From Nocardioides alcanivorans (GTDB taxonomy: Bacteria; Actinomycetota; Actinomycetes; Propionibacteriales; Nocardioidaceae), in NCBI RefSeq assembly GCF_021555175.1, contig NZ_JAKGRW010000006.1, forward strand, positions 124,001 through 188,000: a stretch of DNA of 64,000 nt. The letters are read 5' to 3'. The notes beneath the pieces were generated by a model, which saw only the letters and a list, made by a program, of their open reading frames with translations, did not search any database and was not told the origin of the DNA. Below, in pieces: positions 1 through 64,000 of the stretch. Position 1 is the first letter of the stretch; every line of letters begins with the position of its first letter. Position numbers and translations under genes: made by a program.

Positions 1-852
1 CTGAGGTTGCCGAGGGCGCTCATGGCCCTGGTGGTCGGTGCGGGCCTGGCCGTGGCGGGGGCCGGTATGCAGACCTTGGTCCGCAACCCTCTCGCCGATC
101 CGTATCTCCTGGGGATCAGCTCGGGCGCCTCCGTGGGCGCCACAGCTGCCATCACCACGGGGGTGCTCAGCGGCTTCGGTATCCATGCCCTCTCGGCCGG
201 GGCCCTTCTCGGGGCGATCGGATCGACCCTCCTGGTGTGGCTGGTGGCCACCGCGCAGGGCGGCCTCACCCCGCTTCGACTCGTGCTGTCCGGCGTGGTG
301 CTCTCCTCGGGCCTGTCGGCGATCGCGTCGTTCCTGGTCTTCCTCAGCGATGACCCGCGGGCAGCGAACTCGGTGATGTTCTGGATGCTGGGCAGCGTCG
401 GCGGCGCGACCTGGGAGAGGCTGTGGATCCCCACGATCGTGGTGGCCTGCGCTGCTGCGACGCTGCTTGCCCTGCACCGTTGGATGGACGCGTTGGCCGC
501 CGGGCCGGAGACTGCGGCCGCCCTGGGCGTCAACGTCGCCGTGCTGCGCACCCTCTTGTTCCTCGGCCTTGCCGTGCTGGTGGGCATCATCGTTGCGGTC
601 AGCGGCGGCATTGGTTTCGTGGGTCTGATCGTGCCGCATGCGGCACGCCTGCTGGTCGGTGCAAGACATCGGGTGGTCCTCCCGATCGCTGCGTTGGCGG
701 GTGGGACCTTCCTGGTGTGGGTCGACGTGCTGGCTCGGATCGCCGTACGCCCCCAGGAGATCCCGTTGGGTGTGGTGACCGGTGTGGTGGGTGCGCCGCT
801 CTTCCTGATCCTGATGGGCCGCGGCACCTACCGCTTCGGCGGTGAGCGATGA
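1..852 (+). CDS. FecCD/BtuC-family ABC importer permease (5' end outside window)
   Basis: Inner-membrane permease of an iron-siderophore, heme or cobalamin importer. The reading frame is open from base 1, and the first residues (LRLPRAL) match the conserved segment after the first helices of this family, so roughly 40-60 N-terminal residues lie upstream of the window. Visible hallmarks are the segment [19 protein letters not shown], the cytoplasmic coupling region around [16 protein letters not shown], and many hydrophobic helices. The stop overlaps the ATG of the ATPase gene by 4 bp, indicating translational coupling. The substrate cannot be fixed from sequence; the cobU and cobS genes about 45 kb away make cobalamin possible, but iron chelates are equally likely. 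Confidence 0.93.
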
Positions 853-1702
853 CAGTGCGCGTCCCGACCGAGGCACCAGCACTGCGGCTGGACGGGGTCT
901 CGGCGCGGCTCGGCAATCGTGAGGTCCTGCGTGGCGTCGACCTCGAAGTGCCGGCAGGCAGCCGTCTGGGCATCATCGGGGTCAACGGTGCCGGGAAGTC
1001 GACCCTGCTCCGGGTGCTGGCCGGAGTGCTGCGACCCAGCGCTGGGACGGCACTCATCGCCGATGCCGAGGGAGGGCTCCAGGCGACGACTCGCATGCGT
1101 TCCCGGGTCCGCGCCCGACGCCTTGCGTTCGTGCCCCAGGAAGAGGGGTTGCCGCCGAGATGCTGCTCGGCGAGATGGTTGCGCTCGGCCGGGTGCCCCG
1201 AACCCGCCCGTGGTCACGTGGTGGCCCCGAGGAGCGGCGGATCGTGCTCGCCGCCTTGGACGCGGTCGGGCTGGCCGACCACGTCGACGCACCCTGTGTC
1301 GAACTCTCCGGTGGGGAGAAGCGCCGGGCCGTGCTGGCACGAGGCCTGGCGCAGCAGTGTCCAGTGATGCTGCTGGACGAGCCGACCAACCACTTGGACG
1401 TCGCCTGGCAACTGCGTCTCCTGGAGACCGTCGCGGCGCAGTCCCAGACCCTGGTCGTCACCATCCACGACCTGGATCTGGCACTGCGTTCCTTCGATCG
1501 GTTGGCCGTCGTCGGCTGGCCGGAGGGGAGCGACAGCCGGCACGAGCCCGCGACCATCGTCGCCCAGGGGACGCCGGCCGAGGTGCTCGGCGCTGATCGG
1601 ATCCGCACCCACTTCGGCATCGGTTCGGTCCAGGTTCCGCACCCATACAACGACCAACCCCATCTGCTCATCCACCCACGAGAGGAAACTCCCACGCCAT
1701 GA
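849..1702 (+). CDS. FecE/BtuD-family ABC importer ATPase (frame broken by one missing base)
   Basis: ATPase that powers the importer formed with the flanking permease and binding protein. The Walker A motif (GVNGAGKST) lies in the starting frame; the signature LSGGEKRR, Walker B (VMLLDEPT) and H-loop (TIHD) lie in the -1 frame. One extra G in the GGGG run at 1145-1148 joins the two parts and restores a family-typical [20 protein letters not shown] junction and a 284-residue protein. No other defect is visible, so a base-calling deletion is more likely than decay. The gene overlaps its neighbours by 4 bp at each end. Confidence 0.88.
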
Positions 1703-2790
1703 CAACCTCCCTGCACCGGGCCCGCATCGCAGGCCTCGCCGCACTCGTCCTCAGCACATTGACCCTCAGCGCCTGCGGCTCGGACGACGACACGGACTCT
1801 GCCGGGTCGGCCGGGGCCGACGCCGTCAGTGTCGAGAACTGCGGGCAGCAGGTCACCGTCGACGAGCCCGTCACCGAGCTGTATGCCTATGACGGCGGCA
1901 TCATCTCCATCGTCCTGGCCGCAGGCGCCCGCGACCAGCTGGTGGCAGTGACCGGGATGGAGCGTGATGAAGCGCTCCTCGAACTCGCCTACCCGAGTGC
2001 CCGGGTCGACCAACTCAAGGTCGTGGGGGAGAGCCACCCCACCTTGGAGAACGTCCTGGCGGTGATGCCGCAGATGATGTTTGCCGGCTACGGGTACGGG
2101 TTCAGCGAATCGCGCAACCTGATGCCCGAGATGGTCAATGAACGTGGGATCGCGACCTACCTGCTCAGCGAGACCTGCCGTCAAGAAGACGGGGCGCGGG
2201 GCACGATGGCGGCTTGGGACGCGCTCACCACGGACCTGCGCAACATCGGTGCGCTGACCGGGCACAGCGAGACCGCGGAGGCGGTGGTGGCAGACATCGA
2301 GGAGCGGCGCGAAGCACTGGAGGCGGCTCCGCAGCCTGATGAGCAGCCCACCGGCTTCCTCTTCGACTCGGGCACCGATGCGATCTTCACGTCCGGCTCC
2401 TTTGGTGCGCCCCAGGCCATCTTCGACACGGCCGGGGTCACCAACGCCACGGCCGCTGTGGAGGACACGTGGACCGAGGTCGGTTGGGAGACCCTCGCGG
2501 CCGCAGATCCGGACGTCATCTTCTTCGTCGACTATCCCGACCAGTCCTATGAGGACAAGGTGAAGGTGCTCAAGCAGCATCCTGCCTCTCGGGGACTGGC
2601 CGCGGTCAAGGAGGATCGGTTCGTCAACCTGCCCTACACCATGTGGGTCTCCGGGCCGCTCAACATCGACGCCGCGGAATGGGTACGCCGGGCGGTCGAG
2701 CACTTCGGCCTTGCGCCGGCGTCGGGGATCGACCCCAGCCTGGACATCACCACCTTGGAGGAACTGCCGGGCAACGGCTGGATCGACTGA
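1699..2790 (+). CDS. Periplasmic-binding-protein-type lipoprotein of the FecCD importer
   Basis: Substrate-capturing lipoprotein of the importer, anchored on the outer face of the membrane. A signal peptide ends in a lipobox (LTLSAC, lipidated Cys26). The rest resembles class III binding proteins for iron-siderophores or cobalamin (363 residues), with the helix-linked two-lobe pattern and the late segment PLNIDAAEWVRRAVEHF. The ATG overlaps the ATPase stop by 4 bp, so permease, ATPase and binding protein form one operon. The ligand is not predictable; related proteins bind ferric siderophores, heme or vitamin B12. Confidence 0.9.
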   Translation: MTTSLHRARIAGLAALVLSTLTLSACGSDDDTDSAGSAGADAVSVENCGQQVTVDEPVTELYAYDGGIISIVLAAGARDQLVAVTGMERDEALLELAYPSARVDQLKVVGESHPTLENVLAVMPQMMFAGYGYGFSESRNLMPEMVNERGIATYLLSETCRQEDGARGTMAAWDALTTDLRNIGALTGHSETAEAVVADIEERREALEAAPQPDEQPTGFLFDSGTDAIFTSGSFGAPQAIFDTAGVTNATAAVEDTWTEVGWETLAAADPDVIFFVDYPDQSYEDKVKVLKQHPASRGLAAVKEDRFVNLPYTMWVSGPLNIDAAEWVRRAVEHFGLAPASGIDPSLDITTLEELPGNGWID

Positions 2791-2796
2791 CCAGCT

Positions 2797-2819
2797 GCTC
2801 GACCGAGCACTCGGCGAGC
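2797..2819. terminator. Stem-loop between convergent genes
   Basis: GCTCG-A-CCGAG and CTCGG-CGAGC pair with one bulged A. It sits directly after the binding-protein stop and before the 3' end of the opposing reductase gene, where a shared terminator would be expected. There is no U-tract and the apical loop is very small, so this is a modest call. Confidence 0.4.
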
Positions 2820-2832
2820 GGCGCCTGACGAC

Positions 2833-3813
2833 TCAGATGTCCAAGGTGAGCTCCGGCGTGCACGACCGCGACACGCACACGTTGATCCGCGTGTTCGCGG
2901 CGTGCTCCGCGTCGCTCTGGATCTCGTCACGATGGTCGGGGACACCCTCGATGACGCCGACGAGGCACGCGCCGCAGAATCCCTGCTCACAGGAGAGCGC
3001 AACGTCGTAGCCGTGCGATTCCAGCACGTGAGCGATCGTCTGGTCCTGCGCGACGGGCATTCGCTGGCCAGTGCTCGCCGCCACCACCGTGAAGCTGCCA
3101 CCCGTGACGTCGACCGGCTCGGACACACCGAAACGTTCGGTCCGCAGGGCCTCGGGGGCCAGGCCCGCTGCCGCGGCGTACGCCGTGATCGCCTCGAGGA
3201 ATCCCGAGGGGCCGCAGGCGTAGACGATCGTGTCGTCGCGGACGGTCCACTTCGGAGGCCCCGCGCGCAACGAGTCGTCGATGAGGGTGTCGTGGTGCAC
3301 GATGCGGTGGGCGTAGGCGCGCTGCTCGATGTGCTCACGCAGCGGCATCGGGCCACGGGAGTAGCAGTGCAGCTCGTACGACGTGCCGCTCGCCTCGAGG
3401 GTCTCGGCCATCGGCAGCAGCGGCGTGATCCCGATGCCGCCGGCGACCAGGACGGCATGGTGGGGTCCGTCGTGGAGCCCGAAGTTGTTGCGTGGATGTG
3501 AGATCCGCAGGCGGTCCCCGACCCGGAGCCGCTGGTGCACCAGCTTGGAACCGCCGCGTCCCGTGGGCTCGTGCTGCACGCACACGAGGTAGCGCGTGGG
3601 GTCGCTCACATCGATGAGGGAGTACTGACGGATCAGCGAGCCGAGGTGCACGTCGACGTGGGCGCCGGGATCGGCGCTGGGGAGCAGGCCACCGTGGCCG
3701 GCGCGCAACTCGATCAGCAGGGAGCGCTCCGAGGCCAGTCTCTGCGCATGGACCACGACATCGATCGTGTCCTGGGATGACGCGCTGGCGTCCGACGGGG
3801 CGGTGGTGGTCAT
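2833..3813 (-). CDS. PDR/VanB-family oxidoreductase (FMN or FAD, NAD, 2Fe-2S)
   Basis: Electron-transfer reductase of the phthalate-dioxygenase-reductase family, which passes electrons from NAD(P)H through flavin and a plant-type 2Fe-2S centre to a partner oxygenase or demethylase. Order of parts: flavin site RQYS at residues 62-65, nucleotide-binding GGIGITPLLP at about 125-134, CGPSGF at 200-205, and a C-terminal ferredoxin domain with Cys275, Cys280, Cys283 and Cys313. The ATG at 3813 gives 326 residues, normal for the family; a longer upstream frame lacks family similarity. No oxygenase partner is encoded next to it, so the acceptor is unknown. Confidence 0.9.
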   Translation of the reverse strand: MTTTAPSDASASSQDTIDVVVHAQRLASERSLLIELRAGHGGLLPSADPGAHVDVHLGSLIRQYSLIDVSDPTRYLVCVQHEPTGRGGSKLVHQRLRVGDRLRISHPRNNFGLHDGPHHAVLVAGGIGITPLLPMAETLEASGTSYELHCYSRGPMPLREHIEQRAYAHRIVHHDTLIDDSLRAGPPKWTVRDDTIVYACGPSGFLEAITAYAAAAGLAPEALRTERFGVSEPVDVTGGSFTVVAASTGQRMPVAQDQTIAHVLESHGYDVALSCEQGFCGACLVGVIEGVPDHRDEIQSDAEHAANTRINVCVSRSCTPELTLDI

Positions 3814-3997
3814 GGAGATGCTTTCTGGTCGGATGGGCGTCGGCTCGCCCACGCGCGGACTGTCTCCGAGGGCTGTGCGCGGCATCGCCCGCGCCATTCG
3901 AGAACCCAGGACGACAGAATCATATAAGAATATAGAATCCTCAAGTAGGGCGCCAGCCAGATGGAGCCGTCACTTGGTGAGAGCGGAGAATGGGGCC
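3814..3997. promoter_or_regulatory. Divergent promoter region with an AT-rich core
   Basis: This 184-bp gap separates the divergent reductase and CoA-transferase genes. Bases 3917-3940 are strikingly AT-rich for this genome and contain TATAAG (3923-3928) and TAGAAT (3933-3938), both plausible -10 hexamers, with near-repeated GAATCATA/GAATATA elements. I see no clear operator palindrome. Confidence 0.4.
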
Positions 3998-5506
3998 ATG
4001 ACGCACCGCATCTCCTGCCCCGTCCTGAGCTCACGCATCACCTCGGCGGCCGAGGCGGTGACGGTCATCCGACACGGTGACAACGTCGGCATCAGCGGGT
4101 TCACAGGCGCCGGCTATCCGAAGGCGGTCCCGACCGCGCTGCACGACCGTATGGTTGCCGCGCATGCGATCGGCGAGGAGCTCTCGGTGGGGCTGTGGAG
4201 CGGGGCATCGACAGCCCCCGATGCCGACGGGGTCCTGGCCGAGGCACAGGGCGTGGCGACACGGCTGCCCTACAACTCCGACCCCACGATGCGGAAGCTC
4301 ATCAATCTCGGGCAGGTGGACTACATCGATGCGCACCTGAGCCATTCGGCACAACACATGTGGTTCGGGTTCTACGGCAACCTCGACGTGGCGGTCGTCG
4401 AGGTCACCGCGATCCTCCCGGGCGGGCTGCTGGTACCGAGCAGCTCGGTCGGCAACAACAAGACCTGGTTGGAGCAGGCCGATCGGATCATCCTCGAGGT
4501 GAACTCATGGCAGCCGCGTGAGCTCGAGGGGTTCCACGACATCTACTACGGCGCGGCCCTGCCCCCGCACCGTCGTCCGATCGAGCTCACCGAACCGATG
4601 CAGCGGATCGGAGAGCCCTACCTCCGGGTCGATCCGGAGAAGGTGGTCGCGGTGGTCGAGACCGACCTTGCTGACCGCAACTCACCCTTCACTCCGCCGG
4701 GCCAGACGTCGAACGCGATCGCTGCCCATGTCATCGACTTCCTGCGACACGAGGTCGCAGCGGGCCGGATGCCGGCGGACCTGCTGCCCATCCAGTCGGG
4801 CGTGGGCAACGTTGCAAACGCCGTCCTCGCAGGGTTGGACGGAAGCGAGTTCACCGATCTCGTCGCATTCACCGAGGTGCTCCAGGACGGGATGCTGGAC
4901 CTGCTCGACAGCGGCACGATGCGGGCCGCATCGGCGACGTCCTTCGGGCTGTCCTCGCTCGGTGTCCAGCGGTTCATGGACAACATCAACGCCTACAAGG
5001 GCCGCATCCTGCTGCGGAGCGAGGAGATCAGCAACCATCCCGAGCTCGTACGACGCCTCGGGGTGATTGCGATGAACGGCCTCCTCGAGGCCGACATCTA
5101 CGGCAACGTGAACTCCACCCACGTGATGGGAAGCGCCATCATGAACGGCATCGGCGGAAGCGGTGACTTCGCGCGCAACGCGTTCCTCAACTTCTTCCTG
5201 ACGCCGTCGACGGCGAAGGACGGCGCGATCTCGGCGATCGTGCCGATGGTGAGTCACGTCGACCACACCGAGCACGACGTCCATGTCATCGTGACCGAGC
5301 ACGGGATCGCTGACCTGCGCGGCCTCGCGCCGCGAGCACGGGCGGAGCGGATCATCCAGCGCTGTGCGGACCCGGCGTTCCGGCCCGCCCTGCTCGACTA
5401 CACGGCGCGCGCCTGGGCCCAGCGACCGACCGCACGTCACACGCCCCACCTGCTCGATGAGGCGCTGAGTTGGCACCAGCGCTATCTCGAGACCGGGAGC
5501 ATGTGA
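3998..5506 (+). CDS. Acetyl-CoA hydrolase/transferase family CoA-transferase
   Basis: Family I CoA-transferase of the succinyl-CoA:acetate or propionyl-CoA:succinate type, which swaps CoA between carboxylic acids in the cytosol. The 502-residue length, the N-terminal GISGFTGAGYPKAVP segment, the glycine-rich SGVGNVANAVL at about 267-277 and the FTEVLQDG segment with probable catalytic Glu293 all fit this family, in which the glutamate near residue 294 forms the CoA thioester. The frame is open further upstream, but ATG 3998 is where family similarity begins. Acyl specificity cannot be told from sequence. Confidence 0.9.
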   Translation: MTHRISCPVLSSRITSAAEAVTVIRHGDNVGISGFTGAGYPKAVPTALHDRMVAAHAIGEELSVGLWSGASTAPDADGVLAEAQGVATRLPYNSDPTMRKLINLGQVDYIDAHLSHSAQHMWFGFYGNLDVAVVEVTAILPGGLLVPSSSVGNNKTWLEQADRIILEVNSWQPRELEGFHDIYYGAALPPHRRPIELTEPMQRIGEPYLRVDPEKVVAVVETDLADRNSPFTPPGQTSNAIAAHVIDFLRHEVAAGRMPADLLPIQSGVGNVANAVLAGLDGSEFTDLVAFTEVLQDGMLDLLDSGTMRAASATSFGLSSLGVQRFMDNINAYKGRILLRSEEISNHPELVRRLGVIAMNGLLEADIYGNVNSTHVMGSAIMNGIGGSGDFARNAFLNFFLTPSTAKDGAISAIVPMVSHVDHTEHDVHVIVTEHGIADLRGLAPRARAERIIQRCADPAFRPALLDYTARAWAQRPTARHTPHLLDEALSWHQRYLETGSM

Positions 5507-5516
5507 GTCCACGCGA

Positions 5517-6017
5517 TCAGTGCGATGTGCTGTCCTCAGGGGTGCCGGGCCGGGCCATGGCGAGTGGAAGGGCGACCAGCGCCACCAGCACGAGTGCCAG
5601 GGTCAGAGTGCCGACCACGATTGCGCTCCCACGGTCCAGAACGATGTCGAAGACGAAGAACACCGTGCCGGTGACCAGGGCGCCGATCAACGCCAGCGCC
5701 ACGCGCGCCATCACGTGTCCGACTGCGACCAGCCGTTGCTTGCGCTGTCTGCGGAAGATCTGTCGGTGCACGGCGATGGGAGCCAGGAGGCTGGAAGTGG
5801 TGCAGGCGGCCAGCACCACCAGACCCAGGTAGGTGCCCTTCTGGAAGTCGTCGAGGTCCTTGAAGGTCGGGTGGAACGGCAGGGTCAGGAGGAAACCACT
5901 CAGCAGCTGCACCCCGGTCTGGAGCGCCCGGAACTCCTGGAGCAGGTCGTTCCAGTTGCGATCCGCGCGTTGGTTGCGCGTCTCGTTGCGGCCCGTCTCC
6001 TCGCGGTTGCCGTTCAT
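5517..6017 (-). CDS. DUF6328-type membrane protein
   Basis: Small integral membrane protein of 166 residues. A polar N-terminus rich in Arg, Asn and Glu is followed by about four hydrophobic segments, with the conserved-looking block LLQEFRALQTGVQLLSGFLL and a following LPFHPTF motif. This pattern matches the uncharacterised DUF6328 family of actinobacteria. It starts at ATG 6017 and ends 10 bp from the opposing CoA-transferase stop. No function is known. Confidence 0.8.
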   Translation of the reverse strand: MNGNREETGRNETRNQRADRNWNDLLQEFRALQTGVQLLSGFLLTLPFHPTFKDLDDFQKGTYLGLVVLAACTTSSLLAPIAVHRQIFRRQRKQRLVAVGHVMARVALALIGALVTGTVFFVFDIVLDRGSAIVVGTLTLALVLVALVALPLAMARPGTPEDSTSH

Positions 6018-6040
6018 CACGAGACGGTATCCCGCTGCGC

Positions 6041-6898
6041 TCAGGGCATTCGTCCACGTGGGAGGGGTGGGGTGCTCGACTTCCGTTCCTCCGGCCGCGG
6101 TCGTGGAGGGGCCGGTGGGCGCTGGAAGGTGTCGTCCGAGTCTGACGAGCGACGCCACCAGATGACGCAGCCGAGTGAGGCAAGCACGATGGCATCCCCG
6201 ACGACGGCGTCGAGGAGGTAGTGGTTGCCGGTGAGCACGACACTGAGCACCATCAACAGCGGGATCAGCCGTCCGGCGTGGCGGATCCACCGGTTGCGCG
6301 ACTCGCGTACCAAGGCGATGCCGACGAGCAGGTCCCAGCCGACGTGGAAGCTCGGCATCGCGGCGTACGGGTTGGTGAACGCCGGTGGTTGAAGCACGCG
6401 ATAGGCATTCGTCTGAGTGGTGACCGTGTCCACGAAGCCCAGGTCCATGAGCCGAGGCGGCGCCACCGGGTGCAGGGCGACCATCACCATCCCGATCAGC
6501 CCGGAGAGGAGGAGGGCGTTGCGATAGAGGGGATAGGCATCCGGTCGTCGCCACGCCAACCACACGAAGACGGCCGCGATCACCGGCCAGTGACCGTAGA
6601 TGTAGACGGTGTTGGCGAAAGTCATCACTCCGGGCACGTCCAGTGCGAAGGCTTGCGCCGGTTGTTCGACGAAGATGCCCAGACGGCGCTCGAGGGCGAT
6701 GATCCCCATCGCGTTCGAGGTGGCGGTGTCGGCGTCACCAGCGGTGAAGCCGCGCACGCCGAAGTAGACCGCGACTCCGACGAGCATCAGCGCAACCTGA
6801 CGTGCCAGGAAGCCGATCCGGCGGGGAGCGTGCGGCGCCTCGACGAGCCGCTCAGGGGACGGGTGCCGTAGTGCGCTCGGCTGATCCAGTGCAGTCAC
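6041..6898 (-). CDS. PAP2-superfamily membrane phosphatase/phosphotransferase
   Basis: Polytopic membrane protein resembling inositolphosphotransferase-like PAP2 enzymes, which act on lipid phosphates or diphosphates at the outer membrane face. Several helices precede the segments PVAPPRLMD, AAMPSFHVGWD (SFH-type motif 2) and TGNHYLLDAVVGD (motif 3, catalytic His and Asp). The GTG at 6898 is the chosen start because homologous-looking sequence begins there; a GTG at 6955 would add 19 unconvincing residues. The 3' end lies 23 bp from DUF6328 on the same strand, so both may be co-transcribed. The substrate is unknown. Confidence 0.85.
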   Translation of the reverse strand: MTALDQPSALRHPSPERLVEAPHAPRRIGFLARQVALMLVGVAVYFGVRGFTAGDADTATSNAMGIIALERRLGIFVEQPAQAFALDVPGVMTFANTVYIYGHWPVIAAVFVWLAWRRPDAYPLYRNALLLSGLIGMVMVALHPVAPPRLMDLGFVDTVTTQTNAYRVLQPPAFTNPYAAMPSFHVGWDLLVGIALVRESRNRWIRHAGRLIPLLMVLSVVLTGNHYLLDAVVGDAIVLASLGCVIWWRRSSDSDDTFQRPPAPPRPRPEERKSSTPPLPRGRMP

Positions 6899-7125
6899 CC
6901 TCCCACCCCAGCACGTGAATGGCCCCTCCGCATCGGGGCGAACCCGGAAGTGCACCGGAGCGGAGAACCCGTGGCCGAGTGGGGCACCGGCGCGATCGAC
7001 CGTGGGATGCCGTCAGGGATCACCCTGATCTGCCTCTGAAGTCGTGACAGTTCGGTTGTCCGGCGGCGACGTCGTACGGAACTGTGGCGACCAGATCGAG
7101 ATCGGGTTCGAAGTGGAGTCGAGCG

Positions 7126-8615
7126 GTGAAGAAGGTCGTGGGATCAGTACTGGCGTTGGTGGTCGTCGCCGTCGCGGGGCTGGGGATCTGGTTCGTCGCG
7201 GAGTACCGCGGTGCAAGGGTCGACACGGTCGGCAAGGTCGACTTCGACCGCCCCATGGCGATTCCCGAGATCGCAGGATCGACGGTGGAGGCCGACGGCA
7301 CCAGGGTCTTCGAGCTGGACATCCAGAAGGGCACGACCGATCTCGGCAAGGCGCAGCCGACGAGGACCTGGGGGATCAACGGTCCCTTCCTCGGCCCCAC
7401 CCTGCGGGCGAGCCGCGGAGAGAAGGTGCGCATCGAGGCCACCAACAGCCTCGGCGAGCCGACCACGCTGCACTGGCACGGCATGCATCTCCCCGCCGAG
7501 ATGGATGGTGGCCCGCACCAGATGATCGAGGCCGGCGCCACCTGGGAACCGCACTGGGAGATCAACCAGCCCGCCGCGACGCTCTGGTATCACCCACACC
7601 TGCACGGGGAAACCGCCTCACACGTCTACAACGGGCTGGCGGGCCTGTTCATCCTCGACGATCCGAGCGAGTCCGATCTCGGCCTGCCAGACACCTACGG
7701 TGTCGATGACCTGCCTGTGATGGTCCAGGACAAGAACTTCGATGATGACGGCCAGTTCGATGACAGCCACTCGATCTTCAGCAATCTCGGCGTCCTCGGT
7801 GAGGAGATCCTCGTCAATGGGACTCCGTCGCCCTACGCGGAGGTCGGCACCGAGTCCGTGCGCCTTCGGCTGCTCAACGGCTCCGGCGGTCGGACCTTCA
7901 ACTTCACGTTCGACGATGCGCGCACCTTCGAACTGATAGCCACGGACGGGGGATTGCTCGACGCACCCGCGGCCATGGACCGACTGCAGTTGGCACCGGG
8001 CGAGCGCGCCGAGATCGTGGTGGACTTCAGCCCGGGGAGGAGGCCGTTCTCCGCAGCGAGAAGTTGGCCGGAGACAGCAACCGCTTCTCCGGCAGTGACT
8101 CCCGTTTCGACATCCTGCAGTTGCGTGCGGCCGCGACCCTCACTCCTTCGCCGGACGTGCCCAGGGCCCTTGCCACCATCGATCGCCTCGACCCGGCAAC
8201 TGCGGAGACGACTCGAAGCTTTGAGCTGCAGAGCCTGAAGATCAACGGCAAGGAGATGGACATGGCCAGGATCGACTTCGCCGCAACGGTCGGGACCACT
8301 GAGATCTGGGAGGTCACCAACACCGAGGGCGGCACCCATCACAGCTTCCACGTCCATGACGTCCAGTTCCAGGTCCTTGACGTGGCGGGGCGAGTTCCGC
8401 CGCCGGAACTGGCGGGTTGGAAGGACACCGTGTGGCTACCCGAGGGAGAGACGTTCAGGTTGATCATGCGCTTCGAGGACTACGCCGACCCTGACACGCC
8501 CTACATGTTCCACTGCCACATGCTCCGCCACGAGGACGAGGGCATGATGGGTCAGTTCGTGGTGGTCGCCCCCGGGGACTCCGCAGGCGAAGTCGCGAGC
8601 CCTCATCGGCACTGA
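7126..8615 (+). CDS. Multicopper oxidase, membrane-anchored (one missing base)
   Basis: Extracytoplasmic multicopper oxidase of the CueO/SufI-like three-cupredoxin type, oxidising Cu(I), phenols or metals with reduction of oxygen. An N-terminal hydrophobic anchor follows GTG 7126, which has a GGAG seven bases upstream. The four copper-binding segments are intact: TLHWHGMH, LWYHPHLHG, HHSFHVHD and MFHCHMLRHEDEGMMG, the last carrying the type 1 Cys and Met. The last two lie in a shifted frame; one extra G in the GGGG run at 8034-8037 repairs it to 496 residues with a smooth domain-2 to domain-3 junction. No linked copper regulator is seen. Confidence 0.9.
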
Positions 8616-8729
8616 CTCTTGGCACAGCGCCGTTCGTCGGCCAGTCTTGGGGCATTCCGTCCCGTTCGTCCTTGCGTCAACGAGGATCGATCGACGACCG
8701 TCGGCCGGCCGGGACACGAGAGGGAACAT

Positions 8730-10385
8730 GTGAACGCGCCACCGATCTTCCGCCCCGACAGGCTGCCCTTCGTCCCCACGGTCGGCGCGGTGGTGGGCGT
8801 GTGGCTCGCCCTGACTCCGTCACTCCTGCCTCGTCCGGCCAGCTTCCAGGGCCTGCTCTGCGCGGTGGCCGCGCTGCTCGGTTACGGGCTGGGGGCCCTG
8901 CTGAGGTGGGCGGTACCCGCTGCGTGGCAGACGGTGGGCCCGCAGCGGAGACGCGTCGCGTGGATCGCGTTGTCGGTCGTCAGCGCCGTCGGCACGTTGG
9001 CGATGGTCGTCCTGCACCTCAGGTGGCAGCGTGAGATGCGGTCGGCCATCGGCGTCGACCAGGTCGGCCTGGGACACCCGCTGATCGTGTTGCTGGTGGG
9101 CGTCGTGCTGTTCGGACTGCTGCTGATTCTTGCGCGGGCGTTGCGTGCAGCTGGTCGCAGTGCCGGTCGGCAGGTCGGCCGCGTGCTGCCGGCGCGATTC
9201 GCTGCGTTGCTGGGGGTCGCGCTGGTCACCGCCGGCGGCTACTGGCTGGTCAACAGCTTGGTGGTGGGCACGTTGGTGGGTCGTCTCGACGCCGTGTTCA
9301 TGGCGGTGAACGACGAGTTTTCCACTGACAGGCCAGCCCCCGAGAGCCCGCACCTCTCGGCTGGACCCGGTTCGCTGGTCGGCTGGGACGAACTCGGTCG
9401 CCAGGGCAGGGCCTTCATCATGAATGCGCCCACCCCGGAGGAGATCTCTGCGGTCACCGGGGAGCAGGCACTCCAGCCCGTGCGTGCGTACGTCGGCGTG
9501 GGCACCGATCGAGAGGTCGACCTGCGTGAGGAGTCGCAACTGGCCGTCGCAGAGCTCGAGCGAGCGGGCGGTTTCGAGCGGCAGGTGGTCAACGTGGCGA
9601 CCGGCACGGGCCGGGGCTGGATCAACGAGAACCAGGCCCAGGCGCTGGAGTACATGTGGGGAGGGGACACGGCCACGGTCAGTGTGCAGTACTCCTACCT
9701 CCCGAGCTGGATGTCGTTCCTGGTCGACCAACAGCGCGCCCAGGACGCGGGGCGGCTGCTCTTCGAGGCCGTCTATGCCCGGTGGCTTGAGCTGCCGGAA
9801 CCGGACCGACCGCTCCTGGTGGTCAGTGGCGAGAGCCTGGGCTCCTTCGGCGGTGAGGCCGCCTTCTCAGGAGAACAGGACATCGCCGCGCGTACCGACG
9901 GTGCGCTCTTCGTCGGCCCCGCCTCCAACAACCGCCTGTGGAGTCAGTTCACGCGCGAGCGTGACCGTGGCACCACCCAGATCGAGCCGATCTATCAGGC
10001 CGGACGGACGGTGCGCTTCTCCGATGACGGCATCGAATGGCCCGGGGAGGGTGAGTGGGAGAGCCCTCGAGTGGGCTATCTCCAACATGCCAACGACCCG
10101 GTGACCTGGTGGAACTGGGCACTCGCGTTCAGCCGCCCGGACTGGCTCGTCGAGGAGCGGGGTCGCGACGTGCACCACCGGGTGAGGTGGATTCCGGTGG
10201 TGACGATGCTCCAGGTGGCGGCTGACCAGATGGTCGCCAACGACGTGCCGGACGGGCAGGGACACCAGTTCGGTCAGGCGCCGGTGTATGCGTGGGCGGA
10301 GATCCTCCCGCCGCCCGGATGGACGTCGGCCGACAGCGACCGAGTGGCCGCGGCGATCGGCGCGACCAAGAGCGCCACCGACTGA
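8730..10385 (+). CDS. Alpha/beta-hydrolase-family membrane protein (PF10081/PF15420 type)
   Basis: Actinobacterial membrane protein of 551 residues. About five hydrophobic segments fill the first 200 residues, followed by a soluble alpha/beta-hydrolase-like region with a probable nucleophile elbow SGESLGSFG near residue 368. The arrangement and length match the alpha/beta-hydrolase N- plus C-terminal family (PF15420, PF10081), whose substrates are unknown. GTG 8730 is chosen because GAGAGGGAA lies just upstream and the membrane segment begins soon after. It follows the multicopper oxidase by 114 bp on the same strand. Confidence 0.85.
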   Translation: MNAPPIFRPDRLPFVPTVGAVVGVWLALTPSLLPRPASFQGLLCAVAALLGYGLGALLRWAVPAAWQTVGPQRRRVAWIALSVVSAVGTLAMVVLHLRWQREMRSAIGVDQVGLGHPLIVLLVGVVLFGLLLILARALRAAGRSAGRQVGRVLPARFAALLGVALVTAGGYWLVNSLVVGTLVGRLDAVFMAVNDEFSTDRPAPESPHLSAGPGSLVGWDELGRQGRAFIMNAPTPEEISAVTGEQALQPVRAYVGVGTDREVDLREESQLAVAELERAGGFERQVVNVATGTGRGWINENQAQALEYMWGGDTATVSVQYSYLPSWMSFLVDQQRAQDAGRLLFEAVYARWLELPEPDRPLLVVSGESLGSFGGEAAFSGEQDIAARTDGALFVGPASNNRLWSQFTRERDRGTTQIEPIYQAGRTVRFSDDGIEWPGEGEWESPRVGYLQHANDPVTWWNWALAFSRPDWLVEERGRDVHHRVRWIPVVTMLQVAADQMVANDVPDGQGHQFGQAPVYAWAEILPPPGWTSADSDRVAAAIGATKSATD

Positions 10386-10396
10386 CGAGGCGGCGC

Positions 10397-10797
10397 TCAG
10401 CGCTGGTCGTTGCGAGTGCGGGCCTGTTCCAGCCCGGCACGCACCAGGACGGCGGGGAGCAGCAACGTCGCCAGCGCGGTCACGAGCCAGACGATCACCG
10501 TCGCCGCGATCCACGTGCCCAGCCCGCGAATGGTGAGGGAGTCACCGATCAGCTTCGCCGCGAGCAGCGCCACGAAGGTCGCGACCAGGCCGGTTCCACG
10601 AGGAACGCCGAGGCGTTCCGTGCTGCCACCTTGATCAGGAAGGGGCTGATCACCATCTGGATGACCGAGTAGATCACCACCACGGTGATGAACCCGGCAG
10701 CGGTGACACGGACGTCATCCAGGATCCATGACGCGGCGAGGATGCCGACTGCGGCGGAGGCGAGGAAGACCAGCGCCCTGAGGAGAAGACGGATCAC
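10397..10797 (-). CDS. Phage-holin-IV-like four-helix membrane protein (one missing base)
   Basis: Small membrane protein of the mycobacterial 4-TMS holin-like superfamily (PF04020 type); despite the name, chromosomal members are not shown to lyse cells. Helices 1 and 2 (MIRLLLRALVFLASAAVG; FITVVVIYSVIQMVISPFLIK) are in one frame and helices 3 and 4 in the -1 frame. Adding one base around 10596-10599 gives the family-like junction FL-GGTGLVATF and a 133-residue protein ending at 10397, 12 bp from the opposing hydrolase stop. Confidence 0.75.
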
Positions 10798-10981
10798 GTG
10801 AACCTCCGTTGAGGAGTATGGCCGCTGGTCGCGAGCGCGCCGCTGGCCCGGTGTGTTCCCAGAGTGGCGTATGGAGTGCGTCGGAGGAAAGAGGCGGTCT
10901 CGAACGACTGCCAGATCTGCGTCCGGCGATGCGGAGTCGCAACGGGCTTCCCCTGACGCCGGGTTCCGCTACGGTGACTCC

Positions 10982-11602
10982 ATGCAGGACATCGCCTTCG
11001 GCATCCTCGCGATCCTCGCCGGTTCCTTCTTCTGCTTCCGCGGACAGATGGTCCTACGGCTGGTCATCCCGATTTGGGGCGCCTTCGTTGGTTTCAGTCT
11101 GGGGGCTGGCCTGGTCGCCGGCTCCACGGGTGACCGCTTCCTCGCGACCGTGCTGGGTTGGGTCGTGGGGCTCCTCTTCGCCTTCGTGTTCGCGCTCTTC
11201 GCCTACCTCTACTACGCCGTCGGCGTCATCATCGCGATGGCGTCCATCGGGTTCGCACTCGGCGCGACCCTGATCGTGGCATCGGGGACGGACTGGAACT
11301 GGGTGGTGGTCTTGGTGGGCATCGTGGTCGGCACTCTCGTGGCAGTGCTTGCGATCGCCGCCAACCTGCCCATGCTCCTGTTGATCCTGCTGAGCGCCTT
11401 CGGTGGCGCCAGCGTCGCCGTCACCGGTCTGATGCTCCTGTTCGGTGCGGCCGAGTCGGCAGACTTCGACAACAAGGCCATCGCCAGCCAGGTCCACGAC
11501 GACTGGTGGTGGTACCTGGTCTTCGTTGCGCTGGCGATCACCGGTGTCGTGGCGCAGTCGCGGGCTGGCGAACGGCGCGATCCGCGGGAGAGCTGGGCCT
11601 AG
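10982..11602 (+). CDS. Multi-TM membrane protein (DUF4203/TMEM198-like)
   Basis: Hydrophobic protein of 206 residues with about seven short membrane segments and glycine-rich turns. It begins MQDIAFGILAILAGSFFCF and ends in a charged tail (AGERRDPRES). The pattern resembles the DUF4203 group of bacterial membrane proteins; no catalytic motif is visible. ATG 10982 is used because the longer open frame upstream is polar, arginine-rich and non-conserved in appearance. No functional partner is evident; the opuC-like operon follows 109 bp downstream. Confidence 0.75.
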   Translation: MQDIAFGILAILAGSFFCFRGQMVLRLVIPIWGAFVGFSLGAGLVAGSTGDRFLATVLGWVVGLLFAFVFALFAYLYYAVGVIIAMASIGFALGATLIVASGTDWNWVVVLVGIVVGTLVAVLAIAANLPMLLLILLSAFGGASVAVTGLMLLFGAAESADFDNKAIASQVHDDWWWYLVFVALAITGVVAQSRAGERRDPRESWA

Positions 11603-11669
11603 ACGGCCCGTTCGTGGAGGGCCCGACGACACGCCGGTTCCTCGCCCCCGCCGGGTACCTGTGGTTGTC

Positions 11670-11688
11670 TTGCACAAGCCAAGTGCAA
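11670..11688. promoter_or_regulatory. Inverted repeat before the osmoprotectant operon
   Basis: TTGCAC and GTGCAA are separated by seven bases and lie 24 bp upstream of the first permease ATG. The position suits an operator or a small stem in the leader. No regulator gene is adjacent, so the role is a guess. Confidence 0.35.
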
Positions 11689-11711
11689 CCCGATGGGGTG
11701 ATCCGAAGCAG

Positions 11712-12349
11712 ATGTGGAACTTCGTCAAGGACCGCTGGGACCAGATCCTCTACAACGCGCTGCAACACGCCAACCTGGTGCTCCAGGCGGTGCTGCTGGC
11801 CACCGTCGTGGCGGTGCTGCTGGCCGTGGTCGTCAACAAGTTCCGACTCCTCGAGCCGGTCGCGAACACACTCTCGGCGATCGGCCTCACCATCCCGTCG
11901 TTCGCGCTCGTGGGCCTGCTGCTTCCCATCACCAAGATCGGGGCGACGACCGCATTCATCTGCGTCGCCTTCTATGCCACGCTGCCGATCCTGCGCAACG
12001 CCGTGGTCGGGTTCAGCCAGGTCGACGCAACGCTGCTCGAGTCGGCCAAGGGCATGGGCATGACCGAGGTCGGCATCCTGATGCGGGTCCGACTCCCGAT
12101 GGCCTGGCCGGTCATCCACGCAGGGGTGCGCACCTCGGTGCAGATGTCGATGGGCATCGCTGCCATCGCCTCCTACGTGCTCGGGCCGGGCCTGGGCGGC
12201 TACATCTTCACCGGGCTCTCGCAGGCCGGAAACAAGAACGCCTTGAACTACGCGTTGGTCGGGACGGTCGGCATCGTGGTCGTCGCCCTCATCGCCGACC
12301 TGCTGATGCTCCTGCTGGGACGCATCACCATCTCGAAGGGAATCCGCGC

Positions 12350-12353
<4 letters not shown>
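11712..12353 (+). CDS. Osmoprotectant ABC importer permease 1 (OpuCB/ProW-like)
   Basis: Membrane permease of a glycine-betaine/choline/carnitine-type importer. It has 213 residues with about five helices and the coupling segment around LLESAKGMGMTEVGIL, the EAA-loop form typical of the OpuCB/OpuCD pair. ATG 11712 gives a short cytoplasmic start MWNFVKDRWDQI, matching the family. The stop overlaps the ATPase start by 4 bp. Together with the next three genes it forms the complete two-permease, one-ATPase, one-binding-protein set. Confidence 0.92.
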
Positions 12354-13553
<1,200 letters not shown>

Positions 13554-13561
<8 letters not shown>

Positions 13562-14456
13562 CCCGAGCCTGGCCGTGCTCGACGAGGAGCCGGCCCCCGA
13601 GCGCAGGCACACGAAGCGGGTCATCACGCGGGAGATGGTGATCATGCTGATCGTCCCGCCCGTCCTGGTCGCGGCGATCTTCGGCATCTTCGTGTGGTGG
13701 CGCCAGACCGCCGAGCTCGACGTCGTCGAGGCGAACCAGCTCCAGTGGGACCTGCTCATCGACACCAACTTCCAACAGGTGTTCCCCAGCTGGAACCCGA
13801 CCAGCTGGAACGCCCCGTTCCCCAGTTGGAACCCCGCCAGCTGGTACGACGGTCCGTTGGTGCAGGGGCTGATCTGGGAGCACGTGCTGCTCACCACGGT
13901 GGCTGCGGTCATCGTGGTGCTGGTCGCCGTCCCGCTCGGTGTGATGCTGACCCGTGGTGGGCTCCGGGCCCTCTCACCGCTCGTCATCGGCATCGCCAAT
14001 GCCGGCCAGGCAGCACCGTCGGTGGGGCTCATCGTGTTGCTGTTCCTCTGGCTCGACGGTGGCTTCTGGACAGCGGTGCTCGCGCTGAGCCTCTACGGGA
14101 TCCTGCCGGTGCTGCGCAACACCATCGTGGGCATCCAGGGCGTCGACCCGACGTTGGTCGAGGCCGGCCGAGGGATCGGCATGACCAGCGCGATGACGCT
14201 GTTCAAGATCGAGTTGCCCCTGTCGATCCCCGTGATCATGGCCGGCGTGCGCACCTCCCTGGTGCTGATCGCCGGCACCGCATCCTTGGCCTGCTTCATC
14301 GACGGGGGTGGGCTGGGGGAGATCCTCCAGACCGGGATCACTCTCTTCAAGTTCTCGCTCATGGTGACCGGTGCCGTCCTGATCGCGTTGCTCGCGCTGC
14401 TGATCGAATGGCTGGGACGAGTCCTCGAGCTGGTCACCCGACCGAAGGGGATCTGA
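13554..14456 (+). CDS. Osmoprotectant ABC importer permease 2 with a duplicated extracytoplasmic loop
   Basis: Second permease of the importer, 300 residues. A first helix (about 27-48) is followed by a roughly 60-residue polar loop and then the standard permease core with EAA-like LVEAGRGIGMTSAM. The loop holds a tandem 12-residue repeat, FPSWNPTSWNAP then FPSWNPASWYDG, near residues 76-99, unusual for the family. The start at ATG 13554 overlaps the ATPase gene by 8 bp. The extra N-terminal helix is seen in some actinobacterial OpuCD-type proteins; the tryptophan-rich repeat is what stands out. Confidence 0.88.
13781..13850 (+). repeat. 36-bp tandem duplication inside the permease 2 gene
   Basis: Two copies beginning GTTCCCCAG, at 13781 and 13817, encode FPSWNPxSW twice with a 12-residue period. 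The copies differ at several, partly silent positions, so the duplication is not brand new and the protein sequence appears to be retained. Confidence 0.8.
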
Positions 14457-14457
14457 C

Positions 14458-15452
14458 ATGGTCGAGGTACTGCGTCGGCGCCGTGGCACGCTCTCGCTGA
14501 CGGGTTTCGTGGTCTGCTTGGCGCTGCTCCTGAGCAGTTGTTTCCTGGGCACTGCGGCGGGGCCGATCCGCAAGGGAGAGCTTGCCGGTCCGGTGGCGGA
14601 CACCAAGCCTCTGGACGACCTGGAGATCGCCGTGGGCTCCAAGAACTTCAGTGAGAACATCATCCTCGGCAAGATCGCCGTCACCCTGCTTGCGTCGGCC
14701 GGCGCCGACGTCACCGACCTCACGAACATCCCGGGAAGTGCGGCCGCGCGACAGGCCCAGATCGAGGGACAGATCGATGCCATGTGGGAATACACCGGCA
14801 CCGGTTGGATCACCTACCTCGGTCACACGGATCCGATTCCTGACGAGGAGAAGCAGTACGTCGCGGTGCGCGACGAGGACCTGGAGAAGAACGGCCTCGT
14901 CTGGCTGCCACCGGCGCCGATGAACAACACCTACGGTTTCGCGATGACCCAGGAGGTCAGTGATCGGCTGGGCATCACCAAGCTCTCAGAGTTGCAGGAC
15001 GTCCCGGTCAAGGAACGCACCTTCTGCGTCGAGTCGGAGTTCACCAACCGACCCGACGGTCTGCCGGGGATGTTGAAGACCTATGACATCCCCCTGGGCA
15101 AGGAGGTCCCGCAGGCAAACCTGAAGACCTATCAGACCGGAGCGGTCTACAGCGCGACGGCGAAGGGGAGTGCAACTTCGGCGAGGTCTTCACCACTGAC
15201 GGTCGCATCGTCGCACTCGACCTCACCGTCCTCGAGGACGACCGTGAGTACTTCCCGAAGTACAACGTCGCCCTCGTGGTCAACGAAGGCATCGTCGAGG
15301 ACCACCCACAGATCAAGGATCTCTTCGCCCCGGTCACCGCGAAGCTGACCGACGACGTGCTGCTGCAGCTCAACGCCAAGGTCGACGTCGACGGGCTGGA
15401 ACCCGTGGACGTCGCCTATGACTGGCTCAAGGATGAGGGCTTCATCGAGTGA
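14458..15452 (+). CDS. Osmoprotectant-binding lipoprotein (OpuCC-like; one missing base)
   Basis: Substrate-binding lipoprotein of the importer. A signal peptide ends in the lipobox LLSSC near residue 24. The mature part begins with the family segment LEIAVGSKNFSENIILGKIA and includes the aromatic-cage region GQIDAMWEYTGTGWITYLG. After TGAVYSATAKG the frame breaks; one extra G in the GGGG run at 15165-15168 continues as ECNFGEVFTTDGRIVALDL through to VDVAYDWLKDEGFIE, giving 331 residues of normal family form. It follows permease 2 by one base and closes the operon. Confidence 0.88.
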
Positions 15453-15548
15453 TGTGACTCCACGCTGGACCGCTGTTCGGGACCGGGCGACATGTTGGGC
15501 GTCCAGCCGGTGTTGATTGGGTCCCAAGAACCGACGCAAGGAGTCTGA

Positions 15549-16385
15549 ATGAACGAGTTCGAGGGCAAGGTCGCCCTGATCACCGGTGGCGCCAGGGGAC
15601 AGGGTCGAGCGCACGCGGTGGCGTTCGCTGAGCGGGGAGCAGATGTGGTGATCTGCGACCGTTGCGAGGACAGCCCGAGCGTGTTCTACCCACTCGCGAC
15701 CGAGGAGGACCTGGCGGAGACCGCCCGGTTGGTCGAGGCCGCCGGCGGACGTTGCATCGCCGCCAAGGTCGACACCGCGGACCGGCCCGCGATGGATGCT
15801 CTCGTGGCCCGTGCCGAGTCGGAGTTCGGCAAGGTCGACATCGCCGTTGCCAACGCAGGTGTCTCGGTCGCGGCCCCGGTGCAGTCGATGACGTCGGCTC
15901 AGTGGTCGGAGGTCATCAACTCGAACCTGACCGGTGTGTTCAACACGGTCGGTGCGGTTGCGCCCGGCATGATCGAGCGGCGTTACGGTCGGATCGTCAC
16001 GATCTCGTCGATGCTCGGGCGGGCCGGCAGCACCAACATGGCTGCCTACAGCGCTTCCAAGTGGGGTGTGATCGGCATGACGAAGAGTTCCGCACTCGAC
16101 CTCGCGCAGTTCGGCATCACGGCGAACGCGATCGCTCCGGGAAACATCTCGACCCCGATGATCCACAACGACGCGCTCTACTCGCTGATGCGTCCCGACC
16201 TCGAGAGCCCCGCCGCCGATGACGTGGCGCCCGTCTTCGAGAGCCTTCACGCTCAGCCGGTTCCGTGGCTCGAGCCCTTCGAGATCACCCGTGCGGTGCT
16301 GTTCTTCGCAGCTGAGGCCAGCGCGCACATCAGCGGCACGGTGCTGCCGATCGATGCGGGCAACGCCGCTCGCGTCTCCGGCTGA
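15549..16385 (+). CDS. Mycofactocin-coupled SDR-family oxidoreductase
   Basis: Short-chain dehydrogenase of the TIGR03971-like group, whose tightly held NAD is thought to be recycled by the peptide-derived redox carrier mycofactocin. The N-terminal TGGARGQGRAHAV Rossmann motif is followed by the diagnostic insertion containing YPLATEEDLAETARLVEA; the catalytic YSASK lies near residue 159, and the length (278) fits. AAGGAG precedes the ATG. It lies alone ahead of the sulfotransferase cluster, separated by a strong terminator and two opposing genes. No mycofactocin biosynthesis gene is in the window. The alcohol substrate is unknown. Confidence 0.88.
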   Translation: MNEFEGKVALITGGARGQGRAHAVAFAERGADVVICDRCEDSPSVFYPLATEEDLAETARLVEAAGGRCIAAKVDTADRPAMDALVARAESEFGKVDIAVANAGVSVAAPVQSMTSAQWSEVINSNLTGVFNTVGAVAPGMIERRYGRIVTISSMLGRAGSTNMAAYSASKWGVIGMTKSSALDLAQFGITANAIAPGNISTPMIHNDALYSLMRPDLESPAADDVAPVFESLHAQPVPWLEPFEITRAVLFFAAEASAHISGTVLPIDAGNAARVSG

Positions 16386-16407
16386 CGACGCGCCCCGCTC
16401 GACGAAC

Positions 16408-16446
16408 GACGCCGCCCGGACTGCTGATGGCAGTCCGGGCGGCGTC
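16408..16446. terminator. Strong bidirectional terminator hairpin
   Basis: A perfect 16-bp inverted repeat (GACGCCGCCCGGACTG and its complement), extendable by one more C-G pair, flanks a short TGATG loop. It sits between the convergent SDR and SnoaL-like genes, as expected for a shared terminator. Confidence 0.85.
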
Positions 16447-16474
16447 GGCGTTTCTCCAGGGATCCGTCTCCTGC

Positions 16475-16906
16475 TCAGTCGAGGCGGGCCTTGAGGTCAG
16501 GAAGGGCGGTGATGGACACGATCTTGCAATCGTCGTCGAACTCGAACAGGTCCATGGAGGCGAAGTCAGGCATGCCCTTCACGTCCACCCGCATCTGCAT
16601 GGCGGCGTAGTTGCCGACAACGGTGACGGGCGTCGAAAGGCTCACGGTGAACGGCGTCCGCTCACTCTCGGCGAAGAAGGCGCGAATCTCGTCGCGACCG
16701 CGGTTGGTACGAACCCCGACGGGCTCGTGCTGGACCGCATCCTCGGCGAAGAGCTCGGCGAGGGCATCGGTCTGGTGATCGGCGAGCAACCTGACATAGG
16801 TCTCGACGGCGTTGCAGATCTGGGCGCGGGTGGGCTTGGTGGAGTCACGTTCGGGCGCGGTGCTCGGTGCCAGGAGCGTGTGGATGTCTTGCGGGTTCTG
16901 GGTCAT
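16475..16906 (-). CDS. SnoaL-like / nuclear-transport-factor-2-fold protein
   Basis: Small alpha+beta-barrel protein of 143 residues. The segment NAVETYVRLLADHQTDALAE, followed by LFAEDAVQHEPVG and a C-terminal FEFDDDCKIVSITAL, is typical of SnoaL/ketosteroid-isomerase-like folds that act as isomerases, cyclases or hydratases, or merely bind ligand. ATG 16906 has AAGGAG seven bases upstream; the longer upstream frame lacks such a site. It lies 31 bp after the TetR gene on the same strand and is probably co-transcribed with it, so it likely belongs to the adjacent catabolic cluster. Confidence 0.8.
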   Translation of the reverse strand: MTQNPQDIHTLLAPSTAPERDSTKPTRAQICNAVETYVRLLADHQTDALAELFAEDAVQHEPVGVRTNRGRDEIRAFFAESERTPFTVSLSTPVTVVGNYAAMQMRVDVKGMPDFASMDLFEFDDDCKIVSITALPDLKARLD

Positions 16907-16937
16907 TGCTGACTCCTTCGCGACGGGGATGGTGGGG

Positions 16938-17549
16938 TCATTCGGTGATGGCGCGTGCCAGGGATTCGGCGGAATACTTGATGAGTGCATCCGGCTTGAC
17001 TCCGCGGGCCCACTTGTTGACCAGGGTGTCGGCCAGTCCCATGAGGCCGGACCAGACGAACGGCAGCAGAGCGGGGTCGGTGCGCAGCTGCCTGCCTTCG
17101 GCGGCCGCGGCGTCCTCGAGTGCTCGGAGAAGTTCCGAGAACTGACGATCGGTCGACTCGCTCAACGCCCGGATGGAAGCACGTTCGCTGAGGTTCCCGT
17201 CGCTGTCTCGCCAACTCGCGGCCAGGTGTCCGACGCGGCTCCACTGCCGTGTGGTCTCGGGGACCACCGCGCTCAGCAGGGCTGCGACGCCGTCCTCGCG
17301 GGGCAGCGCGCGGACGAACTCGGTGAGCTCCTCCTGGCTCTCCTGCAGGAGGGCGACATAGATGTCCTGCTTGTCGACGAAGTACTGGTAGATCAAGCCG
17401 GTACTGATATTGGCGCGCTTGGCCACCGCGCGGTTCGTCAGCGCGGCGTATCCGCCTTCGTCGAGCAGCTCTGCGGCGGCGTCCAGCACGCTGCGCCGAC
17501 GCGCCTCAGCATCGCCGTAGATCGAGCCGGTGCCGTTTGTTGTGCTCAT
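16938..17549 (-). CDS. TetR-family repressor of the sulfotransferase cluster
   Basis: TetR-family regulator, 203 residues. The N-terminal DNA-binding domain contains VLDAAAELLDEGGYAAL, NRAVAKRANISTGLIYQYF and VDKQDIY, a textbook helix-turn-helix. The C-terminal ligand domain is divergent and gives no hint of ligand. ATG 17549 is preferred over one 30 bp upstream because the domain begins soon after it. The gene diverges from an SDR gene across an 80-bp gap holding two perfect 19-bp palindromes, so it very likely represses both directions until an intermediate of the pathway binds. Confidence 0.9.
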   Translation of the reverse strand: MSTTNGTGSIYGDAEARRRSVLDAAAELLDEGGYAALTNRAVAKRANISTGLIYQYFVDKQDIYVALLQESQEELTEFVRALPREDGVAALLSAVVPETTRQWSRVGHLAASWRDSDGNLSERASIRALSESTDRQFSELLRALEDAAAAEGRQLRTDPALLPFVWSGLMGLADTLVNKWARGVKPDALIKYSAESLARAITE

Positions 17550-17569
17550 GGGACGTGACCCTAGCGATG

Positions 17570-17610
17570 GATTGACCACTGGTCAATCTAGGATTGACCA
17601 GTGGTCAATC
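17570..17610. promoter_or_regulatory. Duplicated TetR operator
   Basis: Two 19-bp palindromes, GATTGACCA-C-TGGTCAATC (17570-17588) and GATTGACCA-G-TGGTCAATC (17592-17610), are separated by TAG; each is the reverse complement of the other. Their centres are 22 bp apart, two helical turns, so two repressor dimers would sit on the same DNA face between the divergent TetR and SDR genes. Confidence 0.88.
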
Positions 17611-17629
17611 TGTCTCTACAGTCGCCTCC

Positions 17630-18397
17630 ATGAGTTCTCAGAAGCGGAACAACGCGGTGACCTACGACTTCTCGAAGACCAGCGTCCTGGTGACGGGAGG
17701 GTCGAATGGACTGGGCCTGGCAATCGCGCAGGGCTTCGTCGCGGCCGGTGCGTCGGTGACGATCACCGGCACCCGCGCCGACGCCGCTGCCTACGACCAC
17801 GACCTCTCCGCCCTCGACTACCGGCAGTGCGTGATGACTGATCGTGACCAGATCGAGGAGGTTGCCACGGGTCTTCCGTCGCTGGACGTCCTGGTCAACA
17901 ACGCGGGTCAGACCCTGACACACAAGGGGGAGTGGAACCCTGACGTCTTCGAGGAATCGCTGACGGTCAACCTGACGAGCGGCTTCCGCATGGCAAGTGC
18001 CTGCCTGCCCTTGCTGCGGCGCAGCGAGCTCGACGGCGGCGCCGCCGTCGTGAACGTCGCCTCGATGGCCAGCTTCTTCGCAGTTGGCATGGTGCCGGGC
18101 TACGGCGCCTCGAAGGCGGGCATCGTGCAGATGACCAAGACGATGGGCGCTGAGTGGGCACGCAAGAACGTGCGGGTCAACGCGATCGCGCCGGGGCTGA
18201 CGGCGACCAACATGACGTCGGCCCTGCAGGCACACCCCGAATACAGCAAGCCGTCGATCGACCGTACGCCGGCCGGTCGGTGGGCGGATCCGGCCACCGA
18301 CGTTGCACCGGTGGCGTTGTTCCTGGCGAGCCCTGCTGCACGTTTCGTCACGGGGCAGACCTTGCCCGTCGACGGTGGCTACTCGATCCAGGGTTGA
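17630..18397 (+). CDS. SDR-family NAD(P)-dependent oxidoreductase
   Basis: Classical short-chain dehydrogenase/reductase of 255 residues. It has the TGGSNGLGLA cofactor motif near residue 22, NNAG, a catalytic Ser in NVASMASF and YGASK, and the usual PVDGGYS end. The start at ATG 17630 is 20 bp from the nearest operator palindrome, so the promoter must overlap the operators. It is the first gene of a run with a sulfotransferase (5 bp gap), an alkylsulfatase-like protein and an OYE flavoenzyme, and probably oxidises or reduces an alcohol/ketone in the same pathway. The substrate is unknown. Confidence 0.88.
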   Translation: MSSQKRNNAVTYDFSKTSVLVTGGSNGLGLAIAQGFVAAGASVTITGTRADAAAYDHDLSALDYRQCVMTDRDQIEEVATGLPSLDVLVNNAGQTLTHKGEWNPDVFEESLTVNLTSGFRMASACLPLLRRSELDGGAAVVNVASMASFFAVGMVPGYGASKAGIVQMTKTMGAEWARKNVRVNAIAPGLTATNMTSALQAHPEYSKPSIDRTPAGRWADPATDVAPVALFLASPAARFVTGQTLPVDGGYSIQG

Positions 18398-18402
18398 GCG
18401 CC

Positions 18403-19671
18403 ATGACCTCCGAGGCCTCGCAGCTGCTGCGGGTCACCGACCTGCGCGACCCCGTTCTCTCCGACGTGCAGCGTCACACCCTCGCGTATGCCGAGGCGAA
18501 CCCGGTCGAGCTGAGTGTCGAGAGCGTGCTTGCCGCGGCCCGGCACGAGACTGGCCTCGACGACTTCGGGCCAGATGACTTCCACGAGCGACTTGCCCTG
18601 CAGCTGGACGAGATCGACGCAGATCCCCATCGGTCCGCGGTGGCACGGCTCGTGACCTTCGGCAACAGTGTCCGCTACGCGGTCAACCGACTGAGGGTGA
18701 TGGACCTGCTGCGCAGACACCCTGAGATCCACGACGTCGAGATCGCGGCTCCGGTCGTCGTGGTCGGCCTGCCCCGTTCGGGCACCACACACCTGGTCAA
18801 CCTGTTGGCAGCAGACAAGCGTTTCCGTTCGCTCCCGTTGTGGGAGAGCCAGGAGCCGGTCCCGCGGCCCGAGGACGAGATGGACACCGATGGGCCGGAC
18901 CCACGGATCGCTCGCTCGCAACGCAGGTGGGACCACATGAAGGCATCGAGCCCGGTCCTCGCCGCGATGCATCCGATGAACCCGGACCACATCCACGAAG
19001 AGCTCGAGCTGGAGTGCCTCGACTTCTCCAGCTACAACTTCGAGTGGGCGTCAACGATGGCGCCACGATGGCGCGACTACTACCTCGCCCACGACCAGCG
19101 GCCGCACTACGAGTTCCTGGCCACCATGCTGAAGGTCCTGCAGTGGCAGCGTGGTCCGAACCGCTGGATCCTCAAGTGCCCTCAGCACCTCGAGCAGCTC
19201 GGTCCCTTGATGGAGACCTTCCCGGACGCCACGGTGGTGATGACCCATCGCGATCCCGTCTCGGTGGTGCAGTCGGCCGCGACCATGTCGGCCTATGGCG
19301 CGCGCGCGAACTTCAAGCGAGTCGACGTCGATGCGATCTTCGACTACTGGGCCGACCGGGTAGCCAGGTTGCTCGAGGCCGGCACCAGGGACCTGCCGAG
19401 GATTCCGGCCGGCCGTCGTGTCGACGTCTTCTTCCACGAGTTCATGGCCGACGACATCGGCACCGTGGAGCGCATCTATGCGCGGATCGGGATCGACTTC
19501 ACCGAAGAGGCTCGCGCCAGTGTCGCCGAACACCTCGAGCGTCATCCGCGTGGAGCCGACGGCCAGGTCGTCTACGACCTGCGCGCCGACTTCGGCCGTG
19601 AACCCGACGAGCTGCGTGCTCGATTTGCCCCGTACCTCGAGATGTTTCCCGTGAAGGTGGAAGTCCAGTGA
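18403..19671 (+). CDS. Sulfotransferase-family protein
   Basis: PAPS-dependent sulfotransferase-like protein of 422 residues. The 5'-phosphosulfate loop GLPRSGTTHLVNLL lies near residues 126-139 and a 3'-phosphate-binding segment, VMTHRDPVSVVQS, near 280; the family (Sulfotransfer_3-like) transfers sulfate to hydroxyl groups of lipids, carbohydrates or small molecules. It follows the SDR by 5 bp, and its TGA overlaps the GTG start of the alkylsulfatase-like gene, so the two are translationally coupled. The pairing of a sulfate-adding and a sulfate-removing type of enzyme in one operon is unusual. Confidence 0.88.
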   Translation: MTSEASQLLRVTDLRDPVLSDVQRHTLAYAEANPVELSVESVLAAARHETGLDDFGPDDFHERLALQLDEIDADPHRSAVARLVTFGNSVRYAVNRLRVMDLLRRHPEIHDVEIAAPVVVVGLPRSGTTHLVNLLAADKRFRSLPLWESQEPVPRPEDEMDTDGPDPRIARSQRRWDHMKASSPVLAAMHPMNPDHIHEELELECLDFSSYNFEWASTMAPRWRDYYLAHDQRPHYEFLATMLKVLQWQRGPNRWILKCPQHLEQLGPLMETFPDATVVMTHRDPVSVVQSAATMSAYGARANFKRVDVDAIFDYWADRVARLLEAGTRDLPRIPAGRRVDVFFHEFMADDIGTVERIYARIGIDFTEEARASVAEHLERHPRGADGQVVYDLRADFGREPDELRARFAPYLEMFPVKVEVQ

Positions 19672-20950
19672 GTCCCGTCTCTGCAGAACAGGTCGACGAG
19701 TTCATCAGGAACCGTCCCGGCAAGGTGCTGCTCGACCACGTCTACGCAGACGAGGCCGTCGCCATCAACGACTTCATCCACATGTCGCCGGGGTCGAGCG
19801 CCGCCTACATGCTGGTCACCCCGGCAGGACGGGTGATCGTCAACACCGGGCTCGGCTACGAGGCTCCGCACCATCGCAAGCTGTTCGACGAGGTCTACGC
19901 GGGCCCCACCCGCTACATCGTCACGACGCAGGGTCACACCGATCACGTCGGCGGCGTTGCGGGCTTCCGAGAGCCGGGCGCGCTCTACGTGGCGAACTCC
20001 CTCAACCCGTCCGTTCAGCGCGACGACGCCCGCGTGATCACGAGGATGCGGCAGTGGGCACCGGTGTGGTTCGGTGTCGATGTCGACACCGTGCGCGGCT
20101 TCAGTCAGGCGCGCCCCGACGTGGCGAACAAGCAGGACGTGCCCACTCCCGACCTGATGTTCGACGATCGCCTTGCGCTGGACGTCGGTGGGCTGCAGAT
20201 CGAGCTCCACTCCGGTGTGGGCGAGACCGTGGACGGGGCAATGGTCTGGTTGCCGCAACACCGCATCGCGCTGATCAGCAATCTGCTGGGTCCGTTGTTC
20301 GGACACTTCCCCAACCTGAACACGATTCGTGGGCAGCGCTATCGCTACGTCGAGCCCTACCTCGCCACGATCACCAAGCTCCGGGACCTACGGCCCCAGC
20401 TGCTGATCACTGGCCGCGGTGTTCCCGTGGAGGGTGAGGAGATCATCGACGCCGTCCTCAAGCGGATGTACGACGCCGTCGACCACATCCACCGCGCGAC
20501 CCTGGACGGCATCAACGCGGGCAAGGACGTGGAGACGCTCGTTCGAGAGGTCACGTTGCCCGACCATCTCTACGTCGGCCAGGGCTACGGCCAGGTCAAG
20601 TGGGGGTGCGGACGATCTGGGAGACCTACCTGGGGTGGTTCCACCACCGCGCCACCTCGGAGCTGCACGCCGTACCGCGGGAGCAGACCCTCGCCAGCCT
20701 GGTCTCGATCGCGGGAGTGGACGGCGTGCTCGATCGTGCGCGCAGGCACCTCGCGCAGGGTCAGGCCGAGGAGGCGACTGCCCTGGTCGAGGCAGTGCTG
20801 GCCCACACGCCCGAGCATGCCGCCGGGACGGCCCTTCTCGTCGACTGTCACCAGGCGCTGCTCGCGGACCCGGTGACGGCAGAGAACTTCTGGGAGTCGG
20901 GCTGGCTGCGGCATCGCATCGGCGTCCTCGAAGGGCGGAACGGCAACTGA
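19668..20950 (+). CDS. Alkylsulfatase-like MBL-fold protein with altered metal ligands (one missing base)
   Basis: Related to SdsA1-type alkyl sulfatases: an N-terminal metallo-beta-lactamase domain and a C-terminal helical part (GWFHHRATSELHAVP, GVDGVLDRARRHLAQGQ) matching the alkylsulfatase dimerisation domain; the usual SCP2 domain is absent. The HxHxDH motif reads TQGHTDH, so the first His is Gln, and the later AE and SHHWP ligand segments appear as ISN and TGRGVP. It may have lost or changed its hydrolase chemistry. The frame breaks after QVKWG; one more G in the run 20602-20606 restores 427 residues. GTG start overlaps the sulfotransferase stop. Confidence 0.82.
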
Positions 20951-20999
20951 ACAGTCATCGCACGCACATGATCCGCACGGCACGTCCACAGGGAGAGCA

Positions 21000-22184
21000 A
21001 TGATCACCGACTCCGGAACCACCGTCCCCGATGCGTTCGCCCCGGCCCAGCTCGGGCCGGTGACCCTGCGCAACCGCATCATCAAGTCAGCGACCTTCGA
21101 GGGGCGGACCCCGAAGGGGCTGGTCACCGACGAGTTGATCGACTTCCATCGCCGTTTCGCATCAGGCGGCGTCGGGATGACGACGGTCGCCTACTGCGCC
21201 GTCGCTCCGGAAGGTCGTACGGCGCCGGGCCAACTGCAATGGACGGATGAGGCGATGCCGGGGCTACGACGTCTCACCGATGCCATGCACGCGGAGGGCG
21301 CTGCCGTCTCCGCGCAGATCGGACACGCCGGTCCGGTGGCGCCACCCAAGGCTCTCCGGATGCCTGCGTTGGCCGCGAGCCGACGGTTCCACCTCACGGG
21401 GCTGAACTTCGCCCAGGCGGCGTCCGCAGCAGACATCGTCCGGATAACGCAGGCCCACGTCAATGCGGCCCTCCGCGCAGCGGAGGCGGGATTCGATGCC
21501 ATCGAGATGCACTTCGGCCACGGCTACCTGATCAGTTCGTTCCTGAGCGAACGGCTCAACCACCGCACCGATTCCTACGGTGGCAGCCTCAGGAACCGGG
21601 CCCGGTTCGCACGCGAGACGGCCAGTGCTGTCCGTGATGCGGTGGGGGACCGGATCGCGATCCTGGCGAAGGTCAACATGGACGACGGCGTACCGGGCGG
21701 GTTCTGGCTCGCCGAGGCGATCCGGCTGGTCCGCTGGCTGGAGGAGGACGGGTCGCTGGACGCGGTGGTCCTCACGGCCGGGAGCTCTCTGGAGAACCCG
21801 CTCTACACGTTCCGTGGGGATGCGCCGCTGAAGGAGTTCGAAGCGGTGATGCCGCAGCCACAGAAGCTCGGCATCAAGATGGTGGGCAAGCACTTCCTGC
21901 GCACCTACCCCTACCAGGACACCTATCTGCTCGACCACGCACGCCAGGTTCGCGCGGCGGTCGACCTGCCACTGGTGCTGCTCGGCGGCGTCACCGGGCG
22001 GGAGTCGATCGAGCGGGCCATGACGGAGGGGTTCGAGTTCGTCGAGATGGGACGGGCACTGCTCAGCGATCCCGACCTGGTCAACGCCATCCAGGAGGAG
22101 GGAGTGGGTCAGTCATTGTGCATCCACTGCAACAAGTGCATGGTCACGATCTATCGGGGTACCCACTGCGTCCTGCGTCCCTGA
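21000..22184 (+). CDS. Old-yellow-enzyme-family NADH:flavin oxidoreductase
   Basis: FMN-dependent TIM-barrel ene-reductase or dienoyl-CoA-reductase-like enzyme, 394 residues. It shows the N-terminal LGPVTLRNRIIKSAT, the HGYLISSFLSERLNHRTDSYGGS core and the phosphate-binding end GRALLSDPDLV. A C-terminal CIHCNKC followed by GTHC suggests the 4Fe-4S motif found in larger family members, but the FAD/NAD domain that normally follows is missing. GGGAGAG precedes ATG 21000. It lies 49 bp after the MBL gene and probably reduces an activated double bond in the same pathway. The last 41 bp overlap the opposing GNAT gene. Confidence 0.85.
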   Translation: MITDSGTTVPDAFAPAQLGPVTLRNRIIKSATFEGRTPKGLVTDELIDFHRRFASGGVGMTTVAYCAVAPEGRTAPGQLQWTDEAMPGLRRLTDAMHAEGAAVSAQIGHAGPVAPPKALRMPALAASRRFHLTGLNFAQAASAADIVRITQAHVNAALRAAEAGFDAIEMHFGHGYLISSFLSERLNHRTDSYGGSLRNRARFARETASAVRDAVGDRIAILAKVNMDDGVPGGFWLAEAIRLVRWLEEDGSLDAVVLTAGSSLENPLYTFRGDAPLKEFEAVMPQPQKLGIKMVGKHFLRTYPYQDTYLLDHARQVRAAVDLPLVLLGGVTGRESIERAMTEGFEFVEMGRALLSDPDLVNAIQEEGVGQSLCIHCNKCMVTIYRGTHCVLRP

Positions 22185-22716
22185 GACGTGACCAGCCGGG
22201 TCCCGGGTTCGTCTTCACCATGGCGCAGCGTCGAGAAGCATCCAGGCCGGGCAGCATTGCCTCGTGCTCCATGACGCGAGCCAGCGCCGGCCCCACTTCG
22301 TCATCGTCGAGGATGCGGTAGCCCAGCCGTCGGTAGTAGGGCTCGTTCCACGGCACGTCGCGAAATGTCGTCAACGTCGTTGCCGCGCGGCCGTCACGGC
22401 GACCCCAGGCCTCCACGTGGTCGATCAACCGCTGGCCGATGCGACGTCCCGCGTGTTCTGGTGCGACCGAGACCTGAGCGATGTGGGCGTTGTCGTCAAG
22501 GACCTCGGCACTGATGTAGCCGGCGACCGCTCCCTCGGTGACGGCCACCCAGGCCCGGCCCGCATCGACCGCGGCAGCCAAGACCTCCGGGTCAGGCTCG
22601 TCGCCGGCGACCAGCGGCATCTGGACCGAGTGGAAGAGTTGCCCAGCCTCGATCTCGACCTGGACGAGCCGCGCCACGTCCTCTGCCTTCGCGGAGCGGA
22701 TGGAGTAGGCGGACAT
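22144..22716 (-). CDS. GNAT-family N-acetyltransferase
   Basis: Acetyl-CoA-dependent acyltransferase of 190 residues, target unknown. The core carries AHIAQVSVAPEHAGRRIGQRLIDHVEAWG, with the acetyl-CoA pyrophosphate loop (RRIGQRL), and the late PYYRRLGYRIL segment usual in the family. ATG 22716 begins MSAYSIRSAKAEDVARL, a standard start; the upstream frame is unrelated. The last residues overlap the 3' end of the flavoenzyme gene on the other strand by 41 bp, which may mean a slightly mis-called end in one of them. Confidence 0.85.
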   Translation of the reverse strand: MSAYSIRSAKAEDVARLVQVEIEAGQLFHSVQMPLVAGDEPDPEVLAAAVDAGRAWVAVTEGAVAGYISAEVLDDNAHIAQVSVAPEHAGRRIGQRLIDHVEAWGRRDGRAATTLTTFRDVPWNEPYYRRLGYRILDDDEVGPALARVMEHEAMLPGLDASRRCAMVKTNPGPGWSRLRDAGRSGYPDRS

Positions 22717-22806
22717 GCGGCCATGCTCGCACCCCTGTCCACCGGTTTTCGCCTGGGCCGCGGCCGCCCCTGCGTCGCGGCGAGGTAACGGCAGGTTGGG
22801 GAGATG

Positions 22807-22843
22807 GAAACATTGCGGAAACATTCTGTCGGTTTTCTGAAAC
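22807..22843 (+). promoter_or_regulatory. GlnR-like box upstream of type III glutamine synthetase
   Basis: GAAAC (22807-22811), six bases, GAAAC (22818-22822) and a third GAAAC (22839-22843) lie 53-89 bp before the ATG. Actinobacterial GlnR boxes are built of GTnAC-n6-GAAAC half sites; the first pair has the right spacing but a weak a-site, and the third is one base short of the next ideal position. Confidence 0.5.
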
Positions 22844-22895
22844 AGGACCTTTGTAGCGTCGTGGCATCGACCAAACGACGATTGCGAGCCAGAAC

Positions 22896-25070
22896 ATGAC
22901 TGCCAACGAAGTCCGCAACGTGGCCATCACCGAGGTCCTCAACCGCTCGGGTGTGGAAACGGCAGAGATCCACCCGCTCAGTGAAACGTGGGCCTGCGAC
23001 GTCTTCAACCTGGCCAAGATGGAGGAGGCGCTCTCCAAGAACGCCTTCAAGGCCGTGAAGAAGACGGTCCAGACGGGTGAGCCCCTCGACCCGGCCACGG
23101 CCGACATCGTTGCCTCCGCCATGAAGCACTGGGCGATGGGCAAGGGCGCGAAGTTCTTCTCGCACGTGTTCTACCCGCTGACCAACATCACCGCGGAGAA
23201 GCACGACGGCTTCATCGTCACCAATGCCGACGGCAATGCGATCACCGAGTTCACCGGCAGCCTGCTGATCAAGGGTGAGCCGGACGGCTCGTCGTTCCCC
23301 AACGGCAGCTTGCGGATGACCAACGCTGCGCGCGGCTACACCGCGTGGGACCCCACCAGCCCCGCCTACATCATGCAGACCGCCAATGGCGCGACCCTGA
23401 TGATTCCGAGCGTCTTCATGTCCTGGACCGGTGAGGCGCTCGACAAGAAGATCCCGCTGCTGCGCTCCAACGCGGCGATGGACAAGGCTGCGCGTCGTGT
23501 GCTCACCCTGATGGGGGAGACGGACATCGCTCCGCTCAACGCGAGCTGTGGCCCCGAGCAGGAGTACTTCCTGGTCGACCAGCACTTCGCGGCCGCGCGT
23601 CCAGACCTGCTGCTCGCTGGTCGCACGCTCTTCGGCGCCGCGCCGGCCAAGGGCCAGGAGTTCGACGACCACTACTTCGGTGCCATCCCCGAGCGCGTGC
23701 AGATCTTCATGCAGGCCTTCGAGGACAAGCTCTACCGGCTCGGCATCCCGGCCAAGACCCACCACAACGAGGTGGCTCCGGGCCAGTTCGAGATCGCGCC
23801 GTACCACGAGGCCGCCAACGTCGCGGCCGACCACCAGCAGCTGCTGATGACGGTGATGAAGGCGACGGCTGCCGAGCACGGATTCCTCTGCCTGCTGCAC
23901 GAGAAGCCGTTCGCCGGCATCAACGGCTCCGGCAAGCACGTCAACTGGTCGGTCGGGAACTCCACTCAGGGCAACCTGCTCGATCCCGGCACTTCGCCGG
24001 AGCACAACCTCAACTTCCTGCTCTTCTGCGGTGCGGTGATCCGAGGTGTGCACAAGTTCGGCCCGCTGCTGCGCGCCGTCATCGCCACTGCCTCCAACGA
24101 CCACCGACTGGGCGCCAACGAGGCCCCGCCGGCGATCCTGTCGGTCTACCTCGGTGATCAGCTCGAGGCGGTCTTCGACGACATCAAGAACGGCAAGGTC
24201 TCGGTCTCCAGCGACGGTGGCGTGATGGATCTCGGTCTGTCGCAGATCCTCAACTTCAAGCGCGACCCGGGCGACCGCAACCGCACCTCGCCGTTCGCCT
24301 TCACCGGCAACCGTTTCGAGTTCCGGGCGGTCGGTTCCTCGCAGTCCGTCTCCGGGCCGCTCGTCGCGATGAACACGATGCTCGCCGACTCGCTCGGCTG
24401 GATCGCGGACAAGCTCGAGGCCGAGCTCGCCGCTGGAAACAGCAAGGTCAAGGCGGTCGCCACGGTGCTGCAGGAGCTCATGCAACTGCACGGCAACGCG
24501 ATCTTCGGCGGCGACGGTTACTCCGCCGAGTGGCACGAAGCGGCGGTCACCGAACGCGGCCTGCGCAACCTGCCGACCAGCGCCGACGCCCTGCCGGTCT
24601 TCACCGAGCCCGAGGTGGTGGAGCTCTTCGAGTCCACCGACGTACTGTCGGCCGTGGAGCTCAACGCTCGTTACGAGGTGTACGCCGAGCAGTACATCAA
24701 CTCGATCGCTGTCGAGGCCAAGCTGGTGATCGATCTGGCCAAGACGGTCATCTACCCGGCCGCACTGAAGTACGTCGCCGACCTCGCCCACACCTACACC
24801 GCCGTGGAGGCGCTGGGTGCGTCGTTCGACACCGGTCAGGTCAAGGTCATCACGGAGAACATGAACCGGCTGCTGGAAACGGTTGCCGAGCTGGCGACGG
24901 AACTGGACCGCCACGACTTCGCTGACACGAAGGCGCACATGGCGCACTCCGCCACCACCATCCGTGCGCTGATGGACCAGGCCCGCGTCCACGCGGACGC
25001 CCTCGAGTGCGAGGTGGATGACGCGGCCTGGCCGTTGCCGAAGTACCGCGAGATGCTGTTCATCAAGTAG
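22896..25070 (+). CDS. glnN: Type III glutamine synthetase (GlnN)
   Basis: ATP-dependent glutamate-ammonia ligase of the large GSIII class, 724 residues (family about 700-730). Recognisable parts are [13 protein letters not shown] (metal-binding glutamates), [47 protein letters not shown] and the [15 protein letters not shown] and [21 protein letters not shown] segments, all in order. Adenylylation is not known for this class. It lies 3 kb from a type I synthetase; both have GlnR-like boxes, so the pair probably share nitrogen control. A clear terminator hairpin follows. Confidence 0.95.
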
Positions 25071-25088
25071 GAGTCCAGCGCCTCGACG

Positions 25089-25122
25089 CCCTGCCGTCGA
25101 ACCGCGAGGTTCGGCGGCAGGG
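25089..25122. terminator. Terminator hairpin after glnN
   Basis: CCCTGCCGTCGAACC and GGTTCGGCGGCAGGG pair over 15 bp with a single T-G wobble and a GCGA tetraloop, 18 bp after the glnN stop. GTGTTCTC follows, a weak U-bearing tail. Confidence 0.85.
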
Positions 25123-25228
25123 TGTTCTCGCTCTCCGGCGGGGCCAGCTCGAGCGCCGGGCGTGCGGTCCTGGGCCATCCGGTCCCCGACGCTATGATTT
25201 TCGACATGGATGTGCCTCGAAGTACCAA

Positions 25229-25262
25229 CCGTTCACCCGCGATCGCGGTTGGGGGTGAACGG
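25229..25262 (+). promoter_or_regulatory. Stem-loop covering the leader of the CNNM gene
   Basis: CCGTTCACCC and GGGTGAACGG are perfectly complementary, enclose a second palindrome (CCGCGATCGCGG), and end 5 bp before ATG 25268. The 3' arm contains the only G-rich stretch that could serve as ribosome-binding site, so folding could limit translation. It does not match a riboswitch class that I recognise. Confidence 0.5.
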
Positions 25263-25267
25263 GCCTG

Positions 25268-26559
25268 ATGGACACCCAGACCTTTATCAACTTCGGACTG
25301 GTGCTGCTTTTCGTCCTGGTGGGGGCGTTTTCGCCGCGACGGAGTTGGCGCTCGTCTCCCTGCGCCAGAGCCAGCTCACTGCGCTGGAGCGGAAGGGCTC
25401 TCGTGGCGCCCGCGTGGCATCGGTTGCGCGCAACCCCAACCGGTTCCTCGCGGCGGTTCAGATCGGCGTGACGGTTGCCGGGTTCCTGTCGGCAGCGTAC
25501 GGCGGTGCGACGCTCGCGCCCGATCTCGCGCCGTACCTCGAGCAGCTCGGCCTCGGGGAGTCGGCTGCCGCGACGACAGCGCTGGTCCTGCTCACGCTCT
25601 TCATCGCCTACCTGTCGCTGGTGCTGGGTGAACTGGTGCCCAAGCGGCTTGCCCTGCAGAGAGCCGCAGGGGTCTCACTCACGGTGGCACCCGTTCTGGA
25701 CCGGTTCGCTTCCCTGATGCGGCCGGTGATCTGGTTGCTTTCGGTGTCGACCAACGCCGTCCTCCGGCTCCTCGGCGGCGATCCGCACGCCAGCAGCGAA
25801 CAACTCTCCGAAGAAGAGCTGCGCGAGATCGTCTCGACACATGAGGACCTTGACGAGCAGGAACGCCGCATCCTCCGCGATGTCTTCACCGCCACGGAGA
25901 CGAGCCTGAAGGAAGTCATGCGCCCCCGCGGTGACGTGGCCTTTCTCCCTGGTGACCTGCCGGTCACCGCCGCCGCAGAGCGGGTGCAGGAACTGTCGTA
26001 CTCCCGGTACCCGGTGACCGGAGACGGCTTCGACGACGTCATTGGCTTCCTCCACGTCCGTGACCTGCTCGGTGTCGACGCCACGGATGATCGCTGTGTT
26101 GGCGATCTCTGCCGGCCGGTCCTCGCGCTCCCCGGCAGCAACCGCGTTCTGCCGTCGGTGGCGACCATGCGAGAGGACGGCACCCATCTCGCCATCGTCG
26201 TGGACGAGTACGGCGGGACCGACGGCATCGTCACACTCGAGGACCTCCTCGAGGAACTCGTCGGCGACATCCGTGACGAGTACGACGACGCCGAGACCCG
26301 TACGAGCGACGACCTGGGCAACCTTGATGGCGGTGCGACGTTGGAGGAGTTCGCCGAGATCACCGGCATGGAACTCGAAGACGGTGGCTACGAGACCATC
26401 GCCGGCTACATCATCGCTCAGCTCGGCCGCATCGCGCAGACAGGCGACGTCGTCGAGATCGCTGGCGGCCGGCTCGTCGTCACCGCAATCACCGGGACGC
26501 GGATAACCAACGTGGCGTTCGAGCCTCGCCCCTCCGCAGCGAGCGAATCAGCAGACTGA
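25268..26559 (+). CDS. CNNM/HlyC-CorC-family membrane protein (one missing base)
   Basis: Hemolysin-C-like protein of 430 residues, a family linked to Mg2+ or Co2+ efflux and sometimes called TlyC. After the first helix (MDTQTFINFGLVLLFVLVG) the frame breaks; an extra G in 25321-25325 continues as GVFAATELALVSLRQSQL, the typical start of the DUF21 membrane domain. About four helices are followed by a tandem CBS region (VMRPRGDVAFLPGDLPV; EDGTHLAIVVDEYGG) and a C-terminal CorC/HlyC domain (EDGGYETIAGYIIAQLGRI). A stem-loop covers its leader. Confidence 0.87.
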
Positions 26560-26644
26560 GAGAGCTCCAGCGAGAACCTCCACGCGACGGGGTGTGGGGC
26601 CGTGATCCATCCCTTGCAGTCGAAACACACGTCCAACTCAGCTG

Positions 26645-26672
26645 TTTACACATTACGATCGTAATGTATAAG
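26645..26672 (+). promoter_or_regulatory. Promoter with embedded TetR operator
   Basis: TTTACA (26645-26650) and TATAAG (26667-26672), 16 bp apart, fit sigma-70-type hexamers. The spacer is almost filled by the perfect 18-bp palindrome ACATTACGATCGTAATGT (26650-26667). The expected transcription start falls at or within a few bases of ATG 26681, so the message is probably leaderless. Confidence 0.75.
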
Positions 26673-26680
26673 ATCGCGGC

Positions 26681-27307
26681 ATGCCGAAGCGTGTAGATCA
26701 CCAAGAGCGGCGAGAACACATCGCCATGGCGTTGATGCGTGTGGCTGCGGCTCAGGGCCTGGAGTCGGTGAGCGTGCGCCACGTCGCCTCCGAGGCCGGC
26801 GTGACCACCGGCATGGTTCAGCACTATTTCCCGTCAAAGGACGCGATGATGCAGTTTGCGATGGACACCGCGAGCGCCGGCTTCGAGCAGCGGATCACCG
26901 TGGCGGTCGACGCGCTCGGCGAAGGACCCTCGGCGAGAGATCTCGTCGGCGCGGTCCTCACCACTTTGATGCGGACGAGCGACCCCGGTGTGGCCGGCGA
27001 CGGCCGAGTGGCTCTCGCCTTCATGGCGTACGCCGCGTCAAGACCGACCGTCGCAGCGGGTCTCGAGCGCAGTAACGCAGCGCTGCGAGACTTCATCGCA
27101 AGCCAGGTCCGGATCGCCATCTCCGAAGGACTGGCGCCGGCGTCGCTCGATCCCGAGTCGGCGGCCGTGACCCTCACGGCCTTGACCGACGGCCTTGCGG
27201 TGCAGATGCTCAGCAGCAATCTCTCCCTCGAGACGGCGACAGCCGTCCTCGAAGCCCAGCTCGACCGGACCTTCACCTCCGAGCATCCCCGTCAGGAAAG
27301 TCCATGA
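26681..27307 (+). CDS. TetR/AcrR-family regulator, probably autoregulated
   Basis: Regulator of 208 residues. The N-terminal helix-turn-helix region reads REHIAMALMRVAAAQGLESVSV then HVASEAGVTTGMVQHYF and SKDAMM; the C-terminal half resembles BetI-like TetR_C_6 domains. A perfect palindrome inside its own promoter points to autorepression. Its TGA overlaps the ATG of a membrane protein gene, which is therefore the most likely co-regulated target. The ligand is unknown. The start is set by the promoter, which leaves essentially no leader. Confidence 0.88.
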   Translation: MPKRVDHQERREHIAMALMRVAAAQGLESVSVRHVASEAGVTTGMVQHYFPSKDAMMQFAMDTASAGFEQRITVAVDALGEGPSARDLVGAVLTTLMRTSDPGVAGDGRVALAFMAYAASRPTVAAGLERSNAALRDFIASQVRIAISEGLAPASLDPESAAVTLTALTDGLAVQMLSSNLSLETATAVLEAQLDRTFTSEHPRQESP

Positions 27308-27933
27308 ACCTGCGGCAGGTGCTCATCCGCACACGCGACGAGATCGGACAGGAGCTGGCGCTCTACCGGTCGCTGGCCCGATGGATCGCGCGTCGGCCGG
27401 ACGTTCCGACCGACGCTGCCGCAATCGGCTACGCCCAGCTGTCGGCTCCCATGCTGTGGCTGTGGATCTTCGGCTCAGCGACCGAAGTCGTCGTTGTCGA
27501 GGTCGTGCTGCGGAGCATCGAAGCCCGCTGGGCCGAGATCGTCCGGCTGCCCGTGCTCATCCTCGGCATCTGGGGCGTGCTCTGGATGCTCGGCCAGCTC
27601 GCGGCTTACAAGGTCCGGCCCCATCTCCTCACCGCCGACCACCTGCTGATCCGCAATGGCTCCCGCACCCGGGTTGTCGTGCCTCTCGATTCGATCGCCA
27701 GCCTGCGGGCCGCCGGGCACGACTACCCGGGTGTGGTGAAGTCGCTCCACCACGCGGACGACCTGCTACTCGTCGGCGTCAACCTGCGCACCAACCTCGA
27801 ACTCGTCCTCGACCGCCCCATCGCTCTCGATACCTCGCAGGGCACGAAGACCGCCGAACGAGTCGGACTCTGGGTGGATGACCCGCGCGCCGCCACGACA
27901 CAACTAAGGGCCGGGACCGCCCGCGGCACCTGA
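27304..27933 (+). CDS. Membrane protein of unknown function, coupled to TetR
   Basis: A 209-residue protein I do not recognise by name. It has two hydrophobic segments (about 46-66 and 80-100, the second ILGIWGVLWMLGQLAAY), then a soluble part with LTADHLLIRNGSRTRVVVPLDSIASL, a beta-rich pattern like bacterial PH-like domains. The ATG overlaps the TetR stop by 4 bp, so it is translated with the regulator and probably repressed by it. It ends before a structured 196-bp gap facing glnA. Confidence 0.7.
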   Translation: MNLRQVLIRTRDEIGQELALYRSLARWIARRPDVPTDAAAIGYAQLSAPMLWLWIFGSATEVVVVEVVLRSIEARWAEIVRLPVLILGIWGVLWMLGQLAAYKVRPHLLTADHLLIRNGSRTRVVVPLDSIASLRAAGHDYPGVVKSLHHADDLLLVGVNLRTNLELVLDRPIALDTSQGTKTAERVGLWVDDPRAATTQLRAGTARGT

Positions 27934-28020
27934 CGCCCACCCGGAACCGACGGAGGCGGCCCGACGGCGTCCACATTCTCGGCTTCAGTTGGCCGCAGTG
28001 GGGCCGAAGGCGAACGAAAC

Positions 28021-28069
28021 GGCGGCTGATGCTGGAAGACGTCAGAAGACGTTCCGCAGTGCAGCCGCC
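28021..28069. terminator. Long imperfect stem-loop between convergent genes
   Basis: GGCGGCTG (28021-28028) and CAGCCGCC (28062-28069) enclose a second arm pair based on GACGTC and GACGTT. It lies in the gap between the membrane protein and the opposing glnA gene, so a transcription end for one or both is likely. Confidence 0.5.
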
Positions 28070-28094
28070 GCTTTCGGGCGCTACGGGCAGTGGT

Positions 28095-28121
28095 CGGTGG
28101 TCTCGACAGGCTCGACCACCG
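28095..28121. repeat. Dispersed palindromic repeat, copy 1
   Basis: CGGTGGTC and GACCACCG flank TCGACAGGCTC. Read on the minus strand this contains TGGTCGAGCCTGTCGAGACC, the same 20-mer found in the array at 44608-44717. It sits 9 bp from the glnA stop and could also terminate transcription. Confidence 0.75.
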
Positions 28122-28129
28122 TTTGTTGC

Positions 28130-29560
28130 TCAGATGTCGTAATAGAGCTCGAACTCGTGCGGGTGCGGGCGCTGCTGCACCGGCAGGATCTCGTTCTGGC
28201 GCTTGTAGTCGACCCAGGTCTCGATCAGGTCAGGGGTGAAGACGTTGCCGCGGGTGAGGTAGTCGTGGTCCTCCTCGAGCGCGATCATCACGTCTTCGAG
28301 GCGGGTCGGGACCTGCTCGATCTCGGCCATCTCCTCCGGCGGGAGCTCGTAGATGTCCTTGTCGATCGGCGCCGGCGGCTCGATCTTGTTCTGGATGCCG
28401 TCGATGCCGGCCAGCAGCAGTGCCGAGAAGGCGAGGTACGGGTTGGCCGATGGGTCAGGGCAGCGGAACTCGACGCGCTTGGCCTTCGGGTTCGCGCCGG
28501 TGATCGGGATGCGCATGCAGGCCGACCGGTTGCGCTGCGAGTAGACCAGCGAGATCGGGGCTTCGAAGCCGGGCACCAAACGGTGGTAGGAGTTAACCGT
28601 CGGGTTGGTGAAGGCCAACAGCGACGGGGCGTGCTTGAGGACTCCGCCGATGTAGTGACGCGCCATGTCGGACAGGCCCGCATAGCCGGTCTCGTCGTAG
28701 AACAGCGCCTCGCCGTCCTTCCAGATCGACTGGTGCACGTGCATGCCCGAGCCGTTGTCGCCGAAGATCGGCTTCGGCATGAAGGTTGCGGTCTTGCCGT
28801 TGCGCCACGCCGTGTTCTTGATGATGTACTTGAACTTCATCACGTCGTCGGCCGACCTGAGCAGTTCGTCGAACCGGTAGTTGATCTCGGCCTGGCCGGC
28901 GGTGCCGACCTCGGAGTGGGCGCGCTCGACCTGCAGGCCGACCTTCTCCAGCTCGACGACCATCTCGTCACGCAGCTCGCCGAAGTGGTCGTACGGCGCC
29001 ACCGGGAAGTAGCCGCCCTTGTACTTGACCTTGTAACCGCGGTTCGGGTTGTCCGAGGTGCCGGCCACGCCCGAGTTCCAGGCGCCCGCCTCGGAGTCGA
29101 TGTGGTAGAAGCCGGCGTTTGCCGAGGTCTCGAAACGCACCGAGTCGAAGACGTAGAACTCAGCTTCGGGAGCGAAGTAGGCCTTGTCACCGATACCGGT
29201 GCTGGCCATGTAGGCCATCGCCTTGCGGGCGATGTTGCGTGGGTCGCGGGAGTAGGCCTCGCCCGTGATCGGGTCGTGGATGAAGAAGTTGACGACCAGC
29301 GTCTTGGCCACCCGGAACGGGTCGAGGTAGGCGGTGGTGACGTCGGGGAAGAGCGACATGTCGGACTCGTGGATGGCCTGGAAGCCACGGATGGAGGAGC
29401 CGTCGAAGCTCAGTCCGTCGGTGAAGACGGACTCGTCGAAGGAAGAGACGGGCACGGTGAAGTGCTGCATCACGCCGGGCAGGTCGCAGAAACGGACGTC
29501 GATCATCTCGACGTTCTCGTCCTTGACGTAACGGAACAGCTCGTCGCTGTTGGCGAACAT
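28130..29560 (-). CDS. glnA: Type I glutamine synthetase (GlnA)
   Basis: Main ammonia-assimilating glutamine synthetase, 476 residues, forming dodecamers. The N-terminal beta-grasp ([37 protein letters not shown]), the [10 protein letters not shown] metal site, [10 protein letters not shown], the [10 protein letters not shown] substrate region and the adenylylation site IYELPPE with Tyr404 are all present, identifying the class regulated by GlnE. Upstream lies a complete two-part GlnR box. The 5' AGGAGGACGAA gives a good ribosome-binding site. The type III enzyme is encoded 3 kb away. Confidence 0.97.
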
Positions 29561-29676
29561 TTCGTCCTCCTAGGTCCGGCGACACGGGCGCGCAGGTCCG
29601 GACCAGATTCAGTGCGGATGGAGATTCCCGATGCGACTCTGCACCAGAAGCTGGGGCCCAACTCAAGCATCGGGCC

Positions 29677-29714
29677 GTTTCTTGACCGTATCTGGTTTGT
29701 TTCGGACGTGTAAC
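29677..29714 (-). promoter_or_regulatory. Complete GlnR box upstream of glnA
   Basis: On the minus strand the sites read GTTAC-n6-GAAAC-n6-GATAC-n6-GAAAC with exact six-base spacers, the canonical double a-b arrangement bound by actinobacterial GlnR. It lies 117-154 bp upstream of the glnA ATG and 45 bp from the divergent RDD gene. Confidence 0.82.
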
Positions 29715-29758
29715 ACCGGTCCGCAGGTGGTCGCCGTCACAACTGTAGGGTTTCGGAC

Positions 29759-30151
29759 GTGGAACAGACCGCCTCCTGGGCGCAACGCGTGCTCGCTCTC
29801 CTTGTCGATTGGGGCGTCTCGACGCTCGCCGTCATCGCTGTCATCGGGCCGGGAGGTTGGCTTGAGAACGACATGGCGAACTTCTACGTGCTGGGCGTCT
29901 TCGTGTTCGAGGCCACGGTGCTGACCGCCCTGATGGGCGGCTCGTTCGGCAAGCTGGTGCTGCGGCTGCGCGTCGTACGTTTTGACGCCTCGGGCCGCCC
30001 GGTGGGCCTGCTTCACTGCCTGCTGCGTCAGGTGATGGTTGCGCTGGTGATCCCGCCACTCGTCTACCGGCCCGACGGCCGGGGCTTGCACGACATCGTC
30101 GCCGGCACCGTCACCATGACGCTCCGCTCGCTGCAGCGTCCATCGACCTGA
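29759..30151 (+). CDS. RDD-family membrane protein
   Basis: Small membrane protein of 130 residues with three hydrophobic segments. It opens with the family's SWAQRVLALLVDWGVS (Arg-Asp pair) and contains GGSFGKLVLRLRVV and PDGRGLHDIVAGTV, diagnostic of RDD proteins, whose role is unclear. The start is a GTG at 29759. It diverges from glnA across the GlnR box; whether GlnR also affects it cannot be told. RDD next to glnA is a frequent actinobacterial arrangement. Confidence 0.88.
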   Translation: MEQTASWAQRVLALLVDWGVSTLAVIAVIGPGGWLENDMANFYVLGVFVFEATVLTALMGGSFGKLVLRLRVVRFDASGRPVGLLHCLLRQVMVALVIPPLVYRPDGRGLHDIVAGTVTMTLRSLQRPST

Positions 30152-30213
30152 GCACTTCCTGAGATTCCCACCGGCGGGGTTTCCTTCAGGTTCCCTTGGT
30201 TATGTTGACAGGC

Positions 30214-31083
30214 ATGCGAACCAACATCAGCCGCCGTTTCGCCGCCGCCGTCATCGTGCCGGTTGCGCTCGTGGGCCTCGCGGCCTGCAATGACGACGAC
30301 AAGAAGTCCGACTCCGACAAGCCCAAGCAGGAGACCTCCCAGGAGGTGACCAACGAGGGCGACAGCACCGACGGTGCCGACACCTCCAACTCGTCGGCCG
30401 AGCAGGTCGGCAACGACGACTTCGCCAAGCTCGTCGCCGACGGGGTGGACGAGACCACCACCGCGAAGATGACGATGGAGATCACCGTCGGCGGCGTCGC
30501 CACGACCGCCGAGGGCGTCATGGACTACACGGGTGATCAGCCGGCCACCCAGCTCACGATGACCGTTCCTGGTGCTCCCAACGGCGGAGAGATGGAGGTC
30601 ATCCTCGTTGACGGCGTCATGTACATGACGATGCCGATCGAAGGCCAGAGCGGCTACATGAAGATCGACCCGAAGGCCAACCCGGAGCTGGCCGAGCAGA
30701 TGGAGGGTCTTGGCGGCTTCGACATGGCCAGCATGACCAAGGCCTTCACCGAAGGCCTCGAAGACGTGAAGACGGTCGGCACCGAGGACATCGACGGCGT
30801 CTCCACCACCCACTACACGGTGACCGTCAGCACCGACGCCGCGACGGGCATGCTCAGCGGCCTTCAGGGCGCGGAAGGTGTGGAGCTCCCCGAGAGCCTC
30901 ACCTATGACATCTGGCTCGACGAGCAGGGGCGCATCGCGCAGATGGAGGCCGACCTCGACGCCCAGGGCACGATGAAGATGAACGTGTTCGACTACGGCG
31001 CCGACGTCTCCATTAAGGCTCCGCCGGCCGACCAGGTGCAGGACATGTCCGACATGATGGGCGGCTCCGCGCCCACCGAGTGA
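30214..31083 (+). CDS. LppX/LprG-like lipoprotein A
   Basis: Secreted lipoprotein of 289 residues. A signal peptide ends at LAAC; a disordered Asp/Glu/Ser/Lys linker follows to about residue 65; then comes a LolA/LprG-like beta-rich domain with ETTTAKMTMEITVGG, YDIWLDEQGRIAQMEADL and a conserved VSTTHYTVTV strand. Proteins of this fold carry lipids or glycolipids between membrane layers, or are orphan sensors. ATG 30214 is close behind a TATGTT -10-like hexamer, so the transcript may have almost no leader. A related lipoprotein follows at 31185. Confidence 0.82.
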   Translation: MRTNISRRFAAAVIVPVALVGLAACNDDDKKSDSDKPKQETSQEVTNEGDSTDGADTSNSSAEQVGNDDFAKLVADGVDETTTAKMTMEITVGGVATTAEGVMDYTGDQPATQLTMTVPGAPNGGEMEVILVDGVMYMTMPIEGQSGYMKIDPKANPELAEQMEGLGGFDMASMTKAFTEGLEDVKTVGTEDIDGVSTTHYTVTVSTDAATGMLSGLQGAEGVELPESLTYDIWLDEQGRIAQMEADLDAQGTMKMNVFDYGADVSIKAPPADQVQDMSDMMGGSAPTE

Positions 31084-31103
31084 TCTGTGGTTCCTGACCC
31101 GCT

Positions 31104-31135
31104 ACGGGGTCGGCTCCTCCGGGAGCCGGCCCCGT
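31104..31135. terminator. Terminator hairpin between the two lipoprotein genes
   Basis: ACGGGGTCGGCTCC and GGAGCCGGCCCCGT pair over 14 bp with one T-G wobble around a TCCG loop, 20 bp after the lipoprotein A stop. It separates the two paralogues, suggesting independent transcription or attenuation. Confidence 0.8.
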
Positions 31136-31184
31136 TCGGCTTGTCCGGGGTTTGCCGAGGTGAGCTGGCGGGGAACATCCCACC

Positions 31185-32060
31185 ATGGGTTCTTCCGTAC
31201 GCCGTTCCTCGGCCGCCGCGGTCGCTGCGCTGTTGACGATCACGTTGGCCGCATGCAGCGACGACGACGCCACGAGCGACGACTCGCCGTCCGCCTCGCC
31301 GTCTGCCACGGCGTCCACGGGCGCGACTGATCCGACCGGTGACAGCACCGGCTCCGTCGACGAGCCGGGAGAGCCGGGAGAAGGCCCGGACTCGGGTCTG
31401 CCGACCGGTGACGACCTCGACCTGGCCGAGTTCGTCACCCTCGTCCGCGCTGGCATGGAGAGCGTGACCACCGCCGACGTCAAGGTCGTCGTCGACTTCG
31501 ACGACGAGGGTGGCGACGGCAGCGGGGTGCTCGACGTGACGGGTGAGCGCGATGCGTTGCAGCTGAACCTGTCCGACAAGGGGAGCGACGAGACGGCGAG
31601 CTTCTACTTCATCGACGGTGTCGTCTTCCTCAAGGAGGATGCCGAGTCGAACGACAAGTTCATCCGGCTCGAGCCCGAACTCCACGACGGGCTCAACTTC
31701 TATGCGCTCTTCCACCCTCACCAGCTGACCGACTTCTTCCTGCGCGAGGCACGGGGCGTGGAACACCTGGGCGCCGAGCAGGTGGGCGGGACCGACGTCC
31801 AGCACTACCGGTTGTCGGTGGATCCGCAGGCCTTCGGCAAGCTCTTCGGAGGGATCATGCCCAGCGACGAGCTGCCCGAGAGCACTATCCAGCACCTGTG
31901 GCTCGACCCTCAGGGACGTCTGGCCAAGTCACGTGTGGAGATGGCTGAGGGCGACGACGAGTACGTCATCGAGACGGAGCTCACCGGATTCGGCGATGCG
32001 CCCGTCGTCGAGGAGCCCCCGGCCTCCGAGGTGGACGACCTGTCGCAACACGGGGAGTAG
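31185..32060 (+). CDS. LppX/LprG-like lipoprotein B
   Basis: Second lipoprotein, 291 residues, distantly related to its upstream neighbour. The lipobox is LAAC near residue 23; a low-complexity Ser/Thr/Asp/Gly/Pro linker runs to about 80; the folded part shares LPESTIQHLWLDPQGRLAKS and GTDVQHYRLSVD with the matching strands of lipoprotein A. The divergence and the intervening terminator argue for different ligands or conditions. Ligand unknown. It converges on the DUF4191 gene. Confidence 0.8.
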   Translation: MGSSVRRSSAAAVAALLTITLAACSDDDATSDDSPSASPSATASTGATDPTGDSTGSVDEPGEPGEGPDSGLPTGDDLDLAEFVTLVRAGMESVTTADVKVVVDFDDEGGDGSGVLDVTGERDALQLNLSDKGSDETASFYFIDGVVFLKEDAESNDKFIRLEPELHDGLNFYALFHPHQLTDFFLREARGVEHLGAEQVGGTDVQHYRLSVDPQAFGKLFGGIMPSDELPESTIQHLWLDPQGRLAKSRVEMAEGDDEYVIETELTGFGDAPVVEEPPASEVDDLSQHGE

Positions 32061-32069
32061 CCCGGCACA

Positions 32070-32087
32070 CCCACCCGAAGAGGTGGG
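32070..32087. terminator. Short stem-loop between convergent genes
   Basis: CCCACC and GGTGGG pair over 6 bp around CGAAGA, 9 bp after the lipoprotein B stop and 20 bp from the opposing DUF4191 stop. Weak but well placed. Confidence 0.4.
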
Positions 32088-32107
32088 CAGGGAACTGATC
32101 GGGGTGA

Positions 32108-32803
32108 CTACTTCCCGCGCAGGTTGCCGCGGTGGCCCTTCATGCTGGTCGGCATCGGGCCCTTGGGCACGGGGATGTTGGAGCGGTTGGCGTCGAGCGC
32201 CTTCAACCGGAAGAGCACGTCGGTCATGTGGGCGCCCTTGACGGTCTTGCCCAGCTTGGTGACGTGCTTGACGAGCTTCGGCAGGGGCACCTGGCCCTCG
32301 CCGTCACCGCAGATGACCTCATGGATGGGGGTGTCGGCGACGACGCGCTCGTGCTTGCGACGCTCGGTCGCCAGCAGGTTCTTCACCCGCGTCGGCGAGC
32401 CCTCGCCAACCAGGACGATCCCGGGCGGGCCGACGACCCGGTGGACGACGTCCTGCTGCTTGGTGAAGGCGACCGCGGAGTCCACCTTCCAACCACGACG
32501 CAGCATGCTCAGCGCAGCTGCTGCCGCACCGCGCTGCCCGTCCATCTGTCGGTAGGCAGCGTTCTGTGCACGCCGTCCGAAGATGATCATCATGACGAGC
32601 AGGCCGATCAGCAGGCCACCGATGACGGGGAAGAGCCAGATCGGGCCGGGCAGGAACGAGAAGAGCAGGAAGCCCAGCCCGGCACCGAGGATGAAGCCAC
32701 CCAGCATCCACAGACCGATCCTGGTGTCGGTCTTTCGGGCCATCCGGTAGGTCTGGACGAGCTGTGCGCGTCGACCGGTCTTCTCAGGGGTGGGCGTGGA
32801 CAT
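32108..32803 (-). CDS. DUF4191 membrane protein
   Basis: A 231-residue actinobacterial protein with two helices at about 27-45 and 51-70 (GLWMLGGFILGAGLGFLLF; LFPVIGGLLIGLLVMMIIFG) and a soluble C-terminal part with GWKVDSAVAFTKQQDVVHRVVG and a basic tail. DUF4191 proteins typically lie beside lipA, as here (62 bp downstream of it on the same strand), but their function is not known. ATG 32803 removes an unrelated upstream extension of the open frame. Confidence 0.88.
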   Translation of the reverse strand: MSTPTPEKTGRRAQLVQTYRMARKTDTRIGLWMLGGFILGAGLGFLLFSFLPGPIWLFPVIGGLLIGLLVMMIIFGRRAQNAAYRQMDGQRGAAAAALSMLRRGWKVDSAVAFTKQQDVVHRVVGPPGIVLVGEGSPTRVKNLLATERRKHERVVADTPIHEVICGDGEGQVPLPKLVKHVTKLGKTVKGAHMTDVLFRLKALDANRSNIPVPKGPMPTSMKGHRGNLRGK

Positions 32804-32865
32804 CTGCCTGCTCTCTGGATTGTGCTGGAACTGTGCTGAGTGGCTGAGCTGAGGGGCGGCGTACG

Positions 32866-33831
32866 TCAGGCCTGGGCGGCGGCCGTCTGCCGGAATTCCT
32901 GGGCCTGACGGTACAGCCGACCAGCGCGGTAGGACGAACGGACGAGGGGGCCGGAGAGGACACCTGAGAAGCCGATCTCCTCGGCCTCCGCGGCGAGCTC
33001 GACGAATTCCTCGGGCTTGACCCAACGCTCCACGGGGTGGTGGCGCAGGCTGGGCCGCAGGTACTGGGTGACCGTGATCAACTCGCAGCCGGCCTCGTGG
33101 AGGTCACGCAGGGCCTGGGAGACCTCCTCGCGGGTCTCGCCCATGCCCAGGATCAGGTTGGACTTGGTGACCAGGCCGAATGCGCGGGCCTGGGTGATCA
33201 CGTCGAGGGAGCGCTCGTAGCGGAAGGCCGGTCGGATCCGCTTGAAGATGCGGGGCACCGTCTCCACGTTGTGGGCCAGCACCTCGGGGCGGGACTCGAA
33301 GACCTCAGCCAGGAGGTCGGGCTCGCCGTTGAAGTCGGGGATGAGGTTCTCCACGCCGGTGCCGGGGTTGAGCTCGTGGATCACCCGCACGGTCTCGGCA
33401 TAGAGCCAGGCGCCCCCGTCGGGCAGGTCGTCGCGAGCGACGCCGGTGATGGTGGCGTACTTCAACTGCATCTTCTGGACCGACTCGGCCACACGGCGGG
33501 GCTCGTCGCGGTCGAGCGGCTGCGGCTTGCCGGTGTCGATCTGGCAGAAGTCGCAGCGGCGGGTGCACTGGTCGCCGCCGATGAGGAAGGTGGCCTCGCG
33601 GTCCTCCCAGCATTCGTAGATGTTGGGACACCCCGCTTCCTGGCACACCGTGTGGAGTCCCTCGGACTTCACCAGGTGCTGGAGGGCCTTGTATTCCGGG
33701 CCCATCTTGGCGCGAGTCTTGATCCACTCCGGCTTCCGCTCGATCGGGGTCTCCGAGTTGCGGACTTCCAGGCGGAGGAGCTTGCGCCCGCCGGGGGCGG
33801 TGGGGGACTGGTCAGCAGGGGTGTGCGTCAC
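32866..33831 (-). CDS. lipA: Lipoyl synthase (LipA)
   Basis: Radical-SAM enzyme that inserts two sulfurs into octanoyl groups carried on lipoyl domains. The auxiliary 4Fe-4S motif uses Cys63, Cys68 and Cys74 ([12 protein letters not shown]) and the radical-SAM motif uses Cys89, Cys93 and Cys96 (CTRRCDFC). The C-terminal [10 protein letters not shown] carries the serine that ligates the auxiliary cluster. GTG 33831 gives 321 residues; the 17 codons upstream are glycine-rich and unlike the family. It works with LipB (35924) and supplies the E2 encoded at 38179. Confidence 0.95.
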
Positions 33832-33886
33832 GGCGCCCACTTTACGCCCGCCGCCCCAGCCTCCGCCCGGCCGGTCCATCACGAGG

Positions 33887-34888
33887 TCAGGGGATGTCGC
33901 GACGCCTGAAAACGGTCAGGGAGACGGCGCACAGCGCAGCGACGACGGTGCCGACGTACGCCAGTCCCTGCCCGAGGCCGATCTGACGGTCCTCGTAGCA
34001 CCAGCCACTCATGTCTCCGGGCGGGCACGGGACCTCCGCGCTGTAGTGGAACCCGTGCAGGATCACCGCTAGCACGTTGTGGGCAGGGTTCAGGTTGCCG
34101 TCGAATCCGAGCACCGCCAGCAGCATCCCGCCGACCAGGGCCACCCCGAAGACGATGCCGAGCGTGGCAACCGTGCTGCGGAAGAGCATCGTCAGGGCAT
34201 AGCCCAGCAGTGCGGCAAGGGCGGCGATGAATGAGGCACGCAGCGCCATCGCCAGGCAGTCGCGGAGCAGGCCGCCGCCGTGGGGCAGGCCGCGAGATGA
34301 GGCGAGCGTGTCGAGGGCCAGCCAGAAGCCGCCGAGCACCACGAGCGAGACCACGAACGCGGTGCCGGTCACCACGATCGCCTTGCCGGCCCAGACCCGG
34401 CCGCGGCGAGGTTCGAAGAGCACTTGGTTGCTGACGGAGCCGCTGGCCCAGTCATGCCCGGTGAAGGTCGTTCCGACCAGCATCAGGAGCATCGTCAGGA
34501 CCATCGCGACGGCGAGTCCGCTGCCTTCGTCGCGCACCGACGCCAGGTCGAGTTGCGGGCTCCACAGGTACCAGTCGAGCGTCGGCTCGATCACGTCGCG
34601 GCAGGCCGACTCGGCTTCCTCAGCCGGAAGATTGGCCGGCAGACCCCAGGAACCGGGGGCCTCGACGCAGTCGCGGACGTCGCGCTCGTACCTCCCGTTC
34701 TCGAGCTCTCGTTCGAGTTCGGCTCGCGCGGCCGCGACCTCGTCGTCGGATGCCGGCCGGGTGTCGATGGCCTCCGCGATGCCGATGACGAGGGGAATCG
34801 CGACGCACGCAGCCAGCAGCAGTACGACGGCCCGGCGGTGCAGCAATCTGCGGAGCTCGACGCGGACCAGGCGCAGCAGGCCCTTCAC
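33887..34888 (-). CDS. ABC-2-type exporter permease
   Basis: Membrane subunit (333 residues, about six helices) of an ABC-2 exporter. A first helix near residues 22-40 is followed by a charged extracytoplasmic loop of roughly 85 residues with Cys pairs ([15 protein letters not shown]), then five further helices and a second Cys pair ([14 protein letters not shown]). The ATG overlaps the ATPase stop by 4 bp, so the two are a unit. This pair interrupts the otherwise lipoate-related block between lipA and lipB. The cargo is unknown. Confidence 0.85.
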
Positions 34889-35808
34889 GAGTCGGCTCCC
34901 AGCTTCTCGGTGGCGGTCAGCTCGAGGAAGAAGGTCTCCAGATCCGGCCGCAGCGGTGTCAGCTCGGACAGCCAGACGTCGGCATCGGCGAGGCTGCGGG
35001 TGATGGCCGTGGCGTCCTCGACCTCGACGCGGATCGCGTCGTCGTACAGGCTGGCCTCGAGGCCAGCCCGGGTGAGTACGTCGAGCGCCCGCGTCCGGTC
35101 GGCGACGACCACGCGGTGGGCCGTGTTGGCGCCGAGCAGGTCCGTGACCTGCCCCGAAGCCAGCAACTTGCCATTGCCGATGATCGTTGCGGCGGTGCAG
35201 ACCTGCTGCACCTCGGCCAGGATGTGCGAGCTCAGCAGGACCGTCACCCCTGACGCACCGAGGTCGCGGATGGTCTCGCGGATCTCCCTGATGCCGGCGG
35301 GATCCAGGCCGTTGGTGGGCTCGTCGAGGATCAGGAGAGCGGGATCCTTGAGCAACGTCGCGGCGATCGCCAGGCGTTGCTTCATCCCGAGTGAGTAGGA
35401 CTTGTAGCGGTCCTGGTCGCGTCCCGTCAGATTGACGGTCTCGATGGCCCGGGCGACGCGGGTGCGCGGAGCTCCGATCGCATCCGCCAGGAGCTCGAGG
35501 TTGAGGCGGCCGGAGAAGTTGGGACTGAACTTGGGCGACTCGACCACGGCCCCGACCCGGCCGATCACCGCCGGCAGTTCGTCGGGCACGGGGGCGCCGA
35601 ACAGCCGCATCGTGCCGTCGGTCGGTCGGGCGAGCCCCAGCAGCATCCGAATGGTGGTGGTCTTGCCCGACCCGTTCGGTCCGAGGAAGCCGTGCACTCC
35701 GCCTGCTGGCACCGCCAGGTCCAGGTTCTGGACCGCGACGCGCAGACCACCCTTGCGGGTGCGGAACTCCTTGCGAAGTCCCTGGGTCTCGATGATGAGC
35801 TCACTCAA
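34885..35808 (-). CDS. ABC-2-type exporter ATPase
   Basis: DrrA/CcmA-like ATPase, 307 residues, with Walker A GPNGSGKTTT, Q-loop region VVESPKFSPNFSG, signature YSLGMKQRL, Walker B ALLILDEPT and a C-terminal accessory domain. The start is uncertain: a TTG at 35808 places GGGGA nine bases upstream and begins LSELIIETQGL, the family start; a GTG at 35865 would add 19 residues. It partners with the overlapping permease. No antibiotic or lantibiotic gene lies nearby to suggest a cargo. Confidence 0.88.
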   Translation of the reverse strand: MSELIIETQGLRKEFRTRKGGLRVAVQNLDLAVPAGGVHGFLGPNGSGKTTTIRMLLGLARPTDGTMRLFGAPVPDELPAVIGRVGAVVESPKFSPNFSGRLNLELLADAIGAPRTRVARAIETVNLTGRDQDRYKSYSLGMKQRLAIAATLLKDPALLILDEPTNGLDPAGIREIRETIRDLGASGVTVLLSSHILAEVQQVCTAATIIGNGKLLASGQVTDLLGANTAHRVVVADRTRALDVLTRAGLEASLYDDAIRVEVEDATAITRSLADADVWLSELTPLRPDLETFFLELTATEKLGADS

Positions 35809-35923
35809 GGTCGTGGATCCCCATGTTCGGTGGGAGAGGTGGGGGATCCTTGCAGCAGTGGGCACGAAACGCCGCGTGGGCTCGCCGATCGGAGCTCACG
35901 TCATCCGTTCGGGTCAGGCACCT

Positions 35924-36646
35924 TCAGGCGCTGCTGCCCGGGGTCACCAAGGTGATTCGCGGCGGCTCAGGACGGGGCTCGTAGTCGGGAGTGGCGACGT
36001 ACGGCTGCCACGCGAGGAGCTCGGTGAGGTGCTTCTCGACCGAGGGGAGCACGCCGCCGATGGTGACGTCGCGGCCGAGCTCGACGGACAGTGAGGTGAC
36101 GCCGGCGTCGGAGATGCCGCACGGCACGAAGCGGTCGTACCAACCGAGGTCGACGTCGCAGTTGAGGGAGAAGCCGTGCATGGTGACACCGCCGCTGACC
36201 CGGATGCCGATCGCTGCGATCTTGCGTTCGGGACCGTCGTGGTCTGCCTGCAACCAGACGCCGCTGCGCCCGGGCACCCGCGCGGTGGGCACGCCGAGGT
36301 CGCCGCAGGCACGGATCAGCGCCTCCTCGACGCGGCGCACGTAGTCGACGACCTTGACGTGGTCGGGGAGCTTGACGATCGGGTAGCCCACCAGCTGGCC
36401 GGGGCCGTGGAAGGTGATCTTGCCGCCGCGGTCGACCTCGATGACCTCCGCGCCACCTGGGTCGAGCGGGAACTCGTGCGGGTCGGTGCGCTTGCCGGCG
36501 GTGAAGACCGGCGGGTGCTCCAGGAGCAGCACGCGGTCATCGCCTCCAGCAACGACTTCGGTGTGGTGGCGCCGCTGCACGTCCCAGGCCTCGAGGTAGG
36601 GGACGGCTTCAGCGCCGAGTCCGGCAATGGTGAAGTCAAGGCTCAC
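35924..36646 (-). CDS. lipB: Lipoyl(octanoyl) transferase (LipB)
   Basis: Transfers octanoyl from acyl carrier protein to lipoyl-domain lysines, the step before LipA. The [18 protein letters not shown] segment, [11 protein letters not shown] with Lys142, and FVPCGI with Cys176 (the acyl-thioester residue) are intact in 240 residues. The start is GTG 36646, since the preceding 41 codons read through the spacer shared with a divergent gene and lack family similarity. The C-terminal tail is proline-rich. Confidence 0.95.
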
Positions 36647-36716
36647 GGCACCGAGCCTACGCCGGGCCTGTGGAGGACCGGATGCGGGCCGGGCCGGTCC
36701 GGCGCACAGTGGAGCC

Positions 36717-37288
36717 ATGCGTGTCGATGACAGGTCCGGTGTGGTCGCGGTGGTGGTCACTGTCGTCACGCTCGTCCTGTGCTTCGGGACGGTGGCGTGG
36801 GTGGCGCTGTCCGAGCACGACGACCTCCCACGTGCCGACGCCGGTGTGTCACGGTCGGCGAGCAGGGACGTGTCGCGCTCCGCGACGGAGCCTGCGGCGC
36901 TGCGCGTCTACCGGGCGTGGCAGCGCCGCCGGGAGGCCGCATGGGCACTCGGCGACCCGCGCTCCTCCGGGCGCTGTACGTCGACCCTCGGGCCGCCCGC
37001 GCCGACGTCGGGTTGCTGCGCACCTGGCTGGGGCGCGGTATGAGCGGCGTGGTGATGTCGCACCAACTGTTGGCCTACGAGGTGCAGGTCGATCGCGACG
37101 ACCGGGTCCGGCTCCGGGTCACCCAGCGACTGGCGTGGGCGGTGGCCACCAGCAACGGTGCGGCCCGGAAGCTGCCCCACGACGGGGCCCAGGTGCAGGA
37201 GGTCGTGCTGCGCAAGGTCGGGGAGGAGTGGCTGGTGGTGAGAGTTCGCTCGGTCCCACCGGAGGAGCCCGTCAGTCAGCTGCGCTGA
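36717..37288 (+). CDS. Exported or membrane-anchored protein of unknown function (one missing base)
   Basis: A small protein of 190 residues after repair. An N-terminal hydrophobic anchor ([21 protein letters not shown]) is followed by an Arg/Ser-rich linker, [22 protein letters not shown], then, in the shifted frame, [35 protein letters not shown] and the end [17 protein letters not shown]. One more C in the CCC run 36956-36958 joins the two. It resembles actinobacterial NTF2-like extracytoplasmic domains but I cannot name it. It diverges from lipB and its end overlaps the opposing epimerase gene by 17 bp. Confidence 0.68.
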
Positions 37289-38174
37289 GCCCGGTGGCGA
37301 TGACGTCGCGCACGTCGGTGTCGTGGAACTCGTAGCCGGACTGCAGCAGCGCCGACGGGACGGCGCGGATCGAGCCCAGCACCTCCGGCGCCATGCGACC
37401 GGCAGCGATCTTGACGAGTGGTGCGGGGGCCACGAGGAGTGACGGGCGGTGCACGGCATCGGCCAGTGCCCTGGTGAACTCCGCGCTGGTGGCGGTCTCG
37501 GGACAGCAGAGATTCACCGGACCCGACACCGGTGCGGTGGTCAGGTGGGTGACCGCACCCACCCAGTCCCGCCGGGAGATCACCGGGAAGAACTGCTGTC
37601 CCCGCCCGATCCGGGTGGCCAGACCGAGCCTCGCGCTGAGGGTCAGCTGCTTGAGGGGCGCCGAACTCCGGTGGAGCACCGGAGCCGTCCTCAGCACCAC
37701 GACACGAGCCCCGGCCTCGAGTGCCGGGGTGGTCGCTTCCTGCCACACCCGGGTCACGCGGGTGAGGAAGGCATCGCCGCGAGACGCCGCGGATTCATCG
37801 AGGCGCTGATCCCCGTGGTCGCCGTACCAGGAGATGCCGTTGCCGGCGAGCATCGCGGGTGCTGCGCCGGAGTCGTGGGCGCGGGCGATCGAGGTGGCGA
37901 GCACCCGGGTGGTCACCACCCGGCTCTCCTCGAGGGCCGTGGCCCACCGTCGTGAGTGCGGATTGCCCATCGTCGGCGCGCCGGCCAGGTTGACCACCAC
38001 GTCGGCGGAGTCGACCACGCTCTGGTCGACCTGCCCGGCGTACGGGTCCCACCGCGACTCGCCCGTGCGGGCCTCGCGACGGACCAGTCGGGTGACCTCG
38101 TGGCCGGCAAATGCCAAGCGGCGGGAGAGCGCAGTCCCGAGGACTCCGCTGGCTCCCGCCACCACGACATGCAT
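37272..38174 (-). CDS. TIGR01777-family nucleotide-sugar-epimerase-like protein
   Basis: NAD(P)-binding Rossmann protein of 300 residues, related to E. coli YfcH and cell-division-inhibitor-like SulA homologues. It begins MHVVVAGASGVLGTALSRRL and shows VVNLAGAP, ESRVVTTRVLA and a C-terminal DUF1731-like VLGSIRAVPSALLQSGYEF. The catalytic function is not established. It starts 4 bp from the sucB stop on the same strand, so it lies in the same transcript, a common actinobacterial layout between lipB and the 2-oxoacid dehydrogenase genes. Confidence 0.88.
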   Translation of the reverse strand: MHVVVAGASGVLGTALSRRLAFAGHEVTRLVRREARTGESRWDPYAGQVDQSVVDSADVVVNLAGAPTMGNPHSRRWATALEESRVVTTRVLATSIARAHDSGAAPAMLAGNGISWYGDHGDQRLDESAASRGDAFLTRVTRVWQEATTPALEAGARVVVLRTAPVLHRSSAPLKQLTLSARLGLATRIGRGQQFFPVISRRDWVGAVTHLTTAPVSGPVNLCCPETATSAEFTRALADAVHRPSLLVAPAPLVKIAAGRMAPEVLGSIRAVPSALLQSGYEFHDTDVRDVIATGLSAAD

Positions 38175-38178
38175 CAGC

Positions 38179-39912
38179 TCAGACCTCGAAGGCTCCGGTC
38201 TCCAACCGCTGCTTCACGTCCTGGAGGAAGCGGGCGGCGTCGGCGCCGTCCACGATCCGGTGGTCGTAGGTCAGCGAGAGGTAGGCCATCTGGCGCACGG
38301 CGATGGTCTCGCCGAGGTTGGGGTCGTCGATGACGACCGGGCGCTTCACGACGGTGCCGGTGCCGAGGATCGCGACCTGCGGCTGGTTGATGATCGGCGT
38401 GTCGAAGAGTGCCCCCACACTGCCGGTGTTGGTCAGCGTGAACGTGCCACCGGAGAGCTCGTCGGGCACCACCTTGTTGTTGCGGGTCCGGTCGGCGAGA
38501 TCTGCGATCTTGCGCGCCAGACCGGCGACGTTGAGGTCACCGGCGTTGTGGATCACCGGGCTCAGCAGACCGCGCTCGGTGTCGACCGCGATGGCGAGGT
38601 GCTCGGCGTCGAAGTAGGTGATCTCACCCTTCTCCTCGTCGACCTGGGCGTTGAGCGCCGGGTGCTGCTTCAGCGCGTCGATGGTGGCCCGGGCGAAGAA
38701 CGGGAAGTAGCTCAGCTTCACGCCCTCACGAGCGTGGAACTCGGCCTTCACCTGGTCGCGGAGGCGGCCGATGTTGGTGACATCGACCTCCACGACCTGG
38801 GTCAGCTGGGCCGAGATCTGCAGCGAGTCGACCATGCGCTTGGCGATCACCTTGCGCAGGCGGGTCATCTTCTCGGTCTTGCCGCGCAGCGGGGACGGGG
38901 TGACCGGCGCGGCCTTCTCGGCCGCCGGGGCACTCGCTGCGGCCGGAGCAGCCGGTGCGGTCTCCTTGGCCTTCGCTGCATCGAGCACGTCCTGCTTGCG
39001 GACCCGACCGCCGACTCCGGTGCCGGTGACGGCGGCAAGGTCGACACCGTGCTGGTTGGCCAGCTTGCGCACCAGCGGAGTGACGTAGCCGGTGTCGCTG
39101 ACCTGGTTGCTCGGCGCCTCCGGTGCCTTCTCGGCGGGGGCTTCCGGAGCCTCGGCCTTCTCGGGCTCGGGTTCGGGCTTCTTCTCGGGCTCCGGCTCGG
39201 GCTCGGGCTTCTTCTCGGGCTCTGCCTTCTTCTCCGGCTCCGGTTCCGGCTCGGGCTTCTTCTCGGCCGGAGCCGCGCCCTTGTCACCGATGATCGCGAG
39301 CTCGGCCCCGACCTCGACGGTCTCGTCCTCGGCGACCTTGACCTCGAGCAAGGTGCCGGCGACGGGTGAGGGGATCTCGGTGTCGACCTTGTCGGTGGAG
39401 ACCTCGAGCAACGGCTCGTCGACGGCCACCTCATCACCGACCTGCTTGAGCCAGCGAGTGACGGTGCCTTCGGTGACCGACTCACCCAGGGCAGGCAGGG
39501 TCACGGACGTGCCGGAGCTCGAGCCACCGGAGGCGGCGGGCTGGGCCGGCTCCTCGGAAGGAGCAGACTCCTCCTCAGCGGGCTCGTCAGCCGGTGCAGG
39601 GTCCTCCGTGGGCTCCTCCTCGGTCGGAGCCGACTCCTCTTCGGCCGGAGCAGCGGCCTCGCTGCCGCCCTCGCCCTCCTCGCCGATGATGGCGAGCACG
39701 GCGCCGACCTCGACGGTGTCGTCCTCGTTGGCGCGAATCTCGAGGAGCACGCCGCCGACCGGCGACGGGATCTCCGTGTCGACCTTGTCGGTGGAGACCT
39801 CCAGCAGCGGCTCGTCGACGGCAATCGTGTCACCCACCTGCTTGAGCCATCGGGTGACGGTGCCCTCGGTGACGGATTCGCCAAGTGCGGGGAGAGTGAC
39901 TTCGCTGGCCAT
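38179..39912 (-). CDS. sucB: 2-oxoglutarate dehydrogenase E2, dihydrolipoamide acyltransferase (SucB-type)
   Basis: Core E2 subunit of a 2-oxoacid dehydrogenase complex, 577 residues. Two nearly identical lipoyl domains (lysines in [12 protein letters not shown] at about Lys43 and Lys174) are separated by long Glu/Pro/Ala/Lys linkers, including runs based on EKKPEPEPE. They are followed by a peripheral-subunit-binding domain ([19 protein letters not shown]) and the catalytic domain ending [11 protein letters not shown] with the active His. In actinobacteria the E2 next to lpd, lipA and lipB generally serves both pyruvate and 2-oxoglutarate complexes. Confidence 0.95.
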
Positions 39913-39953
39913 GAATGTCCTTCTGCAACGGGATGGTGACGGGTCTTGGTCTA

Positions 39954-41364
39954 TCAGGTGTGAGCGTGGAGCGGTTTGCCGGCCAGCGCCATGTGGGCCT
40001 CGCCGAGTGCTTCGTGCTGGGTGGGATGCGCGTGCACCAACGGTGCCACGTCCTCGGCGTGCGCTTCCCAGCTGGTGATCAATTGGGCCTCGCCGATGAG
40101 TTCCCCTGCGCGAGCCCCGACCACGTGGACGCCCACGACAGGCCCCTCGCGTCGGCGTACGAGCTTCACGAAGCCCTGGGTGCGCAGGATCTGGCTCTTG
40201 CCGTTGCCGGCGAGGTCGTAGGTCAGGCTCTCCACCTGATCGGCGCCGTACTCGGCCTCGGCCGCGGCCTGGCTGAGCCCCACGGAGGCGACTTCGGGGT
40301 CGCTGTAGGTGACGCGCGGGATGTTGGCCTCGGCGATCGGTGCGGGGAGAGGCCCGCGATCTCCTCGGCCACGAAGATGCCCTGCTGGAAGCCGCGGTGA
40401 GCGAGCTGCAGGCCGGGGACGATGTCGCCGACGGCGAAGATGCCGGGCACGTTGGTGCGGCAACGGCTGTCGGCGGTGACGAAGCCACGGTCGGTGGCCA
40501 CGCCGGCCTCCGCGAGCCCGATGTCCTCCGTGGAGGGCGCACGTCCCACTGCGACGAGGAGTACGTCGGCCTCGAGCGTCTGGTCGCCGGCCGTCACCTT
40601 GACGCCGGACTCGGTGAGCTCGACGGCCTGGAAGCGGGTGCTGGTGAGGCTGCGGATGCCGCGCTTGCGGAAGGTGCGCTCGACCAGCTTCGAGGACGCC
40701 TCGTCCTCGGCCGCGAGGAGGCGCGGCAGTGCCTCGATGATCGTGACCTCGGCTCCGAACGAACGCCACACGCTGGCGAACTCGGCACCGATCACCCCGC
40801 CGCCGAGCACGACGACGGAGGCGGGCACCCGGTCGAGTCGCAGCGCCTGCTCGGAGTCCAACACCCGCTCGCCGTCGATCTGGAGACCGGGCAGGCCTCG
40901 ACTGTGGGAACCGGTGGCCAGCACGATCGCCGGGGCGGTGAGGGTGGTGCCGTCGACCTCGACCGTGGTGGGCGACGTGAGCCGGCCGCGGCCACGCACG
41001 ACCGTGATGCCCCGTGCCTTCACGAGCCCTTCGAGGCCCTTGAAGAGACGCGAGACGACACCGTCCTTGTAGGCGTGCACGCCGGCCATGTCGATGCCGT
41101 CGAAGCGGGCACGCACGCCGAACGTGGCCGCCTCGCGGGTGGCGTCAGCGACCTCGGCTGCGTGAAGCAGTGCCTTCGTCGGGATGCATCCCACGTGCAG
41201 GCACGTGCCGCCGACCTTGTCGGCCTCGATGAGCACGACGGTGAGCCCGAGTTGGGCAGCACGCAGGGCGCACGAGTAGCCGCCCGAGCCGGCACCGAGC
41301 ACGATCAGGTCAGGGAGGCTCCCGGCTTCTCGCCGGCGACTCCATCCTCCGCTCCGTGGGGCAC
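39954..41364 (-). CDS. lpdA: Dihydrolipoyl dehydrogenase E3 (two missing bases)
   Basis: FAD enzyme that reoxidises lipoyl groups of the E2 encoded 41 bp downstream. The FAD motif [10 protein letters not shown], redox pair [16 protein letters not shown] motif [11 protein letters not shown] and C-terminal dimer-interface His ([15 protein letters not shown]) are all present. Two repairs are needed: one base in 41313-41315 links a plausible GTG start at 41364 to the FAD motif, and one in 40344-40347 links [17 protein letters not shown] to [18 protein letters not shown]. The repaired length is 470 residues, normal for the family. The start is the least certain point. Confidence 0.87.
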
Positions 41365-41429
41365 GGCACCATCTTTGCACTACGGCGGTCGGCGACGTCC
41401 ACCACATCCCATGCGTCACACTTGGGGAC

Positions 41430-41780
41430 ATGGGAATGTTCGACAGATTTCGGCGTGGTGGCATGCGGCGCCCGCAGGGTGACGCTGCACGCACCGGATC
41501 GACCACCGTGCGCGGCTCCGACTCGGCCGATGAGAAGCACCTGCTGGAGTTCGTGACGTCGCGCCGCGGCGTCGAGGGTTTCGTGGAGCCGCGCACCGCC
41601 GTCTCCGACGTGACACTGCTGCTCGTCGCACACGACGGGGAGTGGACCCGTCGTCGTGTGCAGTCGGTGCAGTGGGCGCACAACTTCGCCAACAAGCACC
41701 AGGTGCCGTCGTACGACGCCGCTGTCGTCGGCATCCCGCAGCGGATGCGTGACTGGAACAGGCGCCAGAAGGAACGCTGA
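41430..41780 (+). CDS. Small conserved actinobacterial protein
   Basis: A 116-residue soluble protein, beginning MGMFDRFRRGGMRRPQ, with LLEFVTSRRGVEGFVEPRT, VTLLLVAHDGEWTRRRV and ending near PQRMRDWNRRQKER. Such proteins are often annotated as oxidoreductase without basis; no cofactor motif is visible. It diverges from lpdA and converges on pepA with a 4-bp gap. Function unknown. Confidence 0.75.
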   Translation: MGMFDRFRRGGMRRPQGDAARTGSTTVRGSDSADEKHLLEFVTSRRGVEGFVEPRTAVSDVTLLLVAHDGEWTRRRVQSVQWAHNFANKHQVPSYDAAVVGIPQRMRDWNRRQKER

Positions 41781-41784
41781 GCGT

Positions 41785-43326
41785 TCAGTCGTCGGTGGCC
41801 GACTCGGCCTCGGTGGCAGTGCCGGCTCGCGACGTCAGGTGCGCGACCAGCGTCGCGACGGTGCAGCCGGTGCCGCCGTTCGGCACGTGGCCGCTGGGGC
41901 CGCCGGAGTTGAACGACGGCCCTGCGATGTCGATGTGGGCCCAGGGGAGACCGGCGGTGAACTCGCGCAGGAAGGCTGCGGCGTAGAGGCCGCCACCCCA
42001 ACGCACCCAGTCGTGCTGGGCGATGTCGGCGATCTTGGAGCCACGGATCCGCTCCGACATCTCGGCCGGGATCGGCATCGGCCACACGGACTCGCCGGCC
42101 GTTTCGGCGGCCGTGCGGACGTCTGCGACGAGTTCGTCGGAGCCGAGCACGCCGGCGATCCTGTCGCCGAGGGCCACGACCATGTGACCGGTCAGGGTGG
42201 CCACATCGATGACCTCGTCGGGCTCGTCCTCCGTGGCGAGAACGAGGGCGTCGGCCAGCACCAGGCGTCCCTCGGCATCGGTGTTGGAGATCTCGACGGT
42301 GGTGCCGCCCCGGATGGTGAGCACGTCACCGGGACGAACGGCGGTGCCGGAGACCATGTTCTCGGCCAGCGGCGCCCAGGCGGTGACCTTGACCGGCAGC
42401 CCGAGCCGCGCCACGTGGAAGAGCGTCTGCACGACTGTGGCAGCGCCGGCCATGTCACTCTTCATGGTCGCCATTGAGCCAGCGGGCTTGATCGTGTAGC
42501 CGCCGGAGTCATAGGTGATGCCCTTGCCGACCAGGGCGACGTGCCGGGTGGCGTCCGCGGGATCCCAGGTCAGCTTGACCAGACGTGGCGGGGAGTCGGA
42601 CCCCTGGCCCACGCCGAGGATGCCTCCGCAGCCATCCTCGGTGAGGCGTTCGACGTCCCAGACCTCGATGCCGACCTTCGGGGCGCCACGGCCCTTCGTC
42701 GCAGCCTTGTGCTGCTCGGTGACGAGCTCCACGAAACGCTCGGGATCGAGCTCGTTGGGCGGCAGGTTGACCCAGTCGCGGGTGGTGTTGACCGCGTCTG
42801 CCAACTGCTGCGCCTGCTCGAAGGCCCTGCTGGCCTCGTCCTGACGGGCCAGCGGGCTCAGCACGATGACCTCGCCCACACCGGGAGTCGTCGGCGCGGT
42901 CTGGGCCTTGAACTGCGTGAACGTGTAGCCGCCGAGCACGGCGCCCTCGGTCACCGCTGAGAGCAGTGGCAGTGAGTCGGCCGGCAGCGCGATTGCCAGC
43001 GTCGCGGCGTTGGGGACCGCACGGACGACGCCACCTGCGGCGCGGCGTACGACGTCGGGGGAGAGGTCCTTCTCGTCCCCCAGACCGACGAAGACGACCA
43101 GCGGTGAGCTCACCACCCCGCTCGAGGGGACCTTGGCGACCTCGCCGACGGAGCCCTTGAAGCCGAGGCTGGAGAGCAGGGGACGGAGCTTGCGGCCCCA
43201 GGCCTCGCCGACCTCCTCGGCGCCGGCGGCGACGGTGAGTCCCTTGCCGGCTTTGACGACACCGACCACGACGGCGTCGCTCCGAGTCTTGGCGGGGCTT
43301 CCCTTGCGCAGCGTGTAGGAGGTCAC
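41785..43326 (-). CDS. pepA: Leucyl aminopeptidase (M17 family, PepA)
   Basis: Cytosolic dinuclear-metal aminopeptidase, 513 residues, releasing N-terminal residues in protein turnover. Active-site segments are in order: VGKGITYDSGGYTIKP (Lys and Asp ligands), KSDMAGAATV, and the family signature NTDAEGRLVLADAL, followed by DVATLTGHMVVALG. The start is GTG 43326; the longer upstream frame reads back toward the divergent gcvT gene and is not family-like. Some PepA proteins also bind DNA; nothing here decides that. Confidence 0.95.
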   Translation of the reverse strand: MTSYTLRKGSPAKTRSDAVVVGVVKAGKGLTVAAGAEEVGEAWGRKLRPLLSSLGFKGSVGEVAKVPSSGVVSSPLVVFVGLGDEKDLSPDVVRRAAGGVVRAVPNAATLAIALPADSLPLLSAVTEGAVLGGYTFTQFKAQTAPTTPGVGEVIVLSPLARQDEASRAFEQAQQLADAVNTTRDWVNLPPNELDPERFVELVTEQHKAATKGRGAPKVGIEVWDVERLTEDGCGGILGVGQGSDSPPRLVKLTWDPADATRHVALVGKGITYDSGGYTIKPAGSMATMKSDMAGAATVVQTLFHVARLGLPVKVTAWAPLAENMVSGTAVRPGDVLTIRGGTTVEISNTDAEGRLVLADALVLATEDEPDEVIDVATLTGHMVVALGDRIAGVLGSDELVADVRTAAETAGESVWPMPIPAEMSERIRGSKIADIAQHDWVRWGGGLYAAAFLREFTAGLPWAHIDIAGPSFNSGGPSGHVPNGGTGCTVATLVAHLTSRAGTATEAESATDD

Positions 43327-43455
43327 CCGAGGCACTCTAGACGAGCGCCACGGCACCTCGCGGAGTGAGTCCGGGCCGGCCAGGTGGCCCGGTGGAGGCC
43401 CGTGGAGCGGGCGGTTCCTCCTTGGCCGGGGCAGGCGTCGGATAAGTTCCACACC

Positions 43456-44600
43456 ATGAGTGACGAAGTGGGGCAGGCGGCAGGGGCCACGCAGACATCG
43501 GACGAACCGAAGCGTTCACCGCTGCACGCCCGGCACGTGGAGGCCGGTGCGAAGTTCTCCGAGTTCGGTGGCTGGAGCATGCCGCTGGAGTACCCGACCG
43601 GTGTGGTCAAGGAACACAACGCCGTGCGAGACGGCGTCGGTGTCTTCGATGTCAGTCACCTCGGGAAGGCCATGGTCTCCGGCCCCGGCGCAGCCGACTT
43701 CATCAACCGCACGCTCAGCAATGACCTCGGTCGCATCCAGCAGGGCCAGGCGCAGTACACCCTGTGCCTCGACCCGGAGACCGGTGGGATCGTCGACGAC
43801 CTGATCGCCTACCTCCACGACGACGAACACGTGCTCATCGTGCCCAACGCGGCGAACTCCGCCGAGGTGCTCGGTCGCCTCGGCGACGAGCTCCCCGACG
43901 GCGTCAGCATCACCGACCACCACGAGAAGTACGCCGTCCTCGCAGTCCAGGGGCCGAAGTCCGACGAGACGTTGGAGGCTCTCGGCCTGCCGGTCGGCCA
44001 CGACTACATGTCCTTCGTCGAGGCCGAGTTCCAGGGCTCCGGCCTGGTGTTGTGTCGCACCGGATACACCGGTGAGCGGGGCTATGAACTCATCATCAAC
44101 AACGATCTCGCCGAGGCGTTGTGGGACGCACTCCTCGAGGCCGGGGCCGAGTACGGCATCGTGCCCTGCGGGCTGGGGGCACGAGACACCCTGCGCACCG
44201 AGATGGGTTATCCACTGCACGGGCAGGACCTCTCGCTCGACATCAACCCGCTCGAGGGCCGCGTCGGTTGGGCCGTGGGTTGGAAGAAGCCCGAGTTCTG
44301 GGGACGCGACGTGCTGCTGGCCGCCAAGGAGAAGGGCGCCGAGCGGGTGCTGCGCGGCCTCATCGCCACCGGTCGCGGCATCCCGCGTCCGGGCATGGGC
44401 GTGAGCCTCACCGCCGACGTCCTTCTCGGCGAGGTCACGTCGGGCACCTTCTCTCCCACCCTGCGCAAGGGCATCGGTCTGGCGTTGCTCCCGAAGTTCG
44501 TCGAGGACGGCGCCGAGGTCGGTGTCGACATCCGAGGCCGTCGCGAGATCTTCACCGTCGTGAAGCCCCCTTCGTCGACACCTCCGTGCGCGAGGCCTGA
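43456..44600 (+). CDS. gcvT: Glycine cleavage system T protein, aminomethyltransferase (one missing base near the end)
   Basis: Transfers the one-carbon unit from aminomethyl-lipoyl H protein to tetrahydrofolate, releasing ammonia. It shows FGGWSMPLEYPTGVVKEH, FDVSHLGKAMV with the folate-site Asp, GYTGERGYELI and PCGLGARDTLRTEMGYPLHGQDL. At the end the frame breaks: one extra C in 44566-44570 gives PPFVDTSVREA and a stop at 44600, for 381 residues; without it the frame runs into the downstream repeats. No gcvH or gcvP is in the window. Confidence 0.93.
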
Positions 44601-44607
44601 CCCGCTC

Positions 44608-44717
44608 GTCGTTGGTCGAGCCGCTGTCGTTGGTCGAGCTTGTCGAGACCCCGCCCGTCGTTGGTCGAGCCGCTGTCGTTGGTCGAGCCGCTGCCGTTGG
44701 TCGAGCCTGTCGAGACC
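44608..44717. repeat. Array of GTTGGTCGAG-type repeats, copies of the dispersed palindrome
   Basis: Five GTTGGTCGAG units (followed by CCGCTGTC, CTTGTCGAGACC, CCGCTGTC, CCGCTGCC and CCTGTCGAGACC) lie between the convergent gcvT and cobS genes. The last unit contains TGGTCGAGCCTGTCGAGACC, identical to the inverted copy near 28100. Complementary GGTCGAG and CTCGACC-like arms within the units can pair. Probably an intergenic mobile-type repeat family. Confidence 0.8.
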
Positions 44718-44729
44718 TGCTGCTAGACC

Positions 44730-44805
44730 CGCGCAACCTCGGCGGGATTCCGCGCAACCTCGCCCAGAATCCGGGCAACCTCGGGCAGAATTTGCGCGCC
44801 CTCGA
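44730..44805. repeat. 21-bp tandem repeat, three and a half units
   Basis: Units at 44730, 44751 and 44772 share CGCGCAACCTCG (third CGGGCAACCTCG) with a 21-bp period and a GGATTC, GAATC or GAATT end; a partial fourth unit runs from 44793 into the cobS stop region. The units differ at scattered positions, so the array is not freshly duplicated. There are no unique spacers. Confidence 0.82.
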
Positions 44806-44810
44806 CGGGG

Positions 44811-45610
44811 TCAGAGGGAGGCGCCGAGGGCGGCGGTGACGAGGGCAGCGGTGAAGGCGATCTCGATGGAGGCCCCGTAGACATCGCCGGTGACCCCGCC
44901 GAAACGGTCCTTGGCGGTGATGGCACGCAGCAGGCCGGCGAGGATGCCGAGCGGCCCACACGCGCACAGCCACAACCGCCCCTGGCCCGTGAGGACGGTC
45001 TGGCTCGCGAGGAGTCCGGCCGTCGCCACGACGGCGACGATCAGGAGCATCCCCACCACGAGTCTCGCGCCGGTGACGCTCTGGGCGACGGTGGCTCCGA
45101 GGCCGCGGTCGCTGGCCGCCGGATAGCCGCTGGTGCCCAGGAGGACCAGGGTTCCGCGGCTGCAGGCGATGGCGGCGAAGAGCACCAGGCTCGTGCCGTC
45201 GACCCCGAAGCTGACCATGATCTGGCTCAGCGCGCCGACCTGCAGAAGCAGCACGAGCACCACGGTGATCACGCCGAACGGGCCGATGTCGGAGCGCTTC
45301 ATGATCGCCCGTGCTTCGGTGGCCGCCTTGCCCGAGCCGAGGCCGTCCGCGACGTCGGCCAGCCCGTCGAGATGCATCGCCCGGGTGGCCCACGCGATGC
45401 TCCCGACGAGCAGCACCGAGATCAGCAGCGGGGACGAGTTGGGGAAGATCTCGTGCGTGACCGTCCACACGAGCACCACGAGCCCGCCGAGCAGGGCTCC
45501 GGTGAAGGGGAGAGCGCCAGCGACCAGCCTGCTGCACCGCGGTCGACCTTCTTCGGCATCGGCACCGGAAACCGGGTCAAGGTGCCGAGCGACAACCACA
45601 GCGCGCTCAC
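44811..45610 (-). CDS. cobS: Adenosylcobinamide-GDP ribazoletransferase (CobS; one missing base)
   Basis: Membrane enzyme joining adenosylcobinamide-GDP to alpha-ribazole, the last assembly step of cobalamin. After VSALWLSLGTLTRFPVP the frame breaks; one extra G in 45507-45510 (C on the coding strand) leads into PFTGALLGGLVVLVWTV and on to the hallmark HLDGLADVADGLG and KRSDIGPFGVI. The repaired length is 266 residues with about six helices. GTG 45610 overlaps the CobU stop by 4 bp, so the two are translationally coupled. The 3' end abuts the 21-bp repeat array. Confidence 0.9.
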
Positions 45611-46971
45611 AGTGCCACCACCCGGCCGGCCACGACGAGCCGCACGTCTTCGCTGACCGCGGCGATCGCTGCGTTGAGCCGGCCCATCTCGTCGCGGAAC
45701 CGGCGAGTGCCCGCCCCGTCCGGCACGACGCCCTGGCCGACCTCGTTGGAGACCGCGACGACGCGCCGCGTCGTGGTCTGCCAGGCCTTGACGAGCGCGG
45801 TGATCTCTTCGCCGACGGCCTTCTGGGCGTTCGCCTCCCAGGTCTCGTCGTCCCAGGCGTCGTGGCGGTCCATCACCCGGGTCAGCCACAGGGTCAGGCA
45901 GTCGACGAGCAGGGGAGCTCCGTCGTCCTGCAGGAGCCCGACCAGGTCCAGGGTCTCCAACGTCTGCCAGTGGTCCGGCCGTTGCGCCACGTGTCGGGCC
46001 ACGCGCTCCTGCCACTCGACATCGGGCCCCGGCGGATAGGAAGTGGCCACATAGGTGACGTCGGCGACGCCTGCCAGGATCCGCTCGGCCTCCCTCGACT
46101 TGCCTGACCGGGCACCGCCGATCACCAAGGTGCGCAGGGTGCCCCGCCGCTCCGGTGCTGCAGCCCCGGTCAGCACCTCCGCCCCGTCCGGGAGTACGTC
46201 GACTCCCCAGTCAGCGAGCCGACGCGTCAACTCCGGGGTGGGCGGGTTGTGGTGCGAGAGATGCGTGGCGACCACGCGTGTGCCCGCGACGACCGCGCCC
46301 ACGGCGCGGAGGCGGCGTACCTGTTCGGGGAAGGTGGTGAGGTCCAGGTGGCGGGTGCCGTGGTCGTGCTTGTCCCCGAAGGACTCCTCGAGCACCACCG
46401 CGTCGAAGGCGGCGTCGCGGACCGCACCGACCGTCGCCTCCGGGAGCGGGCCGGTGTCGGTGGCGTAGAGCACTCGACCGGAAGGGCCCGAGACGTCGAA
46501 GAGCACGGCGTCCGGCTCGTCCTCGACGCCGAGTCCGGTGGCGTGGTCGGCCGCGAGCACCCGCACCCGGTGGGCGCCGTGGGTGAAGGAGTCCCCGGGA
46601 CGCACCGGCACGAAGTCGACTCCGCTGTCGGGGAGCACCCACTGGGCGGCGGTCCGCACCACGTCGGGAGGACCGGCCACGGTGAGGGGAGCAGCACTGC
46701 TCCAGGAGCGATACATCAACGTGGCGGGCGAGAAGTGGTCGCTGTGCTGGTGCGTGAAGAGCACCAAGGACACGTCGGCGAGCGAGATCCCGAGCCGTTC
46801 GGCCGCCAAGGGCGTGCTGGGAGCGCAGTCGAGCAGCACGCTGTCGTCAAGCAGTGCCGCTGACTGTGCCCGCACCCGGCCCGCGGCGCGCTCGGTGGTG
46901 CACGACGAGCAGGTGCAGAAGGCAGCGGGCCAGCCGTCGGCGGCACCGGTCCCGAGCAGGCGAAGAGTCAC
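45607..46971 (-). CDS. cobU: Fusion of an MBL-fold hydrolase and CobU
   Basis: A 454-residue two-domain protein without any frame break. Residues 1-270 form a PhnP-like metallo-beta-lactamase domain with HQHSDH at 74-79, a CTCSSC cysteine cluster at 19-24 and later His motifs (THLSHHN). Residues 278-454 are CobU, the adenosylcobinamide kinase and adenosylcobinamide-phosphate guanylyltransferase, with P-loop GGARSGKS at 285-292, VDCLTLWL and SNEVGQGVVP. The MBL part may process a cobalamin or nucleotide intermediate, or be a phosphodiesterase; that is inference. GTG 46971 is chosen because the MBL domain starts there. Confidence 0.9.
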   Translation of the reverse strand: MTLRLLGTGAADGWPAAFCTCSSCTTERAAGRVRAQSAALLDDSVLLDCAPSTPLAAERLGISLADVSLVLFTHQHSDHFSPATLMYRSWSSAAPLTVAGPPDVVRTAAQWVLPDSGVDFVPVRPGDSFTHGAHRVRVLAADHATGLGVEDEPDAVLFDVSGPSGRVLYATDTGPLPEATVGAVRDAAFDAVVLEESFGDKHDHGTRHLDLTTFPEQVRRLRAVGAVVAGTRVVATHLSHHNPPTPELTRRLADWGVDVLPDGAEVLTGAAAPERRGTLRTLVIGGARSGKSREAERILAGVADVTYVATSYPPGPDVEWQERVARHVAQRPDHWQTLETLDLVGLLQDDGAPLLVDCLTLWLTRVMDRHDAWDDETWEANAQKAVGEEITALVKAWQTTTRRVVAVSNEVGQGVVPDGAGTRRFRDEMGRLNAAIAAVSEDVRLVVAGRVVAL

Positions 46972-47066
46972 GGGCGACAGACTACGGACCCCGCGCCGAC
47001 CGCTGGCTCCGCGCCGTGCGGCGGCGCCGCCACCGCGTTGGCGGCGCGCTGATCTAGGCTGGGCGC

Positions 47067-47321
47067 ATGCTGCCCGACCAGCCGCCAACGTTCCGTGACT
47101 CACCCGCTTCCGACCAGCCGTGGCGTTGGCGCCTGCTCGACGCGAGCGGCGCAGAGGTTGCGGTCTCCGGCGACCTCGCCGATCAGGCCTTCCCGAGCCA
47201 GTCGGACGCCGAGTCGTGGTTGGGTGAGTTCTTCCCCGACCTCGCCGACGCGGGGGTCGACCAGGTGACGCTGCTCGAGGCCGACCGCGAGGTCTACGGC
47301 CCGATGTCCCTGAGCGCCTGA
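47067..47321 (+). CDS. Small conserved actinobacterial protein
   Basis: An acidic 84-residue protein (MLPDQPPTFRDSP; ESWLGEFFPDLADAGVDQVTLLE). The pattern of WRWRLLD, FPSQSDAESWLG and VTLLEADREVYGPMSL recurs in short actinobacterial proteins of unknown function. It diverges from the MBL-CobU gene by 95 bp and lies 15 bp before thyA, so it probably heads that operon. Confidence 0.7.
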   Translation: MLPDQPPTFRDSPASDQPWRWRLLDASGAEVAVSGDLADQAFPSQSDAESWLGEFFPDLADAGVDQVTLLEADREVYGPMSLSA

Positions 47322-47336
47322 CGGAGCACGGGAGAG

Positions 47337-48146
47337 ATGCAGCAGTACCTCGACCTGGTCCAGCAGATCCTCGATGAGGGTGTCGACAAGGGTGACCGCA
47401 CCGGCACCGGGACCCGCAGTGTCTTCGGCCACCAGATGCGCTTCGACCTGCGCAAGGGTTTCCCCCTGGTCACCACGAAGAAGATCCACACCCGCTCGGT
47501 CTTCGCGGAGCTGCTGTGGTTCCTGCGCGGCGACACCAACGTGCGTTGGCTGCAGGAGCGTGGTGTCTCGATCTGGGACGAGTGGGCAGACGAGGACGGC
47601 GATCTCGGCCCGGTCTACGGCTACCAGTGGCGTTCCTGGCCCACGCCCGACGGCCGGAGCATCGACCAGATCAAGGGCCTCGTCGACGGCATCCGCACCA
47701 ACCCCGACTCGCGCCGCCACATCGTGTCGGCGTGGAACGTGGCCGACGTCGACGACATGGCGCTGCCGCCGTGCCACACGATGTTCCAGTTCTACGTGCG
47801 CCCCGTCGAGGACGGCCCGGCCGAGCTCAGCTGCCAGCTCTACCAGCGCAGTGCCGACGTGTTCCTGGGGGTGCCGTTCAACATCGCTTCCTATGCTCTC
47901 CTGACCCACATGGTCGCCCAGGTGACCGGCCTGGCGGTCGGCGACTTCGTGCACACGATGGGCGACGCCCACCTCTACAGCAACCACCTCGAGCAGGCGC
48001 AGCTCCAGCTCACCCGAGACCCGCGCCCGTTGCCCACCCTCTGGCTCGACCCGTCGGTGACCGAGATCGATGCCTTCGACCTGCCACACATCGAGGTGCG
48101 CGACTACGACCCGCACCCCGGCATCAAGGCGCCGATCGCGGTATGA
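47337..48146 (+). CDS. thyA: Thymidylate synthase (ThyA)
   Basis: Folate-dependent synthase converting dUMP to dTMP with methylene-tetrahydrofolate. All motifs are present in 269 residues: [12 protein letters not shown], the Arg loop, [14 protein letters not shown] with the catalytic Cys146, [20 protein letters not shown] and the end APIAV. The ATG overlap with folA (4 bp) places both in one operon, which is logical because ThyA produces the dihydrofolate that FolA reduces. Confidence 0.97.
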
Positions 48147-48616
48147 CGCTCACCTTGATCGCTGCCCACGCCCGGGGCCGGGTGATCGGCAACGGGCCCG
48201 ACATCCCGTGGCACAGTCGCGAGGACTTCGCGCACTTCAAGGCAACGACCCTCGGACACACCCTCGTCATGGGGCGGCTCACCCACGAGTCCATCGGCCG
48301 TCCGTTGCCCGGCCGGCGGACCATCGTGATCACCCGCAACCCGGACTGGGCCGCTGACGGTGTCGACGTCGCGCACTCACTCGACGAAGCCCTGGCCCTG
48401 GCCGAGGGATCCGAGGTGTTCGTGGCCGGCGGCGCGCAGATCTATGCCCTCGCGCTGCCACGCGCCACCCACCAAGTGCTCACCGAGATGCACATCGAGG
48501 TGGAGGGCGATGCCTTCTACCCGGCCTTCGACGAGGCCGAATGGGTCGAGACGAGGCGCGAGTCCCGCAGGGATCTCGACCCGCCGCTCGACTGGGTCTG
48601 GTGGGCCCGACGGTGA
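48143..48616 (+). CDS. folA: Dihydrofolate reductase (FolA)
   Basis: Reduces dihydrofolate with NADPH, the partner of ThyA. In 157 residues it shows [50 protein letters not shown], the glycine pair in FVAGGAQIY and a C-terminal tryptophan-rich end. It overlaps the thyA stop by 4 bp, and its own stop overlaps the GTG of the GntR gene. Confidence 0.96.
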
Positions 48617-48963
48617 AGATCGTCATCGACGTCCATGCCGCAGAGGCGCCGTACGAGCAGGTGAAGTTGCAGATCGTCGCCGCGGTGGATGCCGGTGTCC
48701 TGGCGCCGGGCGACAAGCTGCCACCGGTCCGTACCCTGGCCACTGAGCTCGGCCTTGCCGCCAACACCGTCGCGCGCGCCTACAAGGAACTGGAATCCAC
48801 CGGGGTCGTCGCGACTCGTGGTCGGGCCGGGACCGTCGTGCTGGGCCCCGGACGGGAGAGAGCCGTCCGCGAGGCGGCGGCCGGCTTCGTGTCGCGCATG
48901 CGGGAACTCGGCGTGAGCGACGCGGAGGCCGTCGAGCTCGTACGTCGGACCCAAGGTTCCTGA
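48613..48963 (+). CDS. GntR-family (YtrA-like) transcription regulator
   Basis: Short regulator of 116 residues. A winged helix-turn-helix (PYEQVKLQIVAAVDAGVLAPGDKLPPVRTLATELGLAANTVARAYKELE) is followed by a small C-terminal segment of about 35 residues, as in the YtrA subfamily, which often controls ABC transporters. GTG 48613 overlaps the folA TGA (GTGA), so it is translated with folA. No transporter gene is adjacent; its target is unknown. An in-frame GTG at 48601 would add four residues. Confidence 0.85.
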   Translation: MKIVIDVHAAEAPYEQVKLQIVAAVDAGVLAPGDKLPPVRTLATELGLAANTVARAYKELESTGVVATRGRAGTVVLGPGRERAVREAAAGFVSRMRELGVSDAEAVELVRRTQGS

Positions 48964-49001
48964 CCTTCATCGTCTTGCCAGCCAGTGGCAGGGTGGGCCC
49001 C

Positions 49002-49928
49002 ATGGAACTGCGCATCTTCACCGAGCCCCAACAGGGGGCGACCTACGACGACCTCCTCCGCGTCGCCCTCGCCGCCGAAGACCTCGGTTTCGGGGCCTTC
49101 TTCCGCTCCGACCACTATCTGGGGATGGGCACCGAGGGCCTGCCCGGTCCCTCGGACGCATGGACCACCCTGGCTGGCCTGGCCCGCGACACCAGCACGA
49201 TCCGCCTCGGCACGATGATGACGTCTGCCACCTTCCGGCATCCCGGCGTGCTGGCCATCCAGGTCGCCAACGTCGATCAGATGAGCGGGGGCCGCATCGA
49301 GCTCGGCATCGGTGCTGGCTGGTTCGAGGCCGAGCACACGCAGTACGGCATCCCGTTTCCGGCCACCGCGGACCGTTTCGACCGCTTCGAGGAGCAGTTG
49401 GCGGTCATCACCGGGCTCTGGACGACGCCGTTGGGGGAGCGCTACGACTTCGCGGGTGAGCACTACCAGCTCACGGACTCGCTCGCGCTTCCCAAGCCCA
49501 CCCAGGACCCGCACCCGCCGGTGCTCATCGGAGGACTCGGCAAGCGCCGTACGCCGGCCCTCGCTGCCCGCCATGCCGACGAGTTCAACCTGCCGTTCGT
49601 CTCGCTCGAGACCACACGTGACCAGTTCGCCCGGGTGCGCGCGGCGTGCGACGCCGTGGGCCGCAACCCCGATGACCTCACGTGGTCCAACGCGTTGGTC
49701 GTCTGCGTAGGAAGGGACGAGGCCGAGATCGCCCGTCGGGCCGGCCGGATCGGGCGTGAGTCCGACGAACTGCGTGAGAACGGGCTCGCTGGCACGCCGG
49801 ACGAGGTGATCGCCAAGATCAAGCAGTACGGCGAGGTTGGTGCCGAGCGCATCTACCTGCAGGTGCTCGATCTCGAGGACCTCGACCAGCTGCAGCTCAT
49901 CGCCGACGAGGTCATGCCGCACGTCTGA
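49002..49928 (+). CDS. LLM-class F420-dependent oxidoreductase
   Basis: Luciferase-like TIM-barrel oxidoreductase of 308 residues. Features are FTEPQQGATYDDLLRVALAAEDLGFGAFFRSDHYL, LGTMMTSATFRHPGVLA, SGGRIELGIGAGWFEAEH and a C-terminal GTPDEVIAKIKQYGEVGAERIYLQ. The subgroup and the actinobacterial context suggest deazaflavin F420 rather than FMN as cofactor, which is an inference. Substrate unknown. It lies 38 bp after the GntR gene on the same strand. Confidence 0.88.
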   Translation: MELRIFTEPQQGATYDDLLRVALAAEDLGFGAFFRSDHYLGMGTEGLPGPSDAWTTLAGLARDTSTIRLGTMMTSATFRHPGVLAIQVANVDQMSGGRIELGIGAGWFEAEHTQYGIPFPATADRFDRFEEQLAVITGLWTTPLGERYDFAGEHYQLTDSLALPKPTQDPHPPVLIGGLGKRRTPALAARHADEFNLPFVSLETTRDQFARVRAACDAVGRNPDDLTWSNALVVCVGRDEAEIARRAGRIGRESDELRENGLAGTPDEVIAKIKQYGEVGAERIYLQVLDLEDLDQLQLIADEVMPHV

Positions 49929-49947
49929 ACGGCATGACCGTGGCGGG

Positions 49948-50418
49948 TCAGATCCAGCCCGGGTCGCGCAGGGCTGCTGCGGCCTCCTGCCGCGACACGC
50001 GCGAACGCGACGACGTCCGGCAGCGCCCGGCCACCTCGACCAGTGGCTGGGCGTCGCCCTGCGGCTGCTCCACCACCACCAGCTGGTTGCCGTCATCGAA
50101 CGTGAGTCTGAGACCGATGGACGCGTCTCCTCGAGGTGAGTCGATGTCGAGGAGGACGGCGGTCACGGCCCCGTAAGGGGCGCCACGCACGCCACCGCGG
50201 AGACGTTCGACCACGAGCCCGCCGTCGAACGTGTGCAGCATCAGGTGTGCGGCCTTGCGTCGACGAGCTCCGCCGAGGGTGGCGAGGAGGCCGCTTCGGG
50301 CCTGCTCCGAGCCGAGGCTCGTGCGCACCTGGGTGCTGCGCTCCCAGAAGCCGAGTCCGGCCCCGAGCGCGAGCTCGTAGGCTCGGTGCGTCACGTCGCC
50401 GCATGTGTCGGCCATCAC
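49948..50418 (-). CDS. Hypothetical protein
   Basis: A 156-residue protein (or 155 from the second Met) that I do not recognise. It contains a gly-rich helix start (AYELALGAGLGFWERSTQV), VRGAPYGAVTAVLLDIDSP and RLTFDDGNQLVVVEQP, suggesting a small beta-rich fold. Codon usage is normal for the window. It converges on the LLM gene (20-bp gap) and diverges from dapA. Confidence 0.6.
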   Translation of the reverse strand: MMADTCGDVTHRAYELALGAGLGFWERSTQVRTSLGSEQARSGLLATLGGARRRKAAHLMLHTFDGGLVVERLRGGVRGAPYGAVTAVLLDIDSPRGDASIGLRLTFDDGNQLVVVEQPQGDAQPLVEVAGRCRTSSRSRVSRQEAAAALRDPGWI

Positions 50419-50560
50419 ACCTCCCAGTGGACGGCGGTCAGGCTAGTTGGGGCAGGCAAGCTCTGTCGAGGGCTGCCCCCGCGTGGTGGCCGCGTCCTCG
50501 CAGACCGAGCTGGGCGAGCCCATCCGCATCGGGCCCGGCGGAGAGGGATAACCTCATGCC

Positions 50561-51463
50561 ATGACCTCCGCTGCTCCGCAGGCCCCGCTCGGCACCGTGC
50601 TGACCGCGATGGCCACCGCGTTCAACGACGACGGTTCCGTCGACTTCGTGGGCACTGCCCGCATTGCCCAGCACCTCGTGGCCCACGGGCACGACGGACT
50701 GGTCGTCTCCGGAACCACCGGTGAGTCGCCCACCACCAGCATCGAGGAGGACGGCGAGATCCTCGCCGCCGTGCGCAAGGCTGTCGGTCCCGACACCAAA
50801 CTCGTCGCCGGCGTGGGCACCAACACGACCGTGCACTCTGTCGAGTTGGCCAAGCAGGCCCAGGAGCGCGGCGCCGACGGCGTACTCCTGGTGACGCCCT
50901 ACTACAACAAGCCCTCGCAGAAGGGCCTGCTGCACCACTTCGAGCAGGTCGTCGCCGCCAGCGACCTGCCGGTGATGCTCTACGACGTGCCCAGCCGCAC
51001 TGGCACGACCATCGCCTTCGACACCTACCGGGTCGCAGCGCAATGGGACCAGGTCGTCGCGGTCAAGGACGCCGTCGGTGACTTCGTCCGTGGCCTGAGG
51101 ATCTCCGAGGAGCTCGGGCTGGCCGTCTATTCCGGTGACGACGGCAACAACCTCGGCTGGCTCGCGCATGGTGCCGTCGGCTTCGTCTCCGTCGCCGGCC
51201 ATGCCGCTGGCGACCAACTGCGAGCCATGCACGACGCCTGGTTCGCGGGTGATGCGGCCGGGGCCCGACAGATCTTCTCGCGGATGCTCCCCGCGATCGA
51301 CGCCATCATGGGCGTCCCCAACTACGGAGCCACGACCGCCAAGGCAACCCTGCAGTTGCTGGGAGTGATCGACAACCGGTTCGTGCGAAGCCCGCTCGTC
51401 CCGCTCGACGACGACGAGGTCGTGGCCCTCCGGGCCGGGCTCTCGGCGTCCGGCCTCCTGTGA
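50561..51463 (+). CDS. dapA: 4-hydroxy-tetrahydrodipicolinate synthase (DapA)
   Basis: Condenses pyruvate with aspartate semialdehyde, the first lysine/diaminopimelate-specific step. The 300-residue TIM barrel shows GTTGESPTTSIEED, the Tyr141 region LYDVPSRTG and the Schiff-base Lys169 in VVAVKDAVGD. It lies 27 bp before the RNase J gene, the classic actinobacterial dapA-rnj pair. Confidence 0.97.
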   Translation: MTSAAPQAPLGTVLTAMATAFNDDGSVDFVGTARIAQHLVAHGHDGLVVSGTTGESPTTSIEEDGEILAAVRKAVGPDTKLVAGVGTNTTVHSVELAKQAQERGADGVLLVTPYYNKPSQKGLLHHFEQVVAASDLPVMLYDVPSRTGTTIAFDTYRVAAQWDQVVAVKDAVGDFVRGLRISEELGLAVYSGDDGNNLGWLAHGAVGFVSVAGHAAGDQLRAMHDAWFAGDAAGARQIFSRMLPAIDAIMGVPNYGATTAKATLQLLGVIDNRFVRSPLVPLDDDEVVALRAGLSASGLL

Positions 51464-51490
51464 GGGGCCCCATCCGATCAAAGGAGATCG

Positions 51491-53173
51491 ATGAGCCATC
51501 CGCATCCTGAACTGAGCGAACCCAGCGCGCTGCCGAGTGGGGGTCTGCGGATCACCGCGCTCGGCGGCCTCGGCGAGGTCGGCCGCAACATGACCGTCTT
51601 CGAGTACGACGACCGTCTCCTGATCGTCGACTGCGGGGTGCTCTTCCCCGAGGACCACCACCCGGGCGTCGACCTGATCCTTCCCGACTTCACGTCGATC
51701 CGTGATCGGCTCGACAAGGTCGAGGCGCTCGTGCTCACCCACGGTCACGAGGACCACATCGGCGCCACTCCCTACCTGCTGCGTGAGCGTCAGGACATCC
51801 CGCTGGTGGGCTCCGAGCTCACTTTGGCGCTGCTCGGCTCCAAGCTGCGAGAGCACCGGCTCCGCGAGACCGTGCACCACGTGGTCAAGGAGGGCGAGCG
51901 GATCCAGTTCGGTCCCTTCGACCTCGAGTTCGTCGCGGTCAACCACTCCATCCCCGATGCGCTCGCCGTCGCGATCCGCACCGGCGCCGGCATGGTGCTC
52001 CACACCGGCGACTTCAAGATGGACCAGCTGCCGCTCGACGGGCGCATCACCGACCTGCGTGCGTTCGCCCGCCTCGGTGAGGAGGGCGTCGATCTCTTCA
52101 TGACCGACTCCACCAACGCCGAGGTGCCGGGTTTCACTACAGCCGAGAAGTCGATCTCCCCGGTGCTCGACCGGGTCTTCCACGAGAGCAACCAACGCAT
52201 CATCGTGGCCTGTTTCGCCTCGCACGTGCATCGCGTGCAGCAGGTGCTCGACGCCGCGGTCACCCACAACCGCAAGGTGGCCTGGGTGGGCCGGTCGATG
52301 GTGCGCAACATGGGCGTGGCCCGTGACCTCGGCTACCTGCAGGTGCCTCCGGGGGTCGTCGTCGACGCCAAGGCGCTCGCCGACCTGCCACCCGAGCGTC
52401 AGGTGCTCATCTCCACCGGTTCACAAGGCGAGCCTCTCTCCGCCCTGAGCCGCATCGCCCAGCGCAGCCACAACTTCGTGCACATCGAGGAGGGCGACAC
52501 CGTCGTGCTCGCCTCCTCGCTGATCCCTGGCAACGAGAACGCCGTCTACCGGGTGATCAACGGCTTGGCGCGCTGGGGTGCCAAGGTGGTCCACAAGGGC
52601 AACGCGCTCGTCCACGTCAGTGGCCACGCCAGCGCCGGTGAGCTGCTCTACTGCTACAACATCGTCAAGCCGCGCAACGTGCTGCCCGTGCACGGCGAGA
52701 TCCGTCACATGCAGGCCAACGCCGAGCTGGCTCGCCAAACCGGCGTCGAGAACGTCGTGATCGCCGAGGACGGCGTGGTCGTCGACCTCATCGACGGCAA
52801 GGCCGAGATCGTCGGCAAGGTCGAGTGCGGCTATGTCTTCGTCGACGGCCAGTCGGTCGGCGACATCACCGAGGCGTCGCTCAAGGACCGCCGCATCCTG
52901 GGCGAGGAGGGCTTCATCTCCGTCATCGCCGTGGTCGACACCAGCGCCGGCAAGGTCGGCGAGCTCGAGATCCATGCGCGTGGCTTCGCCGAGGGCGACC
53001 AGACCTTCGCCGCCATCCGTGAGCCGATCCTCGACGTACTCCAGCGGGCGCTCGACGAGGGCGTCAGCGACACCCACCAGCTGCAACAGCAGATGCGCCG
53101 GGTCATCGGTCGCTGGGTCTCCAACACCCACCGCCGACGCCCGATGATCGTGCCCGTGGTGATCGAGGTCTGA
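51491..53173 (+). CDS. rnj: Ribonuclease J
   Basis: MBL-fold 5'-3' exo- and endoribonuclease of mRNA and rRNA processing, 560 residues. The N-terminal GGLGEVGRNM, metal motif HGHEDH at residues 84-89, HTGDFKMDQ, the beta-CASP segments STGSQGEPLSALSRI and SGHASAGEL, and the C-terminal domain are all present. AAAGGAG precedes the ATG. A long terminator hairpin follows. Confidence 0.97.
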   Translation: MSHPHPELSEPSALPSGGLRITALGGLGEVGRNMTVFEYDDRLLIVDCGVLFPEDHHPGVDLILPDFTSIRDRLDKVEALVLTHGHEDHIGATPYLLRERQDIPLVGSELTLALLGSKLREHRLRETVHHVVKEGERIQFGPFDLEFVAVNHSIPDALAVAIRTGAGMVLHTGDFKMDQLPLDGRITDLRAFARLGEEGVDLFMTDSTNAEVPGFTTAEKSISPVLDRVFHESNQRIIVACFASHVHRVQQVLDAAVTHNRKVAWVGRSMVRNMGVARDLGYLQVPPGVVVDAKALADLPPERQVLISTGSQGEPLSALSRIAQRSHNFVHIEEGDTVVLASSLIPGNENAVYRVINGLARWGAKVVHKGNALVHVSGHASAGELLYCYNIVKPRNVLPVHGEIRHMQANAELARQTGVENVVIAEDGVVVDLIDGKAEIVGKVECGYVFVDGQSVGDITEASLKDRRILGEEGFISVIAVVDTSAGKVGELEIHARGFAEGDQTFAAIREPILDVLQRALDEGVSDTHQLQQQMRRVIGRWVSNTHRRRPMIVPVVIEV

Positions 53174-53185
53174 CCTCCCACCCCG

Positions 53186-53248
53186 GATAGTCCCGGACGA
53201 ACTTGTTCCTCGCAGTGTCGAATGAGGACAAGTTCGTCCGGGACTATC
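53186..53248. terminator. Very long terminator-like inverted repeat
   Basis: A stem of about 25 bp starting GATAGTCCCGGACGAACTTG pairs with the complementary arm ending GTTCGTCCGGGACTATC, with only one bulged T and a 12-base loop. It lies between the convergent RNase J and secreted-protein genes, so it would act on both strands. The stem is longer than a normal terminator. Confidence 0.8.
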
Positions 53249-53261
53249 GCGATTTCAGCCT

Positions 53262-54593
53262 TCAGCGGATCAACTTGGCGTTGTTCTTGATCTTCACGGC
53301 CTTGGTGGTGATGACCAGCGGGTGGTGGCCGGGGCGGGTGATGGTGATGCGGGCCTTGAGCCTCTTCTTGCGGTCGGCCTTCTTGATCTGGTGGGCCTTC
53401 TTGGTGGACTTCTTGAGCGCCTTGCCGTTGCGGAGCCACTGGTAGGTGATCTTCGCGTCCGGTGCCGCTGCCCGCTTCAGGATCTTCTTGGGGCCGAGGG
53501 CGACCTTGACCTTCTTCTTCACCTTGTCCTTGCCCTTGAGGGCGACCTTCTTGCCCGTCCACACCGGCTTCGGTGCGAGCTGGACCTTGCCGACCGCCAC
53601 GGTCGCCGTGCCGGACGGATGGCCGTCGCGCTGGGCGTTCACCCGGACGCTGACGGTGGTGCCGACGTCCTTCACACCCGGCTGGTACGTCGCCGCGGTG
53701 GCTCCGGCGATCGGCTGTCCGTCGCGCAGCCACTGGCGGTCGATGCTGGTCGGGGTGGGTGCCCAGGCTCCGTCGTCGACGGTGAGGGTCTCGCCGTAGA
53801 CCGGGTTGCCGGTGACACTGGGAGCGGTGCTGGCGGTGACGGCGTCACCGGGGAGCACGGTGGCCGTCGTCGGCGTCCTCGTCGCAGCGAGGTGACCGGC
53901 CAGGACGGTGCTGACCTCGACCCGCAATTGCTTGCCCTGGTCGGCGCCGGTCGGTGTGTAGTCACGGCCGGTGCCGCGGTGGGTGCCGTCATCATCGCCC
54001 CCGTGCCAGCGCCAGACGTACTCGAACGAGTCCGGTGTGGGACTCCAGACGCCGGGGTTGGCCCGAAGGGTGACGCCGACCTTGGGGGTGCCGGTGACCG
54101 TGGGGGCCGACGACGGGACCGGGGCACTGCCCTGGGTCGCGGCGGCGGTGTCATCGGAGAACTCGTCCTTCACACACGCTGGGTCCGACCCGAGGCCACG
54201 GACCCAGAGACGAACAGGTTTGCCGATGTCGTCGGCCTTGACGGTGTAGGACAACGTGCGGTTGGAGACGTAGCTGGCGAAGCTCTGGGTGCTGCCGACG
54301 CCGCTGGTGCCGACGTACCAGCGGACCTTCATGCTCGAGGCATTGCTCCAGACGCCGGTCCGGGCGGTGACGGTGTCGCCGACCTTGGGTTGAGCCGGGC
54401 TCACCGGGGCCTCGATCCACGGATCGGTGGTGGCATTGATGGTGGGACAGTTGGGTCCGCCGGGGCCGGGGAGCTCCGGGTCATCACAGCCGTGGCACGG
54501 ACGCGCGGTGGCGCTGGGTGCGGTGAGCAGTGCAGCGACGACGGTGGTCGCCACGAGGGTGGTGGTGGTTCGCATCAGGGTGCGCAAACCCAT
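53262..54593 (-). CDS. Secreted protein with four Ig-like repeats and a lysine-rich end
   Basis: Secreted protein, 443 residues. A Sec signal peptide ends near TAPSATA-R. Four repeats of about 80-95 residues follow, each with the pattern P-x-VG-x-T-L/V-x-A-x-x-G-x-W, a central tryptophan strand and a terminal GH or SGT motif, for example TGTPKVGVTLRANPGVWSP and TGNPVYGETLTVDDGAWAP; the last repeat is extremely lysine-rich. Such Ig-like modules are frequent in Nocardioides-type surface proteins. No catalytic domain or sortase motif is visible. GGAGGAG upstream supports ATG 54593. Confidence 0.8.
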   Translation of the reverse strand: MGLRTLMRTTTTLVATTVVAALLTAPSATARPCHGCDDPELPGPGGPNCPTINATTDPWIEAPVSPAQPKVGDTVTARTGVWSNASSMKVRWYVGTSGVGSTQSFASYVSNRTLSYTVKADDIGKPVRLWVRGLGSDPACVKDEFSDDTAAATQGSAPVPSSAPTVTGTPKVGVTLRANPGVWSPTPDSFEYVWRWHGGDDDGTHRGTGRDYTPTGADQGKQLRVEVSTVLAGHLAATRTPTTATVLPGDAVTASTAPSVTGNPVYGETLTVDDGAWAPTPTSIDRQWLRDGQPIAGATAATYQPGVKDVGTTVSVRVNAQRDGHPSGTATVAVGKVQLAPKPVWTGKKVALKGKDKVKKKVKVALGPKKILKRAAAPDAKITYQWLRNGKALKKSTKKAHQIKKADRKKRLKARITITRPGHHPLVITTKAVKIKNNAKLIR

Positions 54594-54721
54594 GGGAAGG
54601 ACTCCTCCGGTCGAGAGATGGACTCGCCCCGGAGAGCTGGTCATCAGCGACCGCGGGGCGGGCCGATGAGTCTAGAAATTGTTACTGGCCGTTCACATCG
54701 CCCGAAGGTCGCGAATCTGGA

Positions 54722-55414
54722 TCAACCTTCGGATGACGGACGCGGGTGCGGAGGAGTGGGGGCCTCGAGGTGCAGCCCGGACTGGAAACCGAGCACGACG
54801 GCCTGCACCCGGTCGCGCACCTCGAGCTTGCCGAGCAGCCGGGTCACGTAGGTCTTGACGGTCGCCTCGCTCAGGTGGAGGCGTCGCGAGATCTCCGCGT
54901 TGCTGAGGCCCTCGCTGAGGGCACGCCAGACCTCGAGCTCGCGCTGGCTGAGCCGGCCGAGCAAGTGGGCCAGGGCTGCCTGTGGGGAGTCGGGTCGTTG
55001 GAGGTAGGCGTCGACAAGCCGCTCCCCGACGGGCCGCGAGAAGACCAGCCTGCCGGCATGTGCGTCGCGCACCGCTGCGGTGATCTCCTCCGGCGGGCTG
55101 GTCTTGAGCAGGAAGCCGTCGGCACCGGCGCGGAGGGCACCGGTGACGTAGTCGTCGAGGTCGTAGAGGGTGAGCATGAGAACGGCGGCGCGCAGCTTGC
55201 GCTGTCGGATGTGGTGGAGCCCGCTGAGTCCGTCGTGGGTGGGCATCTCGACGTCCATGAGCACCACGTCGACGTCGTGGTGAGCGGCCAGATCGGCCGC
55301 TTCGAGCCCGTTCGCGGCCTCTGCGGTCACCGAGATGTCGTGCTCCGCCTCGAGCACGGCGCGGATGCCGTTGCGTACGAGAGGGTGGTCGTCCGCCACC
55401 ACCACGCTGATCAT
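54722..55414 (-). CDS. NarL/FixJ-family response regulator
   Basis: DNA-binding response regulator of 230 residues. The receiver domain has VVVADDHPLVRNGIR and the phospho-acceptor Asp in DVVLMDVEMP, with the conserved LL-KTSPPEEI; a LuxR-type helix-turn-helix (LSQRELEVWRALSEGLSNAEISRRL) is at the end. The GTG/ATG region overlaps the kinase stop by 4 bp, so it pairs with the kinase encoded upstream. Its targets are unknown; the secreted protein gene next to it is a candidate. Confidence 0.93.
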   Translation of the reverse strand: MISVVVADDHPLVRNGIRAVLEAEHDISVTAEAANGLEAADLAAHHDVDVVLMDVEMPTHDGLSGLHHIRQRKLRAAVLMLTLYDLDDYVTGALRAGADGFLLKTSPPEEITAAVRDAHAGRLVFSRPVGERLVDAYLQRPDSPQAALAHLLGRLSQRELEVWRALSEGLSNAEISRRLHLSEATVKTYVTRLLGKLEVRDRVQAVVLGFQSGLHLEAPTPPHPRPSSEG

Positions 55415-57251
55415 GAGCGACTCCGAGATGAGGGTAGTTCGAAGCGGGCCGTCACCCGAAAACCTTTACCCCGGGAGACAGCGGTGAAGTGGCCCAGATT
55501 GGCCACCACGCGTTCGCGCAGCCCGGCCAGCCCCATTTCGCCGCTTGATGTGGAAGATACCGCTTTGGTGGCACCGGTGTCCTCCACTTCGACCAAGAAC
55601 TGTCTGCGATGGGTGAGCACGCGCACCTCGACCTCGCCTCCCGGGGCATGGCGTGAGGCATTGGTGAGCGCCTCCTGGACGACGCGGTAGCAGGTGACGG
55701 CGAGTTCCGGCGGCACGAGCAGCGGTGGGTTGATCGTGGCCTTCACCCTCATCCCGCAGGCGCGCCACTGCTGCACCAGGGCCACCAACTCGGTCCTCAG
55801 CGTGTCGACCCCCGGCAGGTCGGACGCGCCCAGTCCCGGTAGCAGGGGGTTGCTGGCCTCCTTCGCCTGCTCACCAGCCTGCTTGGCGGTGGCCAGGGCT
55901 GCCAGGGCCAGCTGCGGGTCGGTACGCAGCTGGGCCTCGGCAGCGCTGACCTGGAGCAGCATCACGCCCACTGCGTGGCTCGTCGCGTCGTGCAGGTCGC
56001 GGGCGATGCGCAACCGCTCCTGACGGACGGCCTCGGCAGTGGCCTCCTCCAGCGCAGTGCGCAGCAGCTGGCTGCGCGCTCGGGCACGGATCAGCATGCG
56101 ATCGGGTTCATACCAGGCCATGCCCGAGGCGAGGGAGATCACGAGGACGACGCCGATGAAGGCGGCACCGTCGGCACCGAAGCGGCTACCGAGCGCCAGA
56201 GAGACCGCTGCGAGGGCGGCGATCACCGCAATGCGGCGGCGGCCACCGAGCGTGCTCAGGACCCAACAGACAGCCGCATCGCCAGCCGCGATGAGGAGCA
56301 GCGACTCGGGGTCCTGGGGCGGGACCAGCGCCAAGGGGATCGCTGCGATGGTGAGGATCGAACCGGCGACCAGCGGCGCCGTACGGCGGAGCGCGAGCGC
56401 CGTGACCACGCCCGCGTAGGCGAGTGGCAGCCCATGGTTGCCCGCCCAGCCGTCGACCCGCCACAGGCCCAGGAGTGCGAAGGCCGCAGCGACAGCAGCC
56501 AGGGCCAGGTCGAAGCGCAGCGGGTTCGGGGAGGTGGCGCGGAGCCGAGCGTGGGTGCAGGCTCGGCACGGAGGATCACGAGGAGGTTGCGCAGCTCCTC
56601 GACGGTACGGGCGCCGCGCTCCCGGACGCGGCGGACGGCAGCCAGGTCCGGAGCGTGATCGCTCAAGATGGCGTCGATCGCCGTGACCATGTCGTGGACG
56701 GCGACGCGGAGGTTGCGAGCGGCGCCGTCGGCCACCCGGCGCCGCTCGTCGGCTGTTCGCGGGTGGGCCAGGGCGCGGGGATCGGTGTGGGCAAGTTCCT
56801 CGGCCTCCTCGATCGCGCGCGCGGCGGCGATCGCGCGGTGCCGGACGAGTCGTCCGAAGAGCCATACGGAGCCGAAGACGAACGTGCTGACGACGAGCTT
56901 GCGCAGGGTGAAGCCGTCGCGCAGGGATGCGGACCCGGCGACGAGGGCGACGCCCAGGATGCCGACCCACACGGAGATGGCGTAGCGGCCAGCCCAACCG
57001 AGCACGACGAGGCAGCCCACGAAGAGCTCGAGCTCGCCGTAGCTCAGACCGATGAGCACGGCAAAGGCGCCGGTCGCTCCCAGCACCAGCACGCCGAGCA
57101 GCGGCCGGCGCAGGCCCACCGCCACGGCCGCCATGAGCATCGGGACGATCAGCAGGTTGGGGCCGGAACGGTCCTCGAGGAAGACGAGCGCCCAGACCCC
57201 TGAGTTGAGCGCGGGAACCAGCGATGCGCCCAGCCGGGAGAAAATTCCCAT
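55411..57251 (-). CDS. Histidine kinase with two membrane and two HisKA_3-like regions (one missing base)
   Basis: Sensor kinase of 613 residues after repair. The first half has about five helices and a HisKA_3-like segment with a His-Asp pair (LRVAVHDMVTAI, His186) but no ATPase. The second half has another membrane domain (LRFDLALAAVAAAFALLG) and a full kinase: LRIARDLHDATSHAVGV, N box QEALTNASRHA, and VEDTG and GLAGLRERVVA. One extra G in 56528-56531 (C on the coding strand) fuses APPP to NPLRFDL with no stop between. The stop overlaps the response-regulator start by 4 bp. Confidence 0.8.
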
Positions 57252-57304
57252 GGGAGGTGCTTACACCTGATCAGCCCCGTGCGTCAGAGGTTTGCCGGAT
57301 CGAG

Positions 57305-60300
57305 TCACAACGTGACGACCTCGTCCATCCGATCGAGCGCGATGCCGTCGTGGGTGATCCACACGAGTGGGCGCGCAGGATCTGTGTCGAGGAGGGTGTC
57401 CGCCACGGCGCGGGCGGTCTCGGGATCCAGATGGGCCGTGGGCTCGTCGACGACCAGCACCGGAGTGTCGGCCAGGACCGCACGAGCGATGCCCAGCCGC
57501 GCCCGCTCTCCGCCGGAGACTGCGGCCGCACCGTCGCCGATGTGGGTGTGCATGCCGTCGGGAAGGTCAGCGACCCACGCATCCAGCTGGGCCGCCTCGA
57601 GCGCCCGCCACACGTCGGCGTCGCTCGCTTCTGGCCGGGCCAGGCGCACGTTCTCCAGCACGCTGGAGGCGAAGACGTGCGGGTCGTCGGCAAGGTGGCC
57701 GACCGTCGCGCGGACGTCGTCGAGACGCAGGTCGCGGCTGCGCGTGTCACCGAGGGTGTGCGAGCCGGTGTCGGTGTCGAGGTGGCGCACCAGCACGGCG
57801 GCGAGTGTCGACTTGCCGCTGCCCGAGGGACCGACGACACCGATGCGGCTGCCGGGGCCGATCGCCACGTCGGGCAGGTCGATCGCAGGGTGCTGGGCTC
57901 CCAACGCGCCGTGGCACCGGCGAGGCGTACGTCGCCAGCGTGCCCCGGCAGCGGAGCCGGGCGTACGGGGTCGCTCACCGCGGGGGCGGTCGAGGCCAAG
58001 GCGTCGATCCGTGCGCGGGCGGCGCGGACCCAGGTGGCGAGGGCGCCAGCATCTGCCAACGGCGTGATGACATCGGCCAGCGCGAGGGGAGCAGCAGCGC
58101 CAGGGCTGCCATCGGGGCGCGGAGCTCTCCGCCCGCGAGTGGCCCGGCCAGCAGGGCAGCCGTGCCCACGACTCCGATGACGGCGACCGTGCCGGCGACC
58201 GCTCGAGCTGTCGCGACGGCTCGAGCTGCGGCGACGGAGGCCTGAGCGATTCCCCGGTCGGCTGCGGCCACCGCCTCGAGTCTCTCGCGGTCCCGCTGCC
58301 ACAGCACCAGTTGCCGGGCGTCCGTCACCAGGTCGTGCACGTTGCGTGACACCTCACCGCGTCCGGTGACCACGTCGGCCTCGTGACGATGCCCCCGACT
58401 CGCCCCACGACGTACGCCAGAGCGCCTCCGAGAAGCGAGACCGCGGCCACGACGGGAGCGGTGATCGGCAGGATCCATGCGGCCACGGCCGTGGCGATCG
58501 CCGTCACGCCGAGCCAGACGAGGAGGGCAGGCGGACCCGAAGCAACTCGTCGACCAGCGCGTCGACGTCGTCGACGACCGCAGCGAGGGCGTCGCCGCGT
58601 CGCCCGAGTCGGGCGGGCGCCAGGGGCACGAGGTCGGCATAGACCTGGGCGCGACGATCGGCCAGCAGCGACAGGGCCACGTCGTGGGACACGAGGCGCT
58701 CCAGCCAGCGCAGGACCGGTCGAGCCAGGCCGAACGTGCGGACGCCGACGATCGCGACCGTCAGCACCATCACGGGGGCTGCTCGGCACTGCGTGCGATC
58801 AACCAGCCGGCGGTGGCGGTGAGCGCGATGCCGGAGGCGGCAGCGAGGGTGCCCAGCAGGACCGCGAGCGCCCAGCGCCACCGCGACGTCGCGAGAATCG
58901 GGCCGCGAGGTCGCGCTCCTGGGGCGTCGAGGTCGCGCTCCTGGGGCGCCGAGGTCGCCCTTCTGGGGCGTCGAGAGAGCGTCTCTTGTTGTGCTGCGCG
59001 ATGGCTGGTGCCGCGCTGTGGCGGCGTTCGGCGACCCGGCAGCCGCACCACGTGATCGGCGGCCACGGCCACGGCCGGACGGTGGGCAACGACCAGCACC
59101 GTGCGGTCGCGGCCGAGGGCGGCGATGGCGTCCAGCAGGAGTGACTCGCTGGTGTCGTCCAGGTGGGCCGAGGGCTCGTCGAGCAGCACGATCGGGCGAT
59201 CCGTCAGGAGTACCCGCGCCATCGCGAGCCGGGCACGTTGTCCCGCCGAGAGGCCGGCGCCGTCTTCGCCGAGCGTGGTCTCGAGCCCCTCCGGGAGCGC
59301 CCGTACGGCGTCACGCAGCCCGACCCTGTCGAGTGCGGTCAGGAGCTCCTCATCGGTGGCCCGGGCCGCCCCGATGCGGAGGTTGTCGGCGATGGTGTCG
59401 GGCGTGAGCCACGGGCGCTGAGGGAGGTGGGCGACTTGTCGCAGCCAAAGATCGCGGTCGAGCCCGGACAGGTCGTGGCCGTCGACCAGGATCCGCCCGG
59501 TGACGAGCGGAAGCTCACCGAGCAGGGCTTGGAGCAGGGTGGTCTTGCCCGCGCCGGAGGGCCCGACGAGCGCCGTCACACCGGGCCCCGGGATCGTGAG
59601 ATCGAGGTGTTCCTGCACGGGGGAGCGGTCGGGCCAGCCGAGTGAGACGTCGATGAACTCCAGGGTGGGCGCGGTCGGGCGGCAGGGCGCCGCATCCGGA
59701 GCAGCGGAGGCGCAGGAGCCGTCACCTCGGCTCCCCACTCGTGCAACTTCGATGCGCGACTTGAGGAGGGCGTTGACCTCGGTGAAGGCAGCCGTGCCCT
59801 CGGCGGCGGCGTGGAACTCGGCGCCGACACGGCGCAGTGGCCAGTAGGCCTCGGGCGCGAGGAGCAGGACCGTCAGTGCCGTCTGGAGCTCGATGTGGCC
59901 GGCTGCGAGTCGGAGGCCGACGCAGACCGCGACCAGGGCCACCGAGATCGTGGCGATCAGCTCCAGCACGGCAGACGAGGCGAAGGCGACTCGCAAGGTC
60001 GCCCGGGAGGCGAGGCGGTAGCGCTCGGTGACCTCCCGGATCTTGCCGACCTGGGGCCGGGCGCGGCGATGGGCGACCAATGTCGGGAGCCCCTTGACGA
60101 CGTCGAGGAAGTGGCTGGCGAGCTGGCTGAGCGTCCGCCACTCCTGGTCCGCCTTCTCCTGGGTGGCCATCCCGATCAGCACGGCGAAGACCGGCACCAG
60201 GGGCAGGGTGCACAGCACGATCAGGGCGCTCCACAGATCCTGGGTGGCGATCGCGATGACGGTGGCGACCGGCAGCAGCACTCCGAGCACCAGGGCGGGC

Positions 60301-60697
60301 AGGTAGCGCGTGACGTAGGGCTCGACAGCGGTGACGCCGCGCGTCGCCAGGGCGGTGACCGAGCCGGTGCTCCGGCTGGACAGGTCGGTTGCCGGGAGGT
60401 CGAGGGCATGTTGCAGCACCCGCTGCCGGAGATCCGCGCCGACCCTGCTGGCGGCGCGGGCCGAGGCCGCTTCCACGAGCCACGCGACGGCGTACCGGAC
60501 GAGGCTCAGGGCGACCAACCAGGCCCCCGGCGTCTGCCAGCCACCGGCGGGGTCATCCAGGAGACCCGCCACGAGAGCACCGACCGCGAAGGCCTGGCCG
60601 ACGACCAGCAGGGCCACGACGGTGTTGCCGACGAGCACCGTGCCGAGTGGTCGGGCGGCGGGCTTCAGCAGGGGCAGGACCTGCGGGTCGACGGGCT

Positions 60698-60701
<4 letters not shown>
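57305..60701 (-). CDS. cydDC: Fused CydDC thiol-reductant ABC exporter (five missing bases)
   Basis: Heterodimer-in-one ABC exporter for glutathione/cysteine-like thiols and heme, needed for cytochrome bd assembly. The CydD half has TM segments, Walker A GPSGAGKTT and LSAGQRARL. It runs without a stop through a basic linker into the CydC half with Walker A GPSGSGKST and VSGGERARL. Single-base repairs at 58774-58778, 58525-58527, 58392-58396, 58086-58089 and 57900-57902 give exactly 1133 residues. GTG 60701 overlaps the cydB stop (GTGA). Confidence 0.85.
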
Positions 60702-61708
<1,007 letters not shown>

Positions 61709-61737
61709 GGCATTCCTTTCGGTGAGCGCCGTCGAGA

Positions 61738-63228
61738 TCAGTAGGCGAAGGTCATCGGTTCGTCGTCGGCGGGCGCCGCCAGCGACGGGTCCGGGGGCTC
61801 CACGAAGGGTTCAGGCCCCTTGCGGATGTAGCGCGCCAGCAGGCCGAACTCGACCACGGCCAGCGCTGCGTAGAGGAGGGTGAGCACGGTCAGTGAGGTC
61901 AGCGCCTCAGCGACCGAGACGCTTGGCGACACCGCGTTCTCGACGGTCATGAGGCCGTAGACGACCCAGGGCTGACGTCCCATCTCGGTGAAGATCCATC
62001 CGAAGGAGCTGGCCAGCACGGTCGCCACCGGCACCATGAGCGCGAAGCGGCCCCACCACACGCTCTTCGGCCGGCGACCGCCTCGGGTCACCCACAGGAT
62101 CAGCGCCGCACCGAAGGCGGCCGCCATGCCGAGGCCCATCATGAAGCGGAAGCTCCAGTAGGTCACCGGGACGACCGGCACGTAGTCGTCGGCGTGGAAG
62201 TAGGTTGCACCCGGGTCGGTGCCGTAGGTCTCGGCATACTTCTCGCGGAGCGGGTTGATCCCCTCCACCTTGCCGTCGAAGGTGCCGGTGCCGAGGAACG
62301 ACAGCAGGCAGGGCACGGTGACGGCGAACTTCTCCTCCTTGCCGTCGGGCGTGCCGATGGTGAAGACCGAGAACGGGGCGCAACTGTCCGACGTCTCGTA
62401 GAGGCCTTCGGCGGCCGCCATCTTCATCGGCTGTACGTCGGTCATCACCTTGCCCTGGAGGTCACCGGAGATGGTCACGCCCAGACCAGCGACCAGGGTC
62501 ACGACGGCGCCGATGCGGATCGCCTTGCGGTAGAGGCTGGCGTCCTCGGCAGCGAGCTCGGCGTCCTCGGTGCCCTCGACCAACGAAGCGGCCTGCTTGC
62601 GGCGACGCAGGTAGAGCCACGCGGAGACCCCCAGCACGAACGCGCCGCCGGTCATGTAGGCCGCGGTGATCACGTGCGGGAAGGCAACGAGCTGCACGTC
62701 GTTGAACATCACTGCCCAGAAGTCGGTGAGCTCGGCGCGGCCGGTCTCGGGGTTGTAGGTGTGACCGACGGGATGTTGCATCCACGAGTTCGCGGCGAGG
62801 ATGAACCACGACGAGATGAGCGTTCCGATGTGGACGATCCACATGCAGCCGGCGTGGAGCGCCCGCGGCAGCTTGTCCCAGCCGAAGATCCACAGGCCGA
62901 GGAAGGTCGACTCGAGGAAGAACGCGAGCAGGCCCTCGATGGCCAGCGGCGCGCCGAACACGTCTCCGACGAAGCGGGAGTAGTCCGACCAGTTCATGCC
63001 GAACTGGAACTCCTGCACGATGCCGGTGACGACGCCGATCGCGAAGTTGATCAGCAGCAACTTGCCGAAGAACTTCGTCAGGCGGAGATAGGCCGGATCC
63101 TTCTTGACCACCCAGATCGTCTCGAAGGTGGCCACGACCGCTGTGAGGCCGATCGTCAATGGGACGAAGAGGAAGTGGTAGACGGTGATGATGCCGAACT
63201 GCCACCGTGCGATGTCGAGGACTTCCAT
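61738..63228 (-). CDS. cydA: Cytochrome bd oxidase subunit I (CydA)
   Basis: Heme-carrying subunit I, 496 residues. His18 in TVYHFLFVPLTIG is the heme ligand of the high-spin site, and FPHVITAAYMTGG, KMAAAEGLYET and GRQPWVVYG are the conserved periplasmic and Q-loop regions; the Q-loop is the short form. Nine helices are visible. GGAGGGAAACCC gives a strong ribosome-binding site for ATG 63228. The gap to the divergent BlaI-type gene holds two palindromic operators, so the whole cydA-B-DC operon is probably repressed by that protein. Confidence 0.97.
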   Translation of the reverse strand: MEVLDIARWQFGIITVYHFLFVPLTIGLTAVVATFETIWVVKKDPAYLRLTKFFGKLLLINFAIGVVTGIVQEFQFGMNWSDYSRFVGDVFGAPLAIEGLLAFFLESTFLGLWIFGWDKLPRALHAGCMWIVHIGTLISSWFILAANSWMQHPVGHTYNPETGRAELTDFWAVMFNDVQLVAFPHVITAAYMTGGAFVLGVSAWLYLRRRKQAASLVEGTEDAELAAEDASLYRKAIRIGAVVTLVAGLGVTISGDLQGKVMTDVQPMKMAAAEGLYETSDSCAPFSVFTIGTPDGKEEKFAVTVPCLLSFLGTGTFDGKVEGINPLREKYAETYGTDPGATYFHADDYVPVVPVTYWSFRFMMGLGMAAAFGAALILWVTRGGRRPKSVWWGRFALMVPVATVLASSFGWIFTEMGRQPWVVYGLMTVENAVSPSVSVAEALTSLTVLTLLYAALAVVEFGLLARYIRKGPEPFVEPPDPSLAAPADDEPMTFAY

Positions 63229-63248
63229 GGGTTTCCCTCCGGGCTCGC

Positions 63249-63284
63249 TACTACGCCGCGTAGTAATTACTACCGATCGTAGTA
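63249..63284. promoter_or_regulatory. Duplicated BlaI/CopY-type operator
   Basis: TACTACG-CCG-CGTAGTA (63249-63265) and TACTAC-CGATC-GTAGTA (63268-63284) are perfect palindromes in their arms and share the TACTA/TAGTA core of BlaI/MecI operators. Their centres are 19 bp apart. A half site, TACGTA/CGTAG, follows. They sit 21-56 bp from both the cydA and blaI-like starts. Confidence 0.85.
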
Positions 63285-63313
63285 CGTAGAGATTCGTAGG
63301 TACACTTGACCCC

Positions 63314-63697
63314 ATGGCAAGGACGCGTACGAACATCGGTGACCTCGAGCGCTCGGTGATGGAGGTGCTCTGGGCCACGCCCGACGGCGGCTCGCGGACG
63401 GTGCGCGAGGTGCATGCCGAACTGGCCGAGCAGCGCGACATCGCCTACACGACCGTGATGACGGTGATGGATCGTCTCGCGCGCAAGGAGATGGTCAACC
63501 AGGAACGCGACGGACGCGCCTATCGCTACAGTCCGCGCGGAACTCGGGGCGAGATGACCGCCGACCTCATGCGCGACACCCTCGACGAGTTCTCCAGTCA
63601 CGACCGGCAGACGGCACTCGCGGCCTTCGTCGAGGATGCCTCTGCCGAGGACGTCAAGGCGCTGCGTGAAGCGCTGGCCCGCCTCGACGGGGCCTGA
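63314..63697 (+). CDS. BlaI/MecI/CopY-family repressor
   Basis: Winged-helix repressor, 127 residues. It shows GDLERSVMEVLWATPDGGSRTVREVHAEL, IAYTTVMTVMDRLARKEMV and RDGRAYRYSPRGTR, the standard BlaI DNA-binding unit, with a short C-terminal dimerisation region. In characterised systems an M56 membrane peptidase cleaves this type of protein to relieve repression; an M56-type gene follows 8 bp later. The divergent operator pair suggests it represses its own gene and cydA. Confidence 0.93.
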   Translation: MARTRTNIGDLERSVMEVLWATPDGGSRTVREVHAELAEQRDIAYTTVMTVMDRLARKEMVNQERDGRAYRYSPRGTRGEMTADLMRDTLDEFSSHDRQTALAAFVEDASAEDVKALREALARLDGA

Positions 63698-63705
63698 CTG
63701 CAGCC

Positions 63706-64000
63706 ATGACGCCCCTCGTGCTCGCCGTGATCGCGGTGTTGCTGGCCGGCCCAGTGCCGGCAGGGCTCGCACGCCTGTCGTGGGTCCGGCGTACGCCGAT
63801 CGCCGCGCTGGTGCTGTGGCAGAGCGTCGCGGCCGCCGCGGTGCTCGCCGCACTCGGGGCCGGTCTCTCCCTGGTCACCCACCACGCCTGGCGGGGTACG
63901 TCGGAGCTCACCCAGTGGGCGGTCGCGGCGGCCTCGTTGGGGCTCACCGTGCTGGTGGCCGCCCGGCTCCTGCTCAGTGCCCACCGGGTCGGCACGTCGC
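63706..64000 (+). CDS. M56-family (BlaR1-like) membrane peptidase, 3' end outside window
   Basis: Only 98 codons are present. They show three hydrophobic segments (LVLAVIAVLLAGPVPAGLARL, AALVLWQSVAAAAVLAALGAGLSL, WAVAAASLGLTVLVAARLLL), the usual N-terminal membrane part of M56 peptidases paired with BlaI-type repressors in actinobacteria. The zinc motif HEXXH would lie beyond the window. ATG 63706 is 8 bp after the repressor stop. Confidence 0.8.
   Translation, partial: MTPLVLAVIAVLLAGPVPAGLARLSWVRRTPIAALVLWQSVAAAAVLAALGAGLSLVTHHAWRGTSELTQWAVAAASLGLTVLVAARLLLSAHRVGTS

Follow-up and report, generated by a model that had tools for sequence, protein, structure and literature searches.

A recurring sulfotransferase and alkylsulfatase-like protein pair suggests a pathway with sulfate as a transient handle

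A gene cluster of Nocardioides alcanivorans, located in the window (the whole 64,000-nucleotide stretch of DNA that was analysed), suggests a pathway in which sulfate serves as a temporary handle, and the pairing at its centre, a sulfotransferase (ST) beside a special alkylsulfatase-like protein of the MBL fold, recurs in very different bacteria. The gene arrangement is more than chance, because it recurs in other genomes. The cluster may be read as a TetR-regulated metabolic unit in which ST and the MBL act on one intermediate and a carbon–oxygen bond is cleaved, a reading to which we give about an even chance of being correct.

According to Pfam and NCBIfam matches, the genes of one TetR-divergent unit are arranged in the order SDR1, SnoaL, TetR and, on the other side, SDR2, ST, MBL, and OYE. 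SDR1, a short-chain dehydrogenase of the mycofactocin-coupled type (15549–16385, plus strand; TIGR03971, 333.8 bits), is followed on the minus strand by a SnoaL_2/NTF2-like small protein (16475–16906; PF12680, 3.6e-14), for which a longer start is possible at 16990, and by the TetR-family regulator (16938–17549; PF00440, 1.4e-14). The plus strand then carries the classical short-chain dehydrogenase SDR2 (17630–18397; PF13561/PF00106), the Sulfotransfer_3 sulfotransferase ST (18403–19671; PF13469, 1.9e-38), the MBL in two parts, and an OYE-family FMN oxidoreductase (Oxidored_FMN; 21000–22184; PF00724, 3.1e-53). The N-terminal part of the MBL (19668–20600; PF00753, Lactamase_B) is alkylsulfatase-like and contains the QxHxDH motif (Q88, H90, D92, H93, and E186), and the C-terminal part lies in another frame (20600–20950; PF14863, Alkyl_sulf_dimr, 4.9e-11). 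In the sequence, SDR2 and ST are separated by 5 bp, ST and MBL overlap by 4 bp, and gaps of 49 bp and 31 bp lie between MBL and OYE and between TetR and SnoaL, respectively; the domain matches and these measured gaps bear out the tightly spaced, divergent organization proposed in a preliminary description of this DNA.

The order TetR|SDR2–ST–MBL–OYE is kept in three Rhodococcus loci, and the linkage of ST to the MBL extends much further. Among the best 80 of 208 relatives, which come from Actinobacteria, Myxococcota, and Proteobacteria, an ST lies within 5 kb of the MBL in 69 loci and an SDR in 59; the remaining 21, some of them cut by contig ends, have no SDR2-type gene inside 5 kb. A single mycobacterial clade at 75% identity accounts for 42 of these 80 relatives, and counted by clades at that identity, an ST is found near the MBL in 22 of 29. 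In eight of the 11 ST-less loci the available DNA runs no more than 2.3 kb past the MBL on one side, and in one of the eight (L066) the end of an ST can be seen; L084, L088, and L106, which extend at least 2.8 kb on both sides, contain the MBL and an SDR, and no ST was found there by profile. MBL and ST distances are correlated across 20 loci (r = 0.72, with a maximum of 0.28 in 2000 permutations), while ST and SDR distances are weakly correlated (r = 0.50, best permutation 0.46).

A class-wide survey of 197 genomes, in which all 78 places were inspected, keyed on the C-terminal dimerisation domain PF14863 and not on the motif, found an ST adjoining 15 of 15 MBLs with Gln in place of the first zinc His (Q-type, the window's included) and none at the 63 other places. 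Of these 63, nine are fragments or weak matches in which nothing was found by the MBL model, one (L161/L253) has Ser for the first His, nine (L156, L166, L168–L170, L174, L175, L178, and L219) have no xHxDH by pattern, and L138/L230 was read only in a second frame. No ST was found beside the thirty best PF14863 places, with short flanks and again with wider ones. The flanks reached at least 2.4 kb past the gene unless the contig ended sooner (L236, L240, L245, L169, L172, L175, L176, L178, and L193), and the search for ST used a profile built from its own family (E values up to 1e-6), which very distant sulfotransferases could escape. One of the two scan patterns contains TQ[GD]H, and a motif bias was considered on that account; the survey is independent of the motif, and 59 of the 81 aligned MBL sequences came via the other pattern, because they have V where the TQ[GD]H-containing pattern needs Y, T, or P. 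A plasmid scan yielded distant relatives in 3 records, and L194 and L195, for which the DNA was read, carry the QxHxDH motif and have an ST next to the MBL. The neighbourhood is thus found in other genomes, which removes an objection that the preliminary description had foreseen. Its six-gene set has to be narrowed to a core of ST plus the special MBL, often with an SDR, while TetR, SnoaL, and OYE occur with it only in some Actinobacteria.

It is very likely that sulfation takes place and is tied to the MBL, given the linkage of Q-type MBLs to ST and the PAPS-supply genes that occur inside the cluster in two Rhodococcus copies and at a sister locus in this genome. The PRSGTT- and THRDP-type segments of ST, which we take to be the 5' and 3' phosphosulfate-binding motifs, are invariant or nearly so among 22 aligned sequences, and G122, P124, R125, G127, T128, T129, T281–P285, and S291 are invariant in all 22. 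In both R. hoagii (L055) and R. globerulus (L053), the genes for CysD, CysNC, and a CysQ-like protein stand between those for SnoaL and TetR. CysD and CysNC supply PAPS and CysQ-like proteins remove PAP, so that the sulfated intermediate postulated earlier is strongly suggested by the presence of both functions inside the cluster in two Rhodococcus loci. Locus L054 has only the APS-kinase part of the PAPS genes, cysD–cysN stands immediately ahead of MBL–SDR–ST in genome G143, and cysD–cysN–cysC is located about 7 kb off at L076. The sister locus, on contig C18 of the same genome, has the order TetR2|CysD–CysNC–SnoaL2–SDR–ST2 with its own palindromes and a similar operator, and contains ST, SDR, and SnoaL without an MBL; as the assembly is 92% complete with 6.5% contamination, this locus could in principle be a contaminant. 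The seven next-best STs without a family MBL reside beside a glycyl-tRNA synthetase gene (read by eye) or other unrelated genes, and give no lead to a substrate.

The MBL is related to the class III alkylsulfatases (SdsA1 and Pisa1) but is shorter, and it has the MBL fold and dimerisation domain of that class (PF00753 and PF14863). The counterparts of SdsA1 R312 and R317, which presumably contact sulfate, lie near the zinc loop in sequence and are retained in 81 of 81 aligned sequences. Pro occupies the position aligned with SdsA1 H306, and the nearby H213 is retained in all 81, though not in the G143 copy (L031). The binuclear zinc site of SdsAP is formed by HxHxDH and a bridging Glu, according to its description (PMC5426288). 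The MBL family does not keep this site: the first His is replaced by Gln and the bridging Glu by Ser or Gly in 81/81 sequences, and the last zinc His is Arg in 16/81, including the window's, so that two of the seven SdsAP/SdsA1 ligands are gone throughout and a third in 16. Because two or three zinc ligands are gone, hydrolysis by the known binuclear mechanism appears doubtful, and the MBL might bind its ligand or perform other chemistry.

The lost ligands and the sister locus without an MBL would suit a sequence in which ST acts first and the MBL, with little or no catalytic activity, serves as a binder that keeps the sulfated compound or passes it on, for example to the SDR or for export, the unit making a sulfated product or detoxifying an alcohol. 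However, H90, D92, H93, and E186 are invariant in all 81 sequences of the family alignment, unlike the expectation for a dead enzyme, and the Sphingobium locus lies among AMP-ligase, MaoC, and TonB receptor genes that look catabolic. GOB-type B3 beta-lactamases with the same H-to-Q replacement at this position also remain active, as stated in PMC10318434. A binding role of this kind is considered unlikely, if still a serious contender.

The AlphaFold model of the 433-residue L055 MBL (pLDDT 93.5) is closest to Pisa1, an inverting sec-alkylsulfatase (Z 30.3 over 392 residues, rmsd 2.8), and stops where Pisa1, SdsAP, and SdsA1 reach residues 519–543 of about 630. Other high-ranking matches in this fold comparison are a chlorothalonil dehalogenase and PqsE, and many MBL relatives cleave bonds other than sulfate esters. 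Taken with a zinc site unlike that of sulfatases, these points raise the possibility that the MBL hydrolyses a lactone, ester, or thioester, baring the hydroxyl for ST and never removing sulfate; this is rather improbable, as the nearest proteins in both sequence and fold are the alkylsulfatase group, across both domains, and the two arginines are kept.

Near 20600 the MBL gene passes from one reading frame into another, a break overlooked in the preliminary description. Intact copies exist elsewhere, the MBL of R. hoagii L055 being one open frame, and comparison with it indicates purifying selection both before the break (dN 0.09, dS 0.70) and after it (dN 0.18, dS 1.01). Three further conserved genes are broken in the assembly, namely an OpuC-like gene at the window (as read from the sequence), CysNC on contig C18, and MftC on contig C29. 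An assembly error is therefore likelier than decay, although not proved, and the same evidence opposes the view of the MBL as a pseudogene.

SDR1 exceeds the cut-off for mycofactocin-coupled SDRs (333.8 versus 300 bits), and an MftC-type rSAM protein over its cut-off, in two pieces on contig C29, indicates mycofactocin genes in the genome. The R. hoagii cluster contains a copy of SDR1 with 72% identity (L055, 1388–2278), on the TetR side and two genes past SnoaL; the mycofactocin-type SDR, formerly placed just outside the cluster, is thus not merely an outsider. In SDR2, N114, S145, Y158, and K162, which we take to be the catalytic four, are invariant in 23 of 23 aligned sequences, and SnoaL homologues occur within the corresponding clusters (L053–L058 and L060). 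OYE is 80–86% identical in L053–L055 and does not belong to the core; a shorter protein, it falls under the equivalog cut-offs of TIGR03997 (mycofactocin FadH/OYE 2; 204.6 versus 793 bits) and BaiCD (170.2 versus 825 bits). A steroid reading is unproven, as no gene of the window's cluster passes a steroid-specific model. Some relatives come from Steroidobacteraceae, for that reading a merely suggestive taxonomy.

Two tandem 19-bp perfect palindromes (17570–17588 and, 22 bp from the first, 17592–17610) lie between TetR and SDR2, a feature that the preliminary description had likewise overlooked, and their 15-bp core, TTGACCANTGGTCAA, occurs at these two places only in the whole 4.9-Mb assembly. 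Reading of the sequence showed a tandem pair, with one half imperfect in some cases, at this position in all seven TetR–SDR2 intergenic regions inspected (L053–L058 and L060). Position and uniqueness make the palindromes candidate operators of the divergent TetR. This TetR is 73% identical to its R. hoagii L055 counterpart and 60% identical to the sister TetR on C18 (E values up to 1e-30; 21 candidates scored per genome among the matches listed). Tandem operators of an autoregulation type, and matches of TetR to ScbR-type and KstR models, though far under their cut-offs, could point to a sulfated signal or lipid that is made by the unit and sensed by TetR, the MBL being the off-switch. Different lineages nevertheless have different neighbouring regulators (a TetR in this cluster and in Nocardia; proteins of helix-turn-helix, TetR, and IclR types round the Sphingobium locus) while ST–MBL stays constant, and no secretion or receptor gene recurs in neighbour clusters, which makes a signalling role very improbable. 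A chance neighbourhood without joint function, which the abundance of the SDR, ST, MBL, OYE, and TetR families in actinobacteria and the differing neighbours of most lineages might suggest, is rejected on the 15/15 versus 0/63 linkage in the PF14863 survey, with conservation from Actinobacteria to Sphingobium and Myxococcota and PAPS genes within the cluster also leaving it next to no probability.

In the proposed ST–MBL mechanism, an inducer, probably the substrate or product, would free the palindromes of TetR, leading to the production of SDR2, ST, MBL, and OYE. ST would use PAPS to place sulfate on the hydroxyl of a hydrophobic molecule, turning it into a leaving group, and the MBL would bind the sulfate ester and cleave the carbon–oxygen bond as sulfate departs, either with entry of water and inversion, as in Pisa1, or with loss of a proton to give a C=C bond. 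Oxidation of the alcohol by the SDRs would precede or follow the cleavage, and OYE, here and in Rhodococcus, would reduce an activated C=C bond, so that a stubborn or wrongly oriented hydroxyl would eventually be inverted or removed. We infer the action of ST and the MBL on the same molecule, the carbon–oxygen cleavage, the order of the steps, the binding of TetR, and the catabolic direction. The linkage of Q-type MBLs to ST, the PAPS genes, the Pisa1-like model, the kept R312/R317, and the active GOB-type enzymes count for this mechanism; the lost zinc ligands, the MBL-less sister locus, the ST-less L084, L088, and L106, the Pro at H306, and the weak ST–SDR correlation count against it. A more general proposal is that several phyla sulfate a hydroxyl in catabolism, via PAPS, solely to expel it, and that the QxHxDH MBL is a new sulfate-ester lyase or inverting hydrolase; this is put forward tentatively, as somewhat more apt to fail than to hold.

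Sulfation is usually viewed as an end point, in conjugation or signalling, and alkylsulfatases are seen as enzymes that scavenge detergents from outside. A conserved sulfate-adding enzyme together with a re-tooled relative of sulfate-removing enzymes points instead to an internal leaving-group role for sulfate, a metabolic logic that would be new for the bacterial degradation of hydroxylated compounds. The earlier statement that no named pathway has this exact set agrees with searches of an open-access library, which turned up no paper on it.

Sulfotransferase-activated elimination operates in curacin biosynthesis (CurM) and in cyanobacterial olefin synthase, biosynthetic systems whose ST is a fused part of a polyketide synthase, next to a thioesterase. 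The proposed pathway would likewise turn a hydroxyl into a leaving group by sulfation, but its ST is free-standing, an MBL takes the partner's place, and no PKS or thioesterase is present among the cluster genes by Pfam. In the Bai pathway of bile acid 7-alpha-dehydroxylation, an SDR, an NTF2-fold protein, and an OYE-type reductase jointly remove a hydroxyl, with no sulfation; the window's cluster also brings these three kinds of protein together, but is without a CoA ligase, and its OYE is far under the BaiCD cut-off. The MBL shares with SdsA1, SdsAP, and Pisa1 the fold over the MBL and dimerisation domains, the HxDH half of the zinc motif, E280, and the R312/R317 segment. It differs in the Gln for the first His, the lost bridging Glu, its lack of an SCP2-like third domain (none in the Pfam scan of the window's MBL pieces), its length, mostly about 405–446 residues versus about 630–670 for class III alkylsulfatases, and its place beside a sulfotransferase. 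ST itself matches the structures 2zq5 (1.6e-37) and 2z6v (2.5e-33), both deposited as uncharacterized, over nearly its whole length; unlike these proteins, whose entry names give no function, the STs described here accompany a Q-type MBL, and the model would offer a role for a set of unassigned sulfotransferases in Mycobacterium and its relatives and supply an enzyme pair of interest for biocatalysis.

The gene cluster at positions 15549-22184 starts with SDR1, a mycofactocin-type SDR, and continues on the minus strand with genes for a SnoaL_2 protein and the regulator TetR; divergent from TetR run SDR2, ST (a Sulfotransfer_3 protein, located between SDR2 and MBL), MBL (a metallo-beta-lactamase fold with an alkylsulfatase dimerisation domain) and, as the last gene, an OYE-type flavoenzyme. 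The small gaps and overlaps attributed to the latter four genes in the preliminary description are borne out, with a gap of 5 bp between SDR2 and ST, an overlap of 4 bp between ST and MBL, and a gap of 49 bp between MBL and OYE. The MBL gene is split over two frames with a junction near 20600, and its counterpart in Rhodococcus hoagii (locus L055), a single open frame, is 85% identical to the N part of the window MBL. Purifying selection is apparent both before and after the break, and further conserved genes of the assembly are also frame-broken, so that the break more likely stems from misassembly. The mycofactocin radical-SAM gene of this genome (G000:C29:72791-73812) is likewise present as two pieces in different frames, a further sign of such errors, and the OpuAC/OsmF-type binding protein adjoining the cluster (14458-15450) has an apparent frame change at about 15100-15150, the protein seemingly resuming in another frame. 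Downstream of the cluster lie a type III glutamine synthetase and an apparent second glutamine-synthetase gene, at 22896-25070 and 28130-29560.

The neighbourhood, which was to be sought in other actinobacteria, does recur. Three loci of Rhodococcus (L053-L055) share the order TetR|SDR2-ST-MBL-OYE at identities of 60-86% (55-70% for the C part of MBL), and related sets in which SnoaL, TetR, SDR and MBL occur together with a reversed ST are found in Nocardia (L056 and L057), Nocardioides (L058) and Sphaerimonospora (L060). An arylsulfatase-like gene is located near the module in Nocardia (L056 1172-3583). In an MBL-family scan using one genome per species, the best 80 of 208 relatives were taken as loci, and profile searches of these 80 place ST within 5 kb of MBL in 69 and within 1.5 kb in 63, and an SDR near MBL in 59; among 29 clades at 75% identity, ST is present in 22, SDR in 22 and both in 19. 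No ST was found within 5 kb in 11 of the 80 loci, eight of which have a contig end within 2.3 kb; at L084, L088 and L106, the profile search found no ST despite there being no contig end within that distance. The hosts of the 80 loci belong to Actinobacteria, Steroidobacteraceae, Spongiibacteraceae, Myxococcota and other delta-type MAGs, and within Nocardioidaceae, MBL occurs in 4 of 149 genomes, always near one of the closest STs. A mycobacterial locus (L083) has the order ST-MBL-SDR-VOC-luciferase-like flavoenzyme and no OYE, and a similar flavoenzyme gene lies nearby in about 31 loci.

In a control survey, the dimerisation domain PF14863 was the sole query against 197 genomes of the class, and all 78 places were inspected. 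Fifteen MBLs, including that of the window, carry QxHxDH instead of the HxHxDH zinc motif (Q-type), and ST adjoins all 15, either overlapping the MBL gene or within 751 bp of it; no ST was found in the flank of any of the 63 other places, for which the flank extends at least 2.4 kb beyond the gene unless the contig ends sooner, and this outcome is unchanged for thirty non-Q places re-examined with wider stretches. These 63 are made up of canonical alkylsulfatases with HxHxDH, a group of intermediate HGHxDH type, places where no motif could be read, and nine fragmentary or weak ones that gave no MBL match. The second dimerisation-domain MBL of the window's genome (L179, G000:C4:123500-131500), with an HGHxDH motif and no ST, falls in the intermediate group of short alkylsulfatase-like proteins, among L165-L179. 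The distances of MBL and those of ST correlate across 20 loci (r = 0.72; maximum over 2000 permutations, 0.28), as do those of MBL and SDR (r = 0.66; best permutation, 0.36), and those of ST and SDR correlate weakly (r = 0.50; best permutation, 0.46). ST and MBL very probably form a functional couple. Plasmids of Sphingobium and Novosphingobium also carry the pair, both with Q-type MBLs; on pBSY17_1 of Sphingobium sp. RAC03 (L194), SDR, Zn-ADH, MBL, ST and SDR are located in a catabolic-looking cluster among AMP-ligase, MaoC and TonB-receptor genes and two VOC proteins, a possible lead to the substrate.

The TetR-SDR2 intergenic region contains two perfect palindromes, GATTGACCA[C/G]TGGTCAATC, spaced 22 bp, whose core TTGACCANTGGTCAA has exact matches at these two sites only in the 4.9-Mb assembly, where the reversed control has none. 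A tandem pair, read by eye from the sequence, occupies the equivalent position in all seven related intergenic regions inspected (L053-L058 and L060), being of the TTGACC type in L055 and the TTGAAC type in the other six, with one half imperfect in some. We infer that TetR binds these tandem palindromes as candidate operators. One half of the tandem palindrome on contig C18 of the same assembly is the sole exact TGAACANTGTTCA match in that assembly. There, at a sister sulfation locus (L045 8788-14730) beside an apparent dnaK-grpE-dnaJ, TetR2 is divergent from CysD, CysNC (frame broken), SnoaL2, an SDR and ST2; TetR2 is 60% identical to the window TetR, CysD 86% identical to that of R. hoagii, and CysNC is 67-90% identical across its three pieces. 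At E up to 1e-30, a TetR of this kind is found in one of 149 family genomes, the window's own, in two copies, suggestive of an acquired trait.

Genes for the sulfate donor PAPS accompany some of these loci. Between SnoaL and TetR, R. hoagii encodes CysNC (1064.6 bits; cut-off 715), CysD (540.7 bits; cut-off 413) and an inositol-phosphatase-family protein whose best match is the PAP phosphatase CysQ (115.9 bits, under the cut-off of 228.8). The same set is found in R. globerulus (L053), and only the APS-kinase end in L054; another genome (G143) has cysD and cysN upstream of MBL-SDR-ST, and L076 has cysD-cysN-cysC about 7 kb away. In the window, SnoaL adjoins TetR, and no CysD-, CysNC- or CysQ-type gene was found. 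In the stretches examined, cysD/cysN occur in three of 80 loci and the APS-kinase end in one more, PAPS genes not being seen in most others, so that PAPS supply is usually general.

In the proposed scheme, ST would sulfate a hydroxyl in a PAPS-dependent manner, MBL would then expel the sulfate by C-O cleavage, either by water with inversion or by elimination, and the SDRs and OYE would carry out oxidation and reduction, respectively, around this step; we give this scheme an even chance. Entry of water with inversion is described for Pisa1 in PMC3920027 and PMC3725421. The evidence speaks neither for nor against the steroid-like substrate raised in the preliminary description. The lost zinc ligands of MBL, the C18 sister locus without MBL, the three loci without ST and the weak ST-SDR correlation count against the scheme. 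Alternatively, MBL may be an inactive binding protein, or another hydrolase acting upstream of ST; a signalling role for the unit is a further alternative. Every part of the cluster falls in known families, and a search of the open-access literature found no paper on the ST-MBL pair; as far as the literature was searched, there is no earlier account of the Q-type MBL subgroup, of how strictly it is linked to ST, or of the dedicated PAPS supply.

The nearest solved relatives of MBL by sequence and fold are SdsA1 and Pisa1: the MBL copy of L032 matches 2cfu at 1e-24, and the R. hoagii model (mean pLDDT 93.5) aligns with 2yhe at Z 30.3 over 392 residues with an rmsd of 2.8. Their C-terminal third domain is missing from MBL. 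When the residues of SdsA1 are mapped onto the MBL family, H169 is replaced by Q and the bridging E299 by G or S, H344 is H in 65 of 81 sequences and R in 16, and H171, D173, H174, E280, R312 and R317 are retained; the zinc ligands of SdsAP are listed in PMC5426288. Q88, H90, D92, H93, E186, H213, R221 and R226 are invariant in the 81-sequence alignment; the G143 copy, outside this set, lacks H213. According to PMC10318434, B3 beta-lactamases remain active when the corresponding histidine is replaced by Q; the metal site of MBL is thus altered but plausibly still active.
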